A stretch of DNA of 37,012 nt from a virus. Below the pieces are notes generated by a model. That model did no database searches and was not told the origin of the DNA. It saw only the letters and a program-made list of their open reading frames with translations. Every line of letters starts with the position of its first letter. Positions within the stretch are counted from its first letter, which is position 1. The stretch lies in the IMG/VR virus record IMGVR_UViG_3300009593_000051, positions 1 through 37,012 of that record. One strand, written 5' to 3'. Made by a program: the position numbers and the translations under genes. Positions 1 through 37,012 of the stretch are shown here, piece by piece.

Positions 1-122
1 CTCGTGCTGCTGAACTCGTTCTAACCAACGACTTGGCTGCTGAAGCTGCTACTGCTCGTGCTGCTGAACTCGTTCTAACCAACGACTTGGCTTCTGAAGC
101 TGCTACTGCTCGTGCTGCTGAA
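1..122 (+). repeat. 54-bp in-frame tandem repeat
   Basis: Bases 1-54 and 55-108 are two copies of a 54-bp unit that differ at one base (gGCTGCTg versus gGCTTCTg). A third copy starts at 109 and matches for 14 bases before diverging. The unit is 18 codons, so copy-number changes keep the frame. The array may continue to the left of the window. Confidence 0.9.
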
Positions 123-341
123 GGTGCTAACGCTGCTGCTATCTCTGCTGAAGAGACTCGTGCTCTTGCTGCTGAAGGTCTTCTCGATGCTCGCCAGTCA
201 ATCATGGAAGGTATGCTTGCCTTTACCGGTAACGGTTCTGGCGGTGGCGCTCTAGTTCTTACAGACCAAGGCGTCGCTGGTGATGTTGTCACCTTGACCT
301 TTGCTGTAGACAATGGCGTCAAGATGCTTACAATCTCCTAA
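3..341 (+). CDS. Repeat-containing coiled-coil virion protein, 3' end only
   Basis: The reading frame is open from the left edge, so this is the C-terminal 112 residues of a longer protein. The first part is an alanine-rich heptad-like repeat (unit RAAELVLTNDLAAEAATA, 18 residues, almost two identical copies) that decays into related units such as AISAEETRALAAEG. The last ~45 residues (from DARQSIMEGM onward) form a different, glycine/valine-rich segment that looks like a beta-structured tip. Alanine-rich 'ExARAxAAE' repeats are common in structural and fibre proteins of marine T4-like phages; that family knowledge and the tail-gene context are the basis for calling it structural. Its exact role (fibre, neck, head decoration) cannot be read from this end. 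It is followed by a strong terminator at 389-420. Confidence 0.7.
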   Translation, partial: RAAELVLTNDLAAEAATARAAELVLTNDLASEAATARAAEGANAAAISAEETRALAAEGLLDARQSIMEGMLAFTGNGSGGGALVLTDQGVAGDVVTLTFAVDNGVKMLTIS

Positions 342-388
342 GAGATTATGAGTTTCTAACTGCGGGTTAGGATACAATTAGTTTCATG

Positions 389-420
389 GAAGAGGTGGCT
401 TCGGCTGCCTCTTCTTTTTT
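389..420 (+). terminator. Rho-independent terminator with UUCG tetraloop
   Basis: An 11-bp stem (GAAGAGGTGGC at 389-399 with GCTGCCTCTTC at 404-414, two G-U pairs) closes a TTCG loop and is followed at once by six T residues (415-420). It ends the transcript of the upstream structural gene. Its T-run directly abuts the AAGGA that may serve as ribosome binding site of the next gene, so that gene is probably expressed by readthrough or from a start very close to its own leader. Confidence 0.93.
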
Positions 421-437
421 AAGGATATATTTATTGT

Positions 438-1025
438 ATGCCCAAAAAAAAGAACATAAAGAAGCTGATCCTTCAATCTCAATTTGTAACGGAAGATTTT
501 GAAGACTCAGGAGAGAAGCTGTCCAAATATCTAGATGAGTTTTATAAGGCTTTCCCAGAAGAATATAAGAAAATGAAAGCACAACAGATGAAAGAAGCGG
601 AAGCAAACGCTAATTCTCCAGGAGAAGAAGCAGAAGATCCGGATGGTGAACATGAAGCCAAAGAAAAACATCCTAAGTCCGACACTATGAAGGCACTTTA
701 CAGGCGTATAACGAAGATTACACACCCCGACAAGGTAGAGTCCGACTTTCTAACTTCTTGCTTCAAAAAAGCTTCTAAAGCTTACTCTGAAGATAACATA
801 GCTGACCTATTTACGATTGCCGCAACACTAAACATAGATGTTTCAGATCTTGACGCTGAACAGGTGGTAACGGATTTAGAAGAGTCTATTGTGGAGAAAA
901 CTTCCTCTATCCAAAATATGAAAGGAAGTTTTGCGTGGGCTTGGGCTCATGCGGAAACTGATGAGCAAAGGGAATATATCAAAAAACAAGTTGATGATTT
1001 CATGAAAACCAACTACCCTGATTAA
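438..1025 (+). CDS. J-domain (DnaJ-like) protein
   Basis: This 195-residue protein has a J-domain signature in its middle: MKALYRRITKITHPDK (about residues 84-99, HPD at 96-98) followed by a helix FKKASKAYSEDNIADLF that matches helix III of J domains. In that family the HPD tripeptide stimulates the ATPase of DnaK/Hsp70. The N-terminal ~80 residues are charged, with an acidic stretch around 60-75. The C-terminal part is helical and ends NYPD. There is no G/F region and no zinc-finger CxxCxGxG repeat, so it is not a full DnaJ. A plausible role is recruiting host DnaK for virion assembly or replication; this is inference. A weak AAGGA lies 12 bases upstream of the ATG. Confidence 0.72.
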   Translation: MPKKKNIKKLILQSQFVTEDFEDSGEKLSKYLDEFYKAFPEEYKKMKAQQMKEAEANANSPGEEAEDPDGEHEAKEKHPKSDTMKALYRRITKITHPDKVESDFLTSCFKKASKAYSEDNIADLFTIAATLNIDVSDLDAEQVVTDLEESIVEKTSSIQNMKGSFAWAWAHAETDEQREYIKKQVDDFMKTNYPD

Positions 1026-1027
1026 GA

Positions 1028-1036
1028 ACTATTTAC
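1028..1036 (+). promoter_or_regulatory. Candidate late-promoter-like element ACTATTTAC
   Basis: The sequence AACTATTTACTATA lies 29 bases before the ATG of the following gene. A near copy (AACTATTTATATTA) lies before the gene at 5739, and both genes share a GGAAAACAAAATG leader. The canonical T4 late promoter is TATAAATA on the coding strand, which this is not. The assignment is tentative, because CTATTTA also occurs inside genes. Confidence 0.25.
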
Positions 1037-1057
1037 TATACTTGAAAGGAAAACAAA

Positions 1058-1495
1058 ATGGAAGTTAAAGATATTGAACTCAAACTGAATATAAAGAATT
1101 TCAAAGCCCCCAAGTATATTCACCTCATGACTTTAGATGCTATTCAGTCTTTTGAGGGTGCCCATCCGACAATTGTACCACTTCTTCTTTCTAGTTTGAG
1201 AATGGGAGATCCAAAATACTCCTATGAAAAAGTAGTAGAACTTTTGAATACCATTGACCAGTTCAAGAATTCACTGGAACAAATAAAAGATCTAGTTGAA
1301 GAACATATGTATAAAGATTTCTCAGAGACCCCTGAAGGCTTAGGTCATCAATATGTTACACCAGAGGGTGGCATAGGAGTTTCTTTAGTTGACGGTGAGG
1401 AAACAGTAGTAATAGGACAAGGCAAAGAAGAGCCTAAAAAGAAACCACGAAAAAAACGAGCAACAAAGAAAAAGGCTACAAAAAAAGAAGAATAG
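1058..1495 (+). CDS. Hypothetical protein with lysine-rich C-terminal tail
   Basis: A 145-residue protein not recognised as a known family. The first ~95 residues look helical and acidic. A short beta-like segment (GGIGVSLVDGEETVVIGQG) follows, and the last ~20 residues are a histone H1-like basic tail (KKKPRKKRATKKKATKKEE). Such tails usually bind nucleic acid or acidic partners, but function is unknown. The ATG is preceded by AAAGGAAAACAAA, a good ribosome binding site also found before the gene at 5739. Its TAG stop directly abuts the stop codon of the leftward gene on the other strand (0 bases between them), and no terminator is visible at the junction. Confidence 0.75.
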   Translation: MEVKDIELKLNIKNFKAPKYIHLMTLDAIQSFEGAHPTIVPLLLSSLRMGDPKYSYEKVVELLNTIDQFKNSLEQIKDLVEEHMYKDFSETPEGLGHQYVTPEGGIGVSLVDGEETVVIGQGKEEPKKKPRKKRATKKKATKKEE

Positions 1496-2752
1496 CTAAG
1501 GTCCTAGGCACAAATCCTCAAAGATCGCTTTGATTTGTTCAAAAACTGTTTGGGAGTTTGTCACGGGAGTATATAATTTGCCTGGGTCATTGTCTACACA
1601 AGCCAAGAAAGAATTATGATGTTCTTGGAGCGCAAACACATATAGTTTATACCCATTTTCCGCAGCTATCATCGCTACTTGGGGACAACTTGTTCCTGTG
1701 ATGGTTTGTGCTATTTCATCAGTCATTGTTATTATTACTTTTTGTGAAAGTGGGTTCCATGCAAACGGATAAGTCTGATCCATGGTCCAAAGCATTGTAT
1801 CTATTGTTGGCTCCTGACCTGCACTCGGTATCATTCTGGCGGCTTCGAGGATCTCTAAGAACTCATCAGCCAGAACAAAATCAGACACCATTGAGGAGTA
1901 CATATGAGGAGGGCGTATTTCTCCGTTTGAGGCAGTACCTACAACAACGAGCCCAAAGCGAAAATTACTAGTTATGGGGTCGTCTAATAACGGTTCGATT
2001 CCTCTTATCATTGATTCTATCTCATCATCAAATGATCCTGATATATCGAGAACAAAAACTAAATCTACACCACGAGAATCAAAGCCTTCATCAACCTCTC
2101 CGTCACAGTCGTTATCAAGATTGTCGCATATTTCAGCTATGGGTAATATCTGACCATCGCAAGGTCCATCAAAGCCACCATCTTGACAATATCGGACGCC
2201 GGCACGACATTCTCCAACAGCCATTGTGCCATCCGGACCTTCATAACACACTACTGCTGTAGAATTGACTATTCCCTCATCAATTGATCCATCACAGTTG
2301 TTGTCTAGCCCATCACAAATCTCTTCGGATGGTCCTGTGTGTCCATCGCACCGTAAAGCTCCGTTATCGCATTTCATAATACCTGGAGTACATATACCCA
2401 CACCGTAGTCAGCGCCTTCAATAAACCCACAAAGTTGGTGTTGCTCGGGGAAGCTATCATCTATGCCGGCACTACAATCATTGTCTATTCCATCACATAT
2501 TTCCTCGGATGGACCTGCGGCTCCTACACATTCTGACCATCCTTGAAATGTACATGTTTTGATTCCATAAGAACACTGTCCAGGAAGATTGGGAATGGGG
2601 TCTGTGACGGCATTAGGGTAGTCCACGCCATCGTGACCACACACTACCTTGTGACCCGGTGTACACTCTAAACGAATAAGCTCTTCTTGATCCAGGCATG
2701 AACTACAGCCAGACATTGCGAGTATTATTATCACAGAGGCGTGTTTTTTCAT
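1496..2752 (-). CDS. Lipoprotein with MopE-type motifs and VWA domain
   Basis: A 418-residue predicted lipoprotein. The start at 2752 gives MKKHASVIIILAMSGC, a charged n-region, a hydrophobic core and a lipobox-like MSGC with the lipidated Cys at residue 16; an upstream in-frame ATG at 2773 would add seven residues. Residues ~84-223 contain three cysteine/acidic motifs of the form EICDxxDNDC (EICDGIDNDC, EICDGLDNNC, EICDNLDNDC), each followed by an acidic stretch; these match the 'putative metal-binding MopE' motif. From ~230 to the end is a von Willebrand factor A domain with MIDAS motif DISGS (236-240) and a later MTDE. A metal-dependent adhesion or protein-binding role at the cell surface is inferred. 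The ATGA overlap with the upstream gene implies translational coupling. MopE plus VWA proteins are typical of bacterial, not phage, genomes, so the gene is probably host-derived. Confidence 0.85.
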   Translation of the reverse strand: MKKHASVIIILAMSGCSSCLDQEELIRLECTPGHKVVCGHDGVDYPNAVTDPIPNLPGQCSYGIKTCTFQGWSECVGAAGPSEEICDGIDNDCSAGIDDSFPEQHQLCGFIEGADYGVGICTPGIMKCDNGALRCDGHTGPSEEICDGLDNNCDGSIDEGIVNSTAVVCYEGPDGTMAVGECRAGVRYCQDGGFDGPCDGQILPIAEICDNLDNDCDGEVDEGFDSRGVDLVFVLDISGSFDDEIESMIRGIEPLLDDPITSNFRFGLVVVGTASNGEIRPPHMYSSMVSDFVLADEFLEILEAARMIPSAGQEPTIDTMLWTMDQTYPFAWNPLSQKVIITMTDEIAQTITGTSCPQVAMIAAENGYKLYVFALQEHHNSFLACVDNDPGKLYTPVTNSQTVFEQIKAIFEDLCLGP

Positions 2753-3219
2753 CTCATAACAGACTCCACGCAAGATTCATAAGAATCATATAGGTTCATA
2801 ACCATAGCAGTGCTGTTAAATATTCTAAATTTCAAAGAGTTCAGGGGTAATTTATTGATATGATAGGACGATGTCATCAACAAAGGGGGAGATGATTTTG
2901 CTCGACCAGGGAAATTAAACGCTAATATTAGGGTGTTATTATTAGCAACTTCTAATAGTCCTTCAATATAACCATGTGCCTCAGCCTCGGGAATCCCTAT
3001 TTGTACCGCAGCAGCGGCTCCTGGGAGATCAATTAAATCTTGGCTTATGTGAAATACCCACTTGCAGTTATCGTTTTGTCCCGGAGTATAGTAAATCGCA
3101 TTTTTAGGGATAAGGGTCTTATTTTCGTTATTCGCCCTGATGTAGAGATATGCAGAAACTACCAATACTAAAGTTAATATTGCTAGAAGTGATGTTCTTA
3201 CTTTTTTTATAGTTGTCAA
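2749..3219 (-). CDS. Membrane-anchored hypothetical protein, TTG start
   Basis: A 156-residue protein beginning MTTIKKVRTSLLAILTLVLVVSAYL, a basic n-region and a hydrophobic segment (about residues 9-27) acting as a signal anchor or uncleaved signal peptide. The remainder would be periplasmic, with two cysteines (residues ~52 and ~151). The start is TTG, chosen because AAAGGAGGG lies about five bases upstream and the signal sequence begins there. The ribosome binding site overlaps the stop codon of the preceding gene, and its own TGA overlaps the start of the VWA lipoprotein (ATGA), so the three leftward genes form one operon. The family is not recognised. Confidence 0.75.
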   Translation of the reverse strand: MTTIKKVRTSLLAILTLVLVVSAYLYIRANNENKTLIPKNAIYYTPGQNDNCKWVFHISQDLIDLPGAAAAVQIGIPEAEAHGYIEGLLEVANNNTLILAFNFPGRAKSSPPLLMTSSYHINKLPLNSLKFRIFNSTAMVMNLYDSYESCVESVMR

Positions 3220-3230
3220 AACACCCTCCT

Positions 3231-3485
3231 TTATTGGAGAGGTTGGGGCCGAGGCTGCTCTCCTTTTGGCATGTAGATGATAAATGGCATCTTCTTTATT
3301 TCATTAATAAGTAGATTTTTGTTAGCGGTTTTTGGTTTTTTCTCTATCCAAAAAAGAATTTGATTCGTTTCTTGTACTTTTCCTACATATGACCACTGAC
3401 CATTGATCTTTTCCCAGACTTGAGGTAATTCAGCCTTGGGGGCAGCTAGAGCTATGATTCCTGATAAAATTACACTACTAAACAT
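3231..3485 (-). CDS. Small secreted hypothetical protein
   Basis: An 84-residue protein with a short N-terminal signal sequence (MFSSVILSGIIALAAPKA, likely cleavage after ALA or PKA). The mature part of ~65 residues contains a pattern of aromatic and basic residues (VWEKINGQWSYVGK, ILFWIEKKP) and a proline-rich C-terminus. It is the first gene of the leftward operon and has AGGAAATAAAA before its ATG. The family is not recognised; its position with a membrane-anchored protein and a lipoprotein suggests a shared envelope function. Confidence 0.7.
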   Translation of the reverse strand: MFSSVILSGIIALAAPKAELPQVWEKINGQWSYVGKVQETNQILFWIEKKPKTANKNLLINEIKKMPFIIYMPKGEQPRPQPLQ

Positions 3486-3565
3486 TTTTATTTCCTACCT
3501 TCGTGGTAAATTTAAAATTCACTCACTGTGGATAAATAGTGTTCGTTTATGATAGTTACTATACT
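3486..3565. promoter_or_regulatory. Divergent intergenic region between envelope genes
   Basis: These 80 bases separate the leftward secreted/lipoprotein operon from the rightward protease gene and should hold promoters for both. The only notable element is GATAAATAG at 3531-3539. Read rightward it resembles a T4-type late promoter (TATAAATA, 7 of 8) 35 bases before the protease ATG. Read leftward it is ACTATTTATC, like the elements at 1028 and 5689. No convincing sigma70 -35/-10 pair was seen. Confidence 0.35.
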
Positions 3566-4447
3566 ATGACAAAAAAACACACGATTTCCGTACTGTTACT
3601 TATTTTAGGTTCCGTTGCCAGTTGCACTAGTGGTTGTGTCTCACTTAGGTCCATTCATGATGACTCAGTACAAGAATTACCCCGTAAATCTTTTGTTCAG
3701 ATTCAACATGCTATAACAATGGAAGGTTGTAAAATAAACCCCGAAACAAAAAAAGAAGAGTGCCAAAAAGCAGTGGGCAGGTCAGTTTCTTCGGGAGCCT
3801 ATGTTTTCATAAGTGAAGTGTCGTATGATACTGCTTATGTTCTTACTGCTGGTCATTCATGCCAAAACAAGGTACCAAAAAAACAAATGGTCGATGGTTT
3901 TGTCATAAAGAACCTCGGGTCAGAATTCCGAGTTGTAAATCTCGATGGAACATTTAATAAGGCTGAAGTTGTTAGTATAAATTCTAGATTTGACCTGTGT
4001 GTCCTCAGGGTATCTAATGTATTGATACACAAACCTATACTAAAAACAGCCCTAACACCGCCAAAACCTGGGGATACAGTTTATAATTTGGCAGCACCCC
4101 ATGGCTTGTTTTGGCCCAATGCTGTGTTGATATTCCGGGGTATTTTTTCGGGGTATCATACCCGAGGGTACTCGGTTTATACAATTCCTACCAAACCTGG
4201 ATCGAGTGGATCTCCTATTATCAACAAGGCAGGTCATTTGGTGGGGGTAATTTTTGCGGGTTATCCTGTGATGGAAAATATTGGTCTTTCTTCTCCGCTT
4301 GTTGCTATTAAGATATTCTTGAAAAAAGCTATAGCCCAAGGTGAGATGAAGTTGTGGGAAGAAACTAACCGACCAGTAAAAGGTAAATCTACCATTGGCA
4401 GATGGGTGAAAGATCTAAATATCAAACTACAAAGCCATTTTAAATAA
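3566..4447 (+). CDS. Trypsin-like serine protease lipoprotein
   Basis: A 293-residue protein starting MTKKHTISVLLLILGSVASC, with lipobox VASC, so it is predicted to be exported and lipid-anchored. A GTG at 3539 could extend it by nine residues but would put non-signal-like sequence before the hydrophobic core. The catalytic triad of the chymotrypsin/S1 fold is visible: His in YVLTAGHSC (residue ~97), Asp in FDLCVLRV (~143) and Ser in KPGSSGSPI (~214). The domain fills most of the protein; no PDZ domain is visible, so it is not DegP-like in full. It probably cleaves proteins in the periplasm or at the surface. It is divergent from the leftward envelope operon and separated from it by 80 bases. 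Confidence 0.88.
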   Translation: MTKKHTISVLLLILGSVASCTSGCVSLRSIHDDSVQELPRKSFVQIQHAITMEGCKINPETKKEECQKAVGRSVSSGAYVFISEVSYDTAYVLTAGHSCQNKVPKKQMVDGFVIKNLGSEFRVVNLDGTFNKAEVVSINSRFDLCVLRVSNVLIHKPILKTALTPPKPGDTVYNLAAPHGLFWPNAVLIFRGIFSGYHTRGYSVYTIPTKPGSSGSPIINKAGHLVGVIFAGYPVMENIGLSSPLVAIKIFLKKAIAQGEMKLWEETNRPVKGKSTIGRWVKDLNIKLQSHFK

Positions 4448-4448
4448 T

Positions 4449-4465
4449 CTTAGTTGATTACTAAG
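4449..4465. repeat. Small inverted repeat after protease gene
   Basis: CTTAGT and ACTAAG flank a five-base loop (TGATT) just after the protease stop codon. There is no T-run on the coding-strand side, so it is at best a weak terminator or transcript-stabilising hairpin. Confidence 0.35.
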
Positions 4466-4494
4466 TAAAGCAGGAAAAAGGACAAGATTTTATT

Positions 4495-4950
4495 ATGGCT
4501 TCTAATTTAAGTAATGCTCCCACTCGTCCGTCCATCTCGGGGACCGCATATAAACCGAACCCAGCGCATGTTTCTCGACTTGGTCTCTCAGGCGACTCTG
4601 ATACCTCCCCGCTAGATCTCACCACAGCAGGTGTTTTAGTTCATACCGCTACTGATTATGCTTACGATGAAGTGTTCTTGTGGGCGTGTAATTATTCCGT
4701 TGGAAATAATGAGTTAACTTTAGAAATCGGTGGTGATGGATCTTTTTCGGATCCCTCCAAAACTATAGTCATAGAGTTAACCGCCAAAGCAGGACTGGTT
4801 CAAGTATATCCAGGTGTGCCCCATAAACAAGTGTCAATATATGCCAAGGCTGACCAGAATAGTAAAATTAACCTTTTTGGATATGTGGATAGACACTACC
4901 GAATAAGCTTGACCGACGAGTCGCTGGGCTATTCAACGGGCGACGCATAA
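4495..4950 (+). CDS. Hypothetical protein, possible virion component
   Basis: A 151-residue protein of unrecognised family. It is rich in Ser, Thr, Gly and beta-branched residues, with an alternating pattern suggesting a compact beta-structured domain (for example VLVHTATDYAYDEVFLWACN and KTIVIELTAKAGLVQVYPGV). There is no signal peptide or membrane segment. AAAAAGGA lies upstream of the ATG at slightly long spacing. It is one base from the following coiled-coil/repeat protein, so the two are cotranscribed and could be parts of one virion structure such as a decoration or fibre accessory. That role is inference. Confidence 0.65.
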   Translation: MASNLSNAPTRPSISGTAYKPNPAHVSRLGLSGDSDTSPLDLTTAGVLVHTATDYAYDEVFLWACNYSVGNNELTLEIGGDGSFSDPSKTIVIELTAKAGLVQVYPGVPHKQVSIYAKADQNSKINLFGYVDRHYRISLTDESLGYSTGDA

Positions 4951-4951
4951 T

Positions 4952-5668
4952 ATGGCTAAGAGAAGAAATCTAGGTCATATATCTCCATCTCACGGTATGG
5001 GCGCTGCTATTAAGAAGTGGTTTGATACGAATGATTTATCTGGATCTGCTATTTCTCAGGTTTTCGAAACACGACTTGATGATGTAGAGGACAGTCAGAT
5101 TTCACTTGCTGGTTCTTTGGCTGATGAGATTGCTAGAGCTACCGCAGCCGAACAGCTTATCTCCTCGGAGATGACTGTCTTAAGTTCTTCATTGAGTTCT
5201 AGTTTCGATAGTAAACTGATTGCTCTGAGTTCTTCCGTTAGTTCTAGTATTGCTTTCTTAAGTGCAAGTATAGGGTCCGGCGGAAATTTGAATGTCACTA
5301 TGGATGCTGATTTAGTGTTTGATGGGGACACCTTGTTAACGGATGCGGATATTTACATCTCCGGATCTGGTAATAATTTATATCTCCACGGCACCAACGA
5401 GTTAGGCTTGCCTGCTAAATATGAATTTTCTATTGAGAACGGGGGTACGGTGATTCAAGAAGTCCCCCATTCCGATTTTGGTGATTCTGTTGATGACCCT
5501 TGGTTCAAGTTTGATGGCGACTCCTTGGTTACACACGCTGATATCTATGTTTCGGGCTCTGGAAACTATCTCTATCTTAATGGCACCAATGAACAGGGTG
5601 ACTATGCTAAATTCTACTTTGACATAGTTGATGGATTGGTAACTATTGTACAATCCGGCTCTGCTTAA
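4952..5668 (+). CDS. Fibre-like protein: coiled coil plus duplicated domain
   Basis: A 238-residue protein. Residues ~40-105 form a heptad-type segment (SLADEIARATAAEQLISSEM, then Ser-rich LSSSLSSSFD repeats), resembling trimeric phage fibre stalks. Residues 122-164 and 186-228 are two copies of a ~43-residue module (FDGDTLLTDADIYISGSG / FDGDSLVTHADIYVSGSG ... LYLHGTNE / LYLNGTNE) spaced 64 residues apart. Its 'ARATAAE' motif recalls the repeat protein at the left edge. The pattern fits a small virion fibre or head/tail decoration protein. The start follows the previous stop by one base and has little ribosome binding site, suggesting translational coupling. Confidence 0.7.
   Translation: MAKRRNLGHISPSHGMGAAIKKWFDTNDLSGSAISQVFETRLDDVEDSQISLAGSLADEIARATAAEQLISSEMTVLSSSLSSSFDSKLIALSSSVSSSIAFLSASIGSGGNLNVTMDADLVFDGDTLLTDADIYISGSGNNLYLHGTNELGLPAKYEFSIENGGTVIQEVPHSDFGDSVDDPWFKFDGDSLVTHADIYVSGSGNYLYLNGTNEQGDYAKFYFDIVDGLVTIVQSGSA
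5315..5635 (+). repeat. Two-copy protein module inside fibre-like gene
   Basis: Codons 122-164 (5315-5443) and 186-228 (5507-5635) encode similar modules, each beginning FDGD, containing DIYxSGSGNxLYLxGTNE, and ending in a short acidic strand. DNA similarity is lower than protein similarity, so this is an old duplication under selection rather than a recent one. Confidence 0.75.
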
Positions 5669-5688
5669 GACATAGAACAAAAATACAA

Positions 5689-5697
5689 ACTATTTAT
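5689..5697 (+). promoter_or_regulatory. Candidate late-promoter-like element ACTATTTAT
   Basis: AACTATTTATATTA lies in the 70-base gap before the gene at 5739, about 50 bases upstream of its ATG. It resembles AACTATTTACTATA before the gene at 1058. On the opposite strand it reads TATAAATAG, an exact T4-like late promoter, but no gene lies in that direction nearby. Function is speculative. Confidence 0.3.
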
Positions 5698-5738
5698 ATT
5701 ACTAAACCGTTACATTTTCATTATTGGAGGAAAACAAA

Positions 5739-5981
5739 ATGGCAAGTCCTAGACTAAGAAGAAGACGCCGTGCTGCTCGTCGTGGTGATACACCTAAGGT
5801 AGCCGAACAAGTTATCGAAACAGTAGAGCCTCATGAGCCCGTAACTGAAGAAGCTCCTGTAGCTGAAGAAGAGTGTGAAGATGAAGAGTGTGGAATAGAA
5901 GAGTGCGAAACTCACCCCTCCGAAGAAGCACCCAAGGCGAAACCTGCTGCCAAAAAGAAGTCAAAGTCTAAGAAGAAATAA
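5739..5981 (+). CDS. Small charged hypothetical protein
   Basis: An 80-residue low-complexity protein with three charge zones: an Arg-rich N-terminus (MASPRLRRRRRAARRG), an acidic Glu-rich middle with three cysteines (EECEDEECGIEECE), and a Lys-rich C-terminus (AAKKKSKSKKK). The ATG at 5739 is chosen because GGAGGAAAACAAA precedes it; a TTG 15 bases upstream overlaps that binding site. It probably binds nucleic acid or an acidic partner; no family is recognised. Its TAA overlaps the next ATG by one base (TAATG). Confidence 0.7.
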   Translation: MASPRLRRRRRAARRGDTPKVAEQVIETVEPHEPVTEEAPVAEEECEDEECGIEECETHPSEEAPKAKPAAKKKSKSKKK

Positions 5982-6220
5982 TGTTTCACAAAATAACAAA
6001 AGCACTCCTCCTCGGAGAGAACATCAAAGTAGATCCTTCAGCGTCGGTCCAGGCGCTTTATGATATTATTACTAGTGTAAGAGTGACCAACAAAAGAGAT
6101 ACAAATAGAATCAATGTGGCTAAAGAACACCTTAGGGCTATCAAGAGGAATATAAGATCTCTAAACGAGCGTGTCAATTCTCTAGAAGAAGAACTAAGAG
6201 TACTTAACGAGGATAAATAA
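5981..6220 (+). CDS. Small coiled-coil hypothetical protein
   Basis: A 79-residue, highly helical protein. The C-terminal half (NVAKEHLRAIKRNIRSLNERVN and following) has leucine heptads typical of a coiled coil. It is translationally coupled to the gene before it (TAATG) and one base from the nucleotidyltransferase gene after it. Function is unknown; an oligomerising accessory or scaffold role is possible. Confidence 0.68.
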   Translation: MFHKITKALLLGENIKVDPSASVQALYDIITSVRVTNKRDTNRINVAKEHLRAIKRNIRSLNERVNSLEEELRVLNEDK

Positions 6221-6221
6221 T

Positions 6222-8222
6222 ATGGGCGGTGTTGCTGGACATATGTCCCACCTTTATGATAATCCGTATCTAACCTTCACAGAAATGAAGGATATTTTAT
6301 CAGCAGTTTCTCAAGGGGAGTTAGATTTTGAAGAGAAGGTAGATGGACAAAACCTTTTCTTGTCTTATTCTGTACCGGAAGATGAAATAAAGGCTGCGAG
6401 AAACAAGGGGAATCTTAGAGACAAAGGTCTGGATGCTGTAGAGTTAGCCCGGAAGTTTGCTGATCGGGGTAACCTTACAACTGCATTTGTAGATTCCTTC
6501 AGAACTTTCAAAAAAGCAGTCGATGCTCTCAGTAAGGAAGAAAAGATAAACATATTCGGTCCAGACACCAATTTTTGGTATAATGCAGAAGTAATGGACC
6601 CTCGGAGTCCCAATGTTATCAACTACGATCATAAAACATTGAAAATTCATGATCGTGGTCATTTTGAGTTTGACCGAGATGAAGATACTAAGACAAAAAG
6701 AGATATGTCCCAAAGTTTATCTGTACTAGATAATGCTTTAGAAAGAGTTCAGAACCATCTGAATAAAGAAGATTTCAACTTTGTCCGAAAGGCTGTAGTA
6801 AATCTCCGTAAGCTTAGTGATGACGAAGCCCTAACTACTGCTATCTCCCGACTAAACCAAGCAGTAGGTAGAGAGGGTCTCTCCGACAATAATACTGTGG
6901 GTGATTACTTATTCTCTCGTTTGAAGAATGGCTTAGACGGAGAGTTAGATGACACGAAGAAAGAAGAAATAGCACGCTATCTACTAGGAATGCCAGGAAA
7001 TATTGGTCTTAGGTTGATAAAGAAAGGTCTCAGTAAGGAAGATTTAGCATCTGTAGTACACATTATCAATACAAAAAGGATTATTCTGAACGATGCGATA
7101 GAGCCTATTGAGTCAGTTATTCATGATTTTTCGGTAGAAATGCTCAAAGGATTAGAGAGCAGGTTCATAGTGGATAATAAGAAAGAAACTATCAGACTTC
7201 AGTCCGAACTGGCGAAAGCTGTAAAGGCAATTACGGCTATCGGACCAGAAAATCCTGAATCAATGGCAATAATGCAAAAGCAGCTAAATAAAATTAAAGA
7301 TATGGCTAATATCAATACTCCAGTAGAAGGGGTTGTCTTTGATTATAATGGGCATATGTATAAATTCACTGGGAACTTTGCTCCATTGAATCAAATTTTA
7401 GGAATGTTCAAATATGGTGACGCTGCTCGGGCACCGGTTAAGGAATCTTTCATTAGTAACAAAGCTATATTAGCAGAAGATGACAAGAAGATTAAGGATC
7501 AAAAGAGTCCTAAAAGGATTGCACTCTTTCCAGGGAAATTCAAACCGCCACACAAGGGTCACTTCAATTATGTCAACGATATCGCTAAAAGACCCGATGT
7601 TGACGAAGTGATTGTGTTGATATCGCCTGTGGATTACCCAGAAGTAAGTAATGAACAGTCACTCGAAATATGGAATGAATACTTGAAGAACGCTCAGCCG
7701 AATATCACTGCAAAGATTGCAGATTATCGTAGCCCAGTTCAAGCGGTATATGAATTTATCGCTGATCCAGTGTCCGCCAGAGACGGAGATACAGTCCTTT
7801 TAGTCAAAAGTAGCAAGGATGTTGGGGATACTCGGTTTAACCGTGCGCAATCATATGCTGACCGTAATAACCCCGGTGTAAATGTAGAAGATATTGAAGA
7901 AGATCCAATCGTAGACCCCTCTGGGAAAGCTTATAGTGCTGAGGATATTCGAAACCTTATTGTGTCGGGCAACAAAAAAGAATTCTTATCTTACATCCCC
8001 TCTGCTATAGATGGGGACACTATTTGGAATATGTTGTCCACAAATAAGGATAATCTAAATAACCTAATCGATGACACTATTGAGGAAATGTCTGGAATGG
8101 GTGGCGGTGCTGTCGGGGGAGACTCTTTACCATTGGGACAGAAGCCTGTTTATCCGAAAAAGAAAAGGTCCAAAAACAATAAACCAAAAGTAAATCGTGG
8201 AAAACGACAAAGAAGAAGATAA
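6222..8222 (+). CDS. Two-domain nucleotidyltransferase: ligase-like KxDG plus HxGH
   Basis: A 666-residue protein. The N-terminal domain has the signatures of the DNA/RNA ligase-mRNA capping superfamily: motif I EKVDGQN with candidate nucleotide-accepting Lys39, a motif III-like NAEVMD (121-126), motif IV EGVVF (369-373) and motif V YKFTG (380-384). A long helical insert (~165-360) separates the motifs. Similar proteins beginning GGVAGHMxH are known from T4-like marine phages, without established function. The C-terminal domain (430-600) is a Rossmann-type cytidylyltransferase/NMN adenylyltransferase: FPGKFKPPHKGH with HKGH at 444-447, and a late YSAEDIRNLI resembling the ISxTxIR motif. A basic tail (KRSKNNKPKVNRGKRQRRR) ends the protein. 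The substrate is unknown; NAD-type cofactors, RNA ends or cytidylyl transfer are all possible. Confidence 0.8.
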   Translation: MGGVAGHMSHLYDNPYLTFTEMKDILSAVSQGELDFEEKVDGQNLFLSYSVPEDEIKAARNKGNLRDKGLDAVELARKFADRGNLTTAFVDSFRTFKKAVDALSKEEKINIFGPDTNFWYNAEVMDPRSPNVINYDHKTLKIHDRGHFEFDRDEDTKTKRDMSQSLSVLDNALERVQNHLNKEDFNFVRKAVVNLRKLSDDEALTTAISRLNQAVGREGLSDNNTVGDYLFSRLKNGLDGELDDTKKEEIARYLLGMPGNIGLRLIKKGLSKEDLASVVHIINTKRIILNDAIEPIESVIHDFSVEMLKGLESRFIVDNKKETIRLQSELAKAVKAITAIGPENPESMAIMQKQLNKIKDMANINTPVEGVVFDYNGHMYKFTGNFAPLNQILGMFKYGDAARAPVKESFISNKAILAEDDKKIKDQKSPKRIALFPGKFKPPHKGHFNYVNDIAKRPDVDEVIVLISPVDYPEVSNEQSLEIWNEYLKNAQPNITAKIADYRSPVQAVYEFIADPVSARDGDTVLLVKSSKDVGDTRFNRAQSYADRNNPGVNVEDIEEDPIVDPSGKAYSAEDIRNLIVSGNKKEFLSYIPSAIDGDTIWNMLSTNKDNLNNLIDDTIEEMSGMGGGAVGGDSLPLGQKPVYPKKKRSKNNKPKVNRGKRQRRR

Positions 8223-8244
8223 TTATACTTTAGTGGGAGCTATC

Positions 8245-9027
8245 ATGATTAACCGAGATACACTAATTGCTGAAGAACTAATCCGGGAACACATTCGTTC
8301 GAGGATTAGTAAGAAACTTGATTCTGTCAACAAGGTGGAGTCCTTACTTAGAGAAGCGATTAGAGAAATTATCAAAGAAGCTGAGACCGGAACTGAAGAG
8401 CCCAGTACATACACTGGTATTAATGTTCTAGCTGACCTCTTAAAGAATATTATTCCCACTATAGAAGATGACTATAAAATGCTGACGACTTCAGAGGAAC
8501 AGCGTGAATCCTTTCGTAATCATATTGTCCATGCGATAAAGAATACACTTCGACCAATAGAAGTAACTTCTGCTACTGATGATATGGATGAAAATATAGT
8601 ATTTGATTATGACCCTAGGGACTTATTAGAAAAAGTCACCCTTGATGTAATAGAAGATGAACCAGAAGACCTTGACGGCGAGTTTATTGATATTGACCAA
8701 GATGAGTCTGAAGATCAGTTTATTCAGATAGATGACCAAAATGAAACCGGTCGCAATTTCGCTGCTGAGACTTTTAAGGCTGTAGAGAAACAAATTGTTG
8801 ACGCTTACGATATGTTAGCAGATGATCAAGATCAGAATTTGTTCTATGATTATTTGATTACTAACATGCTCCTGTATTTTGATAAATTCGAAGATGAATT
8901 GGCAAATGAACTGCCAGATGTCACTACTCCCGAATATGAAGAAGAAAAAAATAACCCAGAAGGTGAAGCCGAATCAATAACTTCAAGTGAAGAAGAGGAA
9001 GAAGAAGAGTTAGAATTAAATATTTAA
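8245..9027 (+). CDS. Acidic hypothetical protein
   Basis: A 260-residue, strongly acidic protein. The N-terminus is helical and amphipathic (LIREHIRSRISKKLDSVNKV, then LREAIREIIKEAE), the centre is Asp-rich, and the end is a run of glutamates (EEEEEEELELNI). The ATG at 8245 is preferred because TGGGAG lies five bases upstream and because it avoids overlapping the previous gene; a GTG at 8197 would add 16 residues. Acidic helical proteins of this kind include phage prohead core or scaffold proteins, but no specific homology is recognised. It is the last gene before the tmRNA region. Confidence 0.7.
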   Translation: MINRDTLIAEELIREHIRSRISKKLDSVNKVESLLREAIREIIKEAETGTEEPSTYTGINVLADLLKNIIPTIEDDYKMLTTSEEQRESFRNHIVHAIKNTLRPIEVTSATDDMDENIVFDYDPRDLLEKVTLDVIEDEPEDLDGEFIDIDQDESEDQFIQIDDQNETGRNFAAETFKAVEKQIVDAYDMLADDQDQNLFYDYLITNMLLYFDKFEDELANELPDVTTPEYEEEKNNPEGEAESITSSEEEEEEELELNI

Positions 9028-9040
9028 TTTCATTCAGCCC

Positions 9041-9068
9041 TTAACACTGTTTACAACTCCAGTATAAT
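9041..9068 (+). promoter_or_regulatory. Possible sigma70 promoter upstream of tmRNA
   Basis: TTAACA (9041-9046), a 16-base spacer and a perfect TATAAT (9063-9068). A transcript would start near 9075 and run into the tmRNA region. It may provide a second, longer precursor. The 198-base gap 9028-9225 holds nothing else convincing apart from the second promoter below and a small hairpin (CTGCT ATT AGCAG) at about 9146. Confidence 0.5.
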
Positions 9069-9187
9069 CAGCTTGCCTGCTTAATAAACAGCTTTAAAAC
9101 TTTAATCTACTATTTTTACTTTTAACTAATCTTCTTGTCTTTAACTGCTATTAGCAGCTTATCAGTATATTTAGAAGAGTAAATAAC

Positions 9188-9216
9188 TTGACAAATAGTT
9201 ATCTTAGGTACATAAT
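9188..9216 (+). promoter_or_regulatory. Sigma70-type promoter of tmRNA
   Basis: A consensus TTGACA (-35, 9188-9193), exactly 17 bases of spacer and CATAAT (-10, 9211-9216, 5 of 6). The expected start falls at about 9223, two or three bases before the mature 5' end of the tmRNA. It uses host-type sigma70 signals, so early expression by unmodified host polymerase is likely. Confidence 0.85.
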
Positions 9217-9225
9217 ATAGCCAAT

Positions 9226-9548
9226 GGGGGTGACTGGAATCGACTGACGGAGAAATTGAAAAGGTGCAAGGGTGAGGGAAGCGTGGCTCACTAAAAACGC
9301 TTAAATCTATAACTGCAAACAATAACGCAGAACTAGCACTAGCAGCTTAAAAACCTGGCTACGCTTGAGGTGACGACAACCAAAAAACAGAAAGTCGTAG
9401 TATGTTGAGTAAGAGCTTTTGATTGTTTATGCCGCAAATGAACGACCTAGTCTAGATCTTTACTGACGATAAATGTAAAGACAACCTTGTGAATGACCTT
9501 GATATAGATACGGACAAGACGGGAGTTCGAATCTCCCCACCTCCACCA
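9226..9548 (+). ncRNA. ssrA: tmRNA (transfer-messenger RNA), one-piece
   Basis: A complete 323-nt tmRNA. The acceptor stem pairs GGGGGTG (9226-9232) with CACCTCC (9538-9544), followed by the discriminator A and an encoded CCA (9546-9548). The third pair is the G3-U70 wobble that marks alanine identity. The 5' tract TGACTGGAATCGAC is the characteristic tmRNA D-region, and the T arm is GGGAG-TTCGAAT-CTCCC. The tag frame (9315-9350) is GCA AAC AAT AAC GCA GAA CTA GCA CTA GCA GCT TAA, giving ANNNAELALAA then stop; the LAA end is the classic degron recognised by ClpXP. It rescues stalled ribosomes and tags incomplete proteins. No smpB gene is in the window, so it would rely on host SmpB or a copy elsewhere. 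Confidence 0.97.
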
Positions 9549-9570
9549 GCCGCCTCCGGGCGGCTTTTTT
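9549..9570 (+). terminator. Rho-independent terminator of tmRNA
   Basis: GCCGCC (9549-9554) pairs with GGCGGC (9559-9564) around a TCCG loop and is followed by six T residues. It starts on the base after the encoded CCA end. Confidence 0.95.
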
Positions 9571-9630
9571 ATTACCTTTAACTATGCTTCTCGAACTAGT
9601 TATATAAACCCATGTTTTGCGGGGATATTG

Positions 9631-10935
9631 ATGAAAAAAACTATTATCTTAGATACAAATGTATACCTCACTGAGGCAGGTTCCATATTAGCATTCGGGA
9701 CGGATGATATTGCAGTGCCAACAATCGTTCTAGATGAGATAGATAAACATAAACACAGACAAGACACCGCAGGATTAAATGCTCGGACTATGAATAGGGT
9801 CCTCGATTCTTTGCGCAGTGAGGGGAGTTTAATGGATGGTGTCTCCCTGGGGGATCGACGGGGCAACATTTTTGCTGCTCACTTTGATGAGAACTATATG
9901 CCACCTGGGATGAAAGAGGATGATTCCGATAATAAAATAATTGCTATTGCTCTCCGGCTTATTGAAGAGGGGCATACAATAGCAGTAGTTTCCCGTGATT
10001 TAAATATGCGAGTCAAATGTGACGCTCATGGGATAGAATGCCATGATTACCAACCACAAAAGGTAATAAGCTCAGTCGAGAATCTGTTTGACGGCACCCA
10101 AACAATTGAATGTGATTTCAGTATGATTGATAAGTTTTATAGTGGCGAACCATCTTATCTGCCTGAGGGAGAGCATAATCTTTATCCTAATCAGTATCTA
10201 CTATTGAAGAGTGGAGACAGCAATAAATCAGCAATCTGTAGGTTCATAAACTATCAGTCTCCTTTACAGAAAATAAACAAATATAAAAACATATGGGGAC
10301 TAAAAGCCAACAACAAAGAACAGCAGTATGCAATGGATCTTCTTTTCGATAGGGGAGTGGAAATTATTTCCCTGACTGGTCCTGCTGGTACTGGAAAGAC
10401 GCTCTTAGCCACGGCTTGCGGTCTGGAACAGGTTTTTAATACGACAAGTTCTAAAGGTGGGTACGATAAGCTTATTATCACTAGACCTGTTCAGCCCATG
10501 GGGAGGGATATAGGATTCCTGCCTGGTACTCTTGAGGAAAAAATGATGCCATGGATTGCTCCTATCAGAGATAATCTGGAGCAGTTATTCGGCGACCGTG
10601 GCGCACTAGATATGCACATAGAACAAGGATCCATCGAAATAGAAGCCATGACTTACATCCGAGGTCGCTCCATTTCTAACGCTTTTATGATAGTGGACGA
10701 GGCGCAGAACTTAACAGCCCATGAACTAAAGACTATAATAACTAGAGTTGGGCATGGTACCAAGCTCGTACTGACTGGCGATATTCAACAGATTGATAAT
10801 TCTTATGTGGACTCGGTTTCAAATGGCTTAACACATGCTGTTGAAAAATTCAAGACCCATGAATTAGCAGGTCACATTACCCTTATCAAAGGGGAGAGGT
10901 CAAAGTTAGCAACTTTAGCATCGGAAATTTTATGA
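9631..10935 (+). CDS. phoH: PhoH-family protein, PIN domain plus ATPase
   Basis: A 434-residue protein. The N-terminal PIN domain (about 1-140) begins KKTIILDTNVYL, with catalytic-type Asp8 and further acidic residues (VLDEIDKH, DDSDNKI, SRDLN). The C-terminal PhoH ATPase has Walker A GPAGTGKT (250-257), ITRPVQPMG, Walker B MIVDEAQN (353-360) and LTGDIQQID. This is the PhoH2 arrangement, in which the ATPase/RNA helicase partners a ribonuclease; phoH is widespread in marine phages although its role there is unsettled. The ATG at 9631 follows GCGGGGATATT; a TTG directly before it is less likely. Its stop overlaps the next start (ATGA). Confidence 0.94.
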   Translation: MKKTIILDTNVYLTEAGSILAFGTDDIAVPTIVLDEIDKHKHRQDTAGLNARTMNRVLDSLRSEGSLMDGVSLGDRRGNIFAAHFDENYMPPGMKEDDSDNKIIAIALRLIEEGHTIAVVSRDLNMRVKCDAHGIECHDYQPQKVISSVENLFDGTQTIECDFSMIDKFYSGEPSYLPEGEHNLYPNQYLLLKSGDSNKSAICRFINYQSPLQKINKYKNIWGLKANNKEQQYAMDLLFDRGVEIISLTGPAGTGKTLLATACGLEQVFNTTSSKGGYDKLIITRPVQPMGRDIGFLPGTLEEKMMPWIAPIRDNLEQLFGDRGALDMHIEQGSIEIEAMTYIRGRSISNAFMIVDEAQNLTAHELKTIITRVGHGTKLVLTGDIQQIDNSYVDSVSNGLTHAVEKFKTHELAGHITLIKGERSKLATLASEIL

Positions 10936-11594
10936 TTGATTACATTACAGAGAAAGTAAAAGACACCCCTCGATATTTTCGCTTTGGAGGCATAGATGTG
11001 GTTCAGGGCGATGACCTGCCAGATAATGTCAATATGGATGCTGTGTTTCGTACTATAGAAGCCGCCCTGCCCCCTCATTTTTTGCGGAAGTTAAAGGGAG
11101 TAAAGATTAAACATCTAGATTTCTTTAATGATAGAAATGCGTCTGCGTTTTATAAAGACGGAATTCTTCACATCACCAGTGATCAAGATAGTAACAATGA
11201 TCTTATTAATGACATATGTCACGAGTTAGGACACCATGTTGAGGAACTTTATCCTTCTGAGATCTATGAAGATACAGAAGTTGCGGAAGAGTTTTTGCGA
11301 AAAAGAAAGCAGCTAAAGTCTGAAATCCAATCCGAAGGGTATTGGGTAAGTGAGTACAACTTTCAAGAATTAGCGTACAATGATAAGTTTGATAATTTCT
11401 TGTATAAGCGCCTAGGTAAAACGATGTTGCGCATGGTGACAGCCGGGATTTTTATAAGACCATACGCCTCAGTGTCATTGAGAGAATATTTTGCTACAGG
11501 TTTTGAGGCTTATTACTGTGGTAATAAGGAATCTCTTCATAAAGTAAGTCCTATTTTGTACAAAAAGATAGACACTCTCCACAATTTAGTGTAA
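10932..11594 (+). CDS. Putative zinc metalloprotease (HELGH)
   Basis: A 220-residue protein with the zincin signature ICHELGHHVEE (His97, Glu98, His101). A later conserved-looking acidic segment, SLREYFATGFEAYY, supplies possible third ligands Glu185 or Glu192, which would make it a gluzincin-like enzyme. There is no signal peptide, so it would act in the cytoplasm or inside the virion. Coupling to phoH by an ATGA overlap suggests coordinated expression. The target is unknown; processing of a virion precursor or a host protein is possible. Confidence 0.75.
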   Translation: MIDYITEKVKDTPRYFRFGGIDVVQGDDLPDNVNMDAVFRTIEAALPPHFLRKLKGVKIKHLDFFNDRNASAFYKDGILHITSDQDSNNDLINDICHELGHHVEELYPSEIYEDTEVAEEFLRKRKQLKSEIQSEGYWVSEYNFQELAYNDKFDNFLYKRLGKTMLRMVTAGIFIRPYASVSLREYFATGFEAYYCGNKESLHKVSPILYKKIDTLHNLV

Positions 11595-11619
11595 AATAGA
11601 TAAAAGAAAGTAGGCTATA

Positions 11620-12459
11620 ATGGCTGGTAAACATATCTCCTATTCGGAGTGGCGGAATTGGCACATCTGTCCTCATTATCATAAACTTACTTACATTGAC
11701 AAAGTCACTCAATTCGAGGGCAATATTTTTACTGCTTTTGGTAAAGCGATGCATACTGTTTGTGAATTTACTTTGACTTCCCCTTCTGAGTATCGCCAAT
11801 CCGGCAAGATCGAATCTCTGATAGCTGAACAATTCGTAAAGGAGCTAAAATCGTTGCCACGACCCGCCCGACAGGATGCAAAAGATAATTTTGACCTTAA
11901 GGAATGGCTTCAAGCAGGTCGTGACATCATCCCCGATTTATACCGTTGCCTAGCCGACAAGTTCGGCAAACTCGGTGAGGACTGGGAAGTACTCAAAGCC
12001 GAAGAGCAACTCTATGTACCCATCACCGAATTCACGGAAGCAGAAAAAAACTTCAAAGGTTTCATTGATCTCGTGGTCTATTCCAGAAAAGATGAAAAAG
12101 TTCATTTGATTGACTGGAAGACTTGCTCCTGGGGCTGGAAGCGTGAAAAGAAGAATGATAAGATACTTGCTTACCAACTGGTGTTCTATAAGCATTTTTA
12201 TGCTCAGAAGTATGAAGTAGACCCCAAAGATGTGGACTGTCATTTCGTATTATTAAAGAGAACAGCCAAACCTGGCAAGAAGGCAGAATTTGTTAGAGTG
12301 ACGGCGGCGAAAAAAAGAACAACAGATGCCCTTAACGCCTTGACAAAAGCATTGCATAATATTACTAAAGAAAATTACATAAAGAATCGAAACGCTTGCA
12401 CAAATTGCAAGGACCGATTCGGAACATGTGAATTTTACCAAACAGAGTATTGTCTCTAG
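11620..12459 (+). CDS. PD-(D/E)XK nuclease, Cas4/RecB-like with Fe-S cysteines
   Basis: A 279-residue protein with the motifs of the PDDEXK_1 family: GKAMHTVCE (His45), FKGFIDLVVY (Asp150), LIDWKT (Asp165, Lys167) and AYQLVFY (Gln186). One cysteine near the N-terminus (HICPHY, Cys17) and a C-terminal cluster (Cys260, Cys263, Cys270, Cys278 in ACTNCKDRFGTCEFYQTEYC) match the iron-sulphur arrangement of Cas4/AddB nucleases. It likely acts as a DNA exonuclease in phage recombination, host DNA breakdown or end processing. No other CRISPR component is present. An AGTAGG upstream of the ATG is a modest binding site. Confidence 0.86.
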   Translation: MAGKHISYSEWRNWHICPHYHKLTYIDKVTQFEGNIFTAFGKAMHTVCEFTLTSPSEYRQSGKIESLIAEQFVKELKSLPRPARQDAKDNFDLKEWLQAGRDIIPDLYRCLADKFGKLGEDWEVLKAEEQLYVPITEFTEAEKNFKGFIDLVVYSRKDEKVHLIDWKTCSWGWKREKKNDKILAYQLVFYKHFYAQKYEVDPKDVDCHFVLLKRTAKPGKKAEFVRVTAAKKRTTDALNALTKALHNITKENYIKNRNACTNCKDRFGTCEFYQTEYCL

Positions 12460-12470
12460 GGAAGATATCA

Positions 12471-13724
12471 ATGTCAGATAAAAAAATAAAAGTACTAACA
12501 ATTAGTGACCACCCAATGTTACCCTCGGGTGTCGGTACTCAAACTAAGTATGTGATTGAGGCACTTTTAGAAACCGGCAAGTTTGAAGTGTTTTCCTTAG
12601 GGGGTGCTATGAAACACCCCAACTATAACCTAATGAAAGTCTCAGATAACTGGCGTATTTTACCTGTAGATGGTTATGGAGATAAGGCTAAAGTACTGGC
12701 TATCTTAAGGGAGTTTAAGGCAGATATTCTCTATTTTATGACTGATCCTCGGTATTATGAGTGGTTATGGCAAATAGAGGATGATATCCGACAGATGGTT
12801 CCTATGGTATATTATCATGTTTGGGACAATTATCCCTATCCATTGTATAATAAAAAGTGGTATGATTCCAACGATTGTATAGCATCTATTTCGAAAGTTA
12901 CCAGCGACATTGTGCAGACTGTTGCCCCGGATGTGGATGAGAAATATATTCCCCACGCTGTCCCCATGGAGATATTTAAGAAAGCATCCGCAATTAAACT
13001 AGAAGAAGTTAGAAAAAATAACCCTGGACTTGACGGTAAGATTGTATTTTTCTGGAATAATAGAAATGCTCGTCGCAAGCAAAGCGGAACTTTGGTTCAC
13101 TGGTATAAGAACTTTCTAGAACAAGATCATGTTGATCGCACTAAGGTCGCCCTTCTGATGCATACAGACCCTACAGACCCAAATGGTCAACCACTTGAAC
13201 ACATCGCTACAGAAATAGGACTTGTTAATTCGGAAATAATGTTTTCTAAAGGAGGCATTCCCGCCGAAGATTTAGCCCTTATGTACGGTTTAGCTGATTG
13301 TACCATAAACATCTCTGATGCTGAAGGTTTTGGTTTAGCCACTTTGGAGTCCTTATCATGTGAAACTCCTATTATCGTAAATATGACTGGTGGATTGCAA
13401 GAGCAGGTCACCGACGGCGAAAACTGGTTTGGCGTGGGCATTGAGCCAGCTTCTAAGGCGATTATAGGATCCCAGGCGGTACCTTATATTTACGAAGATC
13501 GCATCGCCGAAGAAGATTTTATCGCAGCTATGAATAAAATATATGGGATGTCAGATGAAGAAAGAGAAAACCTAGGAAAACTCGGTCGCCAGCACATTGA
13601 AAAGAACTATAATTTCAAAGATTTCAAACAATCTTGGGTAAACTTAATGACCGAGGTTCATGAGAAGTTTGGCTCCTGGGATAATAGGAGACATTATACA
13701 CCTTGGAGGCTAGAAAAGGTATGA
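12471..13724 (+). CDS. Glycosyltransferase, GT-B fold (GT4-like)
   Basis: A 417-residue GT4-type enzyme. The N-terminal Rossmann half starts KIKVLTISDHPMLPSGVGTQ, a glycine-rich acceptor-side loop. The C-terminal half has the donor-binding signature SDAEGFGLATLESLSCETPI, with the E-x7-E pattern (EGFGLATLE). The ATG at 12471 is chosen because the ribosome binding site AGGGAAG overlaps the preceding stop codon and the protein begins at the typical place. It transfers a sugar from a nucleotide donor to an unknown acceptor. First gene of a five-gene coupled glycosyltransferase run. Confidence 0.9.
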   Translation: MSDKKIKVLTISDHPMLPSGVGTQTKYVIEALLETGKFEVFSLGGAMKHPNYNLMKVSDNWRILPVDGYGDKAKVLAILREFKADILYFMTDPRYYEWLWQIEDDIRQMVPMVYYHVWDNYPYPLYNKKWYDSNDCIASISKVTSDIVQTVAPDVDEKYIPHAVPMEIFKKASAIKLEEVRKNNPGLDGKIVFFWNNRNARRKQSGTLVHWYKNFLEQDHVDRTKVALLMHTDPTDPNGQPLEHIATEIGLVNSEIMFSKGGIPAEDLALMYGLADCTINISDAEGFGLATLESLSCETPIIVNMTGGLQEQVTDGENWFGVGIEPASKAIIGSQAVPYIYEDRIAEEDFIAAMNKIYGMSDEERENLGKLGRQHIEKNYNFKDFKQSWVNLMTEVHEKFGSWDNRRHYTPWRLEKV

Positions 13725-15016
13725 TTGAACAAAAGAGAGTATTAATTGTCGGCGCTTTTTGCAATATCAGCGGATACAGTGATCATGCTCGGCTCGTTGC
13801 TGACGCCTTGATTGCTCAGAACAGCGGACATAAATTTTACTTATTAGATCTACAGTGGGCAGAGGCTTCAAGGGATAATAAATATTATCAGAAATACGGA
13901 GCGATGATCCAAGAGACCGCTCAATATTTAACTTTCCTGAAACAAACAGGACAACCGTTTCATGAGGGTTTTGATTGTAGTTATCAAGTAAGGGCACCCA
14001 ATGAATTCTCTCGGATAACCCACTATGATATTGGCGTTACCGCAGCATTAGAAACAGTAGCTGCCCCAAGCGACTGGATTCCCAAGTGTAATGAGTTACA
14101 GAAAATACTTGTGGTGTCCGAACACGCTAAGAAGAATCTTCAAAATGCCAAGGATGAAAGTGGTAATTCTATAACCACAGATATTCAGGTTATACCTTTT
14201 TATAATAATCTAGAAGATCTCGATCAAAGAGAAACTTTCTCAGGTTATGAAACAGTTAGTACAAGTACTAATTTCCTGTGTGTTTCTCAGCTTGCGCCTC
14301 GTAAAAATCTGTTGAATTTGATTGACTGGTTCACGGACGAGTTTCATGATGATGAAGATGTTGGTTTAATAATAAAAACTCATTTACGCAATAACAGTAT
14401 TCCTGATTATGACTACACCAGGAATCAAATCAAATCGTTCCTAGAAATGCACCGAGGCAAAGAAAATAAAAAATGTAAAGTCTATCTCCTACACGGTAAT
14501 ATGACAGAGAAAGAGATGCATGGATTATACGATCCTGATAAAATCCGTGGCTATATAACAACTACTCACGGTGAAGGATTCGGTATCCCAACATTTAATG
14601 CTGTATGTTCAAACATCCCTGTGGTTGCCCCGGCGTGGTCTGGTCATTTGGATTACTTGCGCACCTCTGTAAAAAATCCTAAATCCGGCAAAGCAAAAAT
14701 TCAGAGCATGTTTTTGAAAACCAAATATAAGGTAGAACCAGTCCAGCAGCACCACCTGATGCCAGGCTTAATAACAGAGGGAAGTGAATGGTGTTATCCC
14801 GATGAAGCGTCTTTTAAAAAGAATATAAGGATACTGGCTGACAGACCCTCCGAGCACCAAGAGAAGGCATTGGTCTTGGGTGAAATTACACGCTCTACTT
14901 TTTGCAAGGAAAATATTTATAAAAAATATTGGGATGTAATGGATTCTATTTTTTCACAAACAGGGGGCAATAATGCTGAGGCAGAAACCGGGAACAGCCA
15001 GATACTTGAGTTGTAA
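13721..15016 (+). CDS. Glycosyltransferase, GT-B fold
   Basis: A 431-residue protein beginning MIEQKRVLIVGAFCNISGYS, a Rossmann-type strand and loop. The donor-binding region contains FLCVSQLAPRKNLLNLIDWF, TTHGEGFGIPTFNAV and VVAPAWSGHLDYL, typical of GT4-like enzymes. The start at 13721 overlaps the previous stop (ATGA). A longer reading from an upstream GTG at 13703 is unlikely. The sugar and acceptor are unknown. Confidence 0.87.
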   Translation: MIEQKRVLIVGAFCNISGYSDHARLVADALIAQNSGHKFYLLDLQWAEASRDNKYYQKYGAMIQETAQYLTFLKQTGQPFHEGFDCSYQVRAPNEFSRITHYDIGVTAALETVAAPSDWIPKCNELQKILVVSEHAKKNLQNAKDESGNSITTDIQVIPFYNNLEDLDQRETFSGYETVSTSTNFLCVSQLAPRKNLLNLIDWFTDEFHDDEDVGLIIKTHLRNNSIPDYDYTRNQIKSFLEMHRGKENKKCKVYLLHGNMTEKEMHGLYDPDKIRGYITTTHGEGFGIPTFNAVCSNIPVVAPAWSGHLDYLRTSVKNPKSGKAKIQSMFLKTKYKVEPVQQHHLMPGLITEGSEWCYPDEASFKKNIRILADRPSEHQEKALVLGEITRSTFCKENIYKKYWDVMDSIFSQTGGNNAEAETGNSQILEL

Positions 15017-15926
15017 TCTCTTTAATGATGCAATAACCAAAGAACAGATCACTGAAAGTAATGAGTATACAGTCAGATTGACACAGGACGAACTCTCTAT
15101 AGATAAGTCTCAAGCGCATCGATATCCTTTTCACAGGGATTATATGCAAATACTTAAAACTTTGGAGATATCCAATTACCCTTTCGTATGTTCCTCTGTC
15201 GATTATGATGTAACCTTTACAGATCTTCAGAAGATTGATCAAGAAAAGATTCCTCTTTTGTTACCAATCAAAGATAACAAGGAGCTTCTGAATTTTACAC
15301 TAGAGAATCTGTCTCATAATGAGGTAATGTCCATAGCTAATGTTACAGTTATAGACGATAGGTCCGACGACCCGGTCTCTATCAAAGAACTGTGCCAGAA
15401 ATATGGAGCTATTTATGTGCGGGTAGATTATGATACGCCCTATTTTAATTTTTCTATGCTCAATAATATCGGGGCATATCTCTACAATAAATTAAACTTC
15501 ACAGAGGTGGTATTCTGGAATGCTGATCTGTGGACCCCGGACACTAAATCTTTTCCAGAGCTTATAGAAAAATACTACCAATACAAGGAATCGGGTACCC
15601 GACTTTGTGGGGCTAAATTATTATATCCTTCGCTCGGTTTTTGTGATTTATTAGATGCCGATAGAACTTACCGGGAAATGGCACAAGACTTCCGCATCAA
15701 CATAGAAGACATAAAACAAATGGAACCATTTGGAAAAGTTCAATTTGGTGGAGGTTCTTTTAGGGTTCTACCAGAATACTTTGACAATGCCCATCCTATT
15801 TGTGGTTCCCCTTATCACTTCGGTAGATTCCTCAACAAGTCAGATAAATCTGTGAATATGGACCGGGAAACCCGATTTGTAACAGGGGCATTTCAAATCG
15901 TTGACCTCCCTACCTTTGTCGAGTAA
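14973..15926 (+). CDS. GT2 glycosyltransferase, N-terminal part before in-frame TAA
   Basis: A 317-residue product of the GT-A/GT2 type. The catalytic domain starts near residue 92 with PLLLPIKDNKELL, followed by VTVIDDRSDDP and the DxD-like FWNADLWTP. The frame stops at VTGAFQIVDLPTFVE then TAA (15924-15926). GT2 enzymes normally continue directly with GGF-x-ED(V/I)DLCLR, and exactly that follows in the same frame. The gene therefore looks like a single ~406-codon GT2 gene interrupted by one nonsense codon. The missing C-terminal part normally carries the catalytic ED and the H of the YH-ES motif, so this fragment alone is probably inactive. The start has AGGGGG five bases upstream and overlaps the previous gene by 44 bases. 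Confidence 0.82.
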   Translation: MLRQKPGTARYLSCNLFNDAITKEQITESNEYTVRLTQDELSIDKSQAHRYPFHRDYMQILKTLEISNYPFVCSSVDYDVTFTDLQKIDQEKIPLLLPIKDNKELLNFTLENLSHNEVMSIANVTVIDDRSDDPVSIKELCQKYGAIYVRVDYDTPYFNFSMLNNIGAYLYNKLNFTEVVFWNADLWTPDTKSFPELIEKYYQYKESGTRLCGAKLLYPSLGFCDLLDADRTYREMAQDFRINIEDIKQMEPFGKVQFGGGSFRVLPEYFDNAHPICGSPYHFGRFLNKSDKSVNMDRETRFVTGAFQIVDLPTFVE

Positions 15927-15956
15927 GGAGGATTTTGTCCAAGTTTATCATGTTCT

Positions 15957-16193
15957 ATGCAAGATATTGATCTCTGTTTAAGGTTTTGGGAAACCTTTAA
16001 TAAGGTTACGATATTGGGCAAGGATGTTCATTTATATCATGGAGAGTCCGTTATATTATCCTCCAAATTAGAGGCAGACCCATCTTCTCTTAAACATAAG
16101 TCAGGAGCTTATAAAGAGAAACTAATCTCAGACGAGGTATTATACTCAATGTTGTGGAATTTTGATTTCTTATGCGGAAAGCTTCCCGCATGA
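15957..16193 (+). CDS. GT2 glycosyltransferase, C-terminal part
   Basis: This 78-residue reading frame begins at ATG in MQDIDLCLRFWETFNKVTIL and contains VHLYHGES, the usual C-terminal GT2 landmarks. It is in the same frame as the preceding 317-residue part, with 30 sense bases (GGFCPSLSCS) between the TAA and this ATG. It may be read by stop-codon readthrough, by reinitiation from the perfect ribosome binding sequence TAAGGAGG at the stop (25 bases before this ATG, which is too far for efficient use), or not at all. Its TGA overlaps the next start (ATGA). Confidence 0.65.
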   Translation: MQDIDLCLRFWETFNKVTILGKDVHLYHGESVILSSKLEADPSSLKHKSGAYKEKLISDEVLYSMLWNFDFLCGKLPA

Positions 16194-17071
16194 AGAAAAT
16201 ACTGCTAGGTCAGAATCATCTCCATACTATTGGGGGCAGCGAGACATTCATATACTCCATGGCAAAGCAAATGACCCAAATGGGTCATCAAGTGGATATT
16301 GTAACAATGCAGCCCGGCTTTGTTTCGGAATTGATAAATCGAGAGTTCGGGTGTAGTATTAATATTTTCCGAGACTCATATGATGTAGCTTTTCTTAATC
16401 ATACCACCATCGTAAATGGAATCAAGTCTATGTTTCCTGGCGGTAAAATAATTCAAACCTGCCATGGGATATATCCTGCACTAGAGCAGCCAATTGGGGG
16501 CGTTCGTCATGTGGCTATTTCATTGGAGGTGTCGAACCATTTGAAGTCCAAAGGGTATGAATCTGTTATAATCCATAATGGTGTAGATTGCGAGGTGTTC
16601 TCTCCACATGAACCAGCGTCTCCAGTTGTAAAAAGAATATTCAGTCTATCACAATCAGATGTATTTAATCAAATACTTCAGACTATATGCACAAAGAAAA
16701 ACCTAGTATTTTCCTGTAACAATAAGTTTACCTCTCCTCGTATTGATATACACAATGCTATTCGAGACTCCGACCTAGTGTTCAGCCTTGGGAGAGGAGC
16801 CTATGAGGCTATGGCTTGTGCTCGCCCCGTCATTGTAGCAGATCAAAGACAATATCAGCCTGGGATGATGGATGGAATAATTACCTCTGAAAACATCTCT
16901 TTATATCTGGAAAACAATTGTAGCGGCAGAAAAATGCAAAGAGAAGTAACAGAAGAATCTCTAATATCAGAGATAGAAAAGTATGACTCAACTCAAGGCG
17001 TTCGAAATCGCCAGTTTGCCCTGTCTAACCTGAATATAGTAAATCAAGTAGAGGAGTACCTCAAGCTATGA
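16190..17071 (+). CDS. Glycosyltransferase, short GT-B (GT4-like)
   Basis: A 293-residue protein. The N-terminus has the GT4 loop TIGGSETFIYSMAKQMTQMG and a VDIVT strand; the C-terminal half has VSLG-like VFSLGRGAYEAMACARPVIV, the donor-binding segment. It is shorter than usual GT4 enzymes (~350-400), with the middle region reduced. The start at 16190 is coupled to the preceding stop (ATGA); an in-frame start at 16172 is possible. A near-palindrome, TGCGGAAAGCTTCCCGCA, spans 16173-16190 and could form a hairpin ending at the start codon. Confidence 0.82.
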   Translation: MKKILLGQNHLHTIGGSETFIYSMAKQMTQMGHQVDIVTMQPGFVSELINREFGCSINIFRDSYDVAFLNHTTIVNGIKSMFPGGKIIQTCHGIYPALEQPIGGVRHVAISLEVSNHLKSKGYESVIIHNGVDCEVFSPHEPASPVVKRIFSLSQSDVFNQILQTICTKKNLVFSCNNKFTSPRIDIHNAIRDSDLVFSLGRGAYEAMACARPVIVADQRQYQPGMMDGIITSENISLYLENNCSGRKMQREVTEESLISEIEKYDSTQGVRNRQFALSNLNIVNQVEEYLKL

Positions 17072-17781
17072 AAATAATAGGTATAACACGGATAAGAAAC
17101 GAATCAGAAATTATTCACGAAACACTAGATCATATGGCAGACTTTTGTTCTGAGGTCTTTGTTTATGATGATTGCTCTACAGATAATACCGTAGAAATCT
17201 GTGAATCACATCCCTTGGTAAATAAAGTAATAAAAGGACTCGCATGGGACCCAGTTCGAGCCCGTGCCGAGTTTGAAAACCGCCAAGCTGTTTATCTAGA
17301 GGCCGCTAAGGTATGTGGACCAGATGATTGGTTTGTATATATGGATGCGGATGAGCGCATCGAGTTTGATTGGTCTAAACTTTCTGGAGATATAGACGCT
17401 ATTCGAATGCGCTTGTTTGATTTTTATATCACAGAAGAAGATGTAGATAAGAAATACACTGAGAGAAGGTGGATTGGACCAGAATATCGAGACATTTTAT
17501 TTGCTTTTCGCTTCGGGGCTACCACGGGGTATCATGGCTTAGACCAGCGGGAGTGTTCATTAAAATCTTACCGAGTCTTGGATGATGGGTTCGTTAGACA
17601 TTATGGGAAAGCTATCTCGGTAGACCAGTGGGAAGAGACTTGCGACTATTATGCAAATCATTTCCCTATGTATGCGGCTAAATGGCTTGCACGCAAAGGA
17701 AAAGCCATTCATACAGAGTCCGATTTTGGTCGCCCATTAATTTTATGGAAAGAAAAACTTAAAAAAGGCTTGCCTTTATAA
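17068..17781 (+). CDS. Glycosyltransferase, GT-A fold (GT2)
   Basis: A 237-residue GT2-type enzyme: MKIIGITRIRNESEIIHETL at the N-terminus, then VFVYDDCSTDNT (nucleotide-binding) and the metal-binding-like VYMDADERIEFDW. It resembles small GT2 enzymes acting on surface glycans or nucleotides. It ends the glycosyltransferase run and starts in an ATGA overlap with the previous gene. Confidence 0.88.
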   Translation: MKIIGITRIRNESEIIHETLDHMADFCSEVFVYDDCSTDNTVEICESHPLVNKVIKGLAWDPVRARAEFENRQAVYLEAAKVCGPDDWFVYMDADERIEFDWSKLSGDIDAIRMRLFDFYITEEDVDKKYTERRWIGPEYRDILFAFRFGATTGYHGLDQRECSLKSYRVLDDGFVRHYGKAISVDQWEETCDYYANHFPMYAAKWLARKGKAIHTESDFGRPLILWKEKLKKGLPL

Positions 17782-17809
17782 TATACTAATACTACGATAG
17801 GAGAATAAA

Positions 17810-17989
17810 ATGAAATTATCACAACAAGCTATTGGCGCACTTTTGATGACTTTGCAGAAATGTTTGTCTGAAGAGGTTGATATTACAGAATTGCTAGCGG
17901 ATTGGAACCTTAGGGTTGAAGATGATCAAGTCTTTGTAATCAATCCGCCTACTGTTACCCCGCCAAAGACTACATTTGAAATAGAATAA
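17810..17989 (+). CDS. Small hypothetical phage protein, 59 residues
   Basis: A 59-residue reading frame, MKLSQQAIGALLMTLQKCLS through to TTFEIE. The start has TAGGAG six bases upstream, and the TAA overlaps the next ATG by one base (TAATG), which strongly supports translation. The N-terminal half is an amphipathic helix and an acidic segment (EEVDITELLADW) follows. No function is recognised; it seems of the kind conserved as small unknowns beside gp55 in T4-like phages, but I cannot confirm that. Confidence 0.8.
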   Translation: MKLSQQAIGALLMTLQKCLSEEVDITELLADWNLRVEDDQVFVINPPTVTPPKTTFEIE

Positions 17990-18255
17990 TGCCTTTATAT
18001 GATTACGGGTGTAAATCCTGTACTAAAGAGTTTGAATTACGACACTCTCACACAGAGAGTAATATAAAATGTTTGTATTGCGGATCTAGCGAGATCAGTA
18101 AACTACTCAGGTCATCCAATATTGTAACAAAATCTCTTCCTAATACCAAAACAGAAGAAACATCCACCCGAGTTGAACAAGAGATCGAAAATAAAAAAGT
18201 AGAACTTAAAAAAACTAAACAAGAATTGTTAAAGCAGGCAAAAAATGATAAGTAA
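17989..18255 (+). CDS. FmdB-type zinc-ribbon protein
   Basis: An 88-residue protein starting MPLYDYGCKSCTKEFELRHS, with a second pair in KCLYCGSSEISKLL. The two CxxC pairs and the leading MPxYDY are the signature of the FmdB/CxxC_CxxC_SSSS family, annotated as putative regulatory proteins. The C-terminal ~40 residues are a charged helix. Such proteins recur in T4-like marine phages. The function in transcription regulation is not proven. It overlaps the next gene by 11 bases. Confidence 0.85.
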   Translation: MPLYDYGCKSCTKEFELRHSHTESNIKCLYCGSSEISKLLRSSNIVTKSLPNTKTEETSTRVEQEIENKKVELKKTKQELLKQAKNDK

Positions 18256-18562
18256 TGTAATCTTGATCCTATTGTTATCAGTTTCTCTAGTTTGTAATAT
18301 TCTGCTTGTGTGGTATGTGAGGCGTCTTATACGGTTTGTGGATTATAACGCACTGGACATGGAGGCTGTAAAAACAGACATAAAAAACTATGAACAACAC
18401 TTGGAAAGAGTTTATGGTCTGGAATTATTTTATGGTGATGAGACCCTGAAAGGGTTGTTAGATCATACAAAAGATATCAAAGAAGATATGAATAATTTCA
18501 TCAACAATACCGATGAGACTCTCAAATCTAGAGTTGTGACTACAGGGGAAGATAATGACTAA
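18245..18562 (+). CDS. Small membrane protein
   Basis: A 105-residue protein with one N-terminal transmembrane helix (VILILLLSVSLVCNILLVWY, residues ~5-24), a following basic cluster (VRRLIRF) and a cytoplasmic helical, acidic tail. The positive-inside rule places the C-terminus in the cytoplasm. It overlaps both neighbours (11 and 8 bases). A similar single-helix unknown protein near gp55 occurs in other T4-like phages, to my recollection; its function is unknown. Confidence 0.72.
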   Translation: MISNVILILLLSVSLVCNILLVWYVRRLIRFVDYNALDMEAVKTDIKNYEQHLERVYGLELFYGDETLKGLLDHTKDIKEDMNNFINNTDETLKSRVVTTGEDND

Positions 18563-19331
18563 AAGTAAGACAAAGACCTCAGCCAAAGTAAAAACGCCTA
18601 AGGTCCAAAAAGCAACCCCCGTCAAGAAAGCTCCTGTCGCCAAGAAGGGTCGTCGATCAAAAAGTAAGAATCATTATTTCACAAAAATCACAGAACAAGC
18701 CATCATTGATTATTGTGCGACGGAAGATACAACAATCAGGACCAAGTTATACATAGAACATATTCAGCCCGCTTTTGATGAACTGGTTACAAAGATTGTG
18801 TTTACATATAAGTTTACCTCTCTGGAAAATATTGATTATCTTAAGGAAGACTGTAAAATCTGGCTAACCACTATTTTAGGTAAGTTCAACCCGGACCAAG
18901 GTGCTAAAGCTTTTTCCTATTTTTCGGTGGTAACAAAAAATTGGTTTACCCATAAGGCAAAACAACAATCGAAAAAGAATCGCCGTGAGATACAGTACGA
19001 TTCCATGATTCGAGAAGTAGAAGCAATCGGGTCAAGCGAATCAGACTTTTTTAAAGATCAGGAAGATGCTGAGTTTTGGGAATTCTTATTGAAGGAGGTT
19101 ACAAGCTGGAAAAATCCAAACCTCAAACCTAACGAAGAAAAGGTTTTAAATGCTATTCTTACTCTCATGGAAAACATAGAGCAAATAGAAATTTTCAATA
19201 AGAAGGCAATTTATCTCTATATGAGAGAGATTACGGGTCTAAATACAAAGCAGATCGTAAGTTGCCTCAATAAGATGCGGGAAAAATTCAAAGTCTTCAA
19301 ACATCGTTGGGACGAAGGAGAAATAAAGTAA
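18555..19331 (+). CDS. gene 55: Late-transcription sigma factor, T4 gp55-like
   Basis: A 258-residue protein with the core region of T4 gp55: DYLKEDCKIWLTTILGKFNP (about 94-113) and GAKAFSYFSVVTKNWFTHKA (about 116-135), then a basic stretch KQQSKKNRRE. In T4 gp55 binds core RNA polymerase and, with gp33 and the sliding clamp, directs late transcription. Residues 1-40 are a lysine-rich low-complexity extension absent from T4 gp55 (185 residues). The C-terminal ~100 residues are helical and end ITGLNTKQIVSCLNKMREKF, which may be a DNA-binding helix-turn-helix. Confidence 0.85.
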   Translation: MTKSKTKTSAKVKTPKVQKATPVKKAPVAKKGRRSKSKNHYFTKITEQAIIDYCATEDTTIRTKLYIEHIQPAFDELVTKIVFTYKFTSLENIDYLKEDCKIWLTTILGKFNPDQGAKAFSYFSVVTKNWFTHKAKQQSKKNRREIQYDSMIREVEAIGSSESDFFKDQEDAEFWEFLLKEVTSWKNPNLKPNEEKVLNAILTLMENIEQIEIFNKKAIYLYMREITGLNTKQIVSCLNKMREKFKVFKHRWDEGEIK

Positions 19332-19346
19332 CTCCCTATTTACTTT

Positions 19347-19643
19347 ATGAAAAAGAACCTCGACTCATTAATCGAACAAGCTCTCGATAACATCAACAAA
19401 GACCGTCAGATGACGGAGATTCTCCTAGAGAGTCTCAAAGAATATATGTCAGTATCATTAGATAGATATTCGGACAGTGGTCCCGTCGCTGCTAAATTCG
19501 TAGAAACCCTACAGAGAAGTAACGAACAGCTAGTCAAATTAGCTACTCTTGTCCACAAACAAGAATCTTTATCTAAAAACACCGGACTATCGGAAAGTGA
19601 TAAAGATCAATTATTTGATCTTTTAAAGGATCAAGATGGCTAA
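19347..19643 (+). CDS. Hypothetical helical protein
   Basis: A 98-residue all-helical protein (for example MTEILLESLKEYMSVSLDRY and AAKFVETLQRSNEQLVKLAT) with an acidic C-terminus. No ribosome binding site is apparent; a CTATTTACTTT sequence directly precedes the ATG. It overlaps the following gene by 8 bases. The family is not recognised with certainty; a coiled-coil assembly or terminase-accessory role cannot be excluded. Confidence 0.7.
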   Translation: MKKNLDSLIEQALDNINKDRQMTEILLESLKEYMSVSLDRYSDSGPVAAKFVETLQRSNEQLVKLATLVHKQESLSKNTGLSESDKDQLFDLLKDQDG

Positions 19644-20766
19644 TAACAGTAAGAAAGGACAGATACCTTTTACCGCTACCGAACAAATAAAAAAAGGTAA
19701 AGTATTACGGCACAAGAACTGGATTGTTGGCCGAACGGACCCCAGCACTGCACTTAAAGCACTCCAGCGAAAAGCGTTCACCAACGACACCTATGAAGGA
19801 AAAACAAAAGGGGAAATAGTAATAGTATCCAATATCGAAGAGGTGGATCGCCCATGGACTGATATAATTCCTTCATTCTTGGGAGGCACGGAACCCCAAG
19901 CTCAATTTGTTTATTATGGTAGGGCAGTTGATGATAGTCGTCACGATGGCTGCGGAGAATCCTATGGCGCAGATGATAATATATATGAAGTATTTCCTAA
20001 GTTTCATGTAGCTCAAGAAGCTGGCAGACCGTCATATAATGATCGCTGTCGTGTGCGCTACTATGATACTAATAATAACTTTGTGGGTGTGGTCGGCATC
20101 ATCACAGAAATTATAGGATCAGAGACAAACACAGAATCTGGACCCGGTAGGGGTGGCAGCCGCCGTGCCCCCGGAAGAACAAAACCAAGAGGATCAATCC
20201 CTAATCCAAATGCGGCGCAGACCCCTTCTGCACCCATTTATCCTTATAATCCTGTCACTGGCAGACCAGTTAAGACTGCAAGTGAGATAGCGCCCTATAT
20301 AACTTCTCCTACTGGGGGGAGAAGTGTTGCGCTTCCTGATGCTTCTACGGACCATCCCGGTGTTGATTTAGAAGCTGCTATGGATCAAAAAATATATGCA
20401 GCTATGGGTGGTGAGATCGCCGCCAAATTAGATAGCAATGATCCCAATGCGAAGAAGGGCTATGGGTATTATATTGCAATTAAGACCGTAGGTCTCGATG
20501 GTTTAGAACCTATCTATACTCTTTATGGTCATTTGGGTGCGGATATTATGGGTCGCTTTCCACGAACATTCAACGGTACAACAGTGGCAGCGGGCGCTCA
20601 AATCGGAATAATGAAGGATTCAGGAAATTCCACAGGACCTCATTTACATTTTGGGATCGTTTATGGTGGTAATCTTACTGCCCCTGGTCAAGTTGCGACA
20701 GGACATGCAGAAAAAGTATTTGACCCAATGACCGAGTTTTTTGGGCGAGTCTTTAGTAGATCATGA
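19636..20766 (+). CDS. Baseplate-associated M23 (LytM) peptidase
   Basis: A 376-residue protein. The C-terminal domain is a zinc endopeptidase of family M23: DHPGVDLEA (His240, Asp244), YGHLG (His299) and GPHLHFG (His336, His338), with the usual GIMKDSGNST before the last motif. These enzymes cut peptide crosslinks in peptidoglycan. The N-terminal ~165 residues include an OB-like segment (CRVRYYDTNNNFVGVVGIIT), then a Gly/Pro/Arg-rich linker (165-210). Its position ahead of gp25 and gp6 suggests it is the cell-puncturing hub counterpart of T4 gp5, with M23 in place of the lysozyme domain. The spike role is inference. Confidence 0.85.
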   Translation: MANNSKKGQIPFTATEQIKKGKVLRHKNWIVGRTDPSTALKALQRKAFTNDTYEGKTKGEIVIVSNIEEVDRPWTDIIPSFLGGTEPQAQFVYYGRAVDDSRHDGCGESYGADDNIYEVFPKFHVAQEAGRPSYNDRCRVRYYDTNNNFVGVVGIITEIIGSETNTESGPGRGGSRRAPGRTKPRGSIPNPNAAQTPSAPIYPYNPVTGRPVKTASEIAPYITSPTGGRSVALPDASTDHPGVDLEAAMDQKIYAAMGGEIAAKLDSNDPNAKKGYGYYIAIKTVGLDGLEPIYTLYGHLGADIMGRFPRTFNGTTVAAGAQIGIMKDSGNSTGPHLHFGIVYGGNLTAPGQVATGHAEKVFDPMTEFFGRVFSRS

Positions 20767-20785
20767 TGAGCAGGGTAATATAAAG

Positions 20786-21664
20786 ATGGCAAATAGAGAA
20801 ACATTACTAGATACATTTTTAGCACCCTGGCAACAGACTGTCCGGGACTATATGGGTGTGACAGGTGAGAAATCAGGATTAAACAATGGTCCATTGATTG
20901 AGGCTGTTCCACAAGTTAATCAGACTCCAGCGGAAAGAATTATCCAGGGACAAAACAACTCTTATATTATAATTGGTCGTGACCGCCCACGGGGTCCGGA
21001 GGGTGGAAATGGAGCAGAAATAGCCAACACTGGTGCTGGCTGTATTGATATTATAGCAGGTCTCTCTGGTGTAACCGCAAAAGCTACTGCCCCTGACGGC
21101 GAAGAAGTGGCGACAAATAAAAACCCGGACCTAGATTCTGCTCGTATTTATATTTCCCAGAGAGCTAAAGACATTGATTCGGAAGAATACTTTAGTATAG
21201 CGGAGGGTCAAGTAGGGTATGTTGGGCAATCTTCTGCGATTGCAGTTAAGGCTGATTCAGTCCGAATAATAGGAAGACAGGGAATAAAACTAGTTACTGG
21301 AGATAGTTACTCGGGCGGTTCAGGTTTTTGGATCGGGGACAACACCCAAGGCATTGATCTAATAGCTGGCAATGATGATGAAGACTTACAACCTCTGGTC
21401 AAGGGTGACACTCTGGCTCAAGTTCTCGACAGGATGTGTGACTTGATGCTTGAACTAGAGGGTCATATAAATGCTGTACAGTCCTTTGCAATCGCCAGTG
21501 CAGTCCCAGGTCCTCAGACCGTCGCCGCCGGCGTACCACTGACACTGGAAACTACCAGTATGGCTGGCTTCGCCAAAAGGGTTGGTGCTCTAAAAATGGA
21601 TTATAGCTCTTTAAATCCGATCGCTTTTTCAAACTTCCGAAGTAAATACAACACCACTAACTGA
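20786..21664 (+). CDS. Probable baseplate hub/spike protein
   Basis: A 292-residue protein rich in short beta strands and glycine. The segment SSAIAVKADSVRIIGRQGIK resembles repeats in phage gp5/VgrG-type spike and hub beta-structures. The ATG at 20786 is preferred over earlier non-ATG starts because it follows the upstream stop; GCAGGG lies about ten bases before it. It sits between the M23 peptidase and the giant structural gene, consistent with a baseplate function. Exact identity is not established. Confidence 0.6.
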   Translation: MANRETLLDTFLAPWQQTVRDYMGVTGEKSGLNNGPLIEAVPQVNQTPAERIIQGQNNSYIIIGRDRPRGPEGGNGAEIANTGAGCIDIIAGLSGVTAKATAPDGEEVATNKNPDLDSARIYISQRAKDIDSEEYFSIAEGQVGYVGQSSAIAVKADSVRIIGRQGIKLVTGDSYSGGSGFWIGDNTQGIDLIAGNDDEDLQPLVKGDTLAQVLDRMCDLMLELEGHINAVQSFAIASAVPGPQTVAAGVPLTLETTSMAGFAKRVGALKMDYSSLNPIAFSNFRSKYNTTN

Positions 21665-21671
21665 TAATAAT

Positions 21672-24600
21672 ATGAATTTAACACAAGTACAAAAAAATAT
21701 CATCAATCCTTTTCCTGAAGATATGCTAAGGGAAGAGTACAATTTCGACTCGACCAGGAACAGGTTTGTGTTGGATTCCATCCAAGAGGCATATGTTTCA
21801 AATGCGATATACCCGGAAGAAAATAAGAAGCTAGAAATAACACTAGAACAGTTGCAGTCATTGGTGGGGGCTTCCCGTGAGGTGTCAGATCTTGATCTTA
21901 TGATAACGCCTTTGGATATGCGGGCTTATCTGTCTATGTACCCACAGAATGGGACTTTTATAGATGGCAAAATCCAGGCTCAGTCTTCCCAGGCTTCTCA
22001 CTCGAAACTCCAAGAATTAGCTATCGATCTAGAATCTCGGGGTGTTTATAAACTATATTCTACAGAGTCTACCCCTTTAGCACTATTGGAGGAGAATCAA
22101 TCTGGGCCAAACCGAATGGCGTCCCGGCTTTTGTCGATCAGTCCCAATCATTCGACTGAATATACGAAGCTTATACGAAAGGCTATGGGGCTAGAAAACA
22201 TCCCTGCGATTAATAGTTCAGAAGATAACTCTAACATTTACGGATTAAGTACTGCCGACAATACAGTGAATACACTTTTGAGTAATGATACTGGCATTGA
22301 TTTGTATGATTGGCGTAAAAATTGTATACCAGATACAGACAACGACAAGGTTTATTATAACCCAGTCGATAACAATTATTATTATACCCGACGAACGGGC
22401 ATTACAGATTTACATGCTTTTGATATCTCTAGCTTTATAAACCCCCAACAACAAGAGGGGATGATCGAAGAATTGTCTGATTTTGTTTCTGGATTATTGG
22501 GCGGCACTATGTTCGATTATTCCCTGGAGGCAATAAAGGCTGCGGGAACAGGTATCTCTGAGATATTGAAGTTTACGGGAAAATACTCAGAACAAAACGC
22601 AAATCGAATTTACGCTGCTCGGTCAGAGTTTTTAGAGCTTTTAGATTCTGACCCAACGGAGCTAACACCAGGACAGGCTCTGGAAACAATTAATACTATT
22701 ACATCGGTCAATCCTTATGATAATTCTAATTTTATGTTTAGCACTTATTTACGACCACGCCCAGGCTCACGGTGGATGTATGTTGTTAAGATCCCTAAAA
22801 GAGAACTAGATGCTCTGTCCGCTGGCACGGGCGTAGTACTCTCCTATGAAGAATATGAATTATCATCATTAGAAAAGGCTAGGGCATTAACTAACCCCGA
22901 AAAGAATAAGTCGTTTATTAGTAAAAATTTTACGGTTGATCAACTTCAAACCTATATGCCCTTCGTTAGCTTGAGGGCTAGAAACTATTCTTATCAGTTA
23001 GAGGATGATAATATTACTCCAAACCTGATCGGGGGTATAAATTTGCCTTCGGAGGTTTCTAAGATAAATTCGTTTATGGATTTGTTGTCTTTATGTTTCT
23101 CATATAATAAGGCTGCACTAAAAGATAACGACATGGTTGAAATGTTTTTTACAGAAAACTATCACTTGGACCATTTGTGTGTGAACGGTATGGCATTTAC
23201 ACGAGGTATTGGGAACATAAATTATCATCACAGCCTTCCTGAAGATGATGCTGAGCCCCGCCGAATCTTAGACGCATTTTCGCTCTTATCTCCAACTACA
23301 TTTAGCATGATCTATAATAGCTTTGAGATATTTCAAGAGACTCAAATCGCATCTGAAGATAATTATGCACCCTGGATGGACTGGCTTAAGGCTTATGTCT
23401 ATCCAACTTTGAATCTTTTACCAACCGAAGTAGAAAAGATAAATGACCGCAGCCGCCGAAATATCCGTAACGAGCGTAAAAAGGATGTTTTTATTAGAGT
23501 GTCCAGATTGGCTAATTCAGGCAAATCGGCTGAAGAAATAAAATTACTCTATGCCAATAGAAAACTTGATTATAAAATTGGGAATACAATTAATAATATC
23601 AATTGTAACACAGGGCAAGCAAGGGCGGTGAAGTCAGCTTTACAGTTCTGGCAAGCTATAACAGGAAAAACAAAATTCCGATCAATCCTAAGACAAACAA
23701 TACTCACCCTAAGGGATGAGGTGATTTCAGATGAAGTGTCCAGGGAATTACTGAAGAGCGGAATTGATGTTCAGAGTCTATCCCGTCAGGGCTTGGCAGC
23801 TACTAATAACCCGGCTCTTGTTCAGCGCCAGATCGAGCGTGAAATAAACGAGCAAATATTCTGTGGTTTGGATGTGCTTGGTGGATTTATAGAAACCTCT
23901 TATCTCGATCCGAAGGATATGAACCCTCAAAAGAAGACAAAAAGAGCGCCAAAAATCGGCGCACAACCTAAAGTCAAAATTCCTGCTCCTCCTCCCATAA
24001 GTCCTTATTATGTAAAGGCAAAGCTCTATCAAAAAATGATAGAAGAGGCTATTCTTAATTTCCTTAAGGCTTTGATCGCAGGTATCTTAAAAGATATTAT
24101 TGAGGCTACTTTGGGTTGTGGTCCTAATCAAAGCGAGGACCTAGACGACTCTATGAAGAACCTTGCTTTTGGGTTTGTAAATGTCAATTCCTTTTTGGAC
24201 GATGTTGATATTGTAGCTGCTGCTAAGAGTGCTGGTTTATACAATATTACACGGACGAATGATAGCAACATTAAAGAAGATCCTACCTTTGACCAAGTGT
24301 TCTCGCTCTTGTCAGACATCTCGCTTATGTGTACACCCATAGAATTACAATCGATGTTGCTAGGAGATGGCACTCATCTTCTATATTCATTGATTGTAGA
24401 AACTGTTTCTAATGGGCGCATTTCATTCCCCACGAGCCAATACCAAGATGTAGATGGCAATGATGAAAAGATAATGTCTACTATCGACCCAACCGTATAC
24501 CAAAAATTTGAATTTACGATAGAAAACATTCGTGAGTTTTTTATTATATTAGGTGAAGCGATGAGGGATGAGGAATTAGATGAAATAAGCGAATTTGCCT

Positions 24601-27600
24601 TTTCTCCATTTGCCGCATACTGTGAGTCTAAAGATGTAAATTTAGCACCTTTACACCTAAGACTAAGTATAGAACAATTAGAGACTCAGTTTTCTTTACA
24701 ATCTCGGGATAAAATCCAAAAAATAAATGCTTTATGTGATTGGCTACGAAGTCTTCAAAACATCCAGCAACAGTTGATGGACTTTATCAACTCTTTGGGT
24801 ATAATGGAATTTTATGATAAACTTCTACAATTAATAGCTGATTTATCCAATTATGTTGCCGATAGTTTGTCTGAACTTTGGGACTCTTTGTTTGGACAAG
24901 ATGTTACAAGTACTCAGGACCCAGAATATACTATGTACATGACCCAAATGGGGAGGGATTTATTTTATCAAACTTATAATGTAATCTCCACTAGTCATCC
25001 AGCAGCAATGTCTCCTAATCTTCAGATTTACAACTTACAATTCTCCCCTACCCGTATTAGCGAAATTGTATATACAGTACCTCAGTCCTGGGACGCCGCT
25101 GGGGGTAAAACAAATACTACCTTGCTAAAAGGATTTATAAAACCCGTTATGCAAGATGTTCATTTGCTTGGCAGCGGTTGGCTTGGTGAAATGCTCATCG
25201 AAGACCTCGATGATCTCGGCATCGCCCTCGAAACCGATGTGGCTGATAGGGTAATTGGTGGGTATAACACTGGCACCAGAACAAACCTTGCGGATAAGAT
25301 GAGATCTAGTTTAGCCCTGCCATTTTCCCCACCCCGAACCGAACCATGGTTATTTGGATGGGTAGGGGGAAGCACCAGAGATTACCCGCAAACTCAACAT
25401 CGTATAGGCTCTTATGCTCTTAGGACCTCTCCAACGAACCTCCGGAAGAAGCTGACTGCCGTTACTCCAGAAGGAAGTGACGAGGAAGATATAGAAGCTT
25501 ACTATTTAAAACTTGGAGAAAAAACAGAAAGCTGGACTAACGATTCTGTTGGATCTACTTTAAGCAAGCCTGTACCAATACACCTCTCTATGCGGGGCAT
25601 ATCGGATAAGAAGGGGGGGGTAACGGTATATCGAGCACCCCAATTTCCGGGGACCACCCCAAAAATGACGGATGAAAATATTATAGCCCAGTATATTCCT
25701 TCTCCCGCAGACCATGAACCCGACCAAGATACTATAACATATTATGGTCTAATGTCGGGAATCGACAACAGTAAGTTGAGGGGCTTAAGTCTAGGGTTGT
25801 TTGCTGATAATCCTTTATTACCATCTAAAATTCAAGTATCCGATCTTATTTCTAATACGCTTAGGGGATACATTGAGAGTACTATTCCGGGTCAAACACA
25901 TTGGACAATGAATGGCTCCTTTAATCGATTATGGGCTGCTATGGTTGACCCATCAAAATATAGCAGCGAGTCAAATAAGGAGTTTATTACTAATAATGAG
26001 GAGGACTGGCGCTCTATAGGTACAATCCTAAGTGAGGATTCATTAAATGCAGTGTCCGTCTCTAATCCGACAGAGTTCATAGACAGAAACATAAACCAGG
26101 GATATACTCACGAATCGGGCAGAAGAAAACTCCCTAAATATATGAAGTCATTCAACCGCCCCCTCTTTGAACTTGATTCCGATCCGTGCATTACGCCGGA
26201 AGAGTCTTATATTGCCCAGGCTACAGTTGCTTGTTTACAATCACGAATGCAAGGATTCTTCCTCAACATAATGTCTCTTATGCGGGCTTATCCACACTGG
26301 GGAAGTTTTGGGACGAAAGTGCTGATAGCTGATTACTTAACTCGAAAGATGATTCCGGAGTTAGAAGAGCGCCAGCTTTTGAATTTGATATATGAAAATT
26401 ATGGAGTATTGCACAAGGTTTATGGAAATGTTCCATCAAACAAGCTACACCTTGATAACTCTCAGGCTCCACGGGAAAACTTAAAAAACTTGTTACTCTC
26501 TATGTTCCAAAGATTTCTTGAGTTAACTTCCCAAACAATCGGAAGTTCTATCAAAAGAAGCATTTATGCAAATCATACTACAAATAAACGATATCGTAGA
26601 ATGTTGAGTAGGTTTTTCCACAAAATGTCTATCAACATCAAGCGTGGGGCTGGAGCCAGAGAAGCCCCTCACATAGTAAGTCGTACCGGCGGCGACGGCA
26701 TCGCTCGGGAAAAATTTGAGGCATATGATAGTAGCAGAGACTTTGGCATCTCCAATGATGCTGATCGTGAAAGGGTTATAAATTTTATTGAAAACGAACT
26801 TATGCTAAGGGATGAAAATGGTAAGATATTGGAAAATGTAACAGACCTCGGGTTATTATATGGGGCTTATTATTTTCCCGCACCATTCTTGATTGCAACT
26901 TATCTGATGTACTATGACAGTGAAATTAGTATTTCTAGGAGATTCTCTCAGGCTTATCAGAGGATACAGGTAGAGGTTGCCACCGCTGACGATAATTTGC
27001 TATCTGCACTAACCGGTCAACAAGTTTTTAAATTCCAGAAGGCATTATCATCTTATCCACAGAACGAGGTTACCTGGGATGGCTTACAAGTTACCTATTT
27101 TAATCCTCAGCAGGTTCAAAGGCGAATAGAATACTTGGATACCGTCTTGTTGAGAGATAAAGAAAGTTTCCTGCACTGGCTTAAATTACAGGTAACAGTA
27201 ACTGTTGAACAGGCAGGCTACGGAAGCAGGAGTACACTCCTGGAGATTCCTGGATACAGAGCAGACTTGGTAACGAGGTTAGATGACCCACCTTCTACTC
27301 ATCCTCGGGACTTCCTGCTGGCAACCCTGGATGGCTCTCTTCCTTCTTTAGTGGATGTTTTTGGGTCCCCCAATAATATATGGAACGCTTCTATTAGATC
27401 TTTCTTCGCCACTTTTGAGAGGGTTCCTGCATACAGAGAGTGGTTTGATGCCGCTGTTAGGTCTGGACAATACCCCGCATTAGAAAATGATCTGCGCACG
27501 GGCAATCTATATGAATTTACTGCCACTCATGGCAAGCCCATGTTACAAAATTCAAATTCAACTGCGGAAGACGGTGGTCGTATCGATAAAAAGTACTTTA

Positions 27601-27920
27601 ATCTTTCTGATATATTCCCCAATTATGCCTCCCAGTGGATGGACTTGATTACTCGTATATATTTTGTTTTTGCGGGCTATGAATACCAGACTACTTTAGA
27701 TGTAACCACTACTGAAAATCCAGCATATTATGAAACAAGAGAGGCATTTAGGGAAGTACATAGCGTGATGACGAACTGGCTTGATGCCAAACTCACCCCC
27801 CCGGATGTGCCGATCGATGATCGAAATTTAATAGAAGCTCCGGTAAATACAATTGTGGTCTCTTCTTTGGCAAGGATGAGATCCGAAAGATCTCGTTTAA
27901 AGCGACTACTTATAACATGA
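21672..27920 (+). CDS. Giant structural protein, 2082 residues
   Basis: One continuous frame of 2082 codons, starting MNLTQVQKNIINPFPEDM. No catalytic motif was recognised. Near residues 750-820 a Pro-rich linker (KVKIPAPPPISPYY) precedes a hydrophobic helical stretch (ILNFLKALIAGILKDIIEAT). The rest alternates mixed alpha/beta segments rich in aromatic residues and Asn, typical of large virion proteins. Its place between the spike region and gp25 points to a baseplate or tail component. An eight-G tract at 25613-25620 lies inside the gene. Its TGA overlaps the start of gp25 (ATGA). No clear ribosome binding site precedes its ATG. Confidence 0.8.
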   Translation: MNLTQVQKNIINPFPEDMLREEYNFDSTRNRFVLDSIQEAYVSNAIYPEENKKLEITLEQLQSLVGASREVSDLDLMITPLDMRAYLSMYPQNGTFIDGKIQAQSSQASHSKLQELAIDLESRGVYKLYSTESTPLALLEENQSGPNRMASRLLSISPNHSTEYTKLIRKAMGLENIPAINSSEDNSNIYGLSTADNTVNTLLSNDTGIDLYDWRKNCIPDTDNDKVYYNPVDNNYYYTRRTGITDLHAFDISSFINPQQQEGMIEELSDFVSGLLGGTMFDYSLEAIKAAGTGISEILKFTGKYSEQNANRIYAARSEFLELLDSDPTELTPGQALETINTITSVNPYDNSNFMFSTYLRPRPGSRWMYVVKIPKRELDALSAGTGVVLSYEEYELSSLEKARALTNPEKNKSFISKNFTVDQLQTYMPFVSLRARNYSYQLEDDNITPNLIGGINLPSEVSKINSFMDLLSLCFSYNKAALKDNDMVEMFFTENYHLDHLCVNGMAFTRGIGNINYHHSLPEDDAEPRRILDAFSLLSPTTFSMIYNSFEIFQETQIASEDNYAPWMDWLKAYVYPTLNLLPTEVEKINDRSRRNIRNERKKDVFIRVSRLANSGKSAEEIKLLYANRKLDYKIGNTINNINCNTGQARAVKSALQFWQAITGKTKFRSILRQTILTLRDEVISDEVSRELLKSGIDVQSLSRQGLAATNNPALVQRQIEREINEQIFCGLDVLGGFIETSYLDPKDMNPQKKTKRAPKIGAQPKVKIPAPPPISPYYVKAKLYQKMIEEAILNFLKALIAGILKDIIEATLGCGPNQSEDLDDSMKNLAFGFVNVNSFLDDVDIVAAAKSAGLYNITRTNDSNIKEDPTFDQVFSLLSDISLMCTPIELQSMLLGDGTHLLYSLIVETVSNGRISFPTSQYQDVDGNDEKIMSTIDPTVYQKFEFTIENIREFFIILGEAMRDEELDEISEFAFSPFAAYCESKDVNLAPLHLRLSIEQLETQFSLQSRDKIQKINALCDWLRSLQNIQQQLMDFINSLGIMEFYDKLLQLIADLSNYVADSLSELWDSLFGQDVTSTQDPEYTMYMTQMGRDLFYQTYNVISTSHPAAMSPNLQIYNLQFSPTRISEIVYTVPQSWDAAGGKTNTTLLKGFIKPVMQDVHLLGSGWLGEMLIEDLDDLGIALETDVADRVIGGYNTGTRTNLADKMRSSLALPFSPPRTEPWLFGWVGGSTRDYPQTQHRIGSYALRTSPTNLRKKLTAVTPEGSDEEDIEAYYLKLGEKTESWTNDSVGSTLSKPVPIHLSMRGISDKKGGVTVYRAPQFPGTTPKMTDENIIAQYIPSPADHEPDQDTITYYGLMSGIDNSKLRGLSLGLFADNPLLPSKIQVSDLISNTLRGYIESTIPGQTHWTMNGSFNRLWAAMVDPSKYSSESNKEFITNNEEDWRSIGTILSEDSLNAVSVSNPTEFIDRNINQGYTHESGRRKLPKYMKSFNRPLFELDSDPCITPEESYIAQATVACLQSRMQGFFLNIMSLMRAYPHWGSFGTKVLIADYLTRKMIPELEERQLLNLIYENYGVLHKVYGNVPSNKLHLDNSQAPRENLKNLLLSMFQRFLELTSQTIGSSIKRSIYANHTTNKRYRRMLSRFFHKMSINIKRGAGAREAPHIVSRTGGDGIAREKFEAYDSSRDFGISNDADRERVINFIENELMLRDENGKILENVTDLGLLYGAYYFPAPFLIATYLMYYDSEISISRRFSQAYQRIQVEVATADDNLLSALTGQQVFKFQKALSSYPQNEVTWDGLQVTYFNPQQVQRRIEYLDTVLLRDKESFLHWLKLQVTVTVEQAGYGSRSTLLEIPGYRADLVTRLDDPPSTHPRDFLLATLDGSLPSLVDVFGSPNNIWNASIRSFFATFERVPAYREWFDAAVRSGQYPALENDLRTGNLYEFTATHGKPMLQNSNSTAEDGGRIDKKYFNLSDIFPNYASQWMDLITRIYFVFAGYEYQTTLDVTTTENPAYYETREAFREVHSVMTNWLDAKLTPPDVPIDDRNLIEAPVNTIVVSSLARMRSERSRLKRLLIT

Positions 27921-28321
27921 GTAAACGACAGGGAATATCTCCAGCAGTACCACTTGTATATGACAAGACGGACGGTCCATATCGTCTAAATAAGACTCTA
28001 TTGGAGGCTATAAAGCAAAACTTCAAGAATCTTATTCTGACTTCCCCAGGGGAACGGGTCATGCTTCCTGACTTTGGAGTAGGGTTGAATAATTATTTAT
28101 TTGAGAATATGGACGGTGATGTTTTCGACGCCTTAGTCTCTAGGATAAAAGAGCAAACAAGTTTTTATATCCCCTCGATAAATTTAGAGACCATAGATTT
28201 TTTGACGAGCGATGAAGTTACTACTATGGCATTTAACGAAGTGCAGGTTGTTATCAAATATAATATCCTTCCTTTAGATGCCCAGGACCAACTAATAATA
28301 ACTTCGGTAATGACTACTTAA
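27917..28321 (+). CDS. gene 25: Baseplate wedge protein gp25
   Basis: A 134-residue protein, close to the 132 of T4 gp25. It has the GPW/gp25 family core LTSPGERVMLPDFGVGLNNY (about residues 37-56), including the conserved G-E-R and FGxGL. gp25 bridges the central hub and the wedge and nucleates sheath assembly in T4-type baseplates; similar proteins occur in contractile injection systems. The start overlaps the giant gene's stop. Confidence 0.92.
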   Translation: MSKRQGISPAVPLVYDKTDGPYRLNKTLLEAIKQNFKNLILTSPGERVMLPDFGVGLNNYLFENMDGDVFDALVSRIKEQTSFYIPSINLETIDFLTSDEVTTMAFNEVQVVIKYNILPLDAQDQLIITSVMTT

Positions 28322-28344
28322 AAAACAAGGCGAGACTTTAAAAA

Positions 28345-30138
28345 ATGGCAAAAAGACCCATAAATTATACGAGCAGAGAGTTTAACTCAATAAAAGAGGA
28401 TTTGGTTAACTATGCTCAACGCTATTATCCCACTACTTTCAAGGACTTTAGTGAGGCTTCTTTTGGGTCTCTTATGTTGGATATGGTTGCTTATGTCGGC
28501 GACCAATTGTCTTTTTATACAGATTTTCAGACAAACGAAGGTTTTCTCGACAGTGCTATCCAATACGACAGTATCAACAGGCTTTCGAATATTCTAGGAT
28601 ATAAAACCCAGGGCGCTGCCCAGTCAACAGGACAAGTAGCGTTTTATATAATTGCGCCCGCCGACCCCAATAGCCGTGGACCCGATTTAGATTATTTTCC
28701 TATATTACAGAACGGAACACTACTCTCTTCAGATAATAACTCGGTATTTACCTTGATTGAAGATGTGGACTTCACCGACCCCTCTAATCAAATTACTGTC
28801 GCCCGAACTGATGTATCTACTGGTAACCCTACCTTTTTTGCTGTTCGGGCATACGGGCAAGTAATATCGGGACAGAGATATACTGAGACTATCACAATTG
28901 GAGACTATGTTCGTTTTAATAGACAAAAGCTTTCAAAAGAAAATATTACAGAAGTCCTCTCGGTAACTGATAGTCAGGGGAATGAGTATTACCAGGTAGA
29001 TTTTTTGACCCAAGATGTCATTATACAAGAGTTTAAAAACACTTCTAGCGATAGAATTGCTGCACCCTATGTTATGAAAATTAAACCTGTTCCTCGAAGG
29101 TTTGTAACAGAGCATACCTCCCAAGGGGAAACATTTATTCAGTTTGGGTATGGATCGGCTAATAACTTAACTGGGGATGTGGTTGCTGATCCTGCTGATG
29201 TAGTTCTTAATACTACGGGTCGTCAATATGTGTCTGATTTGACTTTTGATCCTACTAATCTTATCCAAAGTGATAAATTTGGGGTAGTTCCTACCGATAC
29301 CGTTCTGACAGTTAGTTATACCGCTAATAACACGGATGATGTAAACCTGGCTGTAGATTCTTTGAATAATGTGATAGCCCCTCAATTGTCATTCAAAAAC
29401 CAAGCACTCTTAGATCCAGCTTTGGTTTCTTCTGTAATCGCCTCAGTAGAGGTAGAGAATGAGGAGCCAATTTTGGGTGATACCTCAATCTTGACAGGGG
29501 AAGAAATCAGGCAAAGAGCCTATGGAACCTTTGCCTCTCAGAATCGTGCGGTAACCAGGACTGATTATATTAATCTTATTTATAGAATGCCTTCTAAGTT
29601 TGGAAAGGTTAAGAGAGCAAATGTTGTTCGAGATGTAGATTCCCTAAAGCGCAATCTAAATGTGTATCTGTTGTCGGAGAATTCAGTAGGAAATCTTACC
29701 CCACCCAACCAAACAATACGAGAAAATACTAGAATTTGGCTAAACAAATATCGAATGATCAACGATACTATAGATGTTCTTGATGCCCGAGTGGTTAATA
29801 TTGGCATTAGGTTCAAGGTCCTTCCTGAGTTGGATATAAATCGCTATGAGTTATTGGAAACTTGCGTGCAAAAACTAAAAGATGAATATCTTAATATCAA
29901 ATTCAATGTAGGCGAGGCTGTATATATCTCCGAAATATACAAGCTACTTAATGATGTTCCTGGTGTCGTAGATACTATGGAAGTAGAACTGTTCAACAAA
30001 ACTGGCGGTTTGTATAGTAATTACCGTTTTGATATAGATTCTAACTTATCGGATGACGGAAGATTCTTGATTCTCCCAGAAGACACTGCCGCTGAGGTGC
30101 TTTTTCCCGATACTGATATTGTAGGGGCGGTAACATAA
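28345..30138 (+). CDS. gene 6: Baseplate wedge protein gp6
   Basis: A 597-residue protein (T4 gp6 is 660). The N-terminus INYTSREFNSIKEDLVNYAQ and the following FKDFSEASFGSLMLDMVAYV are characteristic of gp6/baseplate J-type wedge proteins. A mid-region GEEIRQRAYGTFASQNRAVT and RTDYINLIYRMP match the conserved 'A-x-xR-AVT-xxDY' segment of the family. It forms the inner wedge ring in the T4 baseplate. The order gp25-gp6 is as in T4-like phages. Confidence 0.92.
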   Translation: MAKRPINYTSREFNSIKEDLVNYAQRYYPTTFKDFSEASFGSLMLDMVAYVGDQLSFYTDFQTNEGFLDSAIQYDSINRLSNILGYKTQGAAQSTGQVAFYIIAPADPNSRGPDLDYFPILQNGTLLSSDNNSVFTLIEDVDFTDPSNQITVARTDVSTGNPTFFAVRAYGQVISGQRYTETITIGDYVRFNRQKLSKENITEVLSVTDSQGNEYYQVDFLTQDVIIQEFKNTSSDRIAAPYVMKIKPVPRRFVTEHTSQGETFIQFGYGSANNLTGDVVADPADVVLNTTGRQYVSDLTFDPTNLIQSDKFGVVPTDTVLTVSYTANNTDDVNLAVDSLNNVIAPQLSFKNQALLDPALVSSVIASVEVENEEPILGDTSILTGEEIRQRAYGTFASQNRAVTRTDYINLIYRMPSKFGKVKRANVVRDVDSLKRNLNVYLLSENSVGNLTPPNQTIRENTRIWLNKYRMINDTIDVLDARVVNIGIRFKVLPELDINRYELLETCVQKLKDEYLNIKFNVGEAVYISEIYKLLNDVPGVVDTMEVELFNKTGGLYSNYRFDIDSNLSDDGRFLILPEDTAAEVLFPDTDIVGAVT

Positions 30139-30139
30139 G

Positions 30140-31654
30140 ATGGGTATAAAGAAATATTATGCTTCGGCAGACAATACAGTAACTAATGCATTTAAGGCTA
30201 ATCTTCTTACTCGTGGCACCGGGTCTAATATGGGTGCTGCGGATATTTTAGAAACATTTGTAATACACGGTCAAACCTCTGCCTCCTTATCAATACCTGC
30301 CTCAGAAGGGAATGCTAATGCGGCAGAACAATCAAGAGTGGTGATACAGTTTCCCACTTCCGATGTGGCTGCTGATATGTCTAGTGGGGTATTGCCATCT
30401 GACTCTTCTAAAATAAAGTTCTATCTCAATTTGTACAATGCACCTCATGGAAGCACTGTACCTTTAGATTATACCTTGGATGTTTATATGTTATCTGAGG
30501 CATGGACTGAGGGTCGTGGCTTGGATATGGATAACTATACCGATTTAGGACAATCAAACTGGGACAGGAGAGATTCTTCTAATACTTGGACGCAGGCAGG
30601 CGGCACCTATCTAGCGGCAGGTGACACTAAAAAGACAGTAACTTTTGATACGGGACTGGAAAATGTTTCCTTAGATGTATCTACACAAGTTTACAAATGG
30701 CTAGATAGTTCGGAAGTAAACAATGGCTTCCTTATTAAGTTCCCTGATGCTGTAGTATCGGGTAGCGATTCTTATTATACGAAAAAGTTCTTTTCTAGAA
30801 CTAGTGAGTTTGAATTATATCGACCTACCTTAGAGGCTCGATGGGATTCTTCCCGCAAGGACAACAGAGCGAGTTTTTATATCAGCAGTAGTGTTGCTTC
30901 GGGAGCAGATAATCAAAATACTTTATTCATGTACAATTTTGTGCGAGGGCAACTCAAGAGTATTCCTAGTTTAGTAAACGATAGATTATCTGTAGACATT
31001 TATTCAGGATCGGCTGCTCCAACAGGAAATGCTTTACAGGTGGTAGTTGATACAGCAGGTACCGTAAGGACAACCGTAACTGGTACTTTGCTTGTTGAAA
31101 ACGGCGCTCAAGTCCCCGGAATTTATACTGCATCTTTTGCCAGTACCAGTTCATACGATACTATCTTTGATGTTTGGCATACTGGCTCTGGCGGATCCCG
31201 TGTGAACTTTATATCCGGGTCTTATATTCCTAAAACAGTAAATACTGCTGATGGTATCCACGAAGAGGAATATGTTACAACTCTTACTAATTTAGAAGAC
31301 TCTTACGACAAGGGTCAAAAGCCCACCTTAAGATTGTTCACTAGAAAAAAGAACTGGAGCCCTAATATTTATACGGTTGCCACATCTCAAGTGGTGCCCG
31401 AAATAATTGAAGATGCTTATTATAGAATCTTTAGGGTTATAGATAATTTTGATGTCATCCCTTACGGTACCGGCAGTTCTAATAATAACTTTACTCGTTT
31501 ATCTTATGATGTTAGTGGAAATTATTTTGAACTAGATACCTCCTGTCTTGCCTCGGGTTATGCCTATGGAATTGGGTTTGCGTACTATTTACAGGGGGAA
31601 TACCTAGAACAACCAGAAGTGTTCAAATTTAGAATTAAAGAAGAAGATAAATGA
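30140..31654 (+). CDS. Baseplate/tail structural protein
   Basis: A 504-residue protein beginning MGIKKYYASADNTVTNAFKA. A ~200-residue N-terminal region has the style of DNRLRE-type beta domains (VSLDVSTQVYKWLDSSEVNN, then GFLIKFP). The remainder is beta-rich with Ser/Thr/Gly repeats and no enzyme motif. It starts one base after gp6 and its stop overlaps the next gene (ATGA), so it is part of the tail operon. A wedge or tail-fibre attachment role like T4 gp7/gp8/gp10 is possible but unproven. Confidence 0.72.
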   Translation: MGIKKYYASADNTVTNAFKANLLTRGTGSNMGAADILETFVIHGQTSASLSIPASEGNANAAEQSRVVIQFPTSDVAADMSSGVLPSDSSKIKFYLNLYNAPHGSTVPLDYTLDVYMLSEAWTEGRGLDMDNYTDLGQSNWDRRDSSNTWTQAGGTYLAAGDTKKTVTFDTGLENVSLDVSTQVYKWLDSSEVNNGFLIKFPDAVVSGSDSYYTKKFFSRTSEFELYRPTLEARWDSSRKDNRASFYISSSVASGADNQNTLFMYNFVRGQLKSIPSLVNDRLSVDIYSGSAAPTGNALQVVVDTAGTVRTTVTGTLLVENGAQVPGIYTASFASTSSYDTIFDVWHTGSGGSRVNFISGSYIPKTVNTADGIHEEEYVTTLTNLEDSYDKGQKPTLRLFTRKKNWSPNIYTVATSQVVPEIIEDAYYRIFRVIDNFDVIPYGTGSSNNNFTRLSYDVSGNYFELDTSCLASGYAYGIGFAYYLQGEYLEQPEVFKFRIKEEDK

Positions 31655-34600
31655 GCGTAAAAAAGTTATTTCAAAAAAATAAGCAGGCAGTAACTGTTGG
31701 GAAGTACCTTAAGGCTTCATCACCTGATGGCTTAGGCGATGGTATAGAATCTCAGGCTCATTTATCCTCCTCTCTGGAAAGACAACGGTACTTTCTTCCT
31801 TCTATAAATTATGGTGACCCCAAAAACTTTGTAAAGTTTGGGTCTGCTGAGCAATATTACAAAAATGCTTTTGAGTACATTGCAAATTATTTTCCTTACG
31901 ATGGGTCTGTTTTAGAGAGAACAAGCTTTTACAATGATATTAATCCTTTAGAAAAGTTTATTCTAGAAGATGTATATCCTAGATCTACTGGGTATGTGAC
32001 TATCGGTGCGGATTATGGAACTGTAGCCTCTGATGCTTCAGGGTACTATTCCTCTTCGGCAGAATACATTCAAATAAAAGGCGGTCCACACTCAGGGTCA
32101 ATTTATAATGAAGATAAAAACAGAACCTCTAACTTAGAGTTTGGCGGAGAGTATGGAAATACTGTAGAATTCTTCTTTAAGAAAGAGGGATTGACAGATG
32201 TCCTCACCAGTTCGGATAGACAAGTTCTCTTTGATCTTTGGAACGGTGCTCCCACTACAGATTCTACATATGGTCGCCTGAGAATCGAAATAAGGCAAGG
32301 AAGCGAAGACAGCTTTTTTGTTACTTTCTTATCGGGAACAACCGGCTTTGACGCAGTGCGGGTACCTTCTGCCGGCGGATTGACCATCGCTGATGGAACT
32401 TTTAGGAATTATGCATTTGTATTTAATACCTCTGGTTCGTCTCCTACTATTGACTTTTTTGTAAATGGATCCTGTGTAGAAACAGCTATTCCACCTGCTG
32501 CTTCCGCAGAAATAGGCTTGGTGACAGGCTCTATGATTGGTAATATTGGTGCCCTACGGGCAGATATTGTTGGTTTGCCTGGCGTCGCCGAGGGGTATGG
32601 CAAGTTATCTGGATCCATAGATGAATTCCGCTTCTGGAAAACGAATAGAAATGACGAACAGGTTGGTCGATATTGGCTTAGTAGTGTGGGCGGCGGCTCT
32701 AATAAATATGATGCCAATGTTGGGTTGGGCGTTTATCTTAAGTTCAATGAGGGTATAACGGGAACCTCTAGCATAGATGATGACTTTTTAGATTATTCTG
32801 GTCGGCTCTCTAATGGTATTTACACCGGATATAACCCCTTATATAGTCGCAATACAGGCTCTGCTCTGGATTCCTTGAGTTTGACCTCCGTTACAGAAGT
32901 TGCCTCGCCCATTGTGAGAACTCAAAATCCTTTATATACTACTAAAAAAGCGCAGTATCTTCTTTCTGGTAGTAACTATGATTATCAAAACGGTGCCCGT
33001 TTGATGAACAATATGCCTAATTGGATAATTGAGGCTGAAGAAGCGGGCGCAAATGAGATTGTTGATCTTACACAGATAATTTCAAGTTATTTTGATACTC
33101 TATATAATCAATTGACGGTAATGAAAGGTCTAAAATATACGGACTATATTAGCGGTAGTGTTAGTGCCTCTATAAATCAGTTTCCCTATAATGACCGTTT
33201 GGTTGAGTCATTTGGTATTGAGGCACCAGAAATATTTGAGAATATTGGAACCCTGGCACAATTTTTACAGCGTGACGAACAAATAAATTTTGAACAGACT
33301 TTGGCTGATGTCAAGAACTCCATATATAAGAATATCTATAATAACTTAAGTTATATCCTCAAGGGCAAAGGAAACGAAAAAGCAATTAGGAACTTCATCC
33401 GTTGTTTGGGTGTAGGAGAGGATGTAATTGCTCTCAATACTTACCCTAGTAACTCAGATTTCCAACTGAAGAGTAATTATTTCTCGACATCCAGCCCTAA
33501 GAAATTTGCCGACTTTACGGGGCTATTGAATCAGTCCGACGATGCTGCGACTGTATATCAGTATTATGATTCTACTAATGCTAATTCGGTGGGGTTTATA
33601 ACAGGCTCTAGTGTAATAGAAGAGTTTGCTTTTTCGCTACAGTCAGAGTTTGTATTTCCCGATAAATCCAATTTTAGATCTTTATCATATGAGGTGCCCA
33701 AAGTTCTGGAAGCTTCTCTTGTTGGGTTTCATACTCCCCTGGACAGCAGCCAGACTTCTACAGACTTAACTTGGGCTGCTCCCGCCGATGATTATGGACT
33801 CCAAGTCTATGCGGTCAGGAGTCCCGGCGAGTATGCGAAGGTATATTCTCCTTTATATCAGGTCCGGGATGCCTACTTCGTCGTTAAAAATAGTGCCGGC
33901 GCAACTTTGTTGACTAGTTCTATTTTCAATGAAGTGTACGACAATCAGAAGTGGAACCTTACCCTGTCTCTCCGACCTAAAAAGTACCCCTTTGCCGATG
34001 GCATTAATGGTGCTTCTGTGGCTGGGGATGGCTATTATTTAGAACTGTATGGTGTCAATTATGATACCGGGATGAAACGCAATAGCTTCTTAGTAAGTGC
34101 GAGCATGACCGCCCAAGACGGTGCGAATATTTTAGAAAGTAATAAAAGAATATATGTAGGTGCTCACAGGACAAATTATACTGGAAGCGTCCTTACACAA
34201 ACAGATGTTCGAGCATCCAGTACCCGCTACTGGACGGACTATTTCCCCTCTGGAACATTAGACCTTCAGGCCAAAGAAGCAGATACTCACGGGCGTGTAA
34301 GACCATATAGGAATGCATATTCGTTTCAGACTCAAAATCCAGGAGTTTATATCCCAAGAATTCAAACACTGGCAATGAACTGGGAGTTTACCGATATTAC
34401 AGGTAGTAATGCTTCTGGTCGTTTTGGTGTTTCCGATTTGTCCTCCGGGTCCGTAGCTTCTGATTATGTAAGCAACTATCAGAATCCTATCTTTAGTAAA
34501 ATTAACCTGCGACAGCACACTGGTCGAGGGGATTTCTTCGTAGCCAATGCTACACCCGTGCGAAAAGAATATGTCTATACCGATAAGCTGCAAATACCAG

Positions 34601-37012
34601 AATATATCGGCGGGGACTCCATGGTCACGGTAATGAACTCGGATGACCAGACTTTTGGGATATATTCTCGACCCGTTGATTTCTTTTTTGCAGTTGAAAA
34701 AAGCATGTACCGCAGCATCTCCAGTCAGATGCTTAAGTTATTTGCTTCTATTGAAGATTTCAATAACTTAATTGGCGAACCGGTTAACAAATACCGGCTC
34801 AACTATAAAAGAATGGAAAAGGTAAGGGAGATATTCTTTAGAAAAGTCCGGAACGATATTCCCGATCTTGAAAAGTATATTGATTATTATAAGTGGCTCG
34901 ATACCTCAATGAGCGAAATGATTGAGCAACTATTTCCAGAATCCGCACGGTTTGCAGATTCTGTCCGGAAAATAGTAGAGAACCATGTTTTAGAAAGACC
35001 CAAGATACAACACCGGGCATCAATCCTCCGAGGAAGACGGTCATGGCCTCCCCCCGGCATCACTGGCGGACCCAGCACTTCAATATGTTATGATGCGCCA
35101 GGATGGAAGTTTAACCATGCTCCTTTATCTAATGAGCAGAATGAGAACTGTTTTTGGTGGAAAACTCGTGCCCTTCGAGATAATCCTATTTTTGATACTC
35201 CTGTGGGAATCTTACCTACTCGAAATGCTGTTCTAAATGCTCTTCAAAAAGAACAATCCCGTAATGTTGTGGTGTGCTTGACTGCGGAGCCTCGCTTCCC
35301 TTATTATGGCGGAATCAACCAGACCTGGAATAAAAAGCGCAATATGCGCAATATTACTTTTAGTCGATTCGAGCCATTGGAGGATTGTACAGACGACACC
35401 GAGCCCAATAAGAAGAAGAAGATTTCTTTTAGGGTTGAGTTGGGGTCTGGTCTTTATAAGGGGGATAATCTTTCTCCCTTTACTGCTATAAGTTCTAGCG
35501 TCGTTTCCGGGTACAATGCGGGACTGATAGCTTCGGGTCTGTCAGGAATATCTATCACTAATTTACATGAAGATAGTATCCTTCCTTTCCGTCACAGTGT
35601 ACCATTACAGGGTCCCTTCACTAAGCGACATGTTGGTGGTCTCCAAGCAAGGCACAACGCACCATTTAGAACGGTAGATCGAGCCGAAGAATACACTTTA
35701 GAGATTGCTAGTGGCACTGGGTCAATTACCACCCTGACCGTCCAAACTGTTCCCAAAGGTAAGTACCTAAGAGGTGCGGGTTCTAAATCCCCTCTTAATA
35801 TTGAAAATATAAAGACAGTTATATCCGACCATACAGCGGGCGATGGTGTTCGTTTGGTGGGGAACTATTCAAAATATTATGAAGTTGTCCAAGGCAATGA
35901 CAGATCAGCTACAAATATGGACTTTGTTTTTAATCCTACTTTTTATGCCTATAGTGCTCCTACGGCTTTCTTAACACCCCCAAGCCGCCGTGCGTTGGGG
36001 TTGACTGGTTCTGCTGGTTACCCGGCTCCTCGTCAAAGATCCGGTGTTCGAACCAACGAGACAATATTTGTAGATTTGTTTTCAGCCCCCGGATCTAAGC
36101 AAGATTCAAAACAGTTGTTTAGGGATGTGAATTCGGACACAATGTCTCCAAATAATGCTCTCCCATTTCGAAATGAAGCTGTACGCCGCCCTGGAAATTT
36201 ATCCCATCGTCAGCTTGGCGTTCCTCTCGGCGCTGGCGCTGGCTTGTCTGGGTATCTTCGCCTTCACACAGGTTGGGGAGGGTTTCAGGCAGATATAACT
36301 CCTGAGCTAAACAATGCATATGCCTCTCCATCCGTCGGGGTAAATGCACTCCAGTACTTTAACGGTGGCGGCGTACCTGTGGTTGCTTCTTCCCCGGCTG
36401 CTGGTCCTCCTAATATCGATAATATTATGCTAGGAGGATACCCAGGGATTGGAGATATTCGCCTGGCAGCATTACATAAGACACAAAGAAACACAACAAA
36501 GAGAATAGAAATCAGCGGCAGTATTGTAGTTGCAGATATCATGAAAACGGGTTCTGTTCGTGATAATGCCTATGTGACTCGACCAATACCTTCTGCCGAT
36601 AGGGCAGAGTGGACTTCATATATTTCAGGTACTGCAACTATTGCGACCTATGGTGCTTATATCGCCAAAGGGGAAAGATACCCTGATGATATTACTTTTG
36701 CAAACATGCCCCTGGATGCATCTCCAACCTGGGCGAAATCAGTATTTTATAACACCAATATGGGCAAACAGTTCTTATGGGATAAAAATTATGATTTTGA
36801 AATATGGAAACAACTAAGGAACTCCGATAAACCATCTGCGAAATATTACTGGCAACATAATACCTATGAATTGCTGCCCGAAGTAATAGAAAGTAATGTT
36901 CCCGGTACAAATCGGGTACAGAGGGGTTTTGCCAACAGCACTCTTTCCCGAGAAGTTAAAGATATAGCCATCGACGAAAACACTTCAAAGTACTACTATT
37001 CAGTATCCTTGC
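31651..37012 (+). CDS. Giant structural protein with LamG-like domain, partial
   Basis: The frame opens with ATG at 31651 (MSVKKLFQKNKQAVTVGKYL) in an ATGA overlap and stays open to the right edge, at least 1787 codons. Residues ~150-380 look like a concanavalin/LamG fold: VEFFFKKEGL, FRNYAFVFNTSG, and GKLSGSIDEFRFWKTNRNDE, the usual terminal strand pattern. A later helical part, YNNLSYILKGKGNEKAIRNF (about residues 562-581), is a segment I associate with large virion proteins of marine T4-like phages. LamG domains bind glycans, so a host-surface contact role is plausible. The C-terminus is outside the window. Confidence 0.82.
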   Translation, partial: MSVKKLFQKNKQAVTVGKYLKASSPDGLGDGIESQAHLSSSLERQRYFLPSINYGDPKNFVKFGSAEQYYKNAFEYIANYFPYDGSVLERTSFYNDINPLEKFILEDVYPRSTGYVTIGADYGTVASDASGYYSSSAEYIQIKGGPHSGSIYNEDKNRTSNLEFGGEYGNTVEFFFKKEGLTDVLTSSDRQVLFDLWNGAPTTDSTYGRLRIEIRQGSEDSFFVTFLSGTTGFDAVRVPSAGGLTIADGTFRNYAFVFNTSGSSPTIDFFVNGSCVETAIPPAASAEIGLVTGSMIGNIGALRADIVGLPGVAEGYGKLSGSIDEFRFWKTNRNDEQVGRYWLSSVGGGSNKYDANVGLGVYLKFNEGITGTSSIDDDFLDYSGRLSNGIYTGYNPLYSRNTGSALDSLSLTSVTEVASPIVRTQNPLYTTKKAQYLLSGSNYDYQNGARLMNNMPNWIIEAEEAGANEIVDLTQIISSYFDTLYNQLTVMKGLKYTDYISGSVSASINQFPYNDRLVESFGIEAPEIFENIGTLAQFLQRDEQINFEQTLADVKNSIYKNIYNNLSYILKGKGNEKAIRNFIRCLGVGEDVIALNTYPSNSDFQLKSNYFSTSSPKKFADFTGLLNQSDDAATVYQYYDSTNANSVGFITGSSVIEEFAFSLQSEFVFPDKSNFRSLSYEVPKVLEASLVGFHTPLDSSQTSTDLTWAAPADDYGLQVYAVRSPGEYAKVYSPLYQVRDAYFVVKNSAGATLLTSSIFNEVYDNQKWNLTLSLRPKKYPFADGINGASVAGDGYYLELYGVNYDTGMKRNSFLVSASMTAQDGANILESNKRIYVGAHRTNYTGSVLTQTDVRASSTRYWTDYFPSGTLDLQAKEADTHGRVRPYRNAYSFQTQNPGVYIPRIQTLAMNWEFTDITGSNASGRFGVSDLSSGSVASDYVSNYQNPIFSKINLRQHTGRGDFFVANATPVRKEYVYTDKLQIPEYIGGDSMVTVMNSDDQTFGIYSRPVDFFFAVEKSMYRSISSQMLKLFASIEDFNNLIGEPVNKYRLNYKRMEKVREIFFRKVRNDIPDLEKYIDYYKWLDTSMSEMIEQLFPESARFADSVRKIVENHVLERPKIQHRASILRGRRSWPPPGITGGPSTSICYDAPGWKFNHAPLSNEQNENCFWWKTRALRDNPIFDTPVGILPTRNAVLNALQKEQSRNVVVCLTAEPRFPYYGGINQTWNKKRNMRNITFSRFEPLEDCTDDTEPNKKKKISFRVELGSGLYKGDNLSPFTAISSSVVSGYNAGLIASGLSGISITNLHEDSILPFRHSVPLQGPFTKRHVGGLQARHNAPFRTVDRAEEYTLEIASGTGSITTLTVQTVPKGKYLRGAGSKSPLNIENIKTVISDHTAGDGVRLVGNYSKYYEVVQGNDRSATNMDFVFNPTFYAYSAPTAFLTPPSRRALGLTGSAGYPAPRQRSGVRTNETIFVDLFSAPGSKQDSKQLFRDVNSDTMSPNNALPFRNEAVRRPGNLSHRQLGVPLGAGAGLSGYLRLHTGWGGFQADITPELNNAYASPSVGVNALQYFNGGGVPVVASSPAAGPPNIDNIMLGGYPGIGDIRLAALHKTQRNTTKRIEISGSIVVADIMKTGSVRDNAYVTRPIPSADRAEWTSYISGTATIATYGAYIAKGERYPDDITFANMPLDASPTWAKSVFYNTNMGKQFLWDKNYDFEIWKQLRNSDKPSAKYYWQHNTYELLPEVIESNVPGTNRVQRGFANSTLSREVKDIAIDENTSKYYYSVSL

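Follow-up and report, generated by a model that had tools for sequence, protein, structure and literature searches.

The mechanism has been solved for two phage lipoproteins of the outer membrane, T5 Llp and Rtp45: each blocks superinfection by altering a receptor, FhuA in the case of Llp and LptDE in that of Rtp45 (PMC9586334, PMC12685063). Both are single small proteins (Rtp45 is about 6 kDa) whose effect depends on binding, and neither is proteolytic. Spanins of the Rz/Rz1 type consist of an inner-membrane protein and a lipoprotein encoded by adjacent, overlapping genes, and the i-spanin has an N-terminal TM helix and a periplasmic coiled coil (PMC6139136). Among cellular proteins, the DegS/HtrA envelope proteases possess a chymotrypsin-fold catalytic triad, and MopE-bearing proteins are common in the genomes of Myxococcota and Deltaproteobacteria. 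Metal-dependent VWA recognition is coupled to a trypsin-like protease in complement factor B, which is eukaryotic and a single polypeptide; its likeness to the locus described here is one of working principle only and is not meant as overall homology.

The DNA analyzed here (hereinafter the window) is a 37,012-base IMG/VR virus record. It is part of a large myophage-like genome and encodes PhoH, glycosyltransferases, an M23 peptidase, a baseplate wedge protein, and, in a 2082-aa open reading frame, a protein of the size of a tape-measure protein. A block of four genes in the window probably serves to remodel the infected cell's envelope:

1496..2752, minus strand: VWA/MopE lipoprotein, 418 aa (Pfam matches over cut-off)
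2749..3219, minus strand: TM156, 156 aa, TTG start (AlphaFold2 model and family A5)
3231..3485, minus strand: sec84, a small exported protein, 84 aa (profile matches in all block loci)
3486..3565, no strand: divergent intergenic region, 80 nt (intergenic regions of 31 blocks compared)
3566..4447, plus strand: trypsin-like serine protease lipoprotein, 293 aa (Trypsin_2 and catalytic triad)

The initial annotation had placed four exported-protein genes at 1496-4447, three running leftward and one divergent; all four are present and the layout was described correctly. The start codons given there, a TTG at 2773 for the VWA gene and a GTG at 3539 for the protease gene, are to be replaced with the ATG codons at 2752 and 3566, respectively, both of which are backed by the family alignments. 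The ATG at 2752 overlaps the TM156 stop codon in an ATGA. The assignment of two lipoproteins holds, the VWA protein and the protease being the only ones among the 30 predicted window proteins to match a PROSITE-like lipoprotein pattern, and the VWA (MIDAS) domain, the three MopE motifs and the trypsin-like protease are likewise borne out by Pfam scores over the cut-offs and by conservation of the key residues.

The VWA protein combines a lipoprotein signal (Cys16) with three MopE-type loops and a C-terminal VWA domain. The loops take the motif form of repeated CDGxDNxC...D units and account for three stretches matching Cu-binding_MopE (Pfam PF11617; 41.9 bits, cut-off 27), MopE-type being the name of a Pfam motif that does not imply copper binding, and the VWA domain matches Pfam PF00092 at 27.2 bits (cut-off 23.8). 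In an alignment of 29 sequences, residues D236-x-S238-x-S240 and D345 of the MIDAS are invariant and position 316 is occupied by T or S; the cysteines of the MopE region are largely invariant among the 29 relatives. The PROSITE-like lipoprotein pattern is found in 37 of 40 VWA relatives. A scan of cellular genomes with the VWA family returned mostly MopE proteins of Myxococcota and Deltaproteobacteria, which have the MopE region alone in common with it. The MopE-motif and VWA proteins of these bacteria resemble the VWA protein of the block in their cysteine-rich MopE-type loops but differ from it with respect to the phage VWA-domain profile, for which the sole match among the best 80 cellular-genome loci is a phage contig, L217. 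This contig (PBOB01000020.1), which comes from the Tara Red Sea data and is filed in an Acidiferrobacteraceae MAG, is phage-like, with peptide-deformylase-, DnaJ- and baseplate-like ORFs recognized by eye; its VWA lipoprotein gene precedes one for a trypsin-like lipoprotein. G008, a block-bearing phage, has a second protein with the MopE motif, which lies in an open frame of 696 aa near 798-998 (plus strand) of G008:C1.

The protease matches Trypsin_2 (Pfam PF13365) at 53.9 bits (cut-off 27.6), its triad of His97, Asp143 and Ser214 is invariant in 32 sequences, and its lipobox Cys20 is invariant in the family alignment; across the family, the PROSITE-like lipoprotein pattern is present in 22 of 40 members and a stricter lipobox in 31 of 40. 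The enzyme has an S1, HtrA-like fold, and its profile is closest to HtrA chains. Although it shares the chymotrypsin-fold triad with the DegS/HtrA proteases, it differs from them in being lipid-anchored, in having no PDZ domain detectable with Pfam, and in scoring 16.3 bits with the DegS model, far under the cut-off of 422.95. Comparison with the PADLOC models of anti-phage defence gave weak generic similarity for the protease (best 23.7 bits) and no match for the VWA protein, TM156 or sec84. In lineage iii (see below), a second, distant trypsin-like lipoprotein is encoded on the opposite side of the VWA gene (L046:11250-12020, L049:11250-12032, L051:11323-12096 and L052:11233-12003, all on the minus strand).

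The remaining two proteins belong to no known family. TM156 consists of a cytoplasmic tail of about 8-14 residues, one N-terminal hydrophobic (TM) helix, and a periplasmic part modelled by AlphaFold2 as a beta domain (pLDDT 89), with two invariant cysteines, C52 and C150. No Pfam family is common to its members (family A5, 45 sequences), one weak PHROG match was obtained for 1 of the 45, and a fold search in PDB and BFVD yielded no match at E<=0.001. It was seen solely together with the block: 14 records that have no block but are related or carry a VWA gene do not contain it. The N-terminus of sec84 is short and hydrophobic, with clearer signal peptides in many relatives, and W24, W31, P67 and F68 are invariant in the family. 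Its predicted model is weak (pLDDT 71) and too poor for a fold search. A profile built solely from lineage-i sequences detects sec84 in the divergent lineages, and the protein is present in all block loci.

The intergenic region shared by the two divergent transcription units contains short motifs that are conserved among the relatives: a ACTATTTATCC-type element directed towards sec84, with a match at 3532-3540 on the minus strand, which is present in most of lineage i, and TAGTTACTATACT at 3553-3565 on the plus strand, immediately before the protease ATG, where a TA(T/G)TTACT-type element is found just upstream in several lineages. Similar elements precede other genes of the window (7 against 2.8 expected, with 2 of 100 shuffles as high), which amounts to a modest enrichment. 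We infer that these motifs act as promoters. Between TAGTTACTATACT and the abutting protease ATG there is no clear Shine-Dalgarno sequence, and the same is seen in relatives; the protease mRNA may be leaderless.

Several other features of the window were recorded. The last part of an ORF with alanine-rich repeats (AAEAATARAAEL... units), of a type found in phage fibre coiled coils, occupies positions 1-341 (plus strand). A tmRNA gene at 9226-9548 (plus strand), in an ORF-free gap preceding PhoH, matches Rfam RF00023 at 81.3 bits (cut-off 47) but, in contrast to this match, is not predicted by ARAGORN; a tmRNA is also found at the corresponding place in L006, L020, L302 and L306, and ARAGORN gives the tag ANDDFQLAQAA for that of L306. 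At 10932-11594 (plus strand) lies a predicted metallopeptidase (PHROG metallo-protease, 21 bits); one peptidase-like model of Pfam scores 24.4 bits there, short of its cut-off of 27.4.

The four genes recur together in other viruses. A search with the VWA protein recovered 80 viral loci, 55 of which (L002-L055 and L060) are close relatives with 46-95% identity, and all 55 possess TM156, sec84 and the divergent protease. Starting from TM156 alone, we obtained 51 loci, and all four genes are present in 49 of the 49 newly seen ones; the protease search gave 76 loci with all four genes in all but nine, the exceptions being L182, where the contig end is truncated, and loci whose proteases are more distant. 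Altogether, the complete set is found in the same order and orientation in 48 of 48 distinct TM156-bearing viral blocks, and therefore the arrangement is not due to chance. The initial annotation had proposed this search for co-occurrence as a check, and the conservation of gene order across lineages upholds its view of the four genes as one envelope-targeted unit; its counter-condition, that the genes should never be found together elsewhere, is contradicted by these loci.

Under our own labels, lineage i comprises the window, G006, G020, G042 and others, lineage i' L016/L028, lineage ii G008, G035, G010, G022 and their relatives, lineage iii L044 and L046-L053, and lineage iv G046-G049. Identity between the TerL proteins is 77-83% within lineage i, 67-69% between i and ii, and 47-52% to iv. 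Going by these sequences, the bearers of the block are one clade of large phages, with records of up to 236 kb and at least four lineages; the possibility that the lineages are unrelated phages was rejected given the TerL identity of 47-83%. The flanking genes vary between the lineages, with the block intact, and the block also changes its genomic location, which therefore gives no indication of the timing of its expression. The cultured phages searched contained no match for the VWA protein or TM156 and none carried the block; their closest similarities were 24% identity of the protease to two Staphylococcus phages and at most 32% identity of the baseplate wedge protein. Some records of a sister clade (TerL identity about 61-68%) encode a related trypsin-like protease as well as a MopE/VWA protein, the two at separate sites, and in L062, L071 and L217 the two genes are adjacent in arrangements other than that of the block, a recurrence in other phages that supports the module. 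For the distant VWA loci, a trypsin motif regex missed known cases and iterated profiles were used instead. The VWA-protease pair may be older than the four-gene block.

The VWA gene differs from TM156 and the protease gene in its divergence between lineages. Mean identity between lineages i and ii is 32% for TM156 and 37% for the protease (52% and 59%, respectively, within i), whereas both halves of the VWA protein average 69%, about as within i. This mean alone does not show exchange, because TerL is also 67-69% identical between these lineages; exchange is instead demonstrated by VWA pairs with 90-94% identity combined with the conflict between trees. For example, L012 (lineage ii) and L033 (lineage i) are 94% identical in the VWA domain, 30% in TM156 and 37% in the protease. 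Lineage ii, which was fixed before tree construction as the loci without any other window gene and with shared flanks where read, comes together in the trees of the protease (100/100) and TM156 (99/97) but is rejected as one clade by the AU test for the C-terminal (p=1.6e-5) and N-terminal (p=2.4e-10) parts of the VWA protein. When such contigs are compared by blastn, the main match falls within the VWA gene and begins about 25-60 codons past its start, and therefore the signal peptide and lipobox are not part of it. On a direct reading of these data, the VWA gene has recombined between lineages i and ii, and TM156 and the protease gene have not. Selection for target specificity may drive this exchange, which could also result from hitch-hiking or from easy recombination in a conserved gene.

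With respect to function, we consider it a plausible, if tentative, proposal that the block is an envelope proteolysis module made during infection, with superinfection exclusion or receptor removal as its likeliest purpose. We infer this from what can be read directly, namely the association of the genes, their order, the active-site and MIDAS residues, the two lipoprotein signals, and the exchange of the VWA gene. TM156 would be an inner-membrane protein, and the two lipoproteins would be attached to the outer membrane. Via its metal-dependent MIDAS face, the VWA protein would bind an envelope target, with the MopE loops serving as a stalk stiffened by disulfides or metal, and the tethered serine protease would cut either this target or one of the proteins bound to the target; the lipoprotein pair would be anchored, localised or restrained on the periplasmic side by TM156 and sec84. 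In this manner, a phage receptor would be inactivated or removed, such that infected cells and debris would stop taking up phages. Such an outcome fits best because of the conjunction of a metal-dependent binding lipoprotein, a lipid-anchored protease and a traded binding subunit; moreover, trading of the VWA protein but not of TM156 or the protease accords with a role of the VWA subunit in setting specificity towards a target common to competing phages. The block resembles Llp and Rtp45 in the phage-encoded lipoprotein signals and in the proposed purpose but differs from them in comprising two large lipoproteins, one of them a protease, and two further proteins. A bolder formulation, possible although somewhat doubtful, is that of a proteolytic counter-competition apparatus spanning both membranes, in which the exchangeable, metal-dependent VWA protein sets the target, the lipid-anchored serine protease destroys this target, perhaps aided by a site-2 protease of the phage, and the lineages swap the recognition subunit.

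The mention of a site-2 protease raises another scenario, regulated intramembrane proteolysis (RIP), in which the block protease would be a DegS-like site-1 protease, TM156 its single-pass, N-in substrate, and an M50 protease the site-2 enzyme, the VWA protein and sec84 would sense the envelope, and the cascade would control the timing of infection or envelope stress. In topology TM156 is like the RseA-type substrates, the profile of the protease comes closest to HtrA proteins, and, of 50 block-bearing records, 17 encode an M50 protease (PF02163), among them 6/6 of those of at least 140 kb, as opposed to 0/10 sister-clade records; in lineages ii and iv its gene is found near the block, on a different side in each. 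The association is suggestive but confounded by common descent, and in lineage i the gene is far from the block (about 76 kb in G006) and absent from the 37-kb window fragment. Furthermore, the short tail of TM156 holds no cytoplasmic regulatory domain and leaves no room for an anti-sigma domain, and the protease has no PDZ domain and a marginal DegS score. Any likeness to DegS with RseP-type site-2 proteases would lie in the catalytic triad and in the M50 protease that some of the same phage genomes encode, and unlike those systems there is no anti-sigma factor; we regard such a cascade as unlikely. Phage M50 proteases with the HExGH motif were located at G006:186412-187155, G008:48215-48955 and G048:8423-9175, among others, and are 47-50% identical between lineages.

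The succession of an inner-membrane protein gene and an overlapping lipoprotein gene is a spanin-like order (PMC6139136), and both TM156 and the VWA protein have conserved cysteines, so that the two might work like a two-component spanin; the protease would then weaken the outer membrane or its links as infection ends. Such a role in lysis seems improbable: TM156 has the TM helix of an i-spanin, but its periplasmic part is modelled as strands and not as a coiled coil, the VWA lipoprotein, at 418 aa and of adhesion type, does not resemble Rz1, and a co-adapted spanin pair would not be predicted to exchange the VWA gene alone. Compared with Rz/Rz1, the block has a large MopE/VWA lipoprotein, an extra protease and an extra small exported protein, and no holin, endolysin or other lysis gene was recognized beside it. 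VWA domains with a MIDAS are often adhesive, which, along with the abundance of MopE-bearing proteins in Myxococcota and Deltaproteobacteria, would accord with a putative displayed adhesin-protease pair that cleaves rival agents or changes how cells aggregate, are grazed or are preyed upon, instead of acting on phage receptors. We assign this idea little probability, given that a short-lived lytic infection leaves little time for a benefit and that this leaves the inner-membrane protein without an explained role. Finally, each gene has its own export signal and two strands are used, as could be the case for unrelated cargo genes that are neighbors by accident; this explanation is extremely improbable and is rejected by the co-occurrence of all four genes, in the same order and with different flanks. 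RIP-type signalling and lysis are the chief competitors of the envelope-proteolysis proposal.

In the literature covered by a limited, thin search, the four-gene module, the TM156 and sec84 families and the exchange pattern are undescribed, in agreement with the statement of the initial annotation that no described phage system has this set; within the same limits, no paper was found on phage-encoded site-2 proteases, nor one treating trypsin-like proteins and the vWA domain together in a marine phage genome. The VWA, MopE and trypsin domains are already known, and what appears to be new is the anatomy of the module. If the function is superinfection exclusion, the block would be a new variant of that strategy.

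The block is a multi-gene envelope module that is conserved across a large clade of phages and apparently undescribed, and two of its four proteins fall in no known family. If receptors are removed by proteolysis, this would be a form of superinfection control unlike that exerted by the known small binding lipoproteins, and the exchange of the VWA gene alone makes the idea that this subunit sets specificity directly testable.
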